From: Acidimicrobiales bacterium
GTDB taxonomy: Bacteria > Actinomycetota > Acidimicrobiia > Acidimicrobiales > UBA8592
DNA: 64,000 bases
NCBI GenBank assembly: GCA_030740795.1
Contig: JASLWO010000068.1
Coordinates: 1 to 64,000 of the forward strand
Reading direction: 5' to 3'
Position numbers and translations under genes: made by a program. This document shows, piece by piece, positions 1-64,000 of this stretch. Within the stretch, counting starts at the first letter, position 1. Each line of letters begins with the position of its first letter. Below the pieces are notes generated by a model that did not search any database, was not told the origin of the DNA, and saw nothing but the letters and a program-made list of their open reading frames with translations.

Positions 1-1
1 T

Positions 2-664
2 GAAGGCGAAATAAAAATGGTTGCATCAATGATGTACCCCCACTCCACTATGCCTGAAGAACAACTTGAACGTCGTGTAGCTGCTATGAACCATGATGAC
101 CGCATGGCGATTGTTCGTGCGTATGTAGGAGACCGAGCCAATAGGCGCCATAAACCAGGAAGAGCTTTGGAAAGACCTTTCTATAGGTTCGATGTATTAG
201 TTGATTATGGGGCATTTCGAGATTTGCAACGCCACCGAATGCTTACCATGGAATGGCAAAAATTGAGCCCTTACCATGGCTACACTGGGTCGCCTTTGGT
301 AGATGCAGCTGGGATGGGATCAGTTTTTGATGACGCAATGGGTCGATCAGCTGATTTGCATGATCTCCTTATTGATGACTTCCCAGATCAGGCAGCATAC
401 GCAGTAAGTTTGGCTTATAAAATTCGTTTTAATATGAATATAAATGCCCGGTCAGCTATGCATATGATTGAACTTCGGACCACGCCTCAAGGACATCCTT
501 CTTATCGTGAAGTTGGGCAAGAAATGCACCGCTTAATATCCGAAGAAGCTGGACACCACGTAGTTGCAGAAATGATGAAATTTGTTGATCACACAGATGA
601 AACTGACCTCGAACGCTTACAAAGCGAAAGGCGAGCCGAAGAGAAACGACAGTCAAATAAGTAA
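2..664 (+). CDS. ThyX-like (flavin-dependent thymidylate synthase-like) protein, 5' truncated by window edge
   Basis: Contains RHRMLTMEWQKLSPYHGY, a degenerate version of the ThyX RHRxxSxNExSxRY motif. The frame is open to the left edge (gaa ggc gaa ata aaa atg). Confidence 0.6.
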   Translation, partial: EGEIKMVASMMYPHSTMPEEQLERRVAAMNHDDRMAIVRAYVGDRANRRHKPGRALERPFYRFDVLVDYGAFRDLQRHRMLTMEWQKLSPYHGYTGSPLVDAAGMGSVFDDAMGRSADLHDLLIDDFPDQAAYAVSLAYKIRFNMNINARSAMHMIELRTTPQGHPSYREVGQEMHRLISEEAGHHVVAEMMKFVDHTDETDLERLQSERRAEEKRQSNK

Positions 665-746
665 TAATCCTCAAAAACTGCGTTTTGACACCTATGAACC
701 GAAGAAACGCTCTATAGTCCCGTGATAAGCGAAATAGTGAGGGACC

Positions 747-1169
747 ATGGCGACTGACCATAATTCTGATGAAGAAGAAAATGATGAAGCATTAGATCTA
801 GAAGATGTTACCCCTGAAGATGACGCAATTGAAGATGTTGAAGACTCAGAACTGTTTGAAGACCAAGATGATGATGATGACACAGATTTTGAAGAACCGG
901 CGTCGCTTGAAGAAGTAGCTGAATCAGAAGAAGCGGAGTCCGACTCCGATGAAGTAGAAGCTGATCTAAGCTCTATCCTCCAAGAAAGAATTTCAGCAGA
1001 GGATGATGATGCAACCGAGAAATCACCAACCAATGCCAAAACAGAAAATGATGAAACTCTTGTTTCGGAAAAAGACGACGAAGTCTTATGCTCCAGTTGC
1101 TTTACATTGGTAAGTCAAAAAGCAATAAACGCTGCGGACTCGTGCCCAAATTGCGGTGCAGACATTTGA
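747..1169 (+). CDS. Acidic protein with C-terminal CxxC...CxxC zinc ribbon (DUF4193-like)
   Basis: Highly acidic N-terminal two thirds, then LCSSCFTLVSQKAINAADSCPNCGADI; layout resembles actinobacterial DUF4193 proteins. Confidence 0.6.
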   Translation: MATDHNSDEEENDEALDLEDVTPEDDAIEDVEDSELFEDQDDDDDTDFEEPASLEEVAESEEAESDSDEVEADLSSILQERISAEDDDATEKSPTNAKTENDETLVSEKDDEVLCSSCFTLVSQKAINAADSCPNCGADI

Positions 1170-1190
1170 TATTCATCACCAACTATTTCA

Positions 1191-1655
1191 ATGATTGAGA
1201 ATGCCAGACTTGCAAATTTAAATGACCTTAAAGAATTTGAAAGTTTATTTACTGCAGCACGCCGAGAAACTACAACAAAAAAAGGTTCTGAACTTTGGCT
1301 AAAGTTCGATGCTGTCCAGGGTTCAGCAGAAAAAATTTTCGACGAATTTATTTCCACTAAAAGTAAAGCACTCATTATCGGCGAATTTGATTCCTGTCCA
1401 CTTGGATACATGCTACTTGAGTTGCTCATGATTGAAGACGCAGAGGCAAGCAACATCCAAGAAGTCTTCGTTCTTAAAGAAGCACGAGCAGTGGGGGTAG
1501 GGGAGTCAATGATGAAATTTGCAATTGATTGGTCACGTTCTAAAGGCGCCTCTTTGGTTCTTGGTCGGACATTGCCAGGTGATAGAGAAACAAAGAATTT
1601 TTTTGAAAAACACCGACTTACTGCAAGGTTGATCGAAGTCTCTAAGCAACTATAG
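1191..1655 (+). CDS. GNAT-family N-acetyltransferase
   Basis: EVFVLKEARAVGVGESMMKFAIDWSRSKGASLVLGRTLPGDRETKNFFEKHRL fits the GNAT core. Confidence 0.7.
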   Translation: MIENARLANLNDLKEFESLFTAARRETTTKKGSELWLKFDAVQGSAEKIFDEFISTKSKALIIGEFDSCPLGYMLLELLMIEDAEASNIQEVFVLKEARAVGVGESMMKFAIDWSRSKGASLVLGRTLPGDRETKNFFEKHRLTARLIEVSKQL

Positions 1656-1676
1656 GAAGATTACTGTTAGAGCTAT

Positions 1677-2804
1677 CTATTCACTGATAGCCAAATTAGC
1701 GATAGCCGGAAAGCGTTCCGCGTGTTTTGACAACAATTTTTCAAGGTCTTTATCTATCACTGAAGGCAGACTGACTGGATGGACTTTAAGGCGTATCGGA
1801 GAGAAAGCTATTGCTTCGGCTACGATCGCCCATCTATTCGTTGGTGTCTCACTATTGAGCGCTTCCCCTGCCTGTCTAGCTAATTCTAGTGCGAGTTCTT
1901 CAGGTAATTGAGCTCCTGCTTTGGGGGGGCGAGAACTGAAATTTAAAGCTCTAACTAGCTTTCCTTCTTCCAATGCACTCTGAATGATCTTAAGCCAATC
2001 TTCATGTTCTCTCTCAATCCTTTTTTTCAAAGCAAGTTCAAGTTTCTCTTTCAAAACGAGAGCTTCTGAAGATTTCGCTGAACTCTGAGATGCAGCGACT
2101 ACAGATCTAAAATCTTGTAAATCAATGGTATCGCTAGTCTTATCAACAGCTTCGGCTCGGTCTAGCCATTCAGCCGCTTTCAATTTGATTACGAGTTTCT
2201 CCGCATAATCAAGAATCGGTTCATTGAAACCTGTAGGTAAATCCATAGTCTTCAGCGTGTCTCTTAATTTAGGAATTGAACCACGCATCAACTCTCTTGC
2301 GAGTGGACGGTGCAGGACTGGCAAGCTATCTAAAAAATCATTTCGATTACGACGTTTGGGTTTCAACCGTTTCCCTCGAGGAGGTTTAAAAGTTCGCGAT
2401 TTTCTCTTTGGTTTAGTTTTCGAAGTGATTCTTGTCTTTTTTCTTTCTTGATTATTTCGTCGCGCCTTGTCGGAATTCTGGCTAGCTCTTTGCTTCCCAC
2501 CAGACTTTTTGCGTTTCCTCTTCGCAACAAGTGAAGTCGTTACACTGCCATCATTGTTACCGGAGCCGATTATTTCAAGAAGCTGAGGTTCTTCCCTTTT
2601 GGCCTTGGGCGGGAAAACAGAAATTATCTCTATACCGTCAAGCAAAAATTCAGCTTCAACTCTAAAAGTTTGACCAATTTCCGATCCAGTTGGAAGCAAG
2701 ACAGTTTTGATGACGCCTTTGGGCTCTTTCGCTCCAACTGCGCGCCACGTGTGTAATGATTCATCCACTTTGCTGGTAATTTCTATTTCTAGTCTACTAG
2801 ACAT
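1677..2804 (-). CDS. Hypothetical protein with long Lys/Arg-rich linker
   Basis: Long ORF; basic stretch KRKKSGGKQRASQNSDKARRNNQERKKTRITSKTKPKRKSRTFKPPRGKRLKPKRRNRN between two folded-looking regions. Start probably at MSSRLEIEI. Confidence 0.6.
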   Translation of the reverse strand: MSSRLEIEITSKVDESLHTWRAVGAKEPKGVIKTVLLPTGSEIGQTFRVEAEFLLDGIEIISVFPPKAKREEPQLLEIIGSGNNDGSVTTSLVAKRKRKKSGGKQRASQNSDKARRNNQERKKTRITSKTKPKRKSRTFKPPRGKRLKPKRRNRNDFLDSLPVLHRPLARELMRGSIPKLRDTLKTMDLPTGFNEPILDYAEKLVIKLKAAEWLDRAEAVDKTSDTIDLQDFRSVVAASQSSAKSSEALVLKEKLELALKKRIEREHEDWLKIIQSALEEGKLVRALNFSSRPPKAGAQLPEELALELARQAGEALNSETPTNRWAIVAEAIAFSPIRLKVHPVSLPSVIDKDLEKLLSKHAERFPAIANLAISE

Positions 2805-2887
2805 CAAAGAAAGGGTATCCGCATGATGCAGCCCTTCCACACAATGGTTATACAGGCGCTCAAATGGAGTAGGATGATCATATTCAA

Positions 2888-2972
2888 ATAGGGGAGCTTG
2901 TTAGCAGGCTGAGAATGCAGGAAGGACTGCAGACCCTGGAACCTGATCTGGATAATGCCAGCGGAGGGAAAT
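2888..2972 (+). ncRNA. TPP riboswitch (THI element)
   Basis: GGGGAGC...GGCTGAGAATGCAGGAAGGACTGCAGACCCTGGAACCTGATCTGGATAATGCCAGCGGAGGGAA immediately upstream of a thiamine transporter operon; matches CTGAGA / ACCCTTTGAACCTGATCTGGATAATGCCAGCG consensus. Confidence 0.95.
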
Positions 2973-2973
2973 T

Positions 2974-4089
2974 ATGAAATTGGCAACGAAACTAACTTCG
3001 GTGATGCTAGCCATCGTATTAGTGCCGGCTTTAAGCATTGCCTGCTCTAGCTCAAACAAAAACAGTCATGAGACAAAGCCTGAATGTTTAGAAAATGGAG
3101 ATTCCACAGCAATAACCACAACTGAATTGGATAAGGCGAATGCGTCGGGAGAATCAATTGATTTAGTCGTTTACGATGCTTTTCTTGCTCCTGCTGGCGC
3201 ATTTGAGAGCTTTACACAAGAGACTGGGATCGCTGTAAATATTCTCACAACAGCAGATACAGGGACAATGGTGTCCCAAGCCGTCCTTACTTCCGGTAAT
3301 CCAATTGGAGATGTAATGTTCGGTGTAGATAACACATTCCTTTGCCGAGCATTGCTGAACAAAGTATTTACACCATACGAACCATCCACGTGGAATCAAT
3401 TAGACAATGATTTGAAATTAGATCAATTCGCGCGGGTTATTCCTGTTGATTATGGAGATATTTGCCTAAATTATTGGATAGATCAAGAAGAAATTCAGCC
3501 GGAAAGCATTAAAGATTTGACGCTAGAAAAATTTGCTGGAACTTTAGTAGTACAGAATCCAGAAACTTCAGCACCGGGTATGGGTTTTCTATTAGCTTCC
3601 ATAGCGATCTTTGGTGAGAATGATTGGGAACAATTCTGGGACGACCTCCGAAAGAACGACGTAGCAGTAAGATCAGGTTGGACTGAAGCATATTACGAAG
3701 ACTTCTATAACGGTGAACGAAAGATCGTGACAAGCTACGCGACGAGTCCTATAGCTGAGTATATTTTCGCTGATCCACCAGTTGAGAAACCGCCAACTGG
3801 AATTATAGAAGATTCTTGTTTCCGTTCCATAGAGTTTGCAGGTGTTCTGCGAGGAACGGATAGCCCGGTAGCTTCAGCTATGCTCATTGACTTTTTGACA
3901 TCAACTTATTTCCAAGAACTTATTCCAGAAACTAACTTCGTATTACCTGCTAATACTCATGCTAAATTGCCTGACACGTTCCTTAATTTCCTCCAAACTG
4001 ATGTCGAACCAGTGATGATTAGCCCTGATTTAATTGAGCGAAATAGAAACGATTGGACTGAGCGCTGGACACAGATCGTTCTTCGTTAG
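2974..4089 (+). CDS. thiB: Thiamine ABC transporter substrate-binding lipoprotein (ThiB-like)
   Basis: Lipoprotein signal (...SIACSSS), periplasmic binding protein architecture, C-terminus NDWTERWTQIVLR, downstream of TPP riboswitch. Confidence 0.85.
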   Translation: MKLATKLTSVMLAIVLVPALSIACSSSNKNSHETKPECLENGDSTAITTTELDKANASGESIDLVVYDAFLAPAGAFESFTQETGIAVNILTTADTGTMVSQAVLTSGNPIGDVMFGVDNTFLCRALLNKVFTPYEPSTWNQLDNDLKLDQFARVIPVDYGDICLNYWIDQEEIQPESIKDLTLEKFAGTLVVQNPETSAPGMGFLLASIAIFGENDWEQFWDDLRKNDVAVRSGWTEAYYEDFYNGERKIVTSYATSPIAEYIFADPPVEKPPTGIIEDSCFRSIEFAGVLRGTDSPVASAMLIDFLTSTYFQELIPETNFVLPANTHAKLPDTFLNFLQTDVEPVMISPDLIERNRNDWTERWTQIVLR

Positions 4090-4092
4090 GGG

Positions 4093-5736
4093 ATGCCAAA
4101 CGTGAACGCAACAGTAAAAAAAATTTCTGCACTGACAACAGTTATCGCATTTCTTATTGTCAGCGCTTTCTATACCGTCTTCTATTTCTATCCAGTCGGC
4201 AAAGTACTGAATTATGGAACAGGATTTTCAACTGTCTCACGAGTCTTCAATTCATCAGCAACGTGGAAAGTGATTTGGTTCACGACTTGGCAAGCAATAG
4301 TTTCGACTTTCATTTCAGTTATTGTCGGAATTTGCATAGCGAATGTTTTCACTAAATTTGAATTCCGGGGCAAGCAGGTACTAAAAGCACTTGCAATAAT
4401 CCCTTTCGTAATGCCGACAGTTGTGGTGGCTACAGCATTTATTTCAGTAAATGACTTTCTTCACTTAAATGGAACTCCATTTAGCCTGCAAGGCAGCACG
4501 TTGGGGATAATAGTTGCCCACGTTTTTTTCAATACAGCGATTGTTATCAGAACAGTTGGAAGTATTTGGCCTCAAATAGATTTCGAATCAGAAATGGCAG
4601 CGAGAACATTAGGGGCCAACTCATGTACTACGTTCTTTCGCGTTACTCTACCTCAATTAAAAACCAGTATTTTTGCATCAGCCTCATTAGCATTTCTATT
4701 CACATTTACTTCTTTTGGAGTGATCCTCCTTCTGGGTGGTTTAGAGAAGGCAACCTTAGAGACAGAAATTTGGCGTTATGCTACACAGCGTACTGACTTC
4801 GAAACTGCAGCCACGCTTGGCATAATACAACTTGTAATTATCATTATAATGCTAGCTGTAAATACCAGATCAAGAAGCCTGATCACGCCTGCAAAGAAGA
4901 GCGCTGCTGCTTATAATCGGTCCAATTATACAAACCCCCGTCTCATACGACTACGACTGACTTCGTGCATTGTGTTTATAACAGGTTTTTTAGGGCTACC
5001 GTTCGCCATCCTTATAGAACGCTCCTTAAGTGCATCTAATGGCTATTCTTTCCAATATTACAAACAGATATTTCTGGAATCTTCTGAAAGATTTAGTATC
5101 TTCGGAACGCGAAGAGCAATTTTCAATTCACTACTATGGGCATCATTAGCAATGGTGATCGCCACTATTTTGGGTCTTCTCGCAGCTGTGTTAATGACGC
5201 ATAAGTCAAAAAAAATATCACGATCATCGGATATATTCCTTCTGTTGCCGCTTGGGACCTCAGGTGTTCTAATTGGCTTCGGAATAATCGTTGGTTTAAA
5301 CACATCCATTTTAGATGTGCGCTCTGAATGGTGGATAGTCCCAGTTGCACAATCAATACTAGGTGTGGGATTCGTTTCTCGTATTGTGTCGACTGCTATA
5401 ACAAATCAAGATCCCGAATTGAAACAAGCAGCTCAAACATTAGGAGCTGGACCTGCAAAAGTGTGGTGGCACATAGATATGCCTATAGTTTCCCGCTCGC
5501 TAGTAGCTGGAGCAACATTCGCATTTGCGATAGCGATAGGAGAATTCGGAGCGACAGCTTTTTTAGCCAGACCACAACGCCCAACTATTCCAACGGCAGT
5601 ATTTAATCTGCTTGGGCGACCAGGTGCAGCGACATTCGGTCAGGCTATGGCGTTAAGCGTTATTCTGGCTTTAATAACTGCAACTGCAGTTTCGTTGCTA
5701 GAGAGAACTGGTCAGGTGGTTGGTAATGAAATCTGA
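4093..5736 (+). CDS. thiP: Thiamine ABC transporter permease (ThiP-like, two BPD_transp domains)
   Basis: Two EAA-type motifs (EMAARTLGANSCTTFFRVTLPQL; KQAAQTLGAGPAKVWWHIDMPIV), many TM segments; operon with ThiB. Confidence 0.85.
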   Translation: MPNVNATVKKISALTTVIAFLIVSAFYTVFYFYPVGKVLNYGTGFSTVSRVFNSSATWKVIWFTTWQAIVSTFISVIVGICIANVFTKFEFRGKQVLKALAIIPFVMPTVVVATAFISVNDFLHLNGTPFSLQGSTLGIIVAHVFFNTAIVIRTVGSIWPQIDFESEMAARTLGANSCTTFFRVTLPQLKTSIFASASLAFLFTFTSFGVILLLGGLEKATLETEIWRYATQRTDFETAATLGIIQLVIIIIMLAVNTRSRSLITPAKKSAAAYNRSNYTNPRLIRLRLTSCIVFITGFLGLPFAILIERSLSASNGYSFQYYKQIFLESSERFSIFGTRRAIFNSLLWASLAMVIATILGLLAAVLMTHKSKKISRSSDIFLLLPLGTSGVLIGFGIIVGLNTSILDVRSEWWIVPVAQSILGVGFVSRIVSTAITNQDPELKQAAQTLGAGPAKVWWHIDMPIVSRSLVAGATFAFAIAIGEFGATAFLARPQRPTIPTAVFNLLGRPGAATFGQAMALSVILALITATAVSLLERTGQVVGNEI

Positions 5737-6763
5737 GGGCTTAAGAGTGGCTGGCCTTTCCGTACATCTGAATGAAACGCCAATTCTTTCTGACATTAAT
5801 TTTGAAATCAGAGCAGGAGAGACTCTTGCTATTCTAGGCCCCAGTGGATGCGGGAAAAGCACCTTACTGAAATCCATATCCGGATTAGTTCCTATAACTA
5901 CTGGTGATATTTTTTGGAATTTGCAAAGTTTGCTTTCCAGTCCGGTTCATAAAAGGGGTATTGGGCTGATGTTTCAAAATCATGCTCTATTCCCGCACAA
6001 AACCGTTCAAGAAAATGTTCGTTTCGGTTTGGAAATGAAAAAAATACCTAAAGGTCAATCCGATGATGCAGTGAGAGAACTACTCGATCTAGTTGGATTA
6101 CGAGGGTACGAGTCACGATCAGTTCAGACACTATCAGGTGGTGAAAGTCAACGAGTTGCATTAGCAAGAGCCCTAGCGCCGGAACCCAAACTCATAATGC
6201 TTGATGAACCATTCAACGCGCTTGATCGTTCTTTACGGCGACGGTTAATAGAAGAAATTTATGGGATTCTCACGTCGCTAGGGATAACAACGATTCATGT
6301 CACCCATGACAGTGAGGAAGCATCGCAGGTAGCTGACTCAGTCCTTCTCATGGATAATGGAAAGATAATGGACCATGGAGAATTTAGTGAAGTTATCAAA
6401 TCGCCGAAAAATGCTATATCGGCAGAACTTTTGGGCCTACAAACACTATGGAAACCAAAATTGGAAAACAAAAATGGGTTGCACGGCTTAAATTCACCTT
6501 GGGGTTATAAAGAATTCCCTGAGCCTACTGCCTCAAGTTACAAAGTATTGGTCCGGCCTGAAAACATTAAAGTCGATCCTGCTGGAGTCGAAGCAGTTGT
6601 TCTTAATAATGTGTACATCTCTGGTCAGAAGTTAGTGAAATGTAGCGTATTGGATAGTTTCAGCGTGCATGTAAAGACTGACGAAGAATTTAGCATCGGC
6701 CAAAGTATCAAACTTCTGTTGAACCTTGAGGACATTGAAATCCTTTTAGAACACGCCGAGTAA
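5726..6763 (+). CDS. thiQ: Thiamine ABC transporter ATP-binding protein (ThiQ-like)
   Basis: Walker A GPSGCGKST, signature LSGGESQRVALARAL, Walker B LIMLDEPF; overlaps the permease gene. Confidence 0.85.
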   Translation: MKSEGLRVAGLSVHLNETPILSDINFEIRAGETLAILGPSGCGKSTLLKSISGLVPITTGDIFWNLQSLLSSPVHKRGIGLMFQNHALFPHKTVQENVRFGLEMKKIPKGQSDDAVRELLDLVGLRGYESRSVQTLSGGESQRVALARALAPEPKLIMLDEPFNALDRSLRRRLIEEIYGILTSLGITTIHVTHDSEEASQVADSVLLMDNGKIMDHGEFSEVIKSPKNAISAELLGLQTLWKPKLENKNGLHGLNSPWGYKEFPEPTASSYKVLVRPENIKVDPAGVEAVVLNNVYISGQKLVKCSVLDSFSVHVKTDEEFSIGQSIKLLLNLEDIEILLEHAE

Positions 6764-6764
6764 G

Positions 6765-7754
6765 TTAATTTTTGAATGCTTCTGCTATGAGCCGATATGA
6801 GTTGAGTCGTTTTGAATGGTCGTGGCAAATGCTTACAAGTAACAATTCATCGCTAGCATACGCTTTTGCAATGTCTTCAAGGCCTTGGCGAACGTGATCA
6901 GGAGTTCCAACTACCATCGGTCTGTTAGGATCCGGCAACTTAAGTTTGTTTGGCGAGTTCCTGTCTGAATTAGTTTTCGGTATTGGACCGCGTAAACCAT
7001 CAGAACGCCATCGTTCAAGACTTTGCAGCATCTCTTGAGCCTCGTCTTCAGTATCAGCACACAAAACACTGACTCCTACTGAAACTTCTGGCGTAGGATG
7101 CTCATCAGAAGGGGAGTAGTGCTCACGATACAGATTGCATGTGCCCGCACCGTTTCCATTTATAAAGTGCGCCCAGCTCAATGGCAGACCGCAATGTGCG
7201 GCCACGCTAGCTGAACCCTCACTTGATGCTAGTAACCACATTTCAGGAGTTGAGTCCGTTTTCGGTAAAGCTTCAATTCCAGCTAGGGGACCACTAACAA
7301 CACTAAGTCCTCGTAATAGTTGACGTATTTCGAGTACCGAATTCAGGTAATTCTCCGAACCAGATGCATTGCCGTTTGATTGAAGTGCATAAGCTGTTCG
7401 TGCATCAGAACCTGGCGCCCTACCTAAACCCATATCTATGCGATTGGGGTGAAGAGCTTCCAGAACTTGGAAGTTTTCAGCAACCTTCAAAGACGAATAG
7501 TGACTTAACATCACTCCGCCAGAACCAACACGAATCCGATCAGTGTTCTCAGCGATATGGCCAATAAGTATTTCTGGGCTTGAACCAGCTAAGCCATGCA
7601 TACCATGATGTTCAGCAACCCAATACCTATAAAAACCAAGTTCATCAGCTAATACAGCTAAATCTATTGAATTTCGTAATGCCTCTGATGGGGAAGTGCC
7701 TTCGGGGACAGGGCTTTGATCTAATACGGAAAGACGCACAACATATGGTCCCAT
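6765..7754 (-). CDS. LLM-class (luciferase-like) flavin-dependent monooxygenase
   Basis: RLSVLDQSPVPEG...ELGFYRYWVAEHHGMHGLAGSSPEILIGHIAENTDRIRVGSGGVMLSHYSSLKVAENFQVLEALHPNRIDMGLGRAPG. Confidence 0.9.
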   Translation of the reverse strand: MGPYVVRLSVLDQSPVPEGTSPSEALRNSIDLAVLADELGFYRYWVAEHHGMHGLAGSSPEILIGHIAENTDRIRVGSGGVMLSHYSSLKVAENFQVLEALHPNRIDMGLGRAPGSDARTAYALQSNGNASGSENYLNSVLEIRQLLRGLSVVSGPLAGIEALPKTDSTPEMWLLASSEGSASVAAHCGLPLSWAHFINGNGAGTCNLYREHYSPSDEHPTPEVSVGVSVLCADTEDEAQEMLQSLERWRSDGLRGPIPKTNSDRNSPNKLKLPDPNRPMVVGTPDHVRQGLEDIAKAYASDELLLVSICHDHSKRLNSYRLIAEAFKN

Positions 7755-7845
7755 TAATGCTCATTTAAGTCACATCAAACCCAAAACGTCAACTAGAGGC
7801 GCAGTTATGGTAAGTATGTTAGTAACAATATCAACAAGGAGAGAT

Positions 7846-8208
7846 ATGAAACCTAAACTATTACATGCCTGGGTTAGTAACCGAGCAAATGACCTCAGGA
7901 CTACATTGCTGGTTTATACCGGAGCCACCGTAGCTACTTTATTTCTAATCCGTGATGCAAGCGGATTTACGAGCGAGATGCAGTTTGCAGTAGCAGTTGC
8001 AATTATCTCATTTGGTGTAAATGCACTTGTATGGTTTGATGGGGCAATAGCGGACATCGGAGCAAGCACTTCATCTATGGACGAGGAACTTGCCAACTCT
8101 GAAATGGGGAAGAATTTTAGAAAGGCCCCCTTTATCGCTTTCAGAGTTATGGCTTTTGCCATTGTTGTGTTGAATACGGTTGCACAAGTAATAGCACTAT
8201 ACGCATAG
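7846..8208 (+). CDS. Small integral membrane protein, unknown
   Basis: ORF with three hydrophobic segments; start at MKPKLLHAW with RBS aaggaga. Confidence 0.55.
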   Translation: MKPKLLHAWVSNRANDLRTTLLVYTGATVATLFLIRDASGFTSEMQFAVAVAIISFGVNALVWFDGAIADIGASTSSMDEELANSEMGKNFRKAPFIAFRVMAFAIVVLNTVAQVIALYA

Positions 8209-8405
8209 GCTAAACATAGGACGGGGCATTACGCAGAACATCATCAGTTCGCCGGAAATACACGTTATGTAAAGTAATGTTTACCAGAAACCCTTAAATT
8301 CCTGTATTGCGCTTATTTGCCCTGATATAGGGTCGAGGTAATAAATATCGGATTTTTAGTGAACTGGTAACTGGTTTATCCTAGAGATCTACTAACGGAG
8401 GAAAT

Positions 8406-10127
8406 ATGCTTGGAGAAAAATGGATTACTGATAGGACTCCTACTGAAAGATTCCCTCATTACACTCGTGCTAATGCCGGTGAAGTGCTTGCCGACCCTGT
8501 AACTCCGCTTGGGTGGACATTTGGCTGGGAATCTGGAATTGTCCTCGGATGCCGAGATGGATTTGTTTCATACGGTGTCTTTGACGCCGATGAATACGGC
8601 GACCCTCCTGAAACATTCGGTCTTTTCGGAGGTTATTTCTACAATTGTTTGACGTCGGCTCGGATGATGGGCGTACGCATGCCTGGCGTTACTCCTGAAG
8701 CTATTGACGATGCATATTTTGATGCTCATCCAGATGTCCCACCTTACGTTGCAGAGGATTGGCATGAAAGTCCACGACACAGTGAAATGCTCACTGAAAC
8801 AGGCGCTTACTTGCTAGGTGCAGAATCTCATCCACCTACGGAGGAACACAAATTGCTCGCTCAAAAGATTCGAGCAGGACGCCCTGATTTATCATCTTTA
8901 ACAAACTCAGAGCTATTGGCCAGAGCTCGTTCACTGCAGCCGCATCTTGTCGCCATGTTCGAACAACATGTTTGGGTGTCTTTAGGAGCATCAAATGGTC
9001 CAGGAATACTCTCAGCACTTTTAGCCGAGGTCGATCGGCTTGATGATGTGGTTAAACTACTGTCCGGTATCGGAGATGTGGACTCTGCAGACATTGGCCG
9101 AGAACTTTGGAAATTATCTCGGATGATTAGGCAAAACTCAAATCTCTCTAATGCTTTTGATCAGGGAGTTGACGACTTAATCCTTGATCGTTGTTCCGAA
9201 GAATTTGGTGCAGCCTTTAATGATTTCCTTTACAACCATGGTTCCAGAGGTCCGAATGAATGGGATATTGGTGCAGATACCTACGAAACGAAGCCTGAAT
9301 TGGCTCTTTCAATGCTTAATTCAATGAGGCAGCAAGATGACAGCGCTGACCCGGAAATAGCAATTCAAAGAAATGGAGAGATCCGCGAAGAATTGAGGAT
9401 TGAATTTTCAGAAATGTTTGCAGGCAATGAGGAAGCAGCCGCCATGTTTGCTGCTGGAATGCAATCCGGTGAAGTTTGGCTAGCTGCGAGAGAGCGACAG
9501 AAAAGCTCAATTGTGAAACCCATTCAAGAGATTCGACTATGTTTCATTGAACTGGCTTCAAGACTCGTCGAAAGTGGATCGATATCTGATGCCGACCTTA
9601 TTTTTATGCTGCTTGAAGGTGAATTAGATGAGTTCATAGCTGATCCCTCTTCCTTTGATGAGCTACTATCTGAACGAAAGTCAGATTTTGCACTCCTCTT
9701 TGATCTAGTCCCACCTTTTATCGTTAATACTAAGTGCGCTCCCCTATCTGAATGGGATAAAAGATCTGAACGTCAAATAGATCCTGTCGGTGGAGGCGAT
9801 GTCCTTTCTGGAGTTGCTTGCTCACCGGGATTGGTCACAGGGATTGCAAGGGTAATCTTGGATCCAAACGACTCTGCAAGTTTAAAGCCAGGAGACATTT
9901 TGGTTACCCAAAATACCGACCCTGCTTGGACCCCTTTATTTCTTGTAGCTGGAGCAGTTGTAGTGAATGTCGGCGCTATTGCTAGCCATGCAAGCATAGT
10001 GAGCCGAGAACTAGGAATCCCATGCGTAGCCTCAGTCCCAGACGCAAGTTTACGTATACCAGATGGTGCAACAATTACAGTTGACGGTTCAAACGGAACT
10101 GTATCTATTGACCAATTGCCCAATTGA
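8406..10127 (+). CDS. PEP-utilizing enzyme, phosphohistidine (swivelling) domain protein without ATP-grasp domain
   Basis: C-terminal GDILVTQNTDPAWTPLFLVAGAVVVNVGAIASHASIVSRELGIPCVASV matches the PEP-utilizers mobile domain with catalytic His; RBS ggagg. Confidence 0.85.
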   Translation: MLGEKWITDRTPTERFPHYTRANAGEVLADPVTPLGWTFGWESGIVLGCRDGFVSYGVFDADEYGDPPETFGLFGGYFYNCLTSARMMGVRMPGVTPEAIDDAYFDAHPDVPPYVAEDWHESPRHSEMLTETGAYLLGAESHPPTEEHKLLAQKIRAGRPDLSSLTNSELLARARSLQPHLVAMFEQHVWVSLGASNGPGILSALLAEVDRLDDVVKLLSGIGDVDSADIGRELWKLSRMIRQNSNLSNAFDQGVDDLILDRCSEEFGAAFNDFLYNHGSRGPNEWDIGADTYETKPELALSMLNSMRQQDDSADPEIAIQRNGEIREELRIEFSEMFAGNEEAAAMFAAGMQSGEVWLAARERQKSSIVKPIQEIRLCFIELASRLVESGSISDADLIFMLLEGELDEFIADPSSFDELLSERKSDFALLFDLVPPFIVNTKCAPLSEWDKRSERQIDPVGGGDVLSGVACSPGLVTGIARVILDPNDSASLKPGDILVTQNTDPAWTPLFLVAGAVVVNVGAIASHASIVSRELGIPCVASVPDASLRIPDGATITVDGSNGTVSIDQLPN

Positions 10128-10133
10128 GCTCCT

Positions 10134-11522
10134 TTGTTGGGTAAGAGCAGAATAGGCACTAAAACGAATCAGAATCGCATAAAGGGAAATTTAAAACTTG
10201 CAGCTTTAATGGCTGGATTTATTGGTGGTTGGGACGCCTCTGCGTCTTTCTTTGTCTTCCCAGATATACGTGACAATTTTGCTGGCGGAGACGCTGCAGC
10301 AGCATCATGGGTACTAACCGTGACAAATATCGTTGGCGCAGCATTACTTCTCCAGTCTGGGAGACTGACAGATAAATCTGGACCGCATCGACTCTATAAA
10401 TTCGGAGTGCAGATATTTGTACTAGGCGTAGTGCTGTCTACAATTGCTCCTTCTCTATGGTTCCTTATCATCGCTCGAGGTTTATCTGCTGCTAGTCAGG
10501 CCCTTATGGGACCTGCTGCCATTGCGCTTGTAATCAAATACTCGGGTCGGGGGCACGAATCTGAAGCCGTTGGCCGCTGGGGGTTCTACACTGCTGTTGC
10601 CGGTGCTATCTCACCACTAATCGTGACTCAATTGATTAGTACTTTTACTTGGCGTTCATTATTTGCTCTTCAAGTACCAATAGGTTTATTCGTATTGTAT
10701 TGCCTATCCGGCGTTGACCTCCCCAAAGGAGGAGACAGTTCAGTCTCTATAAAACCATTAGATTCGATCATAACGATATCTGGTTTAACACTGATAATAC
10801 TTCCAATCGTAAAAGCTGATAACTGGGGAATTACATCACTAAAAACACTTAGTTTTTTCGTAGCGGGATTGCTTCTTCTGGTACTTCTTGTGAAGAACTC
10901 AAGCGAATCACCCTCTTCACCTCTTCAATTGCAATTGTTCAAAAATAGAAATTTTGTATGTGCAAGCATTATGTCTTTATTCGCCGGAATTGCATTTTAT
11001 GCCCATTGGATGTCTGTACTGCTTTACATGACTGAAATTTGGGATTATGGAATCGTGAAAGCAGGTTTAATCTTGACAATCATGCCTGGGTCAATGAGCC
11101 TATTTTCAATTACATCTGGGCGCATGTCAGATAATTACGGATTTCGTTGGGTGATTATTCCGGGAATATTAGTGTATTCGTCACTGTTTTTCTTTCTATG
11201 GCTCTGGGTAGGTCCGAATGAGTCAATGACGTTTCTTATCCCTGCTCTGGTCGGTTCTGGAATTGGCATGGCAACTGTTTGGCCGACCCTGACTGCAATA
11301 GGCGCTAGCGGAACCGAAGAGTCACTCCTTGGTAGTGCTACATCTGTAATTCATACCATTCAACGTGTCGGAGGAGCGCTTGGTATCGCTGTTGTACTTG
11401 CCATTGTTGGTTCAGTTGGTGAAGTTGGTTCATATGAAGCATTTCGTGCTGGTTTACTAGTTATGCCAATGGCTGGAGCAATTACCCTTATTTCTGCTTT
11501 GTTTCTAGATAACCGTTCTTGA
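10134..11522 (+). CDS. MFS transporter (DHA2/EmrB-like)
   Basis: ~14 TM-like protein; GRLTDKSGPHRLYKFG and multidrug-family pattern. Confidence 0.85.
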   Translation: MLGKSRIGTKTNQNRIKGNLKLAALMAGFIGGWDASASFFVFPDIRDNFAGGDAAAASWVLTVTNIVGAALLLQSGRLTDKSGPHRLYKFGVQIFVLGVVLSTIAPSLWFLIIARGLSAASQALMGPAAIALVIKYSGRGHESEAVGRWGFYTAVAGAISPLIVTQLISTFTWRSLFALQVPIGLFVLYCLSGVDLPKGGDSSVSIKPLDSIITISGLTLIILPIVKADNWGITSLKTLSFFVAGLLLLVLLVKNSSESPSSPLQLQLFKNRNFVCASIMSLFAGIAFYAHWMSVLLYMTEIWDYGIVKAGLILTIMPGSMSLFSITSGRMSDNYGFRWVIIPGILVYSSLFFFLWLWVGPNESMTFLIPALVGSGIGMATVWPTLTAIGASGTEESLLGSATSVIHTIQRVGGALGIAVVLAIVGSVGEVGSYEAFRAGLLVMPMAGAITLISALFLDNRS

Positions 11523-11526
11523 CGAA

Positions 11527-12339
11527 TTAACGTGAAGCTCGTTGCAGTATCTCCTGAACAACAGTTGCAACATGAGTTCCATCCAGAGAATAGACTTTCC
11601 CTGTTGCTAAACCTCGATTTCCGATGTGATTAATTCCTTCATGTACATGCAATTGCCAAGCATATGGGTTTTTTGACCGATGAAACCATACGGCATGGTC
11701 AAGACTCGCTCCGAAAAAAGGTGGTTCAGTTTCGCCACCCCAAAGCCCATCAAAATTAGGATTCTTTCTAATTGCCGCGTCGAATGGAACATCATCACTT
11801 GCGTAGGCAACACCCAATTCATTCGCAATGACACTTGATGTCTCCCCATTAAGTTTTAGCCAAACCGCATGTCCGTATGGCGCTTCGCCAGTCGGGATTA
11901 CGCGTCTTTCCATGAGTTCCGACCAATTATCACTTTCTAAATCAGTCGGGCTTGGGACTAAAGACATATCAAATTGGGCAGAAATGTCTGGCCCAGTTTC
12001 AAGTACCTGAAAAGATGCCGACAGACTTAAGATAGCCCCGTCAGACTGAGTTGCAACAACGCGGCGAGTAGCAAAGGATTTACCATCTCGTAATAAATCA
12101 ACTTCGAAATTAATCACCTGTTCGGAAGTACCACCTCGTATAAAGTAAGCGTGAACGGAGTGAACTTTCATTTTATTATCAACGGTGTTTTGAGCGGCTG
12201 CCAATCCCTGAGCTACTACTTGCCCCCCGTAAACTCTCCCCCATTGATAATCAGGACTGTTTCCTCGATAAGTGGTTTCAGATAGTTGTTCCAGTTCAAT
12301 TAAGTCGTTAAAAGAATGTATTTCGTCTGATGATTTCAC
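11527..12339 (-). CDS. tesB: Acyl-CoA thioesterase II (TesB-like)
   Basis: YRGNSPDYQWGRVYGGQVVAQGLAAA...VHSVHAYFIRGG...SLDHAVWFHR; double hotdog TesB motifs. GTG start with RBS aagga. Confidence 0.9.
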   Translation of the reverse strand: MKSSDEIHSFNDLIELEQLSETTYRGNSPDYQWGRVYGGQVVAQGLAAAQNTVDNKMKVHSVHAYFIRGGTSEQVINFEVDLLRDGKSFATRRVVATQSDGAILSLSASFQVLETGPDISAQFDMSLVPSPTDLESDNWSELMERRVIPTGEAPYGHAVWLKLNGETSSVIANELGVAYASDDVPFDAAIRKNPNFDGLWGGETEPPFFGASLDHAVWFHRSKNPYAWQLHVHEGINHIGNRGLATGKVYSLDGTHVATVVQEILQRASR

Positions 12340-12393
12340 GGTGAATCCTTATTAGCTTTCTCTGTTTGCTCCGCACAAGGGTATTATCTTTAT

Positions 12394-13176
12394 ATGCAAA
12401 ACGCTGTCATCATAACAGGTGGAGGCTCGGGACTTGGGAAAGCATTATCTAAATTGCTCAAATCCAGGGGCGAGGATGTTATAACGATTGATTGGTCAGG
12501 TGAAGTAAATATAGAAGCAGATTTATCTACTGAGTCTGGAAGAGCACTAGCGGTTAAAGAATCTTTGAATTTATGCAAAACGCCAAAATCAGTTATTTCG
12601 AATGCTGGCTTAAGCCCTATCCATAAAGACCCGACTCAAATTTTAGAAGTGAACTGGTTTGGAGCTGTATACGTTTTAGAGCATTTTTTAAAACCACTTT
12701 CTAAAAATCCTTTCGGTGCGGCAGTTGCCATCTCGTCAATTGGAGCGGCTATCGGTGGCGACACCAACCTTGAACGCTATTTGCTTGATTATGATGCTTC
12801 CGCGGCGAAGGACTACATAAGTGAGATAGCTCAAGACAAACCTTTAGATGCCGGAATAATTGCTTACAGCACATGCAAAGCTGCTTTAGCTCGGTATGTT
12901 CGTTTAAATGCGAGTAGTTGGGGGGCCGAAGGCGTTCGTTTGAACGCTATCGCTCCAGGTCGCATGGAAACTCCCATGCTAGATGGGTTGCTATCAAATC
13001 CGGATGTTTCTCCGGGTATTAAGGCGATGCCAACCGGAATCTCCAACTCGGCGACGGCTGATGAAGTGGCAAATGTTGTTGACTTCTTTCTTGACCCTAA
13101 GTCATCTTTCGTCCATGGTCAGGTGCTGTATGTTGACGGAGGGTCAGAGGCAATTCTACGCCCAGACCTTATATAA
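12394..13176 (+). CDS. SDR family oxidoreductase (3-alpha-hydroxysteroid dehydrogenase-like)
   Basis: TGGGSGLGKAL, YSTCKAAL active site, YVDGG end. Confidence 0.88.
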   Translation: MQNAVIITGGGSGLGKALSKLLKSRGEDVITIDWSGEVNIEADLSTESGRALAVKESLNLCKTPKSVISNAGLSPIHKDPTQILEVNWFGAVYVLEHFLKPLSKNPFGAAVAISSIGAAIGGDTNLERYLLDYDASAAKDYISEIAQDKPLDAGIIAYSTCKAALARYVRLNASSWGAEGVRLNAIAPGRMETPMLDGLLSNPDVSPGIKAMPTGISNSATADEVANVVDFFLDPKSSFVHGQVLYVDGGSEAILRPDLI

Positions 13177-13226
13177 GAATTAATGCATTCACACACCTTG
13201 TATCTTTCTTGGGGCACACTCTTGTA

Positions 13227-13556
13227 ATGCGGTTTTTAATAGATGATTTGAGTGATTTGGATGATGCCATTTTGGATCGACTACCGGAAGAGATAAAGAA
13301 CCAGATTTCAAATGGGAATTTGAAAAAACTTCCGAAATCTTTGGTTGATTCACTTCCCGATCAGATTTCTGAAACAATCCCAAACTCTTTGGTTGAAGCT
13401 GCGAATACAAACCCGATCCTAACGTTGATTATTGTTATTTGTGGAACTATTGGAATTCTTGGCTTCATCTACGGTGTGTTTAAAAGCGGATTCAAAACAG
13501 CCTTATTCTTCGCACTTGTTGCTATCTGCTCATGGGGTTATTACGCGATACTCTAG
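13227..13556 (+). CDS. Small protein with amphipathic N-terminus and two TM segments, unknown
   Basis: ORF MRFLIDDLSDLDDAILDRLPEEIKNQI... followed by two hydrophobic segments. Confidence 0.5.
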   Translation: MRFLIDDLSDLDDAILDRLPEEIKNQISNGNLKKLPKSLVDSLPDQISETIPNSLVEAANTNPILTLIIVICGTIGILGFIYGVFKSGFKTALFFALVAICSWGYYAIL

Positions 13557-14279
13557 CTATCGCCCAGTGGTACCTGCGGTTACTCCCCCATCGATGTAGA
13601 TTATTTGCCCGTTAACGTATCGCGCTGCTTCGGAAATTAAAAATTTGATCACTTCAGCAATATCAAGTGGTTCTCCAACCCTCTTTAGCGGAACTGCGTT
13701 AGCTCGTTGTTCGCGCGCACTACCTTCATAATTCGCTGAGGTTCCTTCAGTGACGATTAGCCCTGGCCCCACCGCGTTGACTCTTATTGGGGCTAATTCC
13801 AATGCCCACTGTTGAGTGAGGGTTTCAATCGCTGATTTTGATGCTGCATAAAGACCCAAACCAGGGGAATTGGTTTTTGCTGCAGCTGAGGTGAGGTTGA
13901 TTATTGCGCTTTTGCTGGTCTTGCGCATCTTTGGGAGAGCATATTTTGTGCAGTGTACAGTCCCCATGAGATTTACTTGAATTACTTCTGACTGGAGTGT
14001 GAGTGACATTTCGGACAGTTGTTGTGGGATCCAAATTCCAGCATTATTGACCAAGGCATCTATCTCTTTGAGTGAAGCAAAAAAGTCCGCAACTTCGGTT
14101 TCATTGGTCACATCAAAATTCGCTGTTTCGCAGTTAAGCTTTTTACCTGCCTCTTTCAGAGTGTCGGGGTTCTTGTCTACAATAATTACTTCGTAGTTTT
14201 CGCTTAATAATGTTTCGGCTGTGGCGAAACCTATTCCTTGCGCTCCACCAGTTACAACAATCCGCATGGTTTCTGTCAT
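13557..14279 (-). CDS. SDR family oxidoreductase
   Basis: VTGGAQGIGFATAETL, NNAGIW, YAASKSAIETL, YIDGG. Confidence 0.9.
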   Translation of the reverse strand: MTETMRIVVTGGAQGIGFATAETLLSENYEVIIVDKNPDTLKEAGKKLNCETANFDVTNETEVADFFASLKEIDALVNNAGIWIPQQLSEMSLTLQSEVIQVNLMGTVHCTKYALPKMRKTSKSAIINLTSAAAKTNSPGLGLYAASKSAIETLTQQWALELAPIRVNAVGPGLIVTEGTSANYEGSAREQRANAVPLKRVGEPLDIAEVIKFLISEAARYVNGQIIYIDGGVTAGTTGR

Positions 14280-14307
14280 TATTGTGATTCCGATTCTTGT
14301 TAGAAGG

Positions 14308-14628
14308 CTATTTCGATTGTGACTCGTATATTTGTCGCAAGAGCCAGAATCGCAAAAATCTACCGATACTGTACCGAAGGTAGACGAACCCGCCGACTAT
14401 TGACAGTGTTAAACCGAAGATTGCAAGAATCACATGTTCGTTGTGCTCTAAGTTGTCGATAGCTAAATCTCCACTATTTTGAGAGCCAGCGACGAAGTAC
14501 GCTATGAAAGCTAAGACTGAACCCCCTACCAGAAGTATTAATCCTAGAATCTCGTATACGCGATCACGGTCTGTCTTCCCTTTTTTCTTTCTCATATCTT
14601 CGACTGCTTGTTGAAAATCATCTGTCAT
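14308..14628 (-). CDS. Small two-TM membrane protein, unknown
   Basis: ORF between SDR and LivF-like gene; two hydrophobic segments. Confidence 0.5.
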   Translation of the reverse strand: MTDDFQQAVEDMRKKKGKTDRDRVYEILGLILLVGGSVLAFIAYFVAGSQNSGDLAIDNLEHNEHVILAIFGLTLSIVGGFVYLRYSIGRFLRFWLLRQIYESQSK

Positions 14629-14640
14629 AATTGAATTCCC

Positions 14641-15366
14641 CTATTGCTCACTTCTATCTTTCTCCCTTCTGCCAAGATAGGCAGCTGAGAGTTCTTCCTC
14701 AAGTTCGTTCGGATCTCCCTCACGAACTATTTTCCCGTTAATCATTATTCCTGCTTTATTTGAAACACCTAATACAGTTCTTGCGAATTGTTCAACAACA
14801 AGGACGCCTATTCCTTCTTCTGAAATTTGATGAACTATCTCGTATAGATCTTTAACAATTTTGGGGGCTAAACCCATAGACAACTCATCCAATAAAAGAA
14901 TTTTGGGGTTGGTTCCAAGAGCTCGCGACATCGCTAACATTTGTTGTTCCCCACCGGAAAGCGTTCCGGCTAGTTGCTTCCGACGAGTTGCTAACTGTGG
15001 GAATCTGTCAAAGGTCGCTGTCTCAATTTCGTCCAGTTCTGCCCCTGTGTGTGTCATCACCACTAGATTCTCTTGGACACTTAGATTAGGGAAGATACCT
15101 TTACCTTCGGGGATCGTGCATATTCCAACTTTTGATAAGATTTCGGGATTTATCCCTTCCATTGACTGGCCGGAGACTCGTAGTTCCCCTGTGGAGATCC
15201 CGATCTGCCTGCTACAGACTTTTAACGTTGTTGACTTCCCTCCCCCATTAGGACCTAGTAGAGCATAAATATCTCCTGCTTGTAATTCAAGGTTGACTCC
15301 GTCCAGTACAGGTATCCTCCCATATCCTGCAGTAACCTCAACTAATTGCATCAACGGTTTACTCAT
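14641..15366 (-). CDS. livF: Branched-chain amino acid-type ABC transporter ATP-binding protein (LivF-like)
   Basis: Walker A GPNGGGKST, LSGGEQQMLAMSRAL, LLLDELSMGLAP. Confidence 0.9.
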   Translation of the reverse strand: MSKPLMQLVEVTAGYGRIPVLDGVNLELQAGDIYALLGPNGGGKSTTLKVCSRQIGISTGELRVSGQSMEGINPEILSKVGICTIPEGKGIFPNLSVQENLVVMTHTGAELDEIETATFDRFPQLATRRKQLAGTLSGGEQQMLAMSRALGTNPKILLLDELSMGLAPKIVKDLYEIVHQISEEGIGVLVVEQFARTVLGVSNKAGIMINGKIVREGDPNELEEELSAAYLGRREKDRSEQ

Positions 15367-16106
15367 AAGTCGCCACCAAGATAAGCGTCTATGACCCTCT
15401 TGTCGATTTGGATCTCATCAGTTGAACCGCTCGCAATAATTGACCCGAAATCTAAGACATACACGTGGTCACACACAGACATGACTAAAGACATATCATG
15501 TTCCACAAGGAATATCGTGATTCCCTCGTTAGTTAATGTTCGGAGAATGTTCCCAAATTCTGCCGTTTCAATATCGTTTTGCCCAGACGCTGGTTCGTCA
15601 AGCAGTATCAATTTAGGGTCTTGCATCAATGAGCGTGCGAGTTCAACCAATCTAGCTTTCCCAGTTGGTATTTCAGCGACGTGGTGATCCGCCAACTCAG
15701 TTAATCCGGTTAGTTCAAGAGTGTCTTCAATCTTTTGATCAATTAATTTTCGAACGATTGTTGAAGTATTACCTCTTGTCCACTGGTTTCTTATTTCAGC
15801 GGAGACTCGTATGTTTTCTTCAACTGTTAGAGATGGGAAAAGTTCAAGTCTTTGGAAAGTTCTACCGACTCCGCTTCGTGCCCGCTTATACGGCGCCATG
15901 TTCGTGATTCTTTCCCCATCCAAACTGATAGCGCCTTCATCGGCCCGGTGAAGACCACTCACCACATTAAATAGGGTTGTTTTTCCAGCTCCATTGGGCC
16001 CAATCAATCCAGTGATTATTCCACGTTCTACGGACATTGACACGTTGTTTAAGGCTATGTGCCCGCCGAATCTGACTGTTATGTCTTTTATGTCTAGGTA
16101 ACTCAT
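15363..16106 (-). CDS. livG: Branched-chain amino acid-type ABC transporter ATP-binding protein (LivG-like)
   Basis: GPNGAGKTTLFNVVSGL, IPTGKARLVELARSL, LILLDEPASGQ; 4-bp overlap with livF-like gene. Confidence 0.9.
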   Translation of the reverse strand: MSYLDIKDITVRFGGHIALNNVSMSVERGIITGLIGPNGAGKTTLFNVVSGLHRADEGAISLDGERITNMAPYKRARSGVGRTFQRLELFPSLTVEENIRVSAEIRNQWTRGNTSTIVRKLIDQKIEDTLELTGLTELADHHVAEIPTGKARLVELARSLMQDPKLILLDEPASGQNDIETAEFGNILRTLTNEGITIFLVEHDMSLVMSVCDHVYVLDFGSIIASGSTDEIQIDKRVIDAYLGGDL

Positions 16107-18571
16107 CAGTGAGACCTATCTTCAAAGTCTTTGGGATGAGAAAATGGTAAATTCAATTCTTTGTTTAAATCCTCAACTATTTGATCCGTGTAACTATGGT
16201 CAATACCAATAAGTTCTAGTGGGTGCATTTTTTCTGTTTCTAGGTCTTTCTTCTTAGCTTCGGCGATTAAGGGGCACAGGAGAAGAGTCGGAACAAATAA
16301 GAGCAGGAATGTCCAACCGTCAATGACGTCTGTTATTCGAAAGATCCAAAAGCATGTCGTTGCTGCCACTCCTATTGACAAGAGCGTTCTATTGCTTTCT
16401 TCTTTGAGAATTCTATAGCCATCAAATATTTGAGCGGCGATTCCATTTGGGTTACGTCCCAATCCGATTCCCGCCATAGCAGGACCGAGGAATATAAAAA
16501 AGTCATGTATGACTGTGAAAAGCCAATCGAAACTTGACCAGTCATTTGCTAATTTATCCCAGAAGTCTCCCATGACAAGAAAAGCTGTTCCATAGAGGAT
16601 CCCTCCGATTAAGGCTCCACTGATATATCCGATGCCACTTACCACGGTAAGCATAAATAGTGCCAGTCCTTCAAAAACTGTAAATGGTGCGTCCTCCTGA
16701 ATGGCTCGCAAGTTGGACGCGTGCAGCGCTCCACCGAAGCCAGCGATGGCCGCTGCCAGAGTGAATACCGATAGTTTGAGTTTGAGCATGTTTAAGCCAA
16801 GCGTCGCGCATGCGGCGGGGCTGTCTTTCATTGCCGATAGTTGCCTGCCGTATGTGCTTCTTCTAAGGATTACAAGCAAAATAGCAATTAACGAGAACGT
16901 GATTGTTAGAAGTATCAACATAGCTGATTGATTTTTTCTAAAATCTATCCCAAAGAATCCTGGGCGGGGTATGTTCAGCGCCCCGTTATTGAATACATTG
17001 AACGTCACGTCTTTCCCGTCCCCTATAAATGGGATATCTAAGCTCAAAGTTTGTCGTTGCTTGTATACCATTTTGTCAACAAAGATAGCGAACGCAAAAG
17101 TCGCTAATCCCAAATAAAGACCACGTAATCGTAACGCTGGTACAGCGACGACGGCACCAATTGCCCCTGCAATAAGTGCAGCAACTATGAGTCCGCTAAA
17201 AGACATGCTTTCCCGACTTGCTATCCCCGTACCCGATGTTCCATCAAAAATAGTTACTAACCCAAGTACTCCAATCGTAAATACTGAAACCGCTCCCCAT
17301 AATCGCGCACGTGCAAGTCCAAATGCTGGGAAAACCAGATATCCAAAGAAAGCAGCTAAGAATACCGCCAGCGTAGCGAATCCTGCTCCAGTTTCTACTC
17401 CCGAACCAACATCAAATTGATAAGCGGATATTGCTCCGATTCCTGCGAAAGCAAGTGGAGCTAAGTTTATCTCTCCCGCATATCCAGTTAATAAAACCAT
17501 TGAAAGACCTATGATCGCGAATCCGATTCCTTTTGCAAGGCTAAATTCCCACTTGTTCTCGAGGATAAGTGTCAAGGCAGAAATGAATATTATAAAAATT
17601 GCTCCCCACGTAATTGATGACTTGATTGTGGGAACTTTGAAACTTTCGCGATATTTGGCTAGCGAACTTCCTCGTAATCGCTCTTGAGGTAGAAGTATGA
17701 GAATTACGAAGAGGATAACTACCGGTATCGCTGACCGTAATTCGGACAACCACGGCCACTTTCTTCCTGTTCCAGAAAGCCAATTCCAGTATGACACCGC
17801 TAAACCTATAACTAGACCCCCCATAAATGTTAAAGGAAGATTTTTCAGTCGACCAAATATTGCTGCCGCATAGGCATTAACTACAAGGAGCGTGAGCGCG
17901 AGAACATTAAGACTTCCTAGGAGCGGGGAAATGAGAATTCCTGCTACTGCTGCCATCATTGCTCCGATAGCCCAGCTCAGTAATGCTGCGAAATCTGGTT
18001 TTCCTCCATTGAGCTGAACGAGTTCTCGGTTATCAACTACTGCTCGCATTGTTATGCCAATTCTTGTATTCGTCAGAAGGAATTTCAGAAATAAGGCAAG
18101 CAATAATGCGGTGACGACCACGATTGTTTGATGTGTTGTTATGTAAGCGTCTCCTATTGACCATTTTGATTCCCTTCCGAAGAATGGTTCGGGGATCCGT
18201 GATTCTAGGTCTTGCCAGATCCAATTTGTTCCACCTATAAAAGCCAGCATAACTGCGATAGGTATCACCAATTTTGTTGTTTCGTTGGTACCTTCTAATC
18301 CGCGCATAACGACCAATTGAAGAAAAATTCCGATAATGGGTGCAACTACAAATAGTACAAACAACATGGCGATGGGTGCAGGCCATTGTCCTCCCCACCC
18401 GGCATCCCAACGTAACTGCCAGTAGATAAATGCTGTGAACATGCCAATCGCCCCATGAGCAAAATTGAATATGCCTGACGTCGTGTAGGTAACGACGAGC
18501 CCCGCTGAAGCGATTGAGTAGATAGAACCAATCGCTAATCCAACGACTGTGAACGTAACCAGTTCAGTCAT
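16106..18571 (-). CDS. Fused branched-chain-type ABC transporter permease (LivH-LivM fusion)
   Basis: One 821-aa ORF with LivH-like N half (GLAIGSIYSIASAGLVVTYTTSGIFNFAHGAIGMF) and LivM-like C half (GFAIIGLSMVLLTGYAGEINLAPLAFAGIGA; FTLAAAIAGFGGALHA). Confidence 0.9.
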   Translation of the reverse strand: MTELVTFTVVGLAIGSIYSIASAGLVVTYTTSGIFNFAHGAIGMFTAFIYWQLRWDAGWGGQWPAPIAMLFVLFVVAPIIGIFLQLVVMRGLEGTNETTKLVIPIAVMLAFIGGTNWIWQDLESRIPEPFFGRESKWSIGDAYITTHQTIVVVTALLLALFLKFLLTNTRIGITMRAVVDNRELVQLNGGKPDFAALLSWAIGAMMAAVAGILISPLLGSLNVLALTLLVVNAYAAAIFGRLKNLPLTFMGGLVIGLAVSYWNWLSGTGRKWPWLSELRSAIPVVILFVILILLPQERLRGSSLAKYRESFKVPTIKSSITWGAIFIIFISALTLILENKWEFSLAKGIGFAIIGLSMVLLTGYAGEINLAPLAFAGIGAISAYQFDVGSGVETGAGFATLAVFLAAFFGYLVFPAFGLARARLWGAVSVFTIGVLGLVTIFDGTSGTGIASRESMSFSGLIVAALIAGAIGAVVAVPALRLRGLYLGLATFAFAIFVDKMVYKQRQTLSLDIPFIGDGKDVTFNVFNNGALNIPRPGFFGIDFRKNQSAMLILLTITFSLIAILLVILRRSTYGRQLSAMKDSPAACATLGLNMLKLKLSVFTLAAAIAGFGGALHASNLRAIQEDAPFTVFEGLALFMLTVVSGIGYISGALIGGILYGTAFLVMGDFWDKLANDWSSFDWLFTVIHDFFIFLGPAMAGIGLGRNPNGIAAQIFDGYRILKEESNRTLLSIGVAATTCFWIFRITDVIDGWTFLLLFVPTLLLCPLIAEAKKKDLETEKMHPLELIGIDHSYTDQIVEDLNKELNLPFSHPKDFEDRSH

Positions 18572-18583
18572 TGCATACTGAAA

Positions 18584-20098
18584 TTACTCAGTGATGAATT
18601 TCTGAGAAACTCTGTTCTCATCAAGTTGAGCGTCATCTGTCCATCTATTTGTGAATTCCCCAGCCCATGCATCATCACACGCATATGTCCCTGGCTCCGG
18701 TGGAAATATTCTTTCATAAGTATCTCCTACTAGCTCAAGGACGATTCCGCATGGTGGTGGTTCGTTCACGCCAGGATTACTAGCGACATGAAGTCCGCCA
18801 CCACTCCATTCCTCTATTTTCTCTGCTTCTGAGAGAACACATTCCCTCGTGAGTTCAGATCCACAGGCTTTCGCTGCCGTAGCCCACAACATAAATGCCG
18901 AAGCTGCCTGCATGCCCAGCAAAGCAATTTCACCACCGGCAACTTCCATAATGTCTAAATAGTCAGAAACTGCTTTCGAGTATTCACGTTCTTCAAAGGG
19001 CACAAATGCCATCCGCACATAGGTCCGATCCATGACGCCATCGCTATTAGCTTCCCGGCAGCTATTTTCGTAGAAATTAGCGTCTGTCGTGTAAATAGCC
19101 TCAAATCCATTAACAGACGCAGTAGCACGAAAGGCTTGATAGTTGGGCAAACACGCACCAGTAAAATAAACGTGTTCCACGCCGGCATTTTTTAAGTCAA
19201 GGACAAATGGTGTCCAATCATCTTCGCCGACAATGTTGTATTCAAGATTAATAACAAATTCGAATCCCAGTGGTGGGTAAGAAGAAAGCGTTTTATCTTT
19301 AGTTTCTATCGTTGCCCCAAAGTTTCCATACATTGTCCCCGATTTCCCTATGGAATCTGGATAAGTGTCTGCGATGTAAGCGGCCATTGACAACGGGTTC
19401 CGATCCGATGGATTTGGAACAGGCTGTATCATCCATGGACCATGGGCTGCAGCGGCGCTAACCGTGTAGGTCGGAATATGAGCGAGTTCACATTGAACCC
19501 GAGATTCTTCGCCGATTCCATCAACTGCGAATCCTTCAGCAACCATCATAAACATGCGTGGGCATGCGTCTAGCCATACATTATTGACCTCGAAGATCTT
19601 TGCGTCATACAGTTCTACTTCTATCTGACGCCCGTTGATGCCACCAAGTGAGTTGCATTTGTCAACGAAAGCTTGCAACGTATCTGTCTGTGTGATGTTT
19701 AAACCAAGTGCTGCAGCGTAACCTCGGTCGTCACCACCTCCAATAAGAATAGACTCATCGGTAACTCCTTGTTCAGTATTTCCAGAAGCATCTCCGGGGT
19801 TGCATGGCCATGTTAGATCTCCGAAGGTTTCATATTCCGGTTCAGGTTCAGGCTGAGGCTCAGGCTCAGAAGCGGGCTCTGGTGTATCAGTAGTTCCATC
19901 TTCTTGTGTCTCTACTTTTTCCGCAACTGGTTCATCACTTTCTTCAGTTGCGGCATTGTCAGTGCCTGACTGACTTTCTGTTGGGGCGGTTGTCTCATTC
20001 GAGTTTGTGGAAGTCGCTCTATCGCCTCCCCCACCGCAAGATGTAGTTATAAGCAATAAGGTCGAAATAATTGACAGTACTTTTAGTCTGGTCCGCAT
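18584..20098 (-). CDS. ABC transporter substrate-binding lipoprotein (LivK/Peripla_BP_6-like)
   Basis: Lipobox LLLITTSCGGGG, Pro/Glu-rich linker PEPASEPEPQPEPEPEYE, then type I periplasmic-binding fold; adjacent to liv genes. Start probably MRTRLKV. Confidence 0.8.
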   Translation of the reverse strand: MRTRLKVLSIISTLLLITTSCGGGGDRATSTNSNETTAPTESQSGTDNAATEESDEPVAEKVETQEDGTTDTPEPASEPEPQPEPEPEYETFGDLTWPCNPGDASGNTEQGVTDESILIGGGDDRGYAAALGLNITQTDTLQAFVDKCNSLGGINGRQIEVELYDAKIFEVNNVWLDACPRMFMMVAEGFAVDGIGEESRVQCELAHIPTYTVSAAAAHGPWMIQPVPNPSDRNPLSMAAYIADTYPDSIGKSGTMYGNFGATIETKDKTLSSYPPLGFEFVINLEYNIVGEDDWTPFVLDLKNAGVEHVYFTGACLPNYQAFRATASVNGFEAIYTTDANFYENSCREANSDGVMDRTYVRMAFVPFEEREYSKAVSDYLDIMEVAGGEIALLGMQAASAFMLWATAAKACGSELTRECVLSEAEKIEEWSGGGLHVASNPGVNEPPPCGIVLELVGDTYERIFPPEPGTYACDDAWAGEFTNRWTDDAQLDENRVSQKFITE

Positions 20099-20185
20099 AA
20101 TCCCCCAATTCAAACGCTGTGATGAAAGAGTACACGGATTTTGAGTTTGGGTCAGATCCAGATGATTTGTTAAGAAAAAATTACG

Positions 20186-20932
20186 TTAGCGCTGTCCGTC
20201 AAGGAACGCTTGTCGAGCTTTTTCTCCTTCTCCAACTAAATTCAGTTCGAACGTGTATCCCTGCTCGTACCGGTAACTGTTGCGTATATCAATAATTTCT
20301 ATCCCATTTGCGGATCTTTTAGCAGCTCGTATCGTTCGAGCTTGTTTCTTTGCAATTCGCTTAGCTAAATTACGGGCGGTTTCCATGAGTTCCGTTTTTG
20401 GGACGACGTCATAGATGGTTCCGTAACTTGCTAGTTCTTCGGCTGGTGCTGTTTCACATGTATAGAGCATTTGACGGGCGCGTTGCTGAGGGACAAGTCT
20501 TTGCAGATGGGTCAAAGCTCCTAGAGCGCCGTTATCGACTTCAGGTAGCCCAAATTGTGCTTGATCTGCAGCTACAACAATATCGGCGGAGCCAGCCAAG
20601 CCGATTCCAGAACCTAAGCAAAAGTCATTGACTGCTGCAATTACCGGAACGGCACATTCGTAGACCGCAGCAAACGCGTCATAACATGCCTGATTGACGT
20701 TGAGAATACCTTCATTTCCAGAAAGAGCTTGGATTTCTTTTATATCAACTCCGGCACAGAAGCCTTTACCCGAAGCAGTAAGAATCGCTACTTTGATTTC
20801 CTGGTTTTTCGCAACATTATTGAAAATAGCCGCGATTTCGAAGGTGTCGTCAATATTGAGTGCGTTTACGGGCGGGTTATCCATAGTGATTTCTAGGATT
20901 CCGTCTTCGTTCATATTTTGTAGTATTGCCAT
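20186..20932 (-). CDS. Enoyl-CoA hydratase/isomerase family protein
   Basis: ILTASGKGFCAGVDIKEI, NDFCLGSGIGLAGSADIVVAA crotonase motifs. Confidence 0.9.
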   Translation of the reverse strand: MAILQNMNEDGILEITMDNPPVNALNIDDTFEIAAIFNNVAKNQEIKVAILTASGKGFCAGVDIKEIQALSGNEGILNVNQACYDAFAAVYECAVPVIAAVNDFCLGSGIGLAGSADIVVAADQAQFGLPEVDNGALGALTHLQRLVPQQRARQMLYTCETAPAEELASYGTIYDVVPKTELMETARNLAKRIAKKQARTIRAAKRSANGIEIIDIRNSYRYEQGYTFELNLVGEGEKARQAFLDGQR

Positions 20933-22129
20933 TTATCTCCTCGCTATCACTGAACTGCCATGTCCAAACATTCCGTAGTTAATGGACATGCCTATTTTTG
21001 CGTTTTCTACTTGTCGCCCATCAGCGTCTCCGCGAAGCTGCCAGGTGAGCTCACATACCTGCGCTATTGCTTGAGCTGGTATTGCTTCACCGAACGCTCC
21101 TAATCCACCTGACGGGTTAACGGGGATTCGTCCGCCTAGGCTTGTATCACCGTTATGGAGCATGTTTCTTGCCTCTCCTGTCTCACATAACCCAATGTGC
21201 TCGTACCAGTCGAGTTCGTAGGCGGAGCTTAAGTCATAGACTTCAGCAAAGTCAAGGTCGTTTGGTGTTATGCCAGCTTCTTTGTAGGCATGTTGTGCTA
21301 TTTGGTTTTTGAAAGTGTGACTTGAATCTCCTGCCGCCACCCACGAATCAGAGGCGAAGTATGGCATATCTATTATCGCGTTTGGATACACAGGGCTCAC
21401 AGTAGAAATTCCTGATATTTTTACTGGGTCTTGTACGCCTTTTTTCTTAGCGTAGTCAAGGCTTGAAACGACTAAGGCAGCTGCTCCATCGCTTGTCGAG
21501 CAGATTTCCAGTAGTCGAAGGGGATCTGCGACGACGGGTGATGCGTTAACGTCATCGATAGTAAAAGATTTGGCGTATCTGGCATTAGGGTTTTGTGCAC
21601 CGTGGTTTGAATTTTTGACTTTAACTGCAGCAAAATCGTCTTGGGTATCTCCATAGAGTGCCATTCTTCGTCTAGCAAACATTCCAAAGTAAGCGGGGTT
21701 TGATAATCCCATGAGGCGAAAACGTAGCCAATCAACGTCATTTGGACGGTCTCCAGGTACTGGAGCAAACATGCCTTTCGCTACTTGGTCAGCGCCTACA
21801 ACGAGGGCGACGTCACAAATGCCAGAGAGAATTTGGGCCCGTGCTATGGATAAAGCGGTAACTCCAGAGGCGCAAGCGGCATAACTCGAAGCTAGTTGGC
21901 AACCTTGGAAACCAAGCGCGTTCGCGAATGTAGAGGCAGATACCCAGCCCGGGTAACCGTTTCTTACCGTATTCGCTCCCGAAATAAATTCAATTTCTTC
22001 CCAATCAACACCGCTGTCACCCAATGCTTCTTTAGCGGCATGCACACCGAGGTCAACGAATGATTTACCTGGAAATTTTCCCCATTGGTGCATCCCGACT
22101 CCCAGTACTGCTATTTCATCTACCGCCAT
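20933..22129 (-). CDS. Thiolase-family lipid-transfer protein
   Basis: YAACASGVTAL (nucleophile Cys region), NPSGGLGAFGEAIPAQAIAQVCELTWQLRG typical of actinobacterial lipid-transfer thiolases, GHGSSVI C-terminus. Confidence 0.9.
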   Translation of the reverse strand: MAVDEIAVLGVGMHQWGKFPGKSFVDLGVHAAKEALGDSGVDWEEIEFISGANTVRNGYPGWVSASTFANALGFQGCQLASSYAACASGVTALSIARAQILSGICDVALVVGADQVAKGMFAPVPGDRPNDVDWLRFRLMGLSNPAYFGMFARRRMALYGDTQDDFAAVKVKNSNHGAQNPNARYAKSFTIDDVNASPVVADPLRLLEICSTSDGAAALVVSSLDYAKKKGVQDPVKISGISTVSPVYPNAIIDMPYFASDSWVAAGDSSHTFKNQIAQHAYKEAGITPNDLDFAEVYDLSSAYELDWYEHIGLCETGEARNMLHNGDTSLGGRIPVNPSGGLGAFGEAIPAQAIAQVCELTWQLRGDADGRQVENAKIGMSINYGMFGHGSSVIARR

Positions 22130-22142
22130 ATTCGGTCACCCA

Positions 22143-22571
22143 TCACGCTAGGTCCCATTTCCAAACGATGTAGTCATGATCATCGTCTGAGTAGAGCACG
22201 TCTAAAGCAAGTTTGACGTCTAGTCCCACTTCTAAATCGTTGATATCTATTCCTGACATCATTTGCCCACATATAACCATGTTTTCTTCCTCTAATTGCG
22301 CAGCACAGATAAGAAAAGGTTCAAAAGGTTCGGTGATCTGGTATGGAAGTGCTGGAGGGTATCCAGCGGACGTGTAACTCCATATTTTGGCGTGCGACGA
22401 TAAATATACTTCTACTCGTTCATCATCATTGACACATCTGGGGTCTCCGCCACTGAGATCTTTGGGGAAGTAGTAACTTTGGCTAGTTACACCTCGACCG
22501 CCGATTAAACGTGGATTATCAAAATCCATAGTAAACATGCCATCTACGGCTGGTACACGTATCTTTGCCAT
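22143..22571 (-). CDS. DUF35/OB-fold partner protein of thiolase
   Basis: Size, position adjacent to lipid-transfer thiolase and OB-fold-like pattern PFLICAAQLEEENMVICGQMMSGIDINDLEVGLDVKL. Confidence 0.65.
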   Translation of the reverse strand: MAKIRVPAVDGMFTMDFDNPRLIGGRGVTSQSYYFPKDLSGGDPRCVNDDERVEVYLSSHAKIWSYTSAGYPPALPYQITEPFEPFLICAAQLEEENMVICGQMMSGIDINDLEVGLDVKLALDVLYSDDDHDYIVWKWDLA

Positions 22572-22634
22572 AGGTGTAGTCTAGGGGATCTATTCTATGC
22601 TTTGCCTAAACGACGACAAGGAGAGGGTTGAATT

Positions 22635-23441
22635 TTGGATAATAAAACTTTACTTGTTACCGACCTGGATGGAACTTTATGGTTCGACGGAGAGACATGC
22701 CACCCGAAATCGTTGGAAGCTTTCCGCACCATTCAAGATCGTAATATCCCTATCCTCGTTGCTACTGGGCGAAGATTACGCATTGTGGCTGATTCCTTTA
22801 AGCAATTCGGATGGAGAGTCCCCTGCTTGCTTTTGAATGGTTCTTTGTGTTATGACTTCAACAGAAACTACAATCTTTTCTCGGTTCCGTTTTCACAGGA
22901 AGCGAGCACATCCATTTTGGAAATATTTGAATCACATGATTTGTCTCCAACTGTTTATGCAGATGATAGTTATGTGTACGCAAATGAGCCCACAACTAGT
23001 AGCGGTCATATTGAAGCAATCGGAACGGACTTAATCCAAACCCAAAACCTCAACGTCTACAAACAAGGACTAAATGCTCTCAATTTCTGTATTCTTGGCC
23101 TACAAAAAACCGAATTAAATAATGTCGTTAGTGAGTTACGTTCAACTGGCTTTGGGAACCCATCTTTTTACATTGATAGACTCTTTGGAGGATACTCACT
23201 TACCGTCCAACCACCCGAAGTTTCAAAGTGGTCTGGAATCATGCAATGGTGTACCACAGTGGGATTCAAACCTTCACGGATTGTGACTATAGGCGACGCA
23301 GGCAATGACCTTGAAATGCTCTCGAATGCTGACACAGCAATCGTCGTGAAAGGCGCTGAGCAACGACTTCTGGATCTCTCTGACCACACTATTGATATTC
23401 CCGAGGTAGGTGGCTGGGCGCAGATACCAGAATTGCTTTAG
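22635..23441 (+). CDS. HAD hydrolase, Cof-type
   Basis: LLVTDLDGTLW, VATGRRLR, TIGDAGNDLEMLSNADTAIVVKGA. TTG start with RBS aaggag. Confidence 0.88.
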   Translation: MDNKTLLVTDLDGTLWFDGETCHPKSLEAFRTIQDRNIPILVATGRRLRIVADSFKQFGWRVPCLLLNGSLCYDFNRNYNLFSVPFSQEASTSILEIFESHDLSPTVYADDSYVYANEPTTSSGHIEAIGTDLIQTQNLNVYKQGLNALNFCILGLQKTELNNVVSELRSTGFGNPSFYIDRLFGGYSLTVQPPEVSKWSGIMQWCTTVGFKPSRIVTIGDAGNDLEMLSNADTAIVVKGAEQRLLDLSDHTIDIPEVGGWAQIPELL

Positions 23442-23513
23442 GTTTAACATACGATTTCTGAAAAATGTGCGAAGCGAATATGCTCTAGTCATAATCTTTA
23501 GTTAAGGAGTCAC

Positions 23514-24614
23514 ATGTCTATTTCTTCTTGGGATGACTATCCGGTCCATCAAGCACCTGAATATATTCGCCATCCAGCTACTAGTGACAGGAATTTCTAT
23601 GACCGGTATTATTTCAATCTTCATGCTTCCTCAGATGAAGTTATGACAATTTTTGGCTTAGGTCAGTATCCGAACCTAGGCGTTACTGATGCTTTCATTG
23701 TTGTTGGGACGAAAGAGAAACACAGAGTCGTTAGGGCTTCAATGCCTTTAGAAGATAGATCCATTCTTCAAGTGGGTCCTATATCCGTTGAAATACTAGA
23801 TCCTTTAAAATCTCTTCGTGTTCAATGTGAGCCAAATGAATGGGGAATAGAAATGGATGTCACGTGGACTGCGAGCCATTACCCGCTTGAAGAACCGCGC
23901 CAATATTTACGTAGGGAAGGCAAAGTCGTTTTTGACACGATGCGCTTCGCTCAGTTAGGACGGTGGGAGGGAACCCTGCGCACTCCGGACCATTCATGGA
24001 CCGTAACGCCTGATTTGTGGGGTGGGAGCCGAGACCGTTCCTGGGGTGTCCGTCCAGTCGGCGAGAAAGAATCTGATGGCATACGACAAGGCGTTTCTGT
24101 CATGGAGGGATTATGGAATTATTTTCCGATAGATTTTGAAGATCATTCAATCATTTACATGCTTCAAGAAACCAACGACGGTGTCCGCGAGTTAGAAGAA
24201 GCTATGCGCGTGTGGCATGCTCCTGGCAGATCGAATGAATGGCTCGGGACTCCAACTTATAAACACCACCTCGTGCCAGGTACTCGAATGCTTGAAGGGT
24301 CCACAATTCATTTCCCTGATGCGGGAATTGATATGCGGTGTACTCCCCTGTTGGCTAATTATGTCGCTATGGGTACTGGATATGGTATTGAAGATGATTG
24401 GCGTCATGGTATGTACCAAGGGCCAGAACTAGTAGTGCAAGGTTTAGAAAATAATGTCAGTGATATATCAGGAATAGGTCAATACGGCATCGTTGACCAT
24501 GTTGGGCGCTTTGAATACGATGGCAATGTTGGGTACGGCTTGTATGAACACGGTTTTTGGGGGCGTTTCGAAAAATACGGTCTACATGATCGAACTTCTA
24601 CTTTTCCAACATGA
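23514..24614 (+). CDS. Conserved hypothetical protein (AttH/CrtC-like, DUF7064/7065-type)
   Basis: Trp/Arg-rich beta protein: WTVTPDLWGGSRDRSWGVRPVG; RBS aaggag. Confidence 0.6.
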   Translation: MSISSWDDYPVHQAPEYIRHPATSDRNFYDRYYFNLHASSDEVMTIFGLGQYPNLGVTDAFIVVGTKEKHRVVRASMPLEDRSILQVGPISVEILDPLKSLRVQCEPNEWGIEMDVTWTASHYPLEEPRQYLRREGKVVFDTMRFAQLGRWEGTLRTPDHSWTVTPDLWGGSRDRSWGVRPVGEKESDGIRQGVSVMEGLWNYFPIDFEDHSIIYMLQETNDGVRELEEAMRVWHAPGRSNEWLGTPTYKHHLVPGTRMLEGSTIHFPDAGIDMRCTPLLANYVAMGTGYGIEDDWRHGMYQGPELVVQGLENNVSDISGIGQYGIVDHVGRFEYDGNVGYGLYEHGFWGRFEKYGLHDRTSTFPT

Positions 24615-24677
24615 AATCTGCTTCTAACAGCGAAGTAGTTCATGTTTAAGGTATTCTGTCTGTAGGTCATAAATTGA

Positions 24678-24842
24678 CTGCGGGAGAGTTCAACTATGTT
24701 GACGCCGAAGGAGCAAGGGTCCCTCCGAAACTCTCAGGCACAAGTACCGCAGAAAATAGGCCTATCTGGAAAGAACGTTGATTCGTTCACCGAAGGGGAA
24801 AGACTGAAAAGTCGAAGCTCTCAGGTACCGAGACAGAGGGGG
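24678..24842 (+). ncRNA. Tandem glycine riboswitch (two aptamers, ~24678-24752 and ~24761-24842)
   Basis: Aptamer 1: P1 CTGCGG/CCGCAG enclosing GGGAGAGTT...GCCGAAGGAGCAAG...AACTCTCAGGCA. Linker TCTGGAAAGAAC. Aptamer 2: CACCGAAGGGGAAA...GCTCTCAGGTA...GACAGAGGG. Directly upstream of gcvP. Confidence 0.93.
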
Positions 24843-24869
24843 ACGCTACGAAAAGTCTGAGGTACTGAT

Positions 24870-27701
24870 ATGTCAAACATTGAGCAATTCTCCGAACGCC
24901 ACATTGGTCCAACAAACAGTGAAGTTCAACATATGTTGACGCTACTGAATGTTTCAGATTTGAAAGAACTCGTTGATTCAACTGTTCCTCAAAGCATTCG
25001 TGACATGTCGGATGATTTGGTACTGCCTAAACCGTTAACGGAACAGGCAGTGTTAGCGAAACTCAAGGAAATCGCTGCAATGAATACTGTAAAGACGTCC
25101 ATGATAGGTCTTGGATATTACGATACGTACACTCCAGCAGTAGTTCAACGAAATATTCTTGAGAATCCTGCGTGGTATACGGCTTACACTCCATATCAGC
25201 CTGAAATCTCTCAAGGTCGTCTTGAAGCTCTTTTGAACTTTCAGACCCTAGTCAGTGATTTGACGGGTTGTGACATTGCGAATGCTTCTTTGTTGGATGA
25301 ACCAACAGCTGTCGCAGAGGCAATGACAATGCTGAAGCGAGTCTATAAAGGTGACGGAAATACGTTCCTTCTAGATAGTGAATGTTTTCCGCAAACAATT
25401 TCTGTAGTTCAGACTCGTGCCGAAGCTATGGGAATAAATGTCATTGTTGGAAATCCCGATAATCCTCCAGAAAACTGTTTCGCCGTTATGTATCAATCAC
25501 CTAGAACAAGCGGAGAAATACCTGATTTAACGACCGCTATCACCACTCATAAGGAAAATAATCTACTTGTAGGTGTAGCTGCTGACCTGTTATCTCTCTG
25601 CTTACTTACTCCCCCAGGGGAACTCGGAGCTGATGTAGTTGTCGGAAGCGCTCAACGTTTTGGTGTTCCTTTGGGTTTTGGCGGACCACATGCTGGTTAT
25701 ATAGCGACACGTCATGAATACCGGAGATCCTTACCTGGAAGAATTGTGGGAGTCTCTATTGATTCGCATGGCAATCGCGCACTCAGGCTTGCTCTACAAA
25801 CACGGGAACAACACATACGGAGAGAAAAAGCCACGAGCAATATCTGTACCTCTCAAGTGCTCCTCGCAATTATTGCTGGAGCCTACGGTGTTTACCATGG
25901 ACCGGAAGGTTTAAAGAATATCGCTGAAAGAACACATAATTTAATGACTCAATTTGCGACAAGTTTGAAGTCTTCTGGTTACAAAATCCTGACGAAGCAA
26001 TGGTTTGATACGGTCACAATCTCAACTCCAACTGAAGCAGAGTCACTCATTGCTAAAGCTAATGACATCGGCTACAACCTGCGATACGTAGACGCTGATC
26101 ATATAGCCATCGCTTTTGATGAAACAACTAAGATTTCTGACCTCAAATCACTTCTTCCTGTGTTTGGGGCCACCAATCTCCAAGAAAGAACTCCAAGTCC
26201 TATTTCAGCAGCGATGGTCCGCACATCTCCATTCTGTGAACATCCAGTGTTCCATTCGTATAGAAGCGAAACTGAAATGCTCAGGTACTTGAGGCGACTA
26301 TCAGATAAAGACCTCGCTTTGGATAGAACCATGATCCCTCTCGGATCATGCACAATGAAACTCAATGCGTCTACAGAGATGATGCCGATCACGTGGCCCG
26401 AGTTCGGGAGAATTCATCCATTCGTACCAAGTAATCAACGAAAAGGATACGCCCGTTTAATTTCGGAACTAGAAGATTGGCTTGTAGCCATAACGGGTTA
26501 TTCCGCTGTCAGTCTGCAACCGAACGCGGGTTCTCAAGGGGAACTCGCAGGTCTTTTGGCAATACGGGCGTATCACGAATCACGAAATGACCACCAACGA
26601 GATGTTTGCCTCATCCCCGCATCAGCGCATGGCACCAATGCAGCAAGTGCCACAATGGCGGGGATGAAAGTATTAGTTGTTGAATGTGATCCAAATGGAA
26701 ACGTTGATTTATCTGATCTAACCAAAAAATCAGAAGAAAACAGTGACACACTTAGTGCAATCATGATCACCTACCCATCAACACACGGTGTTTATGAGGA
26801 GTCAGTGATAGAAATATGTGACATAGTTCACCGCCATGGCGGGCAGGTCTACCTTGATGGTGCCAACCTCAACGCATTAGTTGGCGTGGCGCAACCAGGC
26901 AAATTTGGTGCTGATGTCTCTCATCTGAATCTCCATAAAACATTTTGTATCCCACACGGAGGTGGCGGTCCTGGGGTGGGACCCGTCGCTGTTGCGGAAC
27001 ACCTCGTTGAATACCTACCAAGTCACCCTCTCGTTAATGATTGCGGAACTGGAAGTGCTGTTGGTCCTATAAGTGGAGCTCCGTGGGGATCGGCGGGCAT
27101 ACTCCCCATATCGTGGTCATACATTGCCATGATGGGCTCAGAAGGACTAACACAAGCCACACACACGGCCATACTGTCTGCAAATTATGTCGCTAAGCGT
27201 CTTTCCGGTGATTACGAGATCCTCTTCACGGGTAACAATGGATTCGTCGCCCATGAATGCATCATCGATATCCGCCCGATCACGGCTAAAACAGGTATTT
27301 CCGCAGACGATATCGCCAAGCGGCTTATGGACTACGGCTTTCATGCGCCGACAATGTCATTTCCAGTCACAGGAACCTTAATGATCGAACCGACAGAATC
27401 CGAGTCGCTTTTGGAATTAGATAAATTCTGCGCAGCAATGATCACGATCAAAAGAGAGATTGATGAAGTCGAGAACGGTGTCGTAACTTATGAAGATTCA
27501 ATGCTTTATCATGCCCCGCATACTGCTATGCATGTAACTTCAAACGATTGGGCGCACCAGTACACGAGAGAGGAAGCAGCGTATCCTCTCCCAGAAGTGA
27601 AGTTGGATAAATATTGGCCACCAGTAGGACGAATCGATGGTGCCTTTGGTGATAAGAATCTTGTCTGTAGTTGTCCAAATATTGATGATTATCGAGACTG
27701 A
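24870..27701 (+). CDS. gcvP: Glycine dehydrogenase (decarboxylating), P protein, full-length
   Basis: 943 aa; RHIGP N-terminus, [13 protein letters not shown]-lysine region [17 protein letters not shown]. Confidence 0.98.
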
Positions 27702-27738
27702 TTTATACTTATTGTCTCCGAGGAAAGAAGACTGAAAT

Positions 27739-28539
27739 ATGCCAGACGCAATTGTTGAAACAGACGGTAATTTAATGATCGTCACCATGAACCGCCCGAA
27801 GAGAATGAATGCCATTTCCGGACCGATGATTGTACGAATGTATGACGCTTTTGTTCAAGCGTCTGAAGACGATGACATCCGATGTATTATCGTGACCGGC
27901 GCTAACGGGAACTTTACTTCTGGTGCAGACCTGCGGGCAATGTCCGGCGACGGAGATGACACCGACACTGGAATAGATATGAAGGCTCGATCAAAAGAAG
28001 ATCCTGAAATTCATTGGAAAGGTTTATTACGTTCATATCGGCCTACCAAACCCATCATTGCCGCCATTGAGGGAGTCGCTATAGCTGGTGGAACAGAGAT
28101 CCTTCAAGCCATGGATATACGAGTCGCTGGTGAGAGCGCCAAATTCGGAATCTCCGAAGCCAAATGGAGCCTGTACCCAATGGGAGGATCAGCTGTGCGT
28201 CTCCGAAGACAAATCCCCTACACAGTTGCTGCTGAATTACTTCTAACCGGTAAGCATATAACCGCTCAGGAAGCGAAAGATATTGGTTTAATTGGTCAAG
28301 TTGTTCCAGATGGATCTGCCCTGGACAAAGCAAAAGAGATCGCAAGTCAAATTTGCAAGAATGGCCCACTCGCTATTGAGGCTATTCTAAAAACCCTTCA
28401 TGAAACTGATGGCATGACAGAACAGGAAGCACTTGACCATGAATACTCATATGGATGGTCTGTGTTTTCCAGTGAAGATGCAAAGGAAGGTCCAAAAGCC
28501 TTTTCAGAAAAGCGCACTCCACAGTTTAAAAAGCGATAA
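27739..28539 (+). CDS. Crotonase/enoyl-CoA hydratase family protein
   Basis: [36 protein letters not shown]. Confidence 0.9.
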
Positions 28540-28542
28540 CCC

Positions 28543-29574
28543 TCAGACAAGGTTGATTAGGTTTTCCCCGCTCAGTAAGCGCAGAGCATTGTCTGAAATC
28601 AAGCGAATCGCATTTGCTTCGTAAGTATCAAATGAAACTGAACAGTGCGGTGACAAGTATAAGTTAGGAGCGTTCCAAAGCGGATCTTCTTTTGTTAGGG
28701 GTTCATTGCGTACTACATCAAGGATCGCAGCTCGTAAATGACCTGTACGTAGATAGGCGATGAGATTTTCTTCTACCACGTGTGTGCCGCGAGCAATATT
28801 TATAAAAATAGAGCCCTCTTTCATTAACGAAAATAATTCTTGATCAAACATATTTTCTGTTTCTCTGGTTGCAGGTGCTGCCATCACCACTACATCACAC
28901 AAAGGAAGCATTGTCGTAACGTCTTGACTAGGGAATAAGTGATCAACCAGAGATACGGCTGATGCGTCTTCTACATTTCGTTTGCACGCTAGAACGTTCA
29001 TGCCAAAAACTTTTGCCTTCTTTGCAATTTCAGTTCCTATTGAACCCAGTCCAACAATTCCAATGGTTCTTCCTTCAGCTTGATTCCCAAATTGCACTTC
29101 CCACTCCTTGCGTTCCTGCTGGTCATCAAGTTTTCGTAAATGTTTGAGTTCCTGGAGCAATCGAGCGAAAACAAATTCTGAAATAGCTGAGGAGGCGATA
29201 CCGCGTGAACTTGTTTGTTGCACACCCATCTCTGCCAAGGCATCGGCATCTATATGGTCGTATCCGGCCGAAACTCCTTGAAACCATTGAGCTTCAGGAA
29301 AAAGATTTTTCGGATTCGATGGCAAGTCCATGGATACAATCGCGTTACATCCCTGCCACTGTTCAAGATATTCGGAAGGAATCTCTGGTTCTTCCAGATT
29401 CTCTACGTTAAGACCCCGATTATGCCCTCGTGAGGAGCGCAATTCCGAACTTTCCAAATATGGGGTCCAACAAAAATCAATCGGTCTATCTTCGCTCAAA
29501 GCCATTAATGCTTCCTTATGCGAGCGTAAGGGGAAAAGGACAGCCACTTTTAGTTGATTTATTTCCATGTTCAA
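28543..29574 (-). CDS. D-2-hydroxyacid dehydrogenase family protein
   Basis: GRTIGIVGLGSIGTEIAKKAKVFGMNV Rossmann motif, NIARGTHVVEENLIAYL, LSPHCS. Confidence 0.9.
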   Translation of the reverse strand: MNMEINQLKVAVLFPLRSHKEALMALSEDRPIDFCWTPYLESSELRSSRGHNRGLNVENLEEPEIPSEYLEQWQGCNAIVSMDLPSNPKNLFPEAQWFQGVSAGYDHIDADALAEMGVQQTSSRGIASSAISEFVFARLLQELKHLRKLDDQQERKEWEVQFGNQAEGRTIGIVGLGSIGTEIAKKAKVFGMNVLACKRNVEDASAVSLVDHLFPSQDVTTMLPLCDVVVMAAPATRETENMFDQELFSLMKEGSIFINIARGTHVVEENLIAYLRTGHLRAAILDVVRNEPLTKEDPLWNAPNLYLSPHCSVSFDTYEANAIRLISDNALRLLSGENLINLV

Positions 29575-29641
29575 GCCTTAAATTACATTTTCACTTTCCT
29601 TCAGGGTAGTCTCCTTTCACTACATCTGGTAGAAAGTCACT

Positions 29642-30505
29642 ATGGAGAAACATAACAGAACAGTCATTATCACCGGTGGTGCGAGCGGCATAGGAAAATC
29701 ACTTGCCTTTCATTATGGGCAGAAGAAATACAATGTCGTCCTCGGTGACATTGAAGAACCAGCGCTAGAAAGTACAGTCAACGAATTGCGTGCAGATGGC
29801 ATTAATGCATTAGGTGTCACAACTGATGTATCTGACTTGAACTCAGTCCAATCCTTATCAGACGCATCAAACGCGGCATTCGGTCCACCTACCGTTGTAT
29901 GTTTAAATGCAGGAGTGGGCGCCGGTGGAGAAATCGGCCAAATACCCATGTCTGATTGGGAATGGGTTTTGTCAGTGAATTTATGGGGAGTTATCCACGG
30001 ATTATCAGTATTTCTCCCCACGCTACAGAAACAAGATGTAGGACACATAGTCATTACTTCTTCTATTGCTGGACACCTGTCTTATCCTCGGATGGGCCCC
30101 TATAACGCCTCGAAACATGCTGTACTTACAATTGCTGAAACCCTGTACTTTGAACTCGCGGAAGCACAATCAAATGTTGGTATCAGCGTTCTATGCCCGG
30201 GACTAGTACGCACACAAATCCTAAATAGTGAACGAAACCGCCCAGAGACATTAATGGAAACACCCATCGCCGTTTCTGACAAAGAGCAAGAAACCCGTGA
30301 AGCCATCGTGCGAGAAATCTACGACCAAGCTCTCGACCCGTCCATCGTCGCCGAACTTGTTTACGATGCAGTTGAAGCAAAAAACTTCTACATATTTACT
30401 GACGATTCATTTGTTGATGCTCTCCGTCAACGCCATCACAACATAGAGAATGCCCAAAATCCTAACCTTCGCGCTAATTTAATAGAGGAGCATTTGAATG
30501 ACTGA
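29642..30505 (+). CDS. SDR family oxidoreductase
   Basis: ITGGASGIGKSLAFHYG, LNAGVG, YNASKHAVLTI. Confidence 0.92.
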   Translation: MEKHNRTVIITGGASGIGKSLAFHYGQKKYNVVLGDIEEPALESTVNELRADGINALGVTTDVSDLNSVQSLSDASNAAFGPPTVVCLNAGVGAGGEIGQIPMSDWEWVLSVNLWGVIHGLSVFLPTLQKQDVGHIVITSSIAGHLSYPRMGPYNASKHAVLTIAETLYFELAEAQSNVGISVLCPGLVRTQILNSERNRPETLMETPIAVSDKEQETREAIVREIYDQALDPSIVAELVYDAVEAKNFYIFTDDSFVDALRQRHHNIENAQNPNLRANLIEEHLND

Positions 30506-30529
30506 AACTTCCATACTGTAAGAACGGCT

Positions 30530-31912
30530 GTGCAAAAATACGATCTGATAATCATTGGAACAGGTTCCGGCAACACCATAATCACCCCTGAATTCGATGA
30601 CTTAGAGATAGCGATCATTGAGAAAGACGTTTTTGGCGGAACATGTCTAAATCGCGGATGCATTCCTTCCAAAATGCTTATACACGTCGCCGATGTCATC
30701 ACAGAAATTACTCACAGCCATGAACTTGGCATAACAATCGGGTCACCCACGGTGAACTGGCCGGAAATCCAATCACGAATCTTTGGGCGCATTGACCCAA
30801 TATCTAATAGCGGCGAAGATTACAGAAAAAATTTACCAAATGTGACTGTGTACAGTGGCGAAGCTTCTTTCGTGACAAGTCATGAAATCATGGTAGGAGA
30901 TGAGGTGATTCGCGGAGATCAGATAGTTATCGCTACCGGAGCTACTCCTGTTCTACCAACGATTAACGGTTTAGCTGACGTCCCCTTCCATACTTCTGAT
31001 TCAATTATGCGTATTGATGAGCTACCAGGTCGTTTAGCAATCATTGGCGGGGGCTACATTGCGACTGAACTCGCTCATGTGTTCAGCGCATTCGGATCTG
31101 ATGTAGTGATGCTTGTGAGAGGCAACACCTTGCTGCCACAAGAAGATATCTCAATTCAAGAACGGTTTGTGAAGGTATTCTCAGAAAGAGTGGACGTCCG
31201 TTTCAACACCACAATTAACCAAATCAAACAAAAAGACAACGTCATAGTTTGCGAATACGGGGATAACGGACCATCTCTACTTGAGGTTGACATGCTTCTC
31301 ATCGCAACTGGAAGACTACCGAACCTAGACTCTCTTAACGTCGGTACTGCTGGAATAAATACTAAAAATGGTTACATCGTCACTGATGAGTACATGCGAA
31401 CTTCTGTGGAAAATATTTGGGCGCTAGGTGACGTTACGAACCCACACCAGTTAAAGCACACCGCTAACGCAGAAGCAAAAATAGTGTCACATAACCTCAT
31501 TCATTCAGATTTACGACAAGTAGACCTTAAACCGATCCCCCATGCAGTATTCACCAACCCGCAAATATCATCAGTCGGCTACACGCAACAAACCCTTGAT
31601 GATATGAACGCCTCATATGTCACCGCAACCGAGGAATACAGTGATGTTGCCTATGGATGGGCGATGGAAAACACGACAGGGTTCTGTAAAATCATTGCCG
31701 ATCCGACATCGGGTATGATTCTCGGCGCTCATATCATAGGTCCACAATCATCTACTATGATTCATCAACTTATCCAAGGTATGAAATTCAACCAAACAGT
31801 CAAAGAACTCTCAAAAGGTTTTTTGTACGTTCACCCCGCTCTAAGTGAAGTCGTAGAAAATGCATTAATAAAAGCATCGGACGAATGCGAACAAAGGCAA
31901 TCAGGCTTCTAA
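30530..31912 (+). CDS. mtr: Mycothione reductase (class I pyridine nucleotide-disulfide oxidoreductase)
   Basis: YDLIIIGTGSGNTI (not GxGxxG-GG lipoamide type), redox GGTCLNRGCIPSK, IIGGGYIATELAHVFSAFGS, HPALSEVVENAL. Confidence 0.82.
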   Translation: MQKYDLIIIGTGSGNTIITPEFDDLEIAIIEKDVFGGTCLNRGCIPSKMLIHVADVITEITHSHELGITIGSPTVNWPEIQSRIFGRIDPISNSGEDYRKNLPNVTVYSGEASFVTSHEIMVGDEVIRGDQIVIATGATPVLPTINGLADVPFHTSDSIMRIDELPGRLAIIGGGYIATELAHVFSAFGSDVVMLVRGNTLLPQEDISIQERFVKVFSERVDVRFNTTINQIKQKDNVIVCEYGDNGPSLLEVDMLLIATGRLPNLDSLNVGTAGINTKNGYIVTDEYMRTSVENIWALGDVTNPHQLKHTANAEAKIVSHNLIHSDLRQVDLKPIPHAVFTNPQISSVGYTQQTLDDMNASYVTATEEYSDVAYGWAMENTTGFCKIIADPTSGMILGAHIIGPQSSTMIHQLIQGMKFNQTVKELSKGFLYVHPALSEVVENALIKASDECEQRQSGF

Positions 31913-31971
31913 TAGCAATTTCATCATTTAATGCACAGTGTTACTACTGAGAAGTGATCTATCCTAGGACA

Positions 31972-33066
31972 ATGACGAGTTCATACGGTTCTATATTCAA
32001 AATTCAAACGTTCGGAGAATCGCACGGTCCGGGAGTGGGTGTTGTGATTGATGGCTGCCCTCCAAGGCTGCCTATCTCTTTGGATGAAATCCAAAGAGAT
32101 TTAGACAGAAGGCGACCCGGTCAGAGCTCAATCGTGACACAACGTGATGAAAAAGATGATGTTGAGATCTTAAGTGGTTGGAGAAATGGAGTTACACTCG
32201 GCTCTCCCCTCGCACTACTTGTTCGAAACGAGGACCACGAAAGTGGAGCATACGACCATTTGGAAAACGTATATAGACCCTCACACGCTGATTACACAAC
32301 CGATCAGAAGTACGGTATCAGGGCACACGAAGGAGGTGGACGGTCAAGCGCCAGAGAAACAATTGGAAGAGTCGCTGCTGGAGCAGTCGCCCGCAAATTG
32401 CTTCACCACACAGCCAACATTGAGGTTCTTGCCTGGGTGCAACAAGTGCACGGTATTTCGGCTTCTTATGACATAGATAAGATTTCAATCACTGACGTTG
32501 AAGCAGACCCAACGAGATGTCCAGATCCTGATACTGCAGCCGTAATTACAGAAGCGATAGAGAAAGCTCGTAAGGACGGGGACAGCTTGGGAGGCGTTAT
32601 TCAATGCCGTGTCCGAAACACTCCATCCGGACTAGGCGATCCTGTATTTTCTAAACTTGAAGCTGAATTAGCTAAAACCATGATGAGTCTCCCTGCCTCA
32701 AAAGGGTTTGACATAGGAAGCGGCTTTAACGGAGTCACTATGACTGGCCGCGAACACAATGATGCATTTGAACTTGACCCTCATGGAAATATCCACACAG
32801 TGACCAATAATTCGGGCGGTATCCAGGGCGGTATATCAAATGGTGAGAACATCTACTTTAGAGTTGCCTTTAAGCCCACTGCGACTATTTCTTCTTCTCA
32901 GAGAACAGTTGATACCGAGGGAAATGAAGTACACCTTGAAGCCAAAGGCCGTCATGACCCTTGCGTCTTACCTCGGGCTGTACCCATGGTTGAAGCTATG
33001 GCATGCCTAGCCCTTTGCGATGCTCTACTTCGACAAGCAACGGTTGATTATCTGTCAATAGATTGA
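31972..33066 (+). CDS. aroC: Chorismate synthase
   Basis: [70 protein letters not shown]. Start moved from GTG 31954 to ATG 31972 because a TATCCT -10-like hexamer lies 6 nt upstream. Confidence 0.97.
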
Positions 33067-33067
33067 T

Positions 33068-34141
33068 TTACGATTTATAAAACGGTAATGAAACGATGGT
33101 TGCTTCTATTTCATCTCTTCGGCCGGAAATAAACACTTTGTCATCAATGGAACATGTTGGAGGCAACAATGCCATGGCTATTCCGTGTTTCAACGTCGGA
33201 GAATAGTTCCCACTCGTAACAATACCTATTTCGGCACCTCTACTCGATACTACTTGCCCCGACCTTGGAGGACGCCGCTCACTAGTTGCAAGCCCGTAGA
33301 GTTTTTTCTTCACCCCGTTCTCCAACTGGTTTTTGATCGCTTCTTTCCCTAAGAACTCCGACTTCTTCATGGAAACGACCCACTTTAAGTTCGCTTCTAT
33401 AGGTGTTATCTGCGGTCCCAGTTCATTTCCGTGGAGCGGAAGCCCTGCTTCTAGTCGCAGAGTGTCTCTCGCCCCAAGTCCGGAAGGACTCGCTCCACTT
33501 TGAACTAGCTGCGACCACATATCGACTGCGAGTTCCAGTGGAACGCTTATTTCCACCCCGTCTTCACCGGTATATCCCGTTCCAGCGACCGTGATAGAAG
33601 AACCAAGAAAGTCAATTTGTTCAACACAGAACCTTGGTACCGACGATATCGCTGTTGATATAGAGGCAAGGACTTCTCTTGCTTTGGGACCTTGCACTGC
33701 GATAACGGCTCGGTCACGCGTAGTTTCGATTATTTCAAGTTCCCGAGACATATTCTCCAAAGCTGTAACGACTCGCATGGTATTAGATGCATTGGGCATG
33801 ATTTCAAAACAGAATTCGGAGATCCACCAAATAATCACATCATCCATCACGCCACCGTTATCATTAAGCAGGTGGCTGTATTGGGCTTTCCCAGGTGTTA
33901 TACGATCAAGATCATTGGTAAAGGTTCGCTGAAGAACGTTAAAGGATTCACTTCCACTGACGCGAACACTTCCAAGGTGAGAAACGTCGAATATCGCGCA
34001 CTTTGAACGACATTCATGATGTTCGGACAGCGTTCCTTCAGAATAAGAAAGTGGCATGTTCCAGCCACCAAATTCAGCGAATTTTGCCCCTGCCTCTATA
34101 TGAGCGTAATGCAATGGAGAATTTAGCAGTTCCGCAGACAC
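33068..34141 (-). CDS. gcvT: Aminomethyltransferase (glycine cleavage T protein)
   Basis: KFAEFGGWNMPLSY, FDVSHLGSVRVSG, GYTGEDGVEI, LGARDTLRLEAGLPLHGNEL. Confidence 0.96.
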   Translation of the reverse strand: MSAELLNSPLHYAHIEAGAKFAEFGGWNMPLSYSEGTLSEHHECRSKCAIFDVSHLGSVRVSGSESFNVLQRTFTNDLDRITPGKAQYSHLLNDNGGVMDDVIIWWISEFCFEIMPNASNTMRVVTALENMSRELEIIETTRDRAVIAVQGPKAREVLASISTAISSVPRFCVEQIDFLGSSITVAGTGYTGEDGVEISVPLELAVDMWSQLVQSGASPSGLGARDTLRLEAGLPLHGNELGPQITPIEANLKWVVSMKKSEFLGKEAIKNQLENGVKKKLYGLATSERRPPRSGQVVSSRGAEIGIVTSGNYSPTLKHGIAMALLPPTCSIDDKVFISGRRDEIEATIVSLPFYKS

Positions 34142-34149
34142 AAGGTCGG

Positions 34150-34665
34150 TTAGCTTCCAGAGATTACCTGAGGAGAAATTTCTTCATCAGAATCTTCAGA
34201 TCCTGCAGGTCGCAATTCAACAATCGCAGAATCTACTTCTTCTTTAACCGTTGCTAGTGGCAATATATTAAGAACGCCTTGGCCCTGCTTCAACAAATCA
34301 ACAAGCTCTTCACCGGTTTGTACGAGCACAGTCTTGCTCCCTGAAATAACTAAATTTACTTTTGTGACGTCTTCACCGAGCCCATCTTTTAAGTATTCAA
34401 ATATCTGGCGGATTTTCTCTACCTTTATCCCTCCGTCAATGAGGTTCTTAATTACTCGCAATTCCAAAAGATCTTTATAGGAGTATCTGCGACGGCGACC
34501 ACTTCCCTCACCCTTATCAATAGAAGGAACGACCAACTCAGTACGAGTCCAATAGTCGAGCTGCCTATACGAAATACCCACGATCTCTGTTACTTTCGTT
34601 CCAGAAAACGATTGTTCTACGTTTGATTTGTCCATGAGCTGCCTTTCATAGTGATCGTTAATCAC
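34150..34665 (-). CDS. MerR-family transcriptional regulator (Rv1830-like by synteny)
   Basis: ISYRQLDYWTRTELVVPSI...GSGRRRRYSYKDLLELRVIKNLIDGGIKVEKIR. Confidence 0.85.
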   Translation of the reverse strand: MINDHYERQLMDKSNVEQSFSGTKVTEIVGISYRQLDYWTRTELVVPSIDKGEGSGRRRRYSYKDLLELRVIKNLIDGGIKVEKIRQIFEYLKDGLGEDVTKVNLVISGSKTVLVQTGEELVDLLKQGQGVLNILPLATVKEEVDSAIVELRPAGSEDSDEEISPQVISGS

Positions 34666-34746
34666 ATATAGGAAATTACGCCTTTGTAACTACCACTAGG
34701 GTAAGGTCAAAATTGTTGATACACAACATGAGGGTCTTCGTATTGA

Positions 34747-35241
34747 TCAAGCACTGAAGTCATCAGGGCTTACTTCTTCAAGGAAGTCTCTGAAATCAGC
34801 GAGGACATTTTCTTCTGGTTCGCCTTTTTCTTCATCCTGCAATTTTTCCCCTGCTTGGTCTAATACGGCTTCTTCCGCAAAAATTGGTGATTGCATACGC
34901 ATCGCAAGAGCTATCGCATCACTTGGTCGACTGCTTATACGTTTCTCCCCTGCTGAAGTCAGTAAGTGAAGTTCCGCGAAGAAAGTTTTATCCTTTAGTG
35001 CCGTCACCACTACCCTAGATAACGTAACTTCCATTTCCTTTAGTGCTGTTTGGAAGAGGTCGTGAGTCATGGGGCGAGGTGATTGTTCGTCGCGCAGAAC
35101 GATGTCAATTGAGTTCGCTTCGTTTCTGCCAATGTAGATTGGAAGCAGGAGTCCGCGTTCATTATTTTCTCGTAATAGGACAATGGGGCTAAAGCCTTGA
35201 AACCCCACTCCTCGGACTCCAACCAGTTCCATTTCAATCAT
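34747..35241 (-). CDS. Bifunctional nuclease family (DUF151) protein
   Basis: PIYIGRNEANSIDIVL, RPMTHDLFQTALKEM, SRPSDAIALAMRMQSPIFAEEAVL. Confidence 0.92.
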   Translation of the reverse strand: MIEMELVGVRGVGFQGFSPIVLLRENNERGLLLPIYIGRNEANSIDIVLRDEQSPRPMTHDLFQTALKEMEVTLSRVVVTALKDKTFFAELHLLTSAGEKRISSRPSDAIALAMRMQSPIFAEEAVLDQAGEKLQDEEKGEPEENVLADFRDFLEEVSPDDFSA

Positions 35242-35280
35242 ATGTAGAACATAACTGCTTTTTGGAGAAATTGCTCCCTG

Positions 35281-35958
35281 TTATTTCTCTATCTGTTGTG
35301 TAGTTTCGTGTATTGATCTTCGAAGTAAGAGAGATTTTAAATCATTTCCCAATTTCGCCAGTTCTGAGACTGCGCGGCTTACTTCTTTTCCGCTTAAACC
35401 AGTTAATCTTTGGTCGATAAGCGCTGCTTCGGAATCTGATGATCGCTTAACATGGCGCAAATGACGTGGCTCAATTCCAAACGATAGAAAGCGAACAATT
35501 ATTTGTGTTACGAACAGGTCATCAGCGTTATATGTTTCCCCTGCTTTATGACTTCTTTTTGGAAGTATCCCGTACTGTTCTAGATCTGAAAAAGTTGGTT
35601 CTGGGATTCCCGTTCTCTTTATTAAATCCTCTTTGGAGAATTCAAGCGTTTCATCTGGTGGAATTGCTGGATCAATTTGTGGTAGTTGAAAGGAAGTTGA
35701 GTCACTTTTTTTATTTGGAGTGCCTAATCGTTCTCTAATAACATTCAGCGGGAGAAAATGGTCGCGTTGCATTTTGAGAACCCAACGCAATTGATTTAAG
35801 TCCTTCTCGCTATAGCGGCGATAACCTGATGCGGATCTTTCTGGGGTTATCAGACCTTTTGTCTCTAGAAATCTCACTTTGGATATTGAGATATCAGGGA
35901 ATTCGTCTCGCAAAGCTTCCACTAGACGTCCTATGGAGAAGAACGCAGGTGAGTTCAC
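35281..35958 (-). CDS. ftsR: MerR-family regulator (FtsR/Rv1828-like)
   Basis: FFSIGRLVEALRDEFPDISISKVRFLETKGLITPERSASGYRRYSEKDLNQLRWVLKMQRDHFLPLNVIRERL; located between FHA and DUF151 genes as in Actinobacteria. Confidence 0.85.
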   Translation of the reverse strand: MNSPAFFSIGRLVEALRDEFPDISISKVRFLETKGLITPERSASGYRRYSEKDLNQLRWVLKMQRDHFLPLNVIRERLGTPNKKSDSTSFQLPQIDPAIPPDETLEFSKEDLIKRTGIPEPTFSDLEQYGILPKRSHKAGETYNADDLFVTQIIVRFLSFGIEPRHLRHVKRSSDSEAALIDQRLTGLSGKEVSRAVSELAKLGNDLKSLLLRRSIHETTQQIEK

Positions 35959-36341
35959 TAGTTACTTTCTTGAAAATAAACAAGTCTGAATTTGCCGATT
36001 TGAAGCACGTCTCCAGGGACGAGGCGTTCATCAACCTCTATCTGCCTTCGGTTCAAATACGTTCCATTAAGCGATCCCACGTCACTTACACGAGCGGCGT
36101 TGTCAACCAGTTCAATTTCAGCATGCCTTCTAGAAACGGTAATATCGTCAAAGAATAAATCGCTTTTAGGGTGTCGTCCGAGTGTCGATTTCCCTGTATT
36201 AAGAATATATTTTGCTCCAGCTATTGGCCCATCTGTGGCAACGAATCCAGCTATTGAAGGATTCGGATTTGGTTGAGCATTAGCTATATCATCAATTGAT
36301 AGAGTTTCCGTTGGCTCTTCATTTCCTAGTTCCTTGTCCAT
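35958..36341 (-). CDS. garA: FHA-domain protein (GarA-like)
   Basis: FHA core STLGRHPKSDLFFDDITVSRRHAEIELV...VGSLNGTYLNRRQIE; N-terminal PTETLSIDDI resembles GarA ETTS region. Confidence 0.87.
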   Translation of the reverse strand: MDKELGNEEPTETLSIDDIANAQPNPNPSIAGFVATDGPIAGAKYILNTGKSTLGRHPKSDLFFDDITVSRRHAEIELVDNAARVSDVGSLNGTYLNRRQIEVDERLVPGDVLQIGKFRLVYFQESN

Positions 36342-36343
36342 AG

Positions 36344-36724
36344 TTAACCTTCAATCAATTCTCGGTACTGTTGAGCTGTCATAAAGTCTGGAAGAGTCGA
36401 TTCATCTTCGATCTCTAAAACAAAAATCCATCCATCCCCATAGGGATCGGCGTTTAAAAGCTCTGGACTTTCATCCAATTCTTGGTTTATTTCTATTATC
36501 GTCCCAGCAAGCGGTGCGTAGATATCAGAGACCGATTTTGTTGATTCAACCTCAGTGATCGTTTGTCCGCTAGTCACATTTTCTCCGAGAGTCGGGACAT
36601 CAACAAAAACCACATCCCCAAGCGCATCTTGAGCATAATCAGTGATCCCAATTTTTGCCCTGTTTCCTTCTAAGAGTATCCATTCATGGTCACTGGTATA
36701 CATCAGGTTCTCTGGAACGTTCAT
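36344..36724 (-). CDS. gcvH: Glycine cleavage system H protein
   Basis: YTSDHEWI, GITDYAQDALGDVVFVDVP, lipoyl-Lys motif VESTKSVSDIYAPLAG. Confidence 0.97.
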   Translation of the reverse strand: MNVPENLMYTSDHEWILLEGNRAKIGITDYAQDALGDVVFVDVPTLGENVTSGQTITEVESTKSVSDIYAPLAGTIIEINQELDESPELLNADPYGDGWIFVLEIEDESTLPDFMTAQQYRELIEG

Positions 36725-36765
36725 ATGATGACTCTACATCATTGAGCTAGCTTAGCGCTATCCCT

Positions 36766-37371
36766 TTAAAGCATCTGGTCCCGATGCTCTTTCAGAGCTG
36801 CTTTGGCAAGTGGCACGTATCCAAAAGCTGCCCAAAAATGAAGTGCGAGAGAAGGAACACCTATTGCATACGCTAAAACTTCGTACACAGTTGATTGTGT
36901 TCCCTCAACTGCGACAGAGAATAGAAAAAGAGGAAATGCGAACATCAATCCGAAACTGCTCGTCTTACCAGCCCATGTAACTCTTAGCGCTCGGGCTCCC
37001 AAACCTCCGAGGATCAGTGCTGCAATAGCAACAACTCCTTCTCTAACTAAGGTAAGGAGTCCGAACCATCCAGGAACTGACCCGTCTATAAGCATTGAGA
37101 AGACAGCTACCAGAAACATGACTCGATCAGCTGTTGGGTCTAGAATTTTTCCAAGTTCTGAAACTTGATCGAACCTTCTTGCTACCCAACCATCAACCCA
37201 GTCGGTTGCTCCGAGAGTAGCTAAAAGGATTGCTGCAGCCATTGGATTATTTTTTTCAAGCAAAAGCCACACAAAAATTGGCACAGAGCAGAGCCTTAAA
37301 ATCGAAATTATATTTGGGATAGTTACGATATTGTCTCGCCATCTATCAGGGGAAATACTGCCTTCTTCCAT
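36766..37371 (-). CDS. pgsA: CDP-alcohol phosphatidyltransferase (PgsA-like)
   Basis: ATDWVDGWVARRFDQVSELGKILDPTADR matches DG(x)2AR(x)8G(x)3D(x)3D. Confidence 0.92.
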   Translation of the reverse strand: MEEGSISPDRWRDNIVTIPNIISILRLCSVPIFVWLLLEKNNPMAAAILLATLGATDWVDGWVARRFDQVSELGKILDPTADRVMFLVAVFSMLIDGSVPGWFGLLTLVREGVVAIAALILGGLGARALRVTWAGKTSSFGLMFAFPLFLFSVAVEGTQSTVYEVLAYAIGVPSLALHFWAAFGYVPLAKAALKEHRDQML

Positions 37372-37416
37372 TTAGATAGCATACGCTTATGTTTAACCGT
37401 TGGGAAAGGAGAGACT

Positions 37417-37848
37417 ATGACATCAATCTTTACATCAATCATCAAAGGTGAACTCCCTTCTCATTCTCTCTGGAGAGATGAGCTTTGTGTGTCATTTCTA
37501 TCAATAAATCCTCTCACGACAGGGCATTCACTTATCGTGCCGCACGAAGAAAAAGATCATTGGTTGGATTTACCAACAGAAACCATTAAGCACCTCATGC
37601 ATGTCGCTTCGCTCATCGGAAAAGCTCAGATGGAAGTGTTTAAACCTCTTCGCATTGGTCAAATCATCGCTGGGTTCGAGGTACCTCACACCCATTTACA
37701 TGTTTTGCCGGTTTGGACAATGCGTGATTTAGAATTCAGTCAAAACCCTCAAACTGCAGATCAAAGTGATTTAGCTGAAACTGCTAAAATCCTTCGTTCA
37801 GTTCTGTTGTCTAATGGTCATGAACAAGTAGCTGAGTCTTTCGCTTAG
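37417..37848 (+). CDS. HIT-family protein
   Basis: SIFTSIIKGELPSHSLWRDE...LTTGHSLIVPHEEKDHW; HTHLHVLP (HxHxH variant). Confidence 0.9.
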   Translation: MTSIFTSIIKGELPSHSLWRDELCVSFLSINPLTTGHSLIVPHEEKDHWLDLPTETIKHLMHVASLIGKAQMEVFKPLRIGQIIAGFEVPHTHLHVLPVWTMRDLEFSQNPQTADQSDLAETAKILRSVLLSNGHEQVAESFA

Positions 37849-39371
37849 CCAACCGGACCCAATCCCAGCGACGCTACTGTCTGGGGAGTTGCATAAGCTT
37901 CTATTCCTGAGTTGTCGTACACCTGAACAAACCGTTGAGTGATCCTTAGATCAGCTTGGAAATCAAGAATATCAACTCCAGTCCAACCTATAGGTACTTC
38001 GCTTCTATCAAAAATGAACCAATTAACGTTCCTTACCGCTTCGCTAGCCAGTCCGTCATCGTATATCTCTGGTAGATTAAATTCCCATAGTGCGATTCGT
38101 TCAGTTAGAAGAGGCAATAGTTTAGGTGCGGCTCGAACTACAGCATCATCTGGAATCAATTCAGCAACCTCTAACCTCGCTACGTCTACTGGTTGGCGGC
38201 GCCCCCATCCCCATGGGTCTTCGTATGGGGAGGTAACTGAATTAGCTACAAAAAATACTGCGGCTGTTATTAATAGCGCCCCTAAGACAGTCCGGTCTAC
38301 GTTAACTCTTTGCACGATGACCCGTCCAGTCTTTCTTAAAGCAAATACCAGAGCAACAAACATGCACACAGTTACAGGAACTCGCTGCCCAGCTTCTGCA
38401 AATTCGCCTGATGGCACATCTGCAATTAGGTATAGAGCGAAGACGGGCAAGCACGGTAGCAAGTACCGTGGCGCAACCATTGGCAGGAACAGAACAGGAG
38501 CTAGTAAAGCAACTGCAACGTCAAAATTAGCTTCTGAGAACAATTCCGTCACGAAAGACGCCGGGTGAATGATTATTCCCCATAAAACAGAGAAAGGGTT
38601 TCCTGAGCCATATTTAGCGAATGCTGAAACGTGAGGGAACACACCCCCGTTATACATAGGCTGTATGCCCAATATGAAGATTGTTGACCAAGCAAAACCA
38701 GCTGCGAGAGTTTGGTAACCTAGCCTTTTTTTGCCTTCTAAAATCCACATTACCCCTAGCCCAGCGATCAATAGGCCAAGGTCTGAACGTGTGAGTAGTG
38801 CAAATAGTACTAGCATCCAATACTTATATTTTTTATCTGTGAAGCCACAGAGAATTAGAGTTAGAAGCGCAGGGACGGCTAATGACTCTAGGTGAAATCC
38901 AGCTAGATTCAAAGCATGAATAGCGCTGTACAAAGCATAAACGGAAATAATCACAGTGCTTGTTCCTGCTCGCAAATTACCTACATCTCTGGCTAGTCGC
39001 CACAATGGCACGACTGCAAATGCTAACGCAGCCGATTGAATTGTGATTAAAGTAATTGCAGTGGGCAGAATGCTTGTCATTAAAGCTATTGGATAAATAA
39101 GGAAACCACCTTGACTAGCTAGGTAATTTTGCCCAAACAATGATGACTCAGGAGTGAACCCTTCTCCGATCAACCACACCGACTGCATTACAGATGCCAA
39201 GCCCGAATCTTGTCCAAGTTCACGAGATTTTGCTAGAGCTAAAAGTATGAAAAAAATCCAAAGAAGTGTTCCAGCGAACCAAGGGAAAGATCGGTCAAAG
39301 ACGGCGCCTTCAAACCTGGCTTGCCATCTCAAGAGACGATATTCAAGTCTTTTCCTCCAGTGCAAACTCAT
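37845..39371 (-). CDS. DUF2079 membrane protein (putative glycosyltransferase-like)
   Basis: Polytopic; SLFGQNYLASQGGFLIYPIA, LARDVGNLRAG, FHLESLAVPALLTL typical of DUF2079. Confidence 0.75.
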   Translation of the reverse strand: MSLHWRKRLEYRLLRWQARFEGAVFDRSFPWFAGTLLWIFFILLALAKSRELGQDSGLASVMQSVWLIGEGFTPESSLFGQNYLASQGGFLIYPIALMTSILPTAITLITIQSAALAFAVVPLWRLARDVGNLRAGTSTVIISVYALYSAIHALNLAGFHLESLAVPALLTLILCGFTDKKYKYWMLVLFALLTRSDLGLLIAGLGVMWILEGKKRLGYQTLAAGFAWSTIFILGIQPMYNGGVFPHVSAFAKYGSGNPFSVLWGIIIHPASFVTELFSEANFDVAVALLAPVLFLPMVAPRYLLPCLPVFALYLIADVPSGEFAEAGQRVPVTVCMFVALVFALRKTGRVIVQRVNVDRTVLGALLITAAVFFVANSVTSPYEDPWGWGRRQPVDVARLEVAELIPDDAVVRAAPKLLPLLTERIALWEFNLPEIYDDGLASEAVRNVNWFIFDRSEVPIGWTGVDILDFQADLRITQRFVQVYDNSGIEAYATPQTVASLGLGPVG

Positions 39372-39514
39372 ACCCTAGAGTTTAGTCCCTACGAACCTAT
39401 CTATCGGTTTTAAGTAATTTCAATAATGAGAAGATTAACGAACTAAATCAACCTATTTATACCAAGTTGATCCCTTAATTTATGTCGCTAAGAATTGTCA
39501 TCTACGATTGCTTG

Positions 39515-40228
39515 ATGGGTTATTCGGTCGTTTTATTTGATCTTGATTACACGCTTTTTGATTCAGCGCTGTCAGAAAGAGACGCTCTTCAAAAGTCCCT
39601 AGATAAAATCTCGATTAACCTAACTGAAGAATTGCTGGTGGAATATCAGAAGATAAACAAGCGACTCTGGGCAGATCTAGAAAGAAACAAGATCTCACTA
39701 GAGAGACTTAGAGTACAAAGATTCGAAATTTTTCTGAGCGACCTCGGAAGCGATCAACAACCCCTAGCTCTTGCAGATACCTACACGCATAACCTCGGGC
39801 TATGCGGTTCGTTATTGCCTGGAGCTCGTAAACTTCTTAGTGAACTCATTGGGAAATTCAAAATTGCTCTGGTTACGAATGGAGTGAGCGAAACACAAAG
39901 ACACAGAATTGAGAAATTTGACATAGAGAAATATTTTGACGCGATAGTAATCTCTGGTGAATTTGGTTCTGCTAAACCCAATTCGCCAATTTTTGCAGAG
40001 ACTTTACGGTTACTTAACCACGATTCCAAAGATGAGGTATTGATGATCGGTGACAGCCTAAGTTCAGATATCGCTGGTGCTGCGGATTTCAATATTGATT
40101 CGTGTTGGTTCAATCCTGACTCTAAACCCTTAACCGGAATAGCAAAACCTACATTTATTGCTCAGTCATTTAATGACATATGGGAGGTTATTCGGTACGA
40201 TTCTAATCTTTTCATCTCGGAATTGTAA
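39515..40228 (+). CDS. HAD hydrolase, YjjG-like
   Basis: VVLFDLDYTLFDS, LVTNGVSETQRHRIEKFDIEKYFDAIVISGEFGSAKPNSPIF, MIGDSLSSDIAGA. Start set by TACGAT-N6-ATG. Confidence 0.88.
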   Translation: MGYSVVLFDLDYTLFDSALSERDALQKSLDKISINLTEELLVEYQKINKRLWADLERNKISLERLRVQRFEIFLSDLGSDQQPLALADTYTHNLGLCGSLLPGARKLLSELIGKFKIALVTNGVSETQRHRIEKFDIEKYFDAIVISGEFGSAKPNSPIFAETLRLLNHDSKDEVLMIGDSLSSDIAGAADFNIDSCWFNPDSKPLTGIAKPTFIAQSFNDIWEVIRYDSNLFISEL

Positions 40229-40320
40229 TTTAAATGATATTCCGGTTACACAAACCAGTTTGTAGACCTATTCAAAGGAAAGAGTCATGTTGGGTTTTCA
40301 TAACGAATTTTATGTGAATA

Positions 40321-40956
40321 TCAGAAACGATCTTGGATTTCTCTTAACACATTCTGCGCATTCTTGAAATGGATCCCCGTCATTCCAGTTTTTTCTGCGC
40401 CGGTTACGTTGTGAAGAAGGTCGTCTACCATCAGGCAAGATTCAGTCGGAACTCCAAGTCGTTGAGCAGTGAGTTCGTAAATGCGACAGTCAGGCTTACG
40501 GAATCCCACTTCCGATGAATCAACGATTACATCAAAAAGCTCATAGATCGGGACTGTTTTTTCAATTACAGGTCGAAATTCAGGAACAGCGTTTGTCAAT
40601 AGGGCTACCGGAATACCCTTCTTCTTTAACCATTTCACAGCTTCATCCATTAGTTCATCGGGTTCATTTTGCGCTTCAGCTACCCAAGGTAGGAAGATTC
40701 CAAGGTCAAACGTTATTCCATAGGGATCTAGTATCTTTTGCATTTCTCTTGCGAAAGTACTATCAAGCGGTTGCCTGCCGCATTCTGCCTCAAACCACGG
40801 ATTTCCGTAGCTTTCATTCCCCCCTAAAATCAGTGACATTAGGAGGTTGGGCTCAGCATTAAATTCTTCAGCCAGCATATGAACTCTCCCTATAGGGGAT
40901 TTTGCCATCACTCCCCCATAATCAAAGATTGCTGCTTCCAAAGAATCCCCAGTCAC
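40321..40956 (-). CDS. HAD hydrolase, subfamily IA
   Basis: AAIFDYGGVMA, LLTNAVPEF, VDSSEVGFRKPDCRIYEL, MVDDLLHNVTGAEKTGMTGIHF. GTG start. Confidence 0.88.
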   Translation of the reverse strand: MTGDSLEAAIFDYGGVMAKSPIGRVHMLAEEFNAEPNLLMSLILGGNESYGNPWFEAECGRQPLDSTFAREMQKILDPYGITFDLGIFLPWVAEAQNEPDELMDEAVKWLKKKGIPVALLTNAVPEFRPVIEKTVPIYELFDVIVDSSEVGFRKPDCRIYELTAQRLGVPTESCLMVDDLLHNVTGAEKTGMTGIHFKNAQNVLREIQDRF

Positions 40957-41008
40957 TTTCTCACCCTACAGCGCATATATTCGCCTCCATTGCTCTATTC
41001 TTTATCAA

Positions 41009-43801
41009 ATGGCATCAGGTAACAGTGTTCCGTCAAATAGGTACGATGCTTCTTTGGCTAACGTAATTGAACTTAAATGGCAGAAACGCTGGGAAGACGA
41101 AGGCACATACCATACTCCAAATCCATCTGGCCCTTTGGCAAGTAGCTCCGACAGAATCAACTTACCTAAATTGTTCATTATGGATATGTTCCCTTATCCC
41201 TCTGGAACGGGACTTCATGTCGGGCATCCGTTAGGGTTCATCGGAACCGATGTATATGCCCGTTATAAACGGATGACTGGATACAACGTTCTACACACTA
41301 TGGGTTACGATGCTTTCGGTTTACCAGCTGAAGAACATGCCCGTCAGACAGGTCAACATCCTCGGGAAAACACAAACTCAAATATTGACAACATGCGTGG
41401 TCAATTACGACGACTAGGGCTGGGGCACGACCAACGAAGATCTGTTGCCACCACAGATCTAGATTACTACCGGTGGACTCAATGGATTTTCCTTCAACTA
41501 TTCAATTCGTGGTACGACCATGAACAAAATTGTGCTCGCCCCATATCAGAACTTGAAAAAGCTCTATCAAATGGCTCACGGGCATTAGAAAGTGGCATTC
41601 TTTGGGATGACTTAAGCAACCATGAAAAAAAGGAGTTAATCAATTCATTCCGATTGGCTTACCTTGATGAAGCTCCAGTCAATTGGTGTCCCGCGCTTGG
41701 AACCGTTCTCGCCAATGAAGAAGTAACAGCAGAAGGACGAAGTGAACGCGGAAACCATCTGGTATACCGGCGACCATTGAAACAATGGATGATGCGCATT
41801 ACTGCATATGCTGATCGACTCCTTGAGGACTTGGAGAATCTGGATTGGAGTGATGCCATAAAAACAATGCAACGAAACTGGATAGGCAAAAGCAAAGGTG
41901 CCGAAATCGTTTTCCCAATTTCGGGTGAAGAAATCAGTGTCTTTACTACTCGGCCAGACACACTTTTCGGAGCAACGTACATGGTTTTAGCTCCCGAACA
42001 TCCCCTTATCGAGAAAATATCAGCCACTTCATGGCCTGACGGAACACCCGAAAAATGGCTGCAGGGATTTTCTAACCCGCAAGCAGCTATAGAGTCATAC
42101 CAACAATTAGCAGCGCAGAAATCTGATCTAGACAGACAAGAGAACAAAGAGAAAACAGGAGTTTTTCTCGGCGTTTACGCCACAGTCCCAGTTAATAACA
42201 AAAAAATACCTGTTTTCATATCTGATTATGTACTCATGGGGTACGGCACGGGAGCCATTATGGCTGTCCCAGGGCAAGATGAACGAGATTGGGAGTTCGC
42301 TGAACTCTTTAACTTGGAGATCGTGAGGACAGTTGAACCTCCACCTTCTTGGGATGGGAAAGCTTTTCCTGGAGATGGTCCAGCGATAAACAGTGATTTC
42401 TTAAACGGTCTAGGAGTTGACGATGCGAAATCAAAAATCATAGATTGGCTCGTCACATCAGGAAACGGAACAAAGAAAACCACATACAAATTAAGGGATT
42501 GGTTATTTAGCCGCCAACGCTACTGGGGTGAACCATTTCCGATCGTGTATGGCGATGATGGGCTTCCCATCGGAGTTGATGAAAGTCACCTTCCAGTAGA
42601 ACTTCCAGACCTAATAGACTGGGCTCCAAGAAGCTTAGAAGAAAACAGTGAGCCAGAACCGCCTTTAGGACGCTCTGCCGGTTGGGGAACCATTGAACTA
42701 AACCTTGGGAACGGTTTGCAAACCTACAAGCGCGAGCTTAATACCATGCCTCAGTGGGCTGGGTCGTGCTGGTATTACCTTCGTTACCTTGACCCAACTA
42801 ATGATGATGATTTCGTTGCGGCCGATATTGAACAATACTGGATGTCAGGAGACGTTGGTGGGGTCGATCTTTACGTTGGAGGAGTTGAACATGCAGTCCT
42901 TCACCTCCTCTACAGTAGATTTTGGCATAAGGTCCTTTACGATTTGGGACATGTAAGCTCTCTAGAACCATTTCAACGTCTATACAATCAAGGCTACATT
43001 CAAGCAGCGGCGTATCAGGATACTAGAGGCATATATGTTGAAGCTGCTGAAGTGACGGAAGAAAATGGCGGATTCGTATATAAAAATGAACCGGTAACAC
43101 GTTCTTTCGGAAAAATGGGCAAATCACTCAAGAATTCTGTCACACCAGATGAGATGTACGATGAGTTCGGGGCTGACACACTACGCCTCTACGAAATGTT
43201 CATGGGACCCTTAGACCAAGATCGACCGTGGGAAACTAAATCTGTTGTCGGCTCACAGCGCTTAATTCAAAGAGTGTGGAGAAATCTGGTGGACGAAGAA
43301 ACAGGCAACCTAAATGTTTCTGACGAAGAAACCTCAAAAGAGTTACTCCAACTTCTACACCGAACTATTCAAGCCGTGAATGACGACATGGAGAACCTGA
43401 GATTTAATACAGCTATAGCCAGGATTACTGAATTAAATAATGAAATCACGAAAATTCCTACCAGCACACCTAGGAAAGTAGCGGAAACCTTAGTACTCCT
43501 TTTGTCACCGCTAGCACCCCATATAGCAGAAGAGTTATGGGAAAAACTCGGCAACGAAACTAGTGTTGTTTATGCCCCTTTCCCGGAAGCCGATAAGGCG
43601 TTCTTGATTGAAGACTCAATTGAAATTCCAATTCAAATAAATGGCAAAGTAAAAAGCAAGATAATTGTGCCAAGCGGATCCACAGTTGAAACGATCCGTG
43701 AAACCGCGTTACAGGACCCAAAAATTAATTCGATCCTGTCTGGAGAGAAGATTCGAAAGGAAATAATAATTGAGGGCAAACTTGTGAATTTTGTATTCTA
43801 G
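41009..43801 (+). CDS. leuS: Leucyl-tRNA synthetase
   Basis: MDMFPYPSGTGLHVGHPLGFIGTDVYARYKRMTGYNVLHTMGYDAFGLPAE; KMGKSLKNSVTPDE (KMSKS variant KMGKS). Confidence 0.98.
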   Translation: MASGNSVPSNRYDASLANVIELKWQKRWEDEGTYHTPNPSGPLASSSDRINLPKLFIMDMFPYPSGTGLHVGHPLGFIGTDVYARYKRMTGYNVLHTMGYDAFGLPAEEHARQTGQHPRENTNSNIDNMRGQLRRLGLGHDQRRSVATTDLDYYRWTQWIFLQLFNSWYDHEQNCARPISELEKALSNGSRALESGILWDDLSNHEKKELINSFRLAYLDEAPVNWCPALGTVLANEEVTAEGRSERGNHLVYRRPLKQWMMRITAYADRLLEDLENLDWSDAIKTMQRNWIGKSKGAEIVFPISGEEISVFTTRPDTLFGATYMVLAPEHPLIEKISATSWPDGTPEKWLQGFSNPQAAIESYQQLAAQKSDLDRQENKEKTGVFLGVYATVPVNNKKIPVFISDYVLMGYGTGAIMAVPGQDERDWEFAELFNLEIVRTVEPPPSWDGKAFPGDGPAINSDFLNGLGVDDAKSKIIDWLVTSGNGTKKTTYKLRDWLFSRQRYWGEPFPIVYGDDGLPIGVDESHLPVELPDLIDWAPRSLEENSEPEPPLGRSAGWGTIELNLGNGLQTYKRELNTMPQWAGSCWYYLRYLDPTNDDDFVAADIEQYWMSGDVGGVDLYVGGVEHAVLHLLYSRFWHKVLYDLGHVSSLEPFQRLYNQGYIQAAAYQDTRGIYVEAAEVTEENGGFVYKNEPVTRSFGKMGKSLKNSVTPDEMYDEFGADTLRLYEMFMGPLDQDRPWETKSVVGSQRLIQRVWRNLVDEETGNLNVSDEETSKELLQLLHRTIQAVNDDMENLRFNTAIARITELNNEITKIPTSTPRKVAETLVLLLSPLAPHIAEELWEKLGNETSVVYAPFPEADKAFLIEDSIEIPIQINGKVKSKIIVPSGSTVETIRETALQDPKINSILSGEKIRKEIIIEGKLVNFVF

Positions 43802-43821
43802 ATTCTTTGAGACCTTACATG

Positions 43822-43833
43822 TAGGGTTGTCCT
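43822..43833 (+). promoter_or_regulatory. -10-like hexamer TAGGGT + 6 nt directly preceding ATG 43834 (leaderless start)
   Basis: TAGGGT (43822-43827) TGTCCT then ATG; same TANNNT-N6-start layout recurs across this window. Confidence 0.55.
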
Positions 43834-44709
43834 ATGGGAAGAGATGATAGATCTGGTTTATTCCTCGCATATCCAGGAATCGGAGAACGATTCGGTGACC
43901 TGTATGGTACTTTCTGGTGCGAAGGCAACCTGCCCCATGATTTGAAAGAAGCCGTGAGGCTTCGCAATGCGCAGTTAACAGATTGCGGATATTGAAAGAA
44001 TGTTAGATTTTCGCTCGCCCGTGAGGCGGGATTCACAGAAAAAGAAGCTTCTCGAATCAACGCTGGCCGGTTGCCAAACGACTTACCCAAACATTGGCTA
44101 CCAATACTTAAATTTACCGACCACTTCATAAACACTCCTTCTCCCCTGCCACACGAGCTTTTCGCAGAGATCACAGATATCTACACCAAAGCAGAAATAA
44201 CTGAAATAGCTCTCGGATTAGGACTTTTCCATGGATTTTCTAAAATGCTGATTGCACTAGGCCGGGAGCCCGTCGAAATGGATACTACAATCATTCCCAC
44301 ACCTACAGCTCCGATGACTAAATTAGAAATTCAAGTGCCTGATTCGCATCCAGTAGCTTCTCTTCTTTCACCCACTCCTGATCTAAGGGATCGTTGGATC
44401 GATCTTGAAAATACTCTTTGGAAGATGAACAATTATCCAAGGATGGAACTTGAAAAAATCCGTTCAAGATTGGCGACTTTATTAGATGTAAGTCTTGAAT
44501 ACGAAAATTTTTATCACAGTGGTGACTCATCTCGAGATTTGCAGAATATTTCGGATCAATTCGTTTTTGACATTCGCTCTTTCACGGATGAACAAAGGCG
44601 TGCGATCATTGACGAATTTGGGTCTGATGGCCTTTTAAATCTGATGATTTGCCTAGCGCTCTATGATGGAATTTTTAGAGTAGCCACAACCCTTGATTCA
44701 TGGCATTGA
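43834..44709 (+). CDS. AhpD/carboxymuconolactone decarboxylase-family selenoprotein; TGA at 43993-43995 read as Sec (CxxU)
   Basis: One reading frame: MGRDDRSGLFLAYPGIGERFGDLYGTFWCEGNLPHDLKEAVRLRNAQLTDCGY[TGA]KNVRFSLAREAGFTEKEASRINAGRLPNDLPKHW..., continuing into the listed ORF 44071-44709. Conserved AhpD/CMD motif RLRNAQL-x-x-C-x-x-C-x-N-x-R-F spans the TGA, which replaces the second Cys. Confidence 0.85.
44014..44030 (+). promoter_or_regulatory. Candidate bacterial SECIS hairpin
   Basis: CTCGCC-CGTGA-GGCGGG: 6-bp stem (one U-G) with 5-nt loop having G at position 2; loop starts 24 nt after the TGA codon. Confidence 0.7.
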
Positions 44710-45408
44710 CTTTGTGCTGTAAGCGACACAATATCCACCTCCGATTTGAGACCGATATTCGTAGCTGAGTCCTGAAGAACACTTTTCGTTAACTCCTACG
44801 ATTTCCCAAACGCTAGCGTCTTCTCTCCCATCACAGGGAACTTCTTCGACTGGTGCAATGTCAATACATAGCTTCGGCGTTTCATCAGATACTTCAGGTA
44901 CATATACCGCATTTGATTTGGTGGTATTTCCGCCGCCCCCGATAACGAAACCAGCAATAACTACGGCTACAACGAGAAACAACAAAAGGAAAAGGGGTAG
45001 TGGTTTCATCAATTTAGCAAACCCTCGTATTTCCATTTCTTTCAGGGATGCAACTTTCGTTTTTCGATCTTCCCTAGGTTCTTGAGCTATTAGAAACTCT
45101 TGCGTGATTTTTCTATTTGTCTGGCGAAGCGCATCTTCCATGATTCCTTTGTTAAATGATTCATCATATTCTTTTCTTTTATCTGGATTAGAAATAATGT
45201 TCCAAGCGACATTTATGTCTTTCATTTCTCTTTCACGCTTTTCCAATTCAAGTTCCGTGAGTCCCGAATTATTGTCAGGATGTAGAAGTCGTGCCTTCTT
45301 CAGGTATTCCCTCTTAACTACATCTGGTTCAGCTTTGGGATCAACGCCGAGAGTCTCATAATGGTTCTTAATTGATGGCACTTTCATATTTCCTGTCATG
45401 ACTTCCAC
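44698..45408 (-). CDS. J-domain protein with a transmembrane segment
   Basis: YETLGVDPKAEPDVVKREYLKKARLLHPDNNSG (HPD motif)...AWNIISNPDKRKEYDE; TM segment PLPLFLLLFLVVAVVIAGFVIGGG. Confidence 0.85.
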   Translation of the reverse strand: MEVMTGNMKVPSIKNHYETLGVDPKAEPDVVKREYLKKARLLHPDNNSGLTELELEKREREMKDINVAWNIISNPDKRKEYDESFNKGIMEDALRQTNRKITQEFLIAQEPREDRKTKVASLKEMEIRGFAKLMKPLPLFLLLFLVVAVVIAGFVIGGGGNTTKSNAVYVPEVSDETPKLCIDIAPVEEVPCDGREDASVWEIVGVNEKCSSGLSYEYRSQIGGGYCVAYSTKSMP

Positions 45409-45459
45409 TGGTTAGATTAATCCGTAGACTATTTAGAAGCACCATCGGGGTATTTAAAC

Positions 45460-45777
45460 ATGAGTCACCTAGTCGTTTGCAAACAATGCAACGAGAGTGA
45501 AGATCTAGAAGGTTTCACTGAAAACGATCAGATCTCTGTCCGCTGTATGAAATGTGGACTTACCTGGGTTCGCGACCTCACCCCAAAATGTTCAAAATGT
45601 GAATCGACTAAAGTTAGACCCGCTTTTGAAGCAATTGTTGCTAAATCTCGCGGAACCCAACTTTCTGTACAGAGTTCAAAGTTGATTTACCTATGCGAGG
45701 ATTGTGATGCCTCGCGTCTTAAGGACTACCAAACACGAAATTCTCCAATAATGCCTAAAGACCTCCCAACTACGTAA
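45460..45777 (+). CDS. Small multi-zinc-ribbon protein, unknown
   Basis: CKQC, CMKC, CSKC, CEDC pairs in 105 aa. Confidence 0.6.
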   Translation: MSHLVVCKQCNESEDLEGFTENDQISVRCMKCGLTWVRDLTPKCSKCESTKVRPAFEAIVAKSRGTQLSVQSSKLIYLCEDCDASRLKDYQTRNSPIMPKDLPTT

Positions 45778-47107
45778 CCTCTTTATACAAAGCGTTAGCA
45801 AGGTTTTCTAAGCCCGCCACTCGGGAACCTTTTACAAGAACTACCGAATTTGACCCAAGCAAATCTCCCTCATCAAGCTTCATTCCGGCTTCCTCCCAAG
45901 AAGAGACGTGAACACCGCCGTATTCCTCTACCCCTACCGAAATAACATGTACACCTGCAGTTTTGAGTCGATTCCCTATCGAAGCGTGTTCAGCTTCACT
46001 TCTATCTCCAAGCTCTGCCATAAGTCCCAGAACAGCTATTTTGATTTCAGCTTCGCTCAGAAGAAGAGTATCAATTGCTGCATTCATAGAAGCTGGATTA
46101 GCATTGTAGGAATCATTAATAACGAGCGTTCCATCAGCCAAATGTCTCAGATCCATACGCATTGGTGACAGTTCAATTTGGTTAAGTGACTCAACCAATG
46201 CACTCTGTTCTACACCGAGGGCCAATCCCACCGAAACTGCTGCAAGGGCGTTAGAAATGTTATGCACGCCTGGAATATTTAAATCCACCACTTCAGAACC
46301 CCACGGTGTTGTGAGTGTAAATGAGGCGCACATGTTTTTTCCCATGACTATATCGCTTGCAACAACATCGCCAAAAGAGTCAACACTGAATGCCAACACA
46401 TTTGCTTGTGTCCTTGACCTCATTTCCCATACAAGGGGGTCGTCGGCATTAAGTATCGCTGTGCCATGACTTGGTAAACTCCCAATGAGTTCACCCTTGG
46501 TCAAAGCAATTTGTGCTTCGCTTTCAAAAAACTCTGTATGAGCGGCGCTTACCTGTGTCACCACTCCAATATCTGGAGATGCTATTTCACAAAGTTCTCT
46601 AATTTGACCCGGTCCTCTCGCCCCCATTTCCAAGACGACAACGCATGGTCCTATTGAGTCATCGCATGAAAGAAGGGTAACTGGGACACCTATCTCGTTA
46701 TTATATGAGAACTTACTTACGTGCGTTGGGTAGGTACCCGACAAGCAAGCATAAGCAATGTCTTTCGTAGTTGTTTTCCCGACCGATCCAGTAATTCCAA
46801 TAACGTTTCCATCAATGCGCCCCCTTGCATGCTTTGCTAAGTCTTGAAGCGCTACGAGTGTGTTTTCTACTTGCACAGCAGTTCCAACTGCGTTTCCATG
46901 ACTGAATAGGTGCGCTCCAGCACCTTGTTCAAATGCCTCACGCACATAATCGTGCCCATCTCTTTCTGCGATAAGCGGTATGAAAATCTCCCCTCTCTGC
47001 AGAGTCCTTGTATCAATAGACACGCCGTTAACACTATGAGATCCATCGCCAAATACCTTTCCCTTACAGGCATCAGCTATTTCCCTAATCGTGAATTTCA
47101 TTGACAC
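45770..47107 (-). CDS. murF: UDP-N-acetylmuramoyl-tripeptide--D-alanyl-D-alanine ligase
   Basis: GITGSVGKTTTKDI, VLEMGARGPGQIRELCEIASPDIGVVTQVSAAHTEFF, INDSYNANPASMNAAI. Confidence 0.95.
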   Translation of the reverse strand: MSMKFTIREIADACKGKVFGDGSHSVNGVSIDTRTLQRGEIFIPLIAERDGHDYVREAFEQGAGAHLFSHGNAVGTAVQVENTLVALQDLAKHARGRIDGNVIGITGSVGKTTTKDIAYACLSGTYPTHVSKFSYNNEIGVPVTLLSCDDSIGPCVVVLEMGARGPGQIRELCEIASPDIGVVTQVSAAHTEFFESEAQIALTKGELIGSLPSHGTAILNADDPLVWEMRSRTQANVLAFSVDSFGDVVASDIVMGKNMCASFTLTTPWGSEVVDLNIPGVHNISNALAAVSVGLALGVEQSALVESLNQIELSPMRMDLRHLADGTLVINDSYNANPASMNAAIDTLLLSEAEIKIAVLGLMAELGDRSEAEHASIGNRLKTAGVHVISVGVEEYGGVHVSSWEEAGMKLDEGDLLGSNSVVLVKGSRVAGLENLANALYKEVT

Positions 47108-47119
47108 AGCACGCCCACT

Positions 47120-48316
47120 CTATGGAAGGTACGGAACTGGGTCAACGGTCGCTCCACTAATACGGACTTCAAAATGTAGGTGGGGACCAGTTGATAGTCC
47201 AGTAGTGCCGCACGCTCCCACTTGTTCTCCAGCAACCACATAATCCTCGACTTGTATAAATATGTTCGACAAATGTGCGTAAAGTGTCGCAGTAGAATTT
47301 GCGTGCTGAATTATGACCGCATTTCCGTAGCCTCCATAATACTCAGCTGTTATCACTATCCCATCAGTCGCAGCGCGGATTGCGTCCCCAGTTGAGCAAG
47401 TGAAATCAGCACCTGTATGCATTCTTGCGTAACCCAAGATTGGATGCATACGCATTCCGTAGCCGGACGTCATAGCCCCAGCGGTCGGGTATACCCATCC
47501 AGCTTCAGTGATTTGTCCCAAACGCGCTTCTAACTCTGCTCGTCTTCTCGCTTCTTCTAATTCACGAGCTATACGTTCTTCTTCAGCAGCGATAAAATCG
47601 CTGATATCTTCCTGTTCTTGAACTGAGGTAGCCAACATTGAGTCCCAGTGCTCTCGCCGTACATCCAGTTCAGCTTTTATCTCTGCTTGCATTGCTCTCT
47701 GCGCTTCCAATTTGACTCTAACTTCTTCCAATTCAGCGCGAATGGCATCGGCTTCATCTTGAGCGGTAGCTGCTTTGGTAAGGAGATATGATCGTTCTTG
47801 CTGGATTAATTTCAGCTGGTCAAGCACATCGTTCGTGTCGCTGCTCACTAAATCTAGAAGTGCTATCTTGTGAGCAGCAATGGTGGCGTCTTCCGCTTCA
47901 AACCATGCCTCTGTTCTTCGGTCACTAAGACCTATATATGACTCAACCGCATAGGTAATTGCTCTCTCCTCAAGAAGACTTATTTCACTGGCAATCGCAA
48001 GAAAGCCTTCTTGTGCTTCGATTTTCTGATCCAATGCTACTTGAAGCCGTTGTTCAGCTGCTTGCTCTTTGGCTTCTTGTAGATTCACTAAATTTATTGC
48101 AGCTTGCAGTGCTGCGACAATTTCAAAATCTTCAGCTTCAAGCAAAGCTATTTCTGCTTCCGCTGATAATTGTTCTTGGCGAGCTAGTTCTCGTTGTTCC
48201 TTCGCTTGCTCAATAGAATCGTCATCTTGGGCATTTATAGACACCATAGGAGTCATGATTACAGCAAAACAGATTGCTCCAATTACCAATTTCGAAATAT
48301 GATTTCTAGATCTCAC
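47120..48316 (-). CDS. Peptidoglycan M23-family metallopeptidase with coiled-coil N-terminus
   Basis: Signal peptide, long coiled coil, M23 domain HPILGYARMHTGADF...YAHLSNIFIQ...GLSTGPHLHFEVR. GTG start. Confidence 0.92.
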   Translation of the reverse strand: MRSRNHISKLVIGAICFAVIMTPMVSINAQDDDSIEQAKEQRELARQEQLSAEAEIALLEAEDFEIVAALQAAINLVNLQEAKEQAAEQRLQVALDQKIEAQEGFLAIASEISLLEERAITYAVESYIGLSDRRTEAWFEAEDATIAAHKIALLDLVSSDTNDVLDQLKLIQQERSYLLTKAATAQDEADAIRAELEEVRVKLEAQRAMQAEIKAELDVRREHWDSMLATSVQEQEDISDFIAAEEERIARELEEARRRAELEARLGQITEAGWVYPTAGAMTSGYGMRMHPILGYARMHTGADFTCSTGDAIRAATDGIVITAEYYGGYGNAVIIQHANSTATLYAHLSNIFIQVEDYVVAGEQVGACGTTGLSTGPHLHFEVRISGATVDPVPYLP

Positions 48317-48407
48317 ATCATAATGATAGTTCGCTTCTTACTAGTTTGTGGTTCAACGCAAATCAGTATTATTAACAAAACTTCTCAGAAAGCGGTAATG
48401 TGACGAT

Positions 48408-49379
48408 ATGAGTGAAACTGTTTTAGACGTTGATCTTCTTGCTTTCGAACAAGGAAACGAAAAGGATCGCAAAGTTGTAATTGATGGAGTCATGCGTAGC
48501 CTGAAAACTGGATTTGTTTACACTTCACATGACATGTCACAGGATTTTCTTGATCAGGTGTACGAGATGCTTGAACTTTTCTTTACCTTATCTACCGAAG
48601 AAAAGCAGACGGCAGCCGCAGACAAGACTAACGGTCAGCGTGGATACACAGGTCTACTAGTTGAGACTGCTGCGATTTCTGATGTCCCTGACTGGAAAGA
48701 AATGTTGAATTGGGGAAAGAATCTCCCCGTTGGACATCCACTTAACCTCCGGTACCCACATAGATTCTTTGACAATGTTTTTCCAGAAGATCTAGTACCA
48801 GGAATAACTGAGACCTTGGAAACGTTTCATGAGCAGGTCCTTGAACTTCAATTACGTTTCTTACGGGTGATAGCTCTTGGATTGAATGTTTCTGAAGGGT
48901 TTTTCGATTCAATAGTGCCAGGTGGTGCGAATCTAACTCGAGCTATCCATTATCCATCTATGGATTTAGCCCCCAATAGTTCTCATGTTTGGGCCGAAGA
49001 GCATGGAGACATAAATCTGATAACTGCCTTACCAAGAGCTACAGCTCGTGGTTTGCAGATACAAGGAGAAGACGACTGGATTGATGCAGCTCCACCAGAT
49101 GACCACTTAATCATTAATACTGGAATCATGCTAGAACACTTAACCAACGGCGTAATCCCTACTGGAGTTCATCGGGTCGTAGCTGATCCTGCCCAACCTG
49201 GGAGTCGTATGTCAATTGTCCAGTTCTGTCATCCAACTCCTTGGACCGTACTTTCTCCGTTGGGATCTTGTATCAGTAGCCATAATCCTCAACGTTATGC
49301 ACCGATTACTGCTGCTGACAGACTGGACCAAGTCTTGTGGGAAATAAACTTGTTAGAGGACAATCGAAGAGTGGGCTAA
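48408..49379 (+). CDS. 2-oxoglutarate/Fe(II)-dependent dioxygenase, isopenicillin N synthase-like
   Basis: HxD in AEEHGDINLITALPRATARGLQIQGEDDWIDA and distal TGVHRVVADPAQPGSRMSIVQF. Confidence 0.9.
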   Translation: MSETVLDVDLLAFEQGNEKDRKVVIDGVMRSLKTGFVYTSHDMSQDFLDQVYEMLELFFTLSTEEKQTAAADKTNGQRGYTGLLVETAAISDVPDWKEMLNWGKNLPVGHPLNLRYPHRFFDNVFPEDLVPGITETLETFHEQVLELQLRFLRVIALGLNVSEGFFDSIVPGGANLTRAIHYPSMDLAPNSSHVWAEEHGDINLITALPRATARGLQIQGEDDWIDAAPPDDHLIINTGIMLEHLTNGVIPTGVHRVVADPAQPGSRMSIVQFCHPTPWTVLSPLGSCISSHNPQRYAPITAADRLDQVLWEINLLEDNRRVG

Positions 49380-49422
49380 TACGGGCTTTGCTTCGGCCAC
49401 TTCGGACTGCAATACTTTCTCT

Positions 49423-49842
49423 ATGGCAACACTTCTAGCTCATGTTACGATAAAACCCGATTTTGAAGACCACTGGGAATCAATCGCTAAACGCGTTTTT
49501 TCTGGAACCCACGAGAATGAAACAGGATGTGTCCGTTATGAATACTGGAGAGGAACTGATGAACGAACGTATTACGTTCTTCTATCTTTTAAAAGTTTTA
49601 ATGATTTCATAATTCATCAAGTCGCTGATTATCATCACAATACTGATTTCAAAGATTGTTTTGAAAAATTTCGCTTGGAATGGGTTGACCCAATCCGTGG
49701 AGCATCACCGCTGAATGAATCTCAAACATCGGGACCAACAGATGAAAACAAAAACAATGTTTGGAACCAATACGTCAAAAACCACAGTGTCCAAACGCCA
49801 GACTGGTGGTTACAACAACGGACTAAACGAATTAGCTGCTAA
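49423..49842 (+). CDS. Antibiotic biosynthesis monooxygenase (ABM) domain protein
   Basis: LLAHVTIKPDFEDHWESIAKRVFSGTHENETGCVRYEYWRGTDERTYYVLLSFKSFNDFIIHQVADYH. Confidence 0.82.
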   Translation: MATLLAHVTIKPDFEDHWESIAKRVFSGTHENETGCVRYEYWRGTDERTYYVLLSFKSFNDFIIHQVADYHHNTDFKDCFEKFRLEWVDPIRGASPLNESQTSGPTDENKNNVWNQYVKNHSVQTPDWWLQQRTKRISC

Positions 49843-49869
49843 CATTGCCATTTACAACGCGGAGGTAAC

Positions 49870-51009
49870 ATGGCAATCCTAGAGAATGAGCAACCCAGAT
49901 CAGCTGAAGAACGCCTTGAAGCATTTGAGGAAATGCTTTGCAGAACAAATATCGACCCTGATGAAGAAATCAGGCTAGTTCAAGACAATGCTGATGCCAT
50001 CTTTACTTGGGACTACGGAAAAGGCCGCCGTGAAAAACTAGACAAATTGTACGAAAAAGCAAAGAGAAGCCAATGGAACGCAACAACTGATCTTGATTGG
50101 AATGCCCGCATAGAAGTTGAGCAGGTGGCTAGCGAAATGAACAACAATGATTACCGCGGTCAATACGTTGCAAGGCTTATGGAAGCTGAAGGTTCCCCAA
50201 TTAGCAATTGGGGCGATAAGGAATGGGCAGAATATTCTGTTGAAAGTTTCTCTTGGAGAATTTCACAATTTATGCACGGTGAACAAGGGGCTTTGCTTGC
50301 CACTGCAAAGATTGTTGAAACTGTGCCTTGGATAGACGCTAAGTACTACGCAGCTACCCAAGTAATAGATGAAGCAAGACATGTGGAGGTCTTTGCTCGA
50401 TACCTCCAGGAAAACTTACCTCACGAATACGCCGTAAATCATCATTTACAAGACCTCCTTGAAGACATCATTTCTGACTCCAGGTGGGACATTACTTATT
50501 TAGGAATGCAAATCATGGTTGAAGGTTTAGCTTTAGCCGCGTTTGGGTCTATGCATCGGGCTACCGCTGAACCACTGTTGAAGAACTTATTACGATACGT
50601 AATGAGTGATGAAGCACGACATGTAGCTTTTGGCGTAATAAGCCTGGAGGAGTACTATCAAGAATTGACAACTGCAGAATTGCGTGAGAGGCAGGAATTC
50701 GCTCATGATGCTGCCGAAAGAATGCAGGGTCGTTTCCTCCAGCAAGAAGTTTGGGACCGAATGGGTGTAGATGTTCGGGCAATGAGCCGTGTTTTTCTTC
50801 AACAGGACCCTGCAGAAAATATTTTTCAACAAATGTTATTCTCAAAGATTGTACCGAACTGCAAGAAGTTGGGCCTACTTGATGCTGGTGACGGGTACTT
50901 GCGAGGAGCGTTCACCGACATGGGTGTTATCCAATATGAAGATCATGCCACCACCGACGATGAATACGGGACACTTGACGAAGTGGCGAAAGACCGCGAA
51001 GTCGTATAG
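49870..51009 (+). CDS. Ferritin-like diiron protein (putative oxygenase)
   Basis: Diiron-type ligand pattern: MHGEQ, DEARHVEVF, MVEGLAL, DEARHVAFG; RBS ggagg. Confidence 0.83.
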   Translation: MAILENEQPRSAEERLEAFEEMLCRTNIDPDEEIRLVQDNADAIFTWDYGKGRREKLDKLYEKAKRSQWNATTDLDWNARIEVEQVASEMNNNDYRGQYVARLMEAEGSPISNWGDKEWAEYSVESFSWRISQFMHGEQGALLATAKIVETVPWIDAKYYAATQVIDEARHVEVFARYLQENLPHEYAVNHHLQDLLEDIISDSRWDITYLGMQIMVEGLALAAFGSMHRATAEPLLKNLLRYVMSDEARHVAFGVISLEEYYQELTTAELRERQEFAHDAAERMQGRFLQQEVWDRMGVDVRAMSRVFLQQDPAENIFQQMLFSKIVPNCKKLGLLDAGDGYLRGAFTDMGVIQYEDHATTDDEYGTLDEVAKDREVV

Positions 51010-51070
51010 CCCGCAAGTTTTAATCGAAAATTCTTAATCAGATTTTATGACTTACGCGTAAGATAGAGAT

Positions 51071-51979
51071 ATGACAAAAAGTGTTTCTCGCATTTTCGAT
51101 GTAAGTAAGTGGGATGAAGTCACCGCATTTGAATTTTCCGACATCACCTATCACAGAGCGAAAGATCAAGGAACTGTAAGAATCGCTTTTGATAGACCAG
51201 AGGTTAGAAATGCGTTCCGTCCGCAGACAGTTGATGAACTTTACCGAGCGTTTGACCATGCCCGTATGAGTACTGATATTGGTTGCGTGCTACTTACGGG
51301 TAACGGCCCATCGCCAAAAGATGATGTGTGGGCATTCTGTTCAGGTGGTGATCAACGTATCCGTGACAGGGACGGTTATAAGTACGCTGAAGGAGACTCC
51401 AGAGAATCAATTGATCCTTCTAAAGTAGGAAGACTCCATATTCTGGAAGTACAAAGACTTATCCGAGTTATCCCTAAACCAGTTATTGCAGTGGTGCCGG
51501 GTTGGGCAGTGGGTGGAGGTCACAGCCTCCATGTAACTTGCGACTTAACCATTGCAAGCAAAGAACATGCCAAATTTAAGCAAACAGACACCGATGTTGC
51601 TAGTTTCGATGGCGGATTTGGCTCAGCTTATTTAGCCCGACAAATAGGTCAAAAGTTCACTAGGGAGATTTTCTTTCTGGGTGATGAATACTCAGCTACC
51701 GAAGCTAAAGAAATGGGCATGGTTAATAAAGTCGTTCCTCACGAAACGCTTGAAGATGAGGCCTTAGCATGGTCAAGAAAAATTAATGGCAAATCGCCTA
51801 CAGCTAACCGAATGGCGAAATTTGCCTTGAATTTAATTGACGATGGCTTGATCGGGCAGCAAGTTTTTGCAGGTGAAGCAACCCGCTTAGCGTATATGAC
51901 CGACGAAGCCCAAGAAGGGCGGGATGCTTTTTTAGAAAAGCGAGATCCTGACTGGACTCCATTCCCTTATCACTTTTAG
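51071..51979 (+). CDS. menB: 1,4-dihydroxy-2-naphthoyl-CoA synthase-like crotonase
   Basis: VWAFCSGGDQRIRDRDGYKY, VVPGWAVGGGHSLHVTCDLTIAS, QTDTDVASFDGGFGSAYLARQIGQK. Confidence 0.9.
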   Translation: MTKSVSRIFDVSKWDEVTAFEFSDITYHRAKDQGTVRIAFDRPEVRNAFRPQTVDELYRAFDHARMSTDIGCVLLTGNGPSPKDDVWAFCSGGDQRIRDRDGYKYAEGDSRESIDPSKVGRLHILEVQRLIRVIPKPVIAVVPGWAVGGGHSLHVTCDLTIASKEHAKFKQTDTDVASFDGGFGSAYLARQIGQKFTREIFFLGDEYSATEAKEMGMVNKVVPHETLEDEALAWSRKINGKSPTANRMAKFALNLIDDGLIGQQVFAGEATRLAYMTDEAQEGRDAFLEKRDPDWTPFPYHF

Positions 51980-51981
51980 GG

Positions 51982-53253
51982 TTAACGTTTTTCAAATGTC
52001 ACGTGCAAGTCTTTGAACGATCTGAGAGTAAAATTCATGTGGTGCTGAAAAGTGTTTTTTTTCTCAGCAAATCGGAAATTCTTTATTTTCTTTAGTAGCA
52101 AGCCTGTTGCAATGTTTTGTTCTAGCCTTGAAAGTCCAGCTCCTGGACAATGAGTTTCCCCTATTGAGAATGCCAAATGTTTAGATGCATTCTTTCTCCC
52201 TAGTTCAATGTTTTCTGGGCAATTGAATTGAAGTTTGTCTCTGTTTGCCGCCGCATACCTCATATGTATATGGGAGCCCTTTGGAATTTTCACTCCAGCT
52301 ATCTCAGTATCTCTGACAGCATGCCTATCCATTCCTTGTGTTGGTGATTCAAGCCGAAGAACCTCTTCAACGAAAGTTCGTACTTGTTTCGGATTCGATG
52401 CCAATGCATCTTGAAGTTCAGGATTTTCTATGAGGATCCAAAGGCCTGAAGTTAGGGCAAAAGTTGTTGTTTCATTACCACCGATATAAAGGTGATCAAT
52501 CATATTTATGATTTCGGTGTCATTAAGCATTCGTGTTCCCGAATGTAGTTTGACAGGAGTGCTAACAAGATAACTGACCACATCCTCGGTCGGGTCCTTC
52601 CTGGGATTTTCTCTACGGTCTTTAATATGGTCATGAATATAGTGTTGGAACTCAACCATCAATCGTGAAACTTCTCGCTCTTGTTCAACGTCAAGTTGTA
52701 AGGAGAAAGGGGCAACCCAAGCTTCACTCCAAATTTTAAGCTTCGGCAGATCCTCTAATGGAAATCCCATCATGACAGTGATAACCATTGCTGGTAAAGT
52801 TTCTGCGAATTGGGCAACGTACTCTACCTCACCATCATCTATCCAGTTATCAATCAGTTGTTCTGCGATGTCAGTGATTAGTCCAGTTTGTTTCTTAGCC
52901 CCTTTTACTGAAAAAAAGTGGTCAACCATGTCTCGGTAACGCCTGTGATCTGGAGGGTTAGATCCAAGAACTGAGATTTTTTGCCAGCCATTTTCGTTGA
53001 AATAGTCTTGCGCTTCCTTATCAGTAATAAGTGGTCTAGATTTTCCTGCACCGCGACGAAATAGGTCCGTTTGACGAAGCACATTGTATATATCTTCATA
53101 CCTCGTCAAAAAGTATGTCTGCGTATCGGGTACGTGATATACAGGGCATTCTGATCGCAAAAGATCATAGGTTGGGTACCAATTCTCAATTGTGTCAGCA
53201 GCAAAAACATCTACTTCGTCTAATGTTTCAGGCTTTCCAGGACAACCAGTCAT
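51982..53253 (-). CDS. Cytochrome P450
   Basis: I-helix GGNETTTFAL, ExxR region EEVLRLESP, heme loop AFSIGETHCPGAGLSRLE. Confidence 0.94.
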   Translation of the reverse strand: MTGCPGKPETLDEVDVFAADTIENWYPTYDLLRSECPVYHVPDTQTYFLTRYEDIYNVLRQTDLFRRGAGKSRPLITDKEAQDYFNENGWQKISVLGSNPPDHRRYRDMVDHFFSVKGAKKQTGLITDIAEQLIDNWIDDGEVEYVAQFAETLPAMVITVMMGFPLEDLPKLKIWSEAWVAPFSLQLDVEQEREVSRLMVEFQHYIHDHIKDRRENPRKDPTEDVVSYLVSTPVKLHSGTRMLNDTEIINMIDHLYIGGNETTTFALTSGLWILIENPELQDALASNPKQVRTFVEEVLRLESPTQGMDRHAVRDTEIAGVKIPKGSHIHMRYAAANRDKLQFNCPENIELGRKNASKHLAFSIGETHCPGAGLSRLEQNIATGLLLKKIKNFRFAEKKNTFQHHMNFTLRSFKDLHVTFEKR

Positions 53254-53341
53254 ATACCCTCCTCATACAAGAGTACCAGTCATAGATGCTTGGAGATCTA
53301 TTCCATATGCATATTTTTCTTTCACATGGCAAGATATAACT

Positions 53342-53725
53342 ATGAATTACCGAATTAATCCCCGTACTATTCATCCGCCCGCAGCGAAATACAATCACGG
53401 GATGCTCTCATCCAAATTTGAAAAAATACTCCATTCTTCGGGTGTCGTTCCAGTAGATATCGATGGTGACACACCTGACGATATCGGAGATCAAGCGGCC
53501 TTGGTTTGGAATAACATACGCGAAATACTCTCCGAAGCAAACATGGGCCTAAACGACATCGTCTCTGTAGTTACTTATGTTGTAGCCGGTCAGGATCTTC
53601 AATCAGTAATGCGAATGAGAGATTCTATTTTGCAAGGTCATACCGCTGCTTCAACACTTGTCACGGTCCCAGAACTAGCTCAAAAAGATTGGAAAATGGA
53701 GATAGCAATTGTTGCCATTAGCTAA
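53342..53725 (+). CDS. RidA-family protein
   Basis: MNYRINPRTIHPPAAKYNHGMLSS...LHSSGVVPVDIDGDTPDDIGDQAALVWNNIREILSEANMGLNDIVSVVTYV. The longer 53192 start overlaps the opposite-strand P450 and is not needed. Confidence 0.85.
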   Translation: MNYRINPRTIHPPAAKYNHGMLSSKFEKILHSSGVVPVDIDGDTPDDIGDQAALVWNNIREILSEANMGLNDIVSVVTYVVAGQDLQSVMRMRDSILQGHTAASTLVTVPELAQKDWKMEIAIVAIS

Positions 53726-53750
53726 CCAAAGAATTTATACCACTAGAAAT

Positions 53751-55031
53751 TCATAAACGAGGTTCGTATGTCACGTGAAGTTCTTTCAGTCCCCGCAACA
53801 CGAACGATTCCTCATATTCAAATTTATTCTTGCCTTCAGCCAGTTTGATATTCTCAATGTTTTCTAACAATCGGTTTATCGCTATCTTCGTTTCCGTTCT
53901 AGCCAACAAAGCCCCAATGCAATAATGTTCACCATGCCCAAATGCTAAATGCTCACGAGCATTCTCGCGGTCTGCGGAAAACAAATCAGGGTCAGTAAAA
54001 ATTTCTGGATCCCTGTTTGCTGCTGCAAAGATGACCCAGATATGTTCACCTTCACTTATCTTCACACCATTAACTTCTGTATCGTGTTTCGCAGCCCGAA
54101 AGAGCCCACCTACCGGAGCTTCATAACGAAGACCTTCTTCAATGAAGTTTTCAATTAAGGAGGGATCATCTCTTAGCATTTCCTCTAGACCATCATCCAA
54201 CGCTAAACGATGCATCAGATTCGTTAGAAGTTTCGTAGTGGTTTCATTGCCCGCAACGAGAAATTGTTGAAGCATAGACAGCATTTCTGCTTCGTTAAGC
54301 ATTTCACCGTTTACTTCCGCAGTCGCAACGTCCGAAATAATGTCTTCAAGGGGAGATACTCGACGTTCTTGAAGTAACTGTCCAAAAAATTCATTAAATC
54401 CCTTTAATGAGATCAAGTAATCACGAACTTTTTCAATAGATGGATCAGGATTACCTACTGGCATCACCAAGTCATCTGACCATTTTTTAAATGTCGCTAA
54501 GCCATCTATTCCTACTCCCAAAGCGTAGGCGATGATAGTCATCGGTAGTCCTACAGCAAATTCAGCTACAAACTCCATTTCTTCTTTTTCGATGATTGGC
54601 GCCAGAAGAGCTTCGGTTACTTCCTCAATCATTGGCTCCATTCCACGTAACCTGCTTGGTCGAAACGCTCTATTCACAGCTTTTCTTTGAACGCGGTGTT
54701 CAGGCGGATCTGCATTTAACAAAACCGCTGCATTGGCGGCATTAGCGAGGAATGTTTGGAAATATTCCGCCATTCCGGGATCTTTGGCTAATTCCTCCAT
54801 CGCTACAGCGAACCCTCCGCGACCATCCCGTGGCCCTGTCGGCATCAAAGAAGAAAACCTGTCAGTGTCATGCAGGATTTCCATTGCATCTTCATATCTT
54901 GTGCAGACCCAAGTACCAAGCTTCTCACTGAAATGTATAGGGCTTTCTTTCCGCAATTCAGAAAAAATAGGGTACGGGCAGCCTATAGCAGTTTGTTCCC
55001 GATCTATTAGTGCATCAAGTTGATCAGCCAT
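53751..55031 (-). CDS. Cytochrome P450
   Basis: VAGNETTTKLL, EEGLRYEAPV, AFGHGEHYCIGALLARTE heme loop. Confidence 0.95.
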   Translation of the reverse strand: MADQLDALIDREQTAIGCPYPIFSELRKESPIHFSEKLGTWVCTRYEDAMEILHDTDRFSSLMPTGPRDGRGGFAVAMEELAKDPGMAEYFQTFLANAANAAVLLNADPPEHRVQRKAVNRAFRPSRLRGMEPMIEEVTEALLAPIIEKEEMEFVAEFAVGLPMTIIAYALGVGIDGLATFKKWSDDLVMPVGNPDPSIEKVRDYLISLKGFNEFFGQLLQERRVSPLEDIISDVATAEVNGEMLNEAEMLSMLQQFLVAGNETTTKLLTNLMHRLALDDGLEEMLRDDPSLIENFIEEGLRYEAPVGGLFRAAKHDTEVNGVKISEGEHIWVIFAAANRDPEIFTDPDLFSADRENAREHLAFGHGEHYCIGALLARTETKIAINRLLENIENIKLAEGKNKFEYEESFVLRGLKELHVTYEPRL

Positions 55032-55065
55032 TCATTACCTTTCTATCATTTTCCATAACTTAATG

Positions 55066-55833
55066 CTAAATATTGAGCATTCCCCCATCAACTCTGATGA
55101 TTTGTCCCGTCACATAGGAAGCAAGATCAGAAGCGAGGAAGCAGATCACGTTTGCGATCTCTTCAGGTGTTCCCCATTTACCTAATGGGACACGTTTGAC
55201 GAAGTTCTCGAGCACGTTCTCTTCACCTAACAGTTCAAATGTTGGTTCCCACATCTCGGTCAAGCAAAGGCCTGGCGCAACACTATTCACTCGAACTCCC
55301 TTGTTCGCCCATTCATTGCTCAGGTTCTTTGAGAGCGTATTCAGTCCACCCTTTGAGGCGGCATAGGCTCCTTGAGTTCCTCCAGCTCCAGCAGCTGCTG
55401 TTGAGGATACGTTCACAATGTTCCCCTTAGTAGCAAAGAGATCTTTTGCGAAGACTGAACACAGCATGAATGCTTGACGCAGATTCACAAGAAGCGTTTC
55501 ATCAATCGCTTGAGCTGTTGCTCGATGTGCTGGTTCATTTCTCTCGACTGCAGCATTGTTTACAAGAATGTCGATCTTCTCGAACTTCTCCATTGTCCTC
55601 AATCTGATGAGGTCAATGGTCCTATCAGCACTCAGGTCACAATCAACAACTAATGATTCATTCTCTAATTCAACAACGATCTCATTCATCTTGTCTTTGC
55701 TTCTTGCTACCAGAACAACATTTGCTCCACCAGCATCCAACTGTCGAACTGTAGCTTCCCCGATCCCACGACTAGCACCAGTGACCACAGCGACCTTGCC
55801 TTTAAAATTAAACCCCATTAGATCCCCTTTCAT
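55066..55833 (-). CDS. SDR family oxidoreductase
   Basis: VTGASRGIGEATV, NNAAVE, YAASKGGLNTL, RVDGGM. Confidence 0.93.
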   Translation of the reverse strand: MKGDLMGFNFKGKVAVVTGASRGIGEATVRQLDAGGANVVLVARSKDKMNEIVVELENESLVVDCDLSADRTIDLIRLRTMEKFEKIDILVNNAAVERNEPAHRATAQAIDETLLVNLRQAFMLCSVFAKDLFATKGNIVNVSSTAAAGAGGTQGAYAASKGGLNTLSKNLSNEWANKGVRVNSVAPGLCLTEMWEPTFELLGEENVLENFVKRVPLGKWGTPEEIANVICFLASDLASYVTGQIIRVDGGMLNI

Positions 55834-55886
55834 GAATCATTCTTACAGGTAAAGCAAATTATGTCTGATAATGGCACAATAGAACT

Positions 55887-56717
55887 ATGGATACTCTATT
55901 TGACCCTTCTACATATGAGACGATTTCTGTGGAGATAAGAAATAACGTTGGAATAGTCACCTTAAACCGCCCCGATGTATTAAACGCATTCAATGACACT
56001 ATGTGCGCAGAAATAAAAAATACTTGGCGAGCTTTTCGCGAAATTGATGAAGTCCGCACCATCCTTTTAACAGCTGCTGGTCAAAAAGCATTTTGCGTTG
56101 GGATTGACCGAAGTGGTGAGATGTCAGCGCTTGAAGAAACAGAGAACCTATACGGTACTTCCAACAACTATATGTATAACGATCCGGGTGATGATTTAGG
56201 ACCTAAATCCTGCGATCTTTGGAAACCTGTCATTTGCGCTGTGAACGGCATGTGCTGCGGAGGAGCATTCTATTTTCTCGCTGAATGCGACATTGTCCTA
56301 GCTTCGGAAAATGCCAGCTTCTTTGACCCTCATGTCACCTATGGAATGCCAGCAGTTTATGAACCAATGAAAATGACACAACGCATACCTTTAGGGGAAA
56401 TATTAAGACTGACTTTAATGGGCAACCACGAACGAATTAGCGCTGACACCGCACTCAGGATAGGTCTTATCAGTGAAGTAACTTCAATTGATGACTTGCA
56501 AGAAAAAGCTGCATGGATAGCAGAAACAATTGCTAGCCAACCTCCAATAGCAGTCCAAGCTAGTCTGCGCGCCATTTGGGCTGCCAACGACCTTGGTCGA
56601 CTAGACGCCCTATCTCTAGCTCCTTCTATCCTTACCTCTGGCATGTCCAAATCTGCCATGAAAGCAGGGCAAGAGGTCTTTGAAAGCGGTGAACGACTTA
56701 ATTACCGCACTCGGTGA
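55887..56717 (+). CDS. Enoyl-CoA hydratase/isomerase family protein
   Basis: GIVTLNRPDVLNAFNDTM, AVNGMCCGGAFYFLAECDIVLAS. Confidence 0.9.
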   Translation: MDTLFDPSTYETISVEIRNNVGIVTLNRPDVLNAFNDTMCAEIKNTWRAFREIDEVRTILLTAAGQKAFCVGIDRSGEMSALEETENLYGTSNNYMYNDPGDDLGPKSCDLWKPVICAVNGMCCGGAFYFLAECDIVLASENASFFDPHVTYGMPAVYEPMKMTQRIPLGEILRLTLMGNHERISADTALRIGLISEVTSIDDLQEKAAWIAETIASQPPIAVQASLRAIWAANDLGRLDALSLAPSILTSGMSKSAMKAGQEVFESGERLNYRTR

Positions 56718-56726
56718 CTTTGAACA

Positions 56727-56755
56727 TTGGGATATAGAAAATTTCTCAGTAGCAT
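56727..56755 (+). promoter_or_regulatory. Putative promoter of leuA leader: TTGGGA-N17-TAGCAT
   Basis: -35-like TTGGGA 56727-56732, 17-bp spacer, -10-like TAGCAT 56750-56755, predicted start at A of ATG 56762. Confidence 0.5.
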
Positions 56756-56761
56756 TTAAGC

Positions 56762-56809
56762 ATGCACAACCTACTCCTTGATCTACGACTTACGTGCCCG
56801 GTGGTCTGA
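56762..56809 (+). CDS. leuL: Leucine leader (attenuator) peptide MHNLLLDLRLTCPVV
   Basis: 15-codon ORF with 5 Leu codons (CTA CTC CTT GAT CTA CGA CTT), stop TGA 56807-56809, in the 140-bp gap immediately upstream of leuA. Confidence 0.75.
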   Translation: MHNLLLDLRLTCPVV

Positions 56810-56826
56810 TTCATCCAGCCATCGGG
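56797..56826 (+). promoter_or_regulatory. leuA leader hairpin overlapping the end of the leader peptide
   Basis: CCCGGTGG (56797-56804) pairs with CCATCGGG (56819-56826), 8 bp with one G-U, 14-nt loop. Confidence 0.6.
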
Positions 56827-56857
56827 AACATCCGTCGTAACAAGTTGAGAGGAAAAA

Positions 56858-58567
56858 ATGAGCACCAGTAAAAACCCAACAAATCGCCAAGTGAAAAGCC
56901 CAATGGCTTACCAAAGATATCGACCATTTGCACCGATAGACCTACCAGATAGAACCTGGCCAAATGCAATTATCGAAAAAGCTCCTTTATGGTGTTCGGT
57001 TGATCTTAGAGATGGCAACCAAGCTCTAATAGAACCAATGGACCCTGATAGGAAATGGCGCATGTTCACGAAACTCGTTGAAATTGGGTTCAAAGAAATT
57101 GAGGTGGGATTCCCCTCAGCGTCTGAAGCTGACTTCACTTTCGTTCGTGAAATCATTGAAGAAGGAGCCATACCAGATGACGTAACCATTCAGGTGCTCG
57201 TACAAAGTCGACGTGAATTGATTGATAGGACATATGAAGCTATAAGCGGAGCAAAACAAGCAATCGTGCATTTCTATAACTCAACCTCAACTTTGCAAAG
57301 AGAAGTTGTCTTTGGGCTTGATACCAATGGCATCAAACAAATCGCTACTGATGCTGCTGCTTATTGCAAGGAACTTGAATCCAGCGTTCCAGAAACTCAC
57401 ATTCGATATGAGTACTCTCCAGAGTCATTCACTGGCACTGAACTTCCATTTGCGAAAGAAATTTGTGATGCCGTAGTAGACGTGATTGACCCTACTCGAG
57501 AAAATAAGATTATTCTAAACCTCCCAGCCACTGTTGAAATGGCATCAGCAAATACCTATGGTGACATGATCGAATGGATGCATAGAAACCTAAATCGCAG
57601 AGATGAAATCATCCTGAGTCTCCACCCGCATAATGATCGAGGTACCGGAGTTGCAGCTGCAGAGTTCGGAATAATGGCCGGCGCAGATCGGGTAGAAGGA
57701 ACGTTATTTGGGAATGGAGAACGAACTGGCAATGTCGATCTCATAAATATCGCAATGAACATGTTTAGTCAAGGGATTGACCCAATGCTAGACATAAGAG
57801 ACATTAATGAAATTAGGAGAGTCGCCGAATACTGTAACCAACTCCCCGTCCACCCTCGTCACCCTTATGTAGGTGACCTTGTATACACCGCTTTTTCTGG
57901 TTCACATCAAGATGCAATCAAAAAGGGTTTCGAAGCCTTAACTAAATCGGATACAGAAATCTTTGAAGTCCCTTATATCCCGATTGACCCATTAGACGTA
58001 GGGAGAACATACGAAGATGTCGTACGAGTCAATAGTCAGTCAGGAAAAGGCGGCGTCTCTTATCTCCTGAAGACAGAGAGCCAATTCGACTTACCTCGAA
58101 GAATGCAAATTGAATTCACTAGGTCAATCCAAAAGATCACTGATACCACAGGCAAGGAAATTACTGCTCAACAGATCTTTAACGAATTCGCCGGAGAATA
58201 CTTAGACATTGATTACCCGTATGTACTTCATGGGTATGAGTCAGCCCAGAACCCTGAAGGTCGCGACCGGACTCTGCTCACTGCGCGTTTGTCCTGTGAA
58301 GGTGAGCAAATGATAGTGCAAGGTGAAGGCTCTGGCTCACTTGATGCTTTCGTAAGAGGTTTACGAGAAGCTTTAAGTAAAGATTTACGGGTCTTGGATT
58401 ATCATGAACATTCAAAAGGGGCCGGAGTTGACGCAACGGCCGTTGCGTATGTGGAAATGGCCATTGATGGCACCGAATTATGGGGATGTGGATTACATAC
58501 CGACATAACCCGAGCTTCCATGAGAGCTATCATTAGCGCAATAAACAGGGCAGCTAAAGACGCATAA
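56858..58567 (+). CDS. leuA: 2-isopropylmalate synthase
   Basis: MAYQRYRPFAPIDLPDRTWPNAIIEKAPLWCSVDLRDGNQALIEPMDPDRK; HPHNDRGTGVAAAEFGIMAGADRVEGTLFGNGERTGNVDL. Confidence 0.97.
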   Translation: MSTSKNPTNRQVKSPMAYQRYRPFAPIDLPDRTWPNAIIEKAPLWCSVDLRDGNQALIEPMDPDRKWRMFTKLVEIGFKEIEVGFPSASEADFTFVREIIEEGAIPDDVTIQVLVQSRRELIDRTYEAISGAKQAIVHFYNSTSTLQREVVFGLDTNGIKQIATDAAAYCKELESSVPETHIRYEYSPESFTGTELPFAKEICDAVVDVIDPTRENKIILNLPATVEMASANTYGDMIEWMHRNLNRRDEIILSLHPHNDRGTGVAAAEFGIMAGADRVEGTLFGNGERTGNVDLINIAMNMFSQGIDPMLDIRDINEIRRVAEYCNQLPVHPRHPYVGDLVYTAFSGSHQDAIKKGFEALTKSDTEIFEVPYIPIDPLDVGRTYEDVVRVNSQSGKGGVSYLLKTESQFDLPRRMQIEFTRSIQKITDTTGKEITAQQIFNEFAGEYLDIDYPYVLHGYESAQNPEGRDRTLLTARLSCEGEQMIVQGEGSGSLDAFVRGLREALSKDLRVLDYHEHSKGAGVDATAVAYVEMAIDGTELWGCGLHTDITRASMRAIISAINRAAKDA

Positions 58568-58597
58568 CATCAAGTCTGAAAGCAAAGGAGGTGTGCA

Positions 58598-59821
58598 GTG
58601 GGCAATACAGAATCAAATCATGAAATGATTCAACCGCTAAATGGGATCCGCGTACTCGCAGCTGAACAGATGCAATCTCTTCCATATGCGACTCAGATGC
58701 TAGCTAGCCTTGGAGCAGAGGTTGTTAAAGTAGAACACCCAACTCGCGGAGATTTAGGAAGGTCGAGCCTTCCTGCAACAAGTGACACCGAAGGGAACCC
58801 TGTCGGAGCTACTTTCCTACGAAACAACCTTTATAAGAAAAGTATTGCCTTGGATCTCAAACACGAATCAGGGCAAGACTTATTTAGACGTTTGGCAAAA
58901 GGTTTTGATGTCGTAGCAGAGAATTTCAAAGCAGGGACCATGGAACGTTTCGGTCTCGGTTACAGTGACCTTAGAAAACACCAGCCCAAACTTATATATC
59001 TCTCAATCTCAGGTTTTGGTAACACTGTTGACACCCCGTACAGTGAATGGCCCGCTTTCGCTCCCATCGCTGAAGCAATGTCAGGCATCTACAATTTTAA
59101 CCGTGGAGATGATGAAGAGATCAAAGTTTCACCGGTTGGTGCTTTAGGTGATACTGGAAGCGGCCTATTCGCCGTTATCGGTGTCCTTTCTGCATTACGA
59201 CAAAGAGACCTCACAGGAGAAGGTCTATATGTAGATATTTCCATGCTTGATTCAATGGTCGCATTTGCAGATATCGTGCCGAACTACTTATCCCTTGGTA
59301 AGAATCCTCGCACGCCGAGTTCACTTATAAATCACGGATTCAAAATTCAGGCTGGAGAAATCGTTATCCAAATTGGGCGCGAGCACCAGTTTGAAGCGTT
59401 AACTAAGGTGCTGGGAAAGTCTGAGTGGCTTATTGACGACCGTTTTAACACTAGATCAGGGTGGGTCGAAAACATCGGTATCATACGAACTGCCATTTAT
59501 GATTGGGCAGGAACCAAAAGCTTAATAACAGTATGCGATAACCTTGCGAAGGCTGGCATAGCAGCAGCCCCAGCATTTGAAGCAGAGGATGTAGTCAACG
59601 ATCCGCACATACTTGCTCGCGAAATGCTTATTGAGGTGCCTACCGGCGGTGACCATCAGGTCCTAACTGCTGGAAACCCGGTTCGGATGACAGGAGTTAC
59701 CAAAAGAGCAATAACCGCACCTCCGTCACTGGGAGCCGATACCAAAAGTTTGCTGCAAGATGAGCTTTCAATCTCTGATAGCGAATACGAGAACCTGCAA
59801 TCTCTAGGCATCATTAACTAA
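58598..59821 (+). CDS. CaiB/BaiF family (class III) CoA-transferase
   Basis: GIRVLAAEQMQSLPYATQMLASLGAEVVKVEHPTRGD, SIALDLKHESGQDLFRRLAKGFDVVAENFKAGTMERFGLGY. Confidence 0.92.
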   Translation: MGNTESNHEMIQPLNGIRVLAAEQMQSLPYATQMLASLGAEVVKVEHPTRGDLGRSSLPATSDTEGNPVGATFLRNNLYKKSIALDLKHESGQDLFRRLAKGFDVVAENFKAGTMERFGLGYSDLRKHQPKLIYLSISGFGNTVDTPYSEWPAFAPIAEAMSGIYNFNRGDDEEIKVSPVGALGDTGSGLFAVIGVLSALRQRDLTGEGLYVDISMLDSMVAFADIVPNYLSLGKNPRTPSSLINHGFKIQAGEIVIQIGREHQFEALTKVLGKSEWLIDDRFNTRSGWVENIGIIRTAIYDWAGTKSLITVCDNLAKAGIAAAPAFEAEDVVNDPHILAREMLIEVPTGGDHQVLTAGNPVRMTGVTKRAITAPPSLGADTKSLLQDELSISDSEYENLQSLGIIN

Positions 59822-59822
59822 A

Positions 59823-60368
59823 TCAAGGATTGCTTTCGTTTCGAAACTTCCTAACTGCAACATCTTCTAAAGGCATTCGTCCTATTCCTATATTGCTCTT
59901 AGGCCAAGATGCTTCAGGAAGTTTAAGAGGTGATTCTCTACCCTCTCCAAACCATAGCAAATGCCGCCTGCTCTTAAATTTCCATCTCTTGTTCTCTTCG
60001 TCGTCATGATCGGTTACCTGATATTGGTCCACATATTTGATTAACTGTTCGTAATATCCTTCACTTCCATTCTGCGCATAACATCTAGCCCAGACTTCTC
60101 CATTTGCTAGTTCAGAGTTCTCAAAAGAAATTGTGTGGTTGGCTATGAGAATTACAGCGAATTCTAAATCACCCATCGTTTTATCCATCATTGACCTTAA
60201 AGCTTTCTCTCCAGAACCAAGCGATCCGAAAGAAGCGTTTTGCACGTACAGTGACACCATCAGATCCGTATCCTTGGTGGTTACAGCTTGCGAGTATAGG
60301 TAGACCAATTCTCTAATATGGTCTTTCGCAATTAATTTCTGCACTGCACTTGAGTTGTTATCTGACAT
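59823..60368 (-). CDS. SnoaL-like (NTF2-fold) protein
   Basis: LIAKDHIRELVYLYSQAVTTKDTDLMVSLYVQNASFG; WKFKSRRHLLW. Confidence 0.8.
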   Translation of the reverse strand: MSDNNSSAVQKLIAKDHIRELVYLYSQAVTTKDTDLMVSLYVQNASFGSLGSGEKALRSMMDKTMGDLEFAVILIANHTISFENSELANGEVWARCYAQNGSEGYYEQLIKYVDQYQVTDHDDEENKRWKFKSRRHLLWFGEGRESPLKLPEASWPKSNIGIGRMPLEDVAVRKFRNESNP

Positions 60369-60443
60369 TTGTACAGTTTCTCACACCTTTGTGGTAATGA
60401 CCTGAGTTTGGGAAATTGATTGTATGTACTTTACAGTTAAAGT

Positions 60444-60974
60444 GTGGGTGAAGAAGAAAAACATGATGCGTGGGAAACACGGCGAAACATTTCCACGTTC
60501 ACTCTTTCTGGTAACGAAATTGAAGACATTATTAACAACTCAAGCCATGCGGTTGTTTCATGGGTTACTAAATCGAATGAGCCTGTAACCGCGGTGATGC
60601 TTTACGTAGTTTTGGATGGACGTATAACCGTTACCTCTACTACTAATCGAGCGAAATACCATGCTTGGAAACGCAACCCATCAGCTTCATTTTGTATTTG
60701 GGATGAGAGAAATATTGGCAGGCAGGTAACTCTTCGCGGAACGATTCAGATCACAAAGGATGATGAACTTCTTCGCCGATACACGCAAGCTTTTTTAACT
60801 AGGGCGATGGGAGGAAATCCGCCGACAAACGACAGATTAGAAAAGGAATTAGCTACTTTCCAAGCCCCTGATCGTCATATGATGCAATTGCATGTTCAAA
60901 CAAAACTGAGCCATGACCTGAACGCTCTCTTGGAAAAAGAAGTACGCATGCGTTCTTTGGAGGAACTGCAGTGA
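60444..60974 (+). CDS. Pyridoxamine 5'-phosphate oxidase family (split-barrel flavin) protein
   Basis: HAVVSWVTKSNEPVTAVMLYVVLDGRITVTSTTNRAKYHAWKRNPSASFCIWDE. GTG start 6 nt after TACAGT. Confidence 0.82.
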   Translation: MGEEEKHDAWETRRNISTFTLSGNEIEDIINNSSHAVVSWVTKSNEPVTAVMLYVVLDGRITVTSTTNRAKYHAWKRNPSASFCIWDERNIGRQVTLRGTIQITKDDELLRRYTQAFLTRAMGGNPPTNDRLEKELATFQAPDRHMMQLHVQTKLSHDLNALLEKEVRMRSLEELQ

Positions 60975-61411
60975 TTGTTTCAGAAGAAGAAATGCTTGAT
61001 CTGCGTGGGTATAAATTTCCTGGTGGTGTCCGAACTGTAGAGCATTGGGAGAACTGGTTACTCACTGACTGCACCACTGGTCAACAATTGCCAGATAACT
61101 TGGTACACCCAATAGCGCTTTTCCATGTTCCAATCCAAGGTTCTGGTTGCTCAATCTCGGAATTATTCTCCTTAGTGCGTGTTCAAGGGGCTGGGTCTGT
61201 TGGTCTTGATGGTTACGATTGGGAATATTTTCATCCATTAAAAGAGGATGTCCCGTACCTCTGCGAAGGTGAAGTCATAGACGTCCAAAGGGTCAAAACA
61301 GACAATGGAAAAATATACGACCGTTTCGTTTTCTCTATAGATCTCTTAAATGAAAGTGATTTATTGATTGCGAGAGTCACGAACCATTGGCGGTTATGGA
61401 GGAAAAGATGA
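60971..61411 (+). CDS. Hotdog-fold (FAS1-like/MaoC-like) dehydratase component
   Basis: GTGA overlap with upstream gene; position paired with second hotdog gene; YDWEYFHPLKEDVPYLCEGEVIDVQRVKTDNGKIYDRFVFSIDLLNESDLLIARVTNHW. Confidence 0.6.
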   Translation: MIVSEEEMLDLRGYKFPGGVRTVEHWENWLLTDCTTGQQLPDNLVHPIALFHVPIQGSGCSISELFSLVRVQGAGSVGLDGYDWEYFHPLKEDVPYLCEGEVIDVQRVKTDNGKIYDRFVFSIDLLNESDLLIARVTNHWRLWRKR

Positions 61412-61830
61412 GTGACCTCTCTTCCTACATAGGCTTTGACCTCCCGACTCTAGAGGTGAATCTTATAGACCCACAGAAAATGAAAACTATGGCTGCCTTG
61501 CTTCGAGATCCATACCCCGTACATTGGGACCAGAATGCAAATGAATCATTAGGTTTTGGTAATCGCGTCATCAATCAAGGACCACTTAACCTTTCTTACA
61601 TCGCCAACATGCTTATGGAGTGGCAGGGTCCAACTTGCATCAAAAGACTCAAAGCAAAATTCTTGAAACCTGTGTTTGATGGAGAGACTGTAGTGGCTGG
61701 AGGGAAAGTACTTGACGTATTGGAGGAATCTTCATCACGAATCCTTTGCCAGATATGGTTATCGCGCGGAGATGAAATTGTTCTAACAGGTGAAGCAGAA
61801 ATTATCGTAACTAAAGAAGAGACTGATTAA
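61408..61830 (+). CDS. Hotdog-fold protein (MaoC-like)
   Basis: ATGA overlap; GNRVINQGPLNLSYIANMLMEWQGPTCIKRLKAKFLKPVFDGETVVAGGKVL. Confidence 0.7.
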   Translation: MSDLSSYIGFDLPTLEVNLIDPQKMKTMAALLRDPYPVHWDQNANESLGFGNRVINQGPLNLSYIANMLMEWQGPTCIKRLKAKFLKPVFDGETVVAGGKVLDVLEESSSRILCQIWLSRGDEIVLTGEAEIIVTKEETD

Positions 61831-61831
61831 C

Positions 61832-62302
61832 TTATTGCGAATTCTCACGACTTACGTGTACGAGAGCTGGGCAAACACACGCTAAGAGGGTTTCGCCTGT
61901 TTCAGCAACGACACGGTACTCATGCGTAACAATTCCCCTTGACGAATCTTTCGTAGAAATTCGCATACCAAGCAATCGGCTTTCAGCTCTAAATTTAATT
62001 CCAGGTCGGAGTGGATTCGGAAAACTGAAATCTTCAAATCCCATACCGGCTATCCAAGCAATATCCCCGTTTACTTCCAAATTCAATTTATTCCACATAG
62101 CAAACGTATAAGTCCCGGACGCGATGATCCCACCAAACGGCGATTCTTTCGCTGAAACAGGGTCTGTGTGAAAGTATTGTTGATCGTACTCTAAAGCAAA
62201 CTTAATCAGTTCCTCTTCGCTTGATTCGTGCCATCTTGAAACAAATTCTTCCCCCACTTCAAGGTCGTCAAAATAACGAGTAGGTCTGACATCTTCACTC
62301 AT
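61832..62302 (-). CDS. MaoC-family dehydratase
   Basis: YFDDLEVGEEFVSRWHESSEEELIKFALEYDQQYFHTDPVSAKESPFGGIIASGTYTFAMW. Confidence 0.9.
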   Translation of the reverse strand: MSEDVRPTRYFDDLEVGEEFVSRWHESSEEELIKFALEYDQQYFHTDPVSAKESPFGGIIASGTYTFAMWNKLNLEVNGDIAWIAGMGFEDFSFPNPLRPGIKFRAESRLLGMRISTKDSSRGIVTHEYRVVAETGETLLACVCPALVHVSRENSQ

Positions 62303-62306
62303 CCTC

Positions 62307-63524
62307 TTAATGTTCCTTTGAATACAAAACCCCTATTTTCCCAAGGTCGGTTATCCGTTCTGCGCTTAAGCCTAAGAGAGTATTCAGAATTTCGTAATTA
62401 TGTTCACCCAATGCTGACGCAACATAATCATCATCAGGCAAAGGGTCGGAGCTTTTGAATGGAAATCCAGGAATTTGCACTTCTCCAGCCAAAGGATCAT
62501 TCACAGTCCTAACTGTTCCTCTTTCAAGAAAATGAGGGTGAGAAAGCGCATCTTGAGGCGCTAAGGCGGGACCACAGGGAACGCGATGCGATTGGAGTTT
62601 CTCCAATACAGCATTGTCCGTTTCATAGGTTGACATCCACATCTCAATGATCTCAGTGAGAGCCGCACGATTTTCTAAACGCGCTGGATTTCCTTTGAAA
62701 CGTTCATCGTTTGCCAATTCTGGATATCCCATAGCTTCATACAGGTTAGCGATTTGGGCTTCAGCACATAGAATTACTATCCAACCCTCAGGACCATGAA
62801 ATGACCCAGCTGGTGAAAGCATTTGAAATTCAGTTCCCTGTCTCATAGGAATATATTCTCCATTAGTCATTGATGAAGCGTGTACCGGCATGTCTTGCAT
62901 ATGGAATAGCGCATCAACCATTGAAATATCTAAATGAGTGCCTCTTCCAGTCCGTTCTCGATGGAACAACGCATGCCCTATGGCTGCAAAGGCGTGTACC
63001 CCAGCGTTGGTATCACCCATACCTATCCCAACAAACATAGGGGGTCGGTCAGGTTCTCCGGTCATGTGCATAATGCCCGCATACCCTTGAGCTATCAAGT
63101 CAAAGCATGGAAGGGAAGATAACGGTCCGGTCTGTCCAAAACCTGATACCGATGCCATTATCAGTTTCGGATTATTTCTTTTGAGTGAGCCATATCCTAA
63201 TCCTTTTCTGTCAAGGACTCCCGGGCTGAAATTTTCAACTACGACATCTACATGGCTAGCCAAATCAAGGATCAGCTTTTTCCCATCATCAGTATTCATG
63301 TCTATACAAACACTTCTTTTTCCTCGATTCTGTTGAATGTGTGTGCCTGCCCGTTTGTTGATTCTCGGTCTATTGGACCTGTTTGGGTCTCCATAAGGCG
63401 GCTGTTCAATTTTGATCACATCTGCTCCCAGTTCGGTAAGAAGCCGAGTGCATGCTGGCCCTGCGAGGTATCGTGTCAGGTCCAACACTTTAATTTCTTC
63501 AAGCCACCTCTCTGAAATTGCCAT
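62307..63524 (-). CDS. CaiB/BaiF family CoA-transferase
   Basis: IKVLDLTRYLAGPACTRLLTELGADVIKIEQPPYGD, NRGKRSVCIDMNTDDGKKLILDLASHVDVVVENFSPGVLDRKGLGY. Confidence 0.95.
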   Translation of the reverse strand: MAISERWLEEIKVLDLTRYLAGPACTRLLTELGADVIKIEQPPYGDPNRSNRPRINKRAGTHIQQNRGKRSVCIDMNTDDGKKLILDLASHVDVVVENFSPGVLDRKGLGYGSLKRNNPKLIMASVSGFGQTGPLSSLPCFDLIAQGYAGIMHMTGEPDRPPMFVGIGMGDTNAGVHAFAAIGHALFHRERTGRGTHLDISMVDALFHMQDMPVHASSMTNGEYIPMRQGTEFQMLSPAGSFHGPEGWIVILCAEAQIANLYEAMGYPELANDERFKGNPARLENRAALTEIIEMWMSTYETDNAVLEKLQSHRVPCGPALAPQDALSHPHFLERGTVRTVNDPLAGEVQIPGFPFKSSDPLPDDDYVASALGEHNYEILNTLLGLSAERITDLGKIGVLYSKEH

Positions 63525-63557
63525 CTGAACCCTTTCTTTTGCTTCTCCTAATGTAGT

Positions 63558-64000
63558 TCAGGCATATTGCCAGCCACCGTCAACAGGGATAACAGCCCCA
63601 TTGATCTGAGCAGCTCTTTCACTGGCAAGGAACGAGACTATTTCCCCTATACTTTCTGGAGTTGAAATTCCCCCCGTTAGAGTTGGCATGAAATGAGTGG
63701 TGGCCCACTCAACTAATTCTTCCCAATTCCCTGTTACGCCATCTGCGGAAGCACGTTTTTCGATCATTTTTTTGACTTCCTGTGTTGCTATTAAGCCTGG
63801 ATTTATCATATTAACGGTGATTCCTGTGCCGCGCAGTTCAACTGCAAGGCTTCGTATTATTGGCTGCAAAGCGGCTTTTGATCCGTAGTACCCCGGGCTA
63901 TGCGAACTAGGTCGGTTGATTCCGATGGTCCCTAGGAAAAGAATTCGACCCCATTCCCGTGATTTCATACCGGCCATCACGGCTTGGGTAAATCTCACGC
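63558..64000 (-). CDS. SDR family oxidoreductase, 5' truncated by window edge
   Basis: GYYGSKAALQPIIRSLAVELRGTGITVNMINPGLI...IPVDGGWQYA; N-terminal Rossmann motif lies outside the window. Confidence 0.9.
   Translation of the reverse strand, partial: VRFTQAVMAGMKSREWGRILFLGTIGINRPSSHSPGYYGSKAALQPIIRSLAVELRGTGITVNMINPGLIATQEVKKMIEKRASADGVTGNWEELVEWATTHFMPTLTGGISTPESIGEIVSFLASERAAQINGAVIPVDGGWQYA

Follow-up and report, generated by a model that had tools for sequence, protein, structure and literature searches.

A probable AhpD/CMD-type selenoprotein with a fused cysteine-less domain in an Acidimicrobiales bacterium

The gene described here very probably encodes a selenoprotein, in which the UGA at codon 54 would be read as selenocysteine (Sec), the product being an oxidoreductase of the AhpD/CMD type whose second domain is a fused partner and would make up half of a pseudo-heterodimer. 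It lies in a window of 64,000 nucleotides (contig C68) from a genome of 2.05 Mb in 72 contigs, 90% complete, referred to below as G000. The preliminary description of this DNA had interpreted the in-frame TGA as a Sec codon; the second CMD-like domain, and its counterpart in a neighbouring gene of many relatives, are absent from that interpretation. The features concerned are collected in Table 1.

Table 1. Coordinates in the window of the predicted selenoprotein gene, its parts and its upstream neighbour
Feature	Position	Strand	Remarks
leuS	41009..43801	+	930 codons; stop 32 bases before the selenoprotein start
Predicted selenoprotein gene	43834..44709	+	291 residues, predicted Sec at 54, terminal stop TGA
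Domain 1, catalytic CMD/AhpD-like	43834..44330	+	residues 1 to about 165; PF02627, invariant columns, model helices
Redox motif C51-G-Y-U54	43984..43995	+	TGA (predicted Sec) at 43993-43995
SECIS hairpin CTCGCC-CGTGA-GGCGGG	44014..44030	+	codon constraint, compensatory pairs
Hairpin parts	44014-44019; 44020-44024; 44025-44030		CTCGCC; loop CGTGA; GGCGGG
Domain 2, cysteine-less CMD-like	44331..44706	+	residues about 166-291; orthologous to the upstream partner gene of single-domain relatives

From its ATG, the frame runs through 292 codons, stop included, to the terminal TGA at 44707-44709, with a single internal TGA, whilst the ORF visible under the standard code begins only at 44071, on a TTG. 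Proteins of the relatives start with MGR[DE]D[RK]SGLF, and three codons upstream of the start the frame closes in three species of the genus, both of which support the ATG chosen in the preliminary description. What the latter said of the rest of the frame is equally borne out: the TGA falls exactly on the second Cys position of the CxxC of a CMD/AhpD domain, the frame is open from there to its end, and it is continuous across the TGA, as the PF02627 match spans this codon and homologs continue past it.

Homologs at E <= 1e-8 occur in 13 of 148 genomes of the order, and all 13 have one internal TGA, at the same codon. A motif allowing any TGN matched 34 of 397 genomes of the order, every one of the 34 reading TGA, and its reversed-pattern control matched none of the 397. 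A DNA pattern that does require TGA gave 117 further loci from a species collection; since the codon is imposed there and the downstream frame is free, this set tests the downstream frame, which, followed as far as the ORF or the available sequence extends, is open and homologous in 117 of 117, and none of these relatives shows the downstream decay that would have spoken against Sec. Scans of genome and viral contigs with protein patterns gave no matches, probably because such patterns back-translate Sec as Cys codons. When aligned with a Cys homolog, P. aeruginosa AhpD (7xw1/2ijc), ...NGCAYCVNMH... falls on ...TDCGYUKNVR..., so that the second Cys corresponds to U54, which is the alignment of C to U anticipated earlier.

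These observations weigh directly on the two readings in which the TGA is not a Sec codon. A pseudogene, or a sequencing error changing a TGC or TGT codon to TGA, would agree with the single base that separates these codons and with the cut in the standard ORF; it is, however, refuted by the conservation of the same TGA across species, and the frame that stays open and homologous in the loci selected for TGA, as well as the synonymous constraint on the loop codons described below, make it extremely improbable. A reassigned code, with TGA standing for Trp, Gly or Cys throughout, would open the frame whichever residue is inserted, but TGA terminates 18 of the 52 long ORFs of the window, the selenoprotein gene among them, and a code in which TGA serves as terminator is not reassigned. 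This refutes the second reading, which becomes virtually impossible in a genome with a tRNA-Sec and the full Sec pathway.

The Sec reading had led to the prediction that selA, selB, selD and a tRNA-Sec should be encoded elsewhere in the genome, and all four were found by search. The tRNA-Sec lies at C58:17183-17274 (66 bits; anticodon UCA by ARAGORN), selA at C58:4590-5723 (376 bits with the full SelA model, whereas PF12390, the N-terminal SelA domain, has no match in the genome) and selB at C58:2876-4558 (290 bits, or 317 bits with its neighbour in frame), selA, selB and selC being on one contig; selD is at C26:2415-3335, on the minus strand (360 bits). In G000 selD is itself a selenoprotein gene, with its own in-frame TGA in ..GAGUGCK.. 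(L186/L021). Across the order, selA is present in 12 of the 13 homolog-carrying genomes, compared to 87 of 148 genomes overall. One carrier (G144; 83% complete, 520 contigs) has no selA and no tRNA-Sec above cut-off, a gap that could amount to one missing contig, given that selA, selB and selC share one in G000. With this machinery, SelB and tRNA-Sec would insert Sec at codon 54 under the direction of the hairpin downstream.

That hairpin is present as previously described. It begins 18 nt downstream of the TGA, and its loop G-U, at 44021-44022, lies 25-26 nt after it, inside the range of about 16-37 nt for the loop G of a bacterial SECIS. On its own it is unremarkable, as single-sequence folding compared to shuffles gives z = 0.15 for 43990-44045 and z = -1.4 for a short stretch, and its significance comes only from family-wide comparison; the earlier claim of a SECIS thus stands on codon constraint and compensatory changes within the family, and not on folding of the single sequence. 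Arg at U+9 is written CGT in 69 of 78 non-identical members, against 11% CGT for Arg elsewhere in the same genes (p about 1e-55, by a statistic that ignores relatedness), and the 21 members with Ala-Gly-Ala at U+6 to U+8 all use the codons GCA-GGT-GCG. In the CGT register the loop C-GU-GA is at 28-32 nt from the T of TGA, and in the GCA-GGT-GCG register A-GG-U is at 21-24 nt. For the first of these, 85% of stem cells are paired, whereas no shuffle out of 500 exceeds 80% and sliding the partner gives 38-57%; two stem pairs show changes on both sides, C-G becoming U-A in 15 and 23 of 70 sequences. Synonymous shuffles gene by gene give a mean z of -0.88 against -0.02 to -0.37 in control windows, values that are individually weak and come from related rows. 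Some loci (e.g., L058, L072, L081) alter both sides of the stem, from CGC-GGTC-GCG to CAC-GGTC-GTG. The apical loop is found in either of two registers, about 6-7 nt apart, with the frame ungapped.

Domain 1 matches PF02627 (CMD) over residues 24-74 (7.7e-7; 29.5 bits against a gathering cut-off of 23). Its conserved residues are E39, R42, R44, C51, U54, R58 and G66, among which E39, C51 and U54 are invariant in the family alignment. TIGR00778, the AhpD core domain, reaches 20.1 bits, under its cut-off of 27.8, and the His that marks AhpD proper, four residues after the second Cys, is replaced by Arg58; Arg at this position is also common to many Cys relatives. In AhpD, the second Cys of the CxxC is peroxidatic and does the attacking, and the first Cys resolves. 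In the selenoprotein, U54 would most likely be the attacking selenolate in place of that second Cys. Either an organic hydroperoxide or a disulfide would oxidise it, after which C51 would act as the resolving residue in a Se-S bond, to be reopened by a cellular dithiol reductant, with E39, Y53 and R58 shaping the active site, and the product would act as a thiol-selenol oxidoreductase of the AhpD/CMD type. In the preliminary description this was a redox selenoprotein of peroxiredoxin or disulfide type: the selenoprotein part is supported here, whilst the reaction, peroxidase or disulfide reductase, and its substrate are what we infer from the above.

Domain 2 is all-helical and without CxxC in the AlphaFold2 model. 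With a profile of this domain made from 14 fused proteins, a separate ORF is recognised immediately upstream of the single-domain CxxU genes, on the same strand. Amongst the 95 loci for which 700 or more upstream bases are available, only L040, L105, L113 and L142 are without this partner gene; leaving out L040 and L105, because they are truncated loci with fused-type sequence, the partner is upstream in 91 of 93 evaluable loci, where stop and start often overlap. Scored against both domains, 85 of 93 partners are closer to domain 2 and all 96 single-domain Sec proteins closer to domain 1. The partners are related to CMD proteins: PF02627 matches 7 of 10 sampled ones, and comparison of the partner profile with that of the Sec domain gives 98.8% probability. 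In the partner rows inspected, the active-site position never carries a CxxC; 6 of 93 partners do have a C-x-x-C at another place near the N-terminus. Fused genes have domain 2 only inside the gene, with leuS upstream instead of the partner. Single-domain relatives with a partner are found in several phyla (Actinomycetota, Chloroflexota, Pseudomonadota and Myxococcota). In a tree of few columns and rough bootstrap, a branch supported at 99/95 separates the fused proteins from the rest, and a second origin appears in 0 of 200 bootstrap trees, which points to a fusion that arose once, with the active domain first.

Domain 2 would then be the fused form of the partner subunit that most relatives encode upstream. 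It would stand where an AhpD-type dimer has its second protomer, and one chain would therefore, like Sestrin, amount to a pseudo-heterodimer with only one active site, its two domains presumably packed as a pseudo-dimer. For the family at large, we lean, with some reserve, towards an obligate heteromer in which a CxxU CMD subunit pairs with a cysteine-less CMD subunit dedicated to it; the two genes would be neighbours in the four phyla and have merged once, in marine Acidimicrobiia, to give a single Sestrin-ordered chain.

As to the origin of some of the sequences in the tree, one locus titled Acidobacteria (L058) nests among Actinomycetota rows, by horizontal transfer or a binning error. Three others, titled Ferrithrix, Klebsiella pneumoniae and Bifidobacterium breve (L056, L065 and L081), group with uncultured Acidimicrobiia or Gammaproteobacteria, and the titles of these metagenome-assembled genomes look mislabelled.

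The upstream neighbour leuS is conserved in front of the fused genes, and the two could form an operon. The order leuS, selenoprotein, DnaJ-like protein, small Cys-rich protein and MurF-like ligase (41009-47107 in the window) recurs at loci L183, L185 and L184, from three species of the genus or family. Clustering of neighbours across the family's loci reveals no shared pathway except the partner gene, and recurrent neighbours differ between lineages. G000 has two further CxxU genes of CMD/AhpD-like type. One is on the minus strand (L181; C2:8000-16000), reads ..ARMRIAQINDCHI-TGA-LDTRSASAMQQGL.. and has a hairpin after the TGA; the other, a paralog on the plus strand (L182; C56:17001-37000, about 17079-17970), reads ..VRLRCAEHHDCHT-TGA-RSLRLAV.. 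and has a domain-2-like cysteine-less CMD ORF directly ahead, i.e., the order partner, then CxxU. Other CxxU- or UxxC-like TGAs inspected in the window were not convincing; the one at 31948 is followed closely by the GTG with which an ordinary ORF starts.

The AlphaFold2 model, made from 13 sequences, has a pLDDT of 86.9 and a pTM of 0.89 (the five models span 61.7 to 86.9). Its best full-length PDB matches are to human Sestrin2 (5dj4, 5t0n, 9lvj), with E from 6.5e-5, TMq 0.67-0.74, rmsd 9-10 A and about 10% identity. In published descriptions of Sestrin2, two AhpD-like domains are related by pseudo-symmetry; the N-terminal domain is active via Cys125, and the catalytic Cys is missing from the C-terminal domain (PMC4674687). 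The selenoprotein has the same two domains per chain in the same order of active and inactive, with Sec in contrast to the single Cys125. Even so, no Sestrin is among the PDB profile matches at E <= 10, and inspection of the corresponding alignment region finds no conserved acidic motif like the electronegative hinge of Sestrin (DDYDY type), so the resemblance is one of architecture and not of Sestrin membership, and is quite possibly convergent. The fused Sestrin-like AhpD proteins of Corynebacterium ureicelerivorans and Comamonas aquatica (PMC11429811) also join an AhpD-like domain that has the catalytic pair to one that lacks it, but in them the N-terminal domain is the cysteine-less one, which is also the order of the two-gene relatives, whereas the selenoprotein has its active domain first, and with Sec. 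Single-domain matches are P. aeruginosa PA0269 (7xw1, 2ijc, 2o4d) and Atu0492 (2gmy), which share the fold of domain 1 (TMt about 0.83 for 2ijc_F and 2gmy_A) and align their CxxC with the CxxU, but have Cys for Sec, a single domain, and His at the position of Arg58.

This last difference is one reason to consider that the selenoprotein does not handle peroxide, and works instead as a disulfide reductase, as an enzyme of the dehalogenase type or in selenium/thiol transfer. With Arg58 in place of the proton-relay His of AhpD, the reaction may differ and AhpD-like peroxidase chemistry may not carry over; moreover, the debrominase Bmp8, a CMD relative, is among the profile matches, and neighbours that change with the lineage give no clue to a pathway. 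The invariant E39, C51 and U54, however, retain the AhpD arrangement, and the closest solved relatives are AhpD-type proteins. We regard a non-peroxide role as rather unlikely. Somewhat less doubtful, though still tentative, is the idea that domain 2 goes beyond a structural half-dimer and is a functional domain of its own, binding a ligand or a protein like Sesn-C. Such a role would suit the absence of CxxC, the helix region after the active-site position, shortened as in Sesn-C, and the retention of the domain in nearly every locus, as partner or as fusion; the absence of a conserved acidic hinge goes against it.

CxxU selenoproteins of CMD/AhpD type are already known, as the preliminary description had it: CMD-domain and AhpD-like members come from the Sargasso Sea in 2005 (PMC1088965) and from GOS in 2008 (‘AhpD-like 2’, pfam02627; PMC2398784), and are included in a 2026 review (PMC13188914). 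In the parts of these three sources that deal with them, the marine proteins share with ours PF02627, Sec as the second residue of the CxxU and a bacterial SECIS, but they are listed there as single families by motif, with no mention in those parts of a cysteine-less partner or a fused second domain. Similarity is also detectable to the (seleno)proteins of NCBIfam NF053654 (GroundWater_YciW), NF041047 (GSU3128) and NF041238 (AhpD_rel_CFYUT). NF053654 matches 12 of 13 family members (best 1.4e-16); the window protein scores 14.7 bits against it (cut-off 310) and 14.6 against NF041047 (cut-off 110), and no current NCBIfam model names the selenoprotein above cut-off. Within a limited set of open-licence papers, neither the Sec fusion in Sestrin order nor the cysteine-less partner that accompanies nearly every single-domain gene appears to have been described.

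Under the standard code this gene would be mis-annotated as a 212-residue protein and its catalytic half therefore lost in annotation, and its relatives would fare likewise. The two SECIS registers, whose loops are some 22 and 29 nt away from the U of the UGA, are a natural experiment on how far SelB tolerates displacement of the hairpin. The near-invariant pairing of Sec and cysteine-less CMD proteins, together with their single fusion, offers a model, open to testing, of how an AhpD-type enzyme can be asymmetric, and independently parallels the pairing of an active and an inactive domain in Sestrin; if the obligate heteromer proposed above is true, it would be a selenium-based bacterial counterpart of the Sestrin architecture.

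Follow-up and report, generated by a model that had tools for sequence, protein, structure and literature searches.

The window analysed here is a stretch of 64,000 nucleotides from an Acidimicrobiales bacterium, and it carries a predicted CMD/AhpD-like selenoprotein gene on its forward strand (43834-44709), assigned on the basis of PF02627, the translation and homologs. The gene starts with ATG at 43834, ends with a terminal TGA at 44707-44709 and, when read through a further in-frame TGA at codon 54, encodes a product of 291 residues. This in-frame TGA (43993-43995, + strand) is the predicted Sec codon of a CGYU motif (Cys51-x-x-Sec54) and is conserved in homologs. Ordinary gene calling yields two pieces, a short ORF ahead of the TGA and, behind it, one of 212 aa that begins with TTG at 44071. 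Upstream lies an ORF at 41009-43801, which by eye reads as leuS.

In the protein's carboxymuconolactone decarboxylase/AhpD domain, the active-site position is occupied by the CGYU motif. PF02627 scores 29.5 bits on the window protein, above its gathering score of 23, and the TIGR00778 AhpD core scores 20.1 bits, below the cut-off of 27.8. The protein also matches PA0269 and other AhpD-like structures. Two NCBIfam models of AhpD-related (seleno)proteins, NF053654 and NF041047, show weak similarity over the AhpD core, far below their curated cut-offs (14.7 bits versus 310 and 14.6 versus 110, respectively), and NF041238 gave no match at E values up to 1. An AlphaFold2 model in which Sec was modelled as Cys is all helical, with a pLDDT of 86.5. 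The top Foldseek match over both halves of this model is Sestrin2 (PDB 9lvj, 5dj4 and 5t0n), which spans both domains at a TM score by query of about 0.7; however, identity is 10-12% and the rmsd about 9 Å, and we claim a likeness of the two-domain fold, not a shared function. AhpD-like PA0269 covers about half of the model. The C-terminal half (44311-44706) is a second helical domain with no Pfam match, conserved in the genus and in the homologs L018 and L019. From the fold we infer an AhpD/CMD-like redox protein of the selenol/thiol type, with CGYU as its active site and an activity of the peroxidase kind; Sec and Cys51, as a CxxU redox centre, probably reduce peroxides or disulfides.

Relatives of the gene were found in 33 of 298 genomes of the order, nearly all with TGA in the matched frame, and in 15 of 20 genomes of the taxonomic family, all with TGA. 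Neighboring genomes bear the names of Acidimicrobiia, Acidimicrobiaceae, Acidimicrobiales or Candidatus Microthrix MAGs. Searches of the class and phylum, together with a scan of genome contigs, added relatives in other families, in other members of the class, in Gammaproteobacteria (many of them Pseudomonadales) and in Chloroflexota. The contig scan returned no match with a single protein as query and 26 loci with a closer alignment, and no relatives were found in viral contigs or plasmids. Homologs are 45-67% identical along the whole length and share the in-frame TGA, beyond which similarity continues unbroken. Within the protein family the Sec position is TGA in 60 distinct homologs (61 if L002, described below, is counted) and a Cys codon in seven, and the same TGA codon occurs in relatives from three phyla.

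Downstream of the TGA, a six-pair stem closes a five-nucleotide loop. The predicted 5' arm, CUCGCC (44014-44019, + strand), and 3' arm, GGCGGG (44025-44030, + strand), flank the apical loop CGUGA (44020-44024, + strand), in which the conserved G44021 and U44022 occupy loop positions 2 and 3. The pairs are C44014-G44030, U44015-G44029, C44016-G44028, G44017-C44027, C44018-G44026 and C44019-G44025, base for base those listed in an earlier note on this DNA, and the start given there, 43993, is the in-frame TGA itself. The spacing between UGA and loop is 24 nt (43996-44019). RNAfold returns exactly this hairpin on 43993-44034 and on 43990-44041, at -9.3 kcal/mol; on the longer stretch 43973-44050 the minimum free energy favors a shifted register, with 44018-44022 paired to 44026-44030. 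The fold of the window sequence was no better than chance against dinucleotide shuffles (z of -0.31, for 43993-44034, and 0.09), and because of this we do not accept single-sequence folding as proof of the hairpin. In a best-hairpin test with synonymous codons drawn at random, the copy in the window gave P=0.07 by itself. An Rfam search of the window at gathering scores returned no SECIS-type match; elsewhere in the window it placed a TPP riboswitch at 2880-2986 and a glycine riboswitch at 24671-24759, both above their gathering scores.

Comparison among homologs was more informative than folding of one sequence. We assembled 34 Sec homologs from Acidimicrobiia and Gammaproteobacteria, termed type I, which were chosen by the loop (CGUG 24 nt after UGA) and not by the stem, so that the invariance of their loop follows from how the set was chosen; Chloroflexota L096 and L098, which match the CGUG selection and do not have the type I stem, were left out. 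Standard pairs occupy 196 of the 204 stem cells of this set (96.1%). Codons drawn at random among synonyms, at each gene's own usage, gave 150.1 +/- 5.3 paired cells, with a maximum of 169 in 2000 draws. Both sides of the pair had changed in 24 cells as compared to 7.2 +/- 1.9 in shuffles, a count reached in 0/500 of them, which is not to be read as a probability since these shuffles leave relatedness in. Sliding the register destroys the pairing, and RNAalifold on the 34 homologs yields the same six pairs plus one outer pair. The synonymous-codon test at this fixed register was run after a per-gene test for the best hairpin anywhere, and we report both: against synonymous codons the latter fell below 0.05 in 24 of 64 Sec genes and in 0 of 7 Cys genes (Mann-Whitney p=0.08 for Sec versus Cys).

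Two of the pairs, 44019-44025 and 44016-44028, each join third codon positions, wobble to wobble, and both covary. The former is C-G in 22 homologs and U-A in 12 and is never broken (n=34); the latter is paired in 31 of 34 (C-G 19, U-A 8, G-C 3, A-U 1) and unpaired in three. Mismatches in the type I stem are A-A in L054 and L056 and C-U in L016. Pair 44019-44025 covaries alike whether the second codon specifies Glu (GAG/GAA), Val (GUG/GUA) or Ala (GCG/GCA), and therefore the protein does not explain the covariation. The residues encoded around the hairpin (LAREAG) are themselves conserved, and the claim of the earlier note that coding and structure constrain the same bases is borne out in the taxonomic family of the window, a set of 15 members chosen by neither loop nor stem: all 15 encode the loop Arg with CGU, whereas at each of the other invariant Arg columns of these genes five codons occur, with CGU once or twice. 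Since relatives have silent changes in one arm of the stem that are matched by silent changes in the other, we take it that the hairpin is real.

The stem was kept in none of the seven CxxC homologs (L024, L028, L064, L068, L070, L071 and L103), a small sample in which only one gene has as neighbors the type I relatives closer to the window, those of Gammaproteobacteria. In the type I register 14 of their 42 cells are paired, as compared to 15.4 expected from their own synonymous codons; in the register termed type II, introduced below, the figures are 22 of 49 and 23.4. A tree from which the hairpin-coded residues were excluded requires five or more changes for Cys and, for type I, three or more on supported branches, counts that give no direction of change. 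Two sisters joined with support of 100/92 differ in the stem: L064, with Cys, has none, and in L067, a type II Sec gene, it is intact. Supported pairs for an independent-pairs test were few (3 and 4) and almost all in the expected direction, short of significance.

The genome of the window encodes a complete Sec set. A tRNA-Sec with anticodon TCA scores 66.1 bits, selA (376.7 bits) adjoins selB (316.6 bits), and selD scores 360 bits and contains an in-frame TGA of its own. This selD gene (L113; G000:C26:2415-3335, - strand), probably itself a selenoprotein gene, has after its TGA a hairpin GCUCAC-GUC-GUGAGC. The earlier note had proposed a bSECIS-like hairpin and had suggested comparing Sec and Cys orthologs. 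Its reading is supported by conservation of the stem in Sec homologs, where compensatory and mostly silent changes maintain it and the loop G is conserved, by the Cys homologs, none of which forms the stem and which pair at chance level, and by the complete Sec machinery.

Very likely, in our view, this hairpin is a bSECIS (bacterial SECIS) element that directs decoding of UGA 43993 as Sec in an AhpD/CMD-like protein, with SelB binding and Sec insertion taken from established bSECIS biology. When the ribosome arrives at UGA 43993, the stem-loop 24 nt downstream would be bound by SelB together with GTP and Sec-tRNA-Sec. The SelB-bound hairpin would then cause UGA to be decoded as selenocysteine rather than as a stop, and the inserted Sec would work with Cys51 in the CxxU redox centre.

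Could the TGA instead be a genuine stop, an assembly error or the mark of a decayed gene, and the hairpin a by-product of the GC-rich conserved codons for LAREAG? The division of the locus by gene calling, the conservation of these residues and a single-sequence fold no better than shuffles would all agree with this. However, the same TGA codon recurs in relatives of three phyla, protein similarity runs on past it, synonymous draws fall well short of the observed pairing (169 at most versus 196), and selA, selB, selD and tRNA-Sec are present in the genome; on these grounds we rejected stop, assembly error and decay, which we regard as highly improbable. An equally slight chance attaches to a bSECIS element that works through the shifted register (44018-44022 with 44026-44030) or through a different local structure. 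Although the minimum free energy of 43973-44050 favors that register, the two pairs that covary, 44019-44025 and 44016-44028, are part of the six-pair stem described above, which is also the one, with an outer pair, that RNAalifold obtains from the 34 homologs, and slid versions lose pairing.

The least probable explanation, in our judgment, is that the stem is kept for some other purpose at the RNA level, such as ribosome pausing, mRNA stability or regulation of the downstream part. Covariation demonstrates selection on the RNA and not what the selection is for. Yet the stem goes with UGA, being present in Sec genes and at chance level in Cys genes, the sisters L067 (Sec, with the stem) and L064 (Cys, without it) differ in just this way, and loop and spacing agree with the published model (PMC13188914).

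bSECIS elements are best characterized in formate dehydrogenase mRNAs of E. coli. The loop CGUGA and the stem of the window are its own, and a likeness in sequence to the E. coli elements is not claimed. In the bSECIS model, one of the first two positions of the apical loop is a G, frequently with G or U next to it, and the loop lies 16-37 nt from UGA (PMC13188914); the same review notes that short coding bSECIS elements vary widely. The window shares with this consensus a stem-loop directly downstream of UGA within the coding region, a small apical loop with G at position 2 and then U, and a spacing of 24 nt that falls within 16-37. AhpD-like and CMD-like CxxU selenoproteins have been described in surveys of the Sargasso Sea (PMC1088965) and of GOS (PMC2398784). 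Likened by description, they share with the window's family a PF02627-type domain, Sec as the second residue of the CxxU pair, the existence of Cys homologs and a predicted bSECIS with a loop guanosine. The family of the window has a second, C-terminal helical domain. Since both the CxxU selenoproteins of the AhpD/CMD kind and the bSECIS consensus are already published, the element and gene of the window join a known kind. A literature search combining Acidimicrobi* with selenoprotein apparently returned nothing on this topic, as far as titles and the openings of abstracts reveal. The results add members from Acidimicrobiia (Actinomycetota) to the known selenoproteins of this kind, as well as an AhpD-like family of two domains, whose genes are broken at UGA by ordinary gene calling.

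The type II register was found in 24 further Sec genes, 23 of the protein family and L002. It consists of a seven-pair stem with a loop AGGU, GGUC or AGUU located 17 nt after UGA, and its stem is 99.4% paired, with four pairs showing double changes versus 0.9 in shuffles. UGA and loop are 24 nt apart in type I and 17 nt apart in type II, and a third, bulged form occurs in Chloroflexota. The peptides encoded differ with the register, LAREAG as compared to AVAKQQG or AGAKQQG. We place at about even the chances that repeated shifts of the bSECIS from one register to another took place inside a single CMD/AhpD selenoprotein family, each accompanied by a different encoded peptide, such that the RNA signal may dictate the residues that follow the active site and a change from Sec to Cys releases the constraint. 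This variation in register inside a single family could serve to probe the latitude of SelB recognition.

Several other hairpins were observed beside these. L002, also from the genome of the window, is another AhpD-like gene, with motif CHTU (TGA around 1549-1551; G000:C56; L050 about 3695-3697) and a hairpin UCUAGC-AGUU-GCUAGA 17 nt after UGA. Chloroflexota L096 and L098 have TGA and, at the type I loop position, CGUG; they fold into a bulged hairpin whose loop, CGUGGC, lies 17 nt after UGA. An AhpD-like family at a greater distance (L037-L040), with motif CFHU, has an in-frame TGA and, 20 nt after it, a stem with loop GUU.
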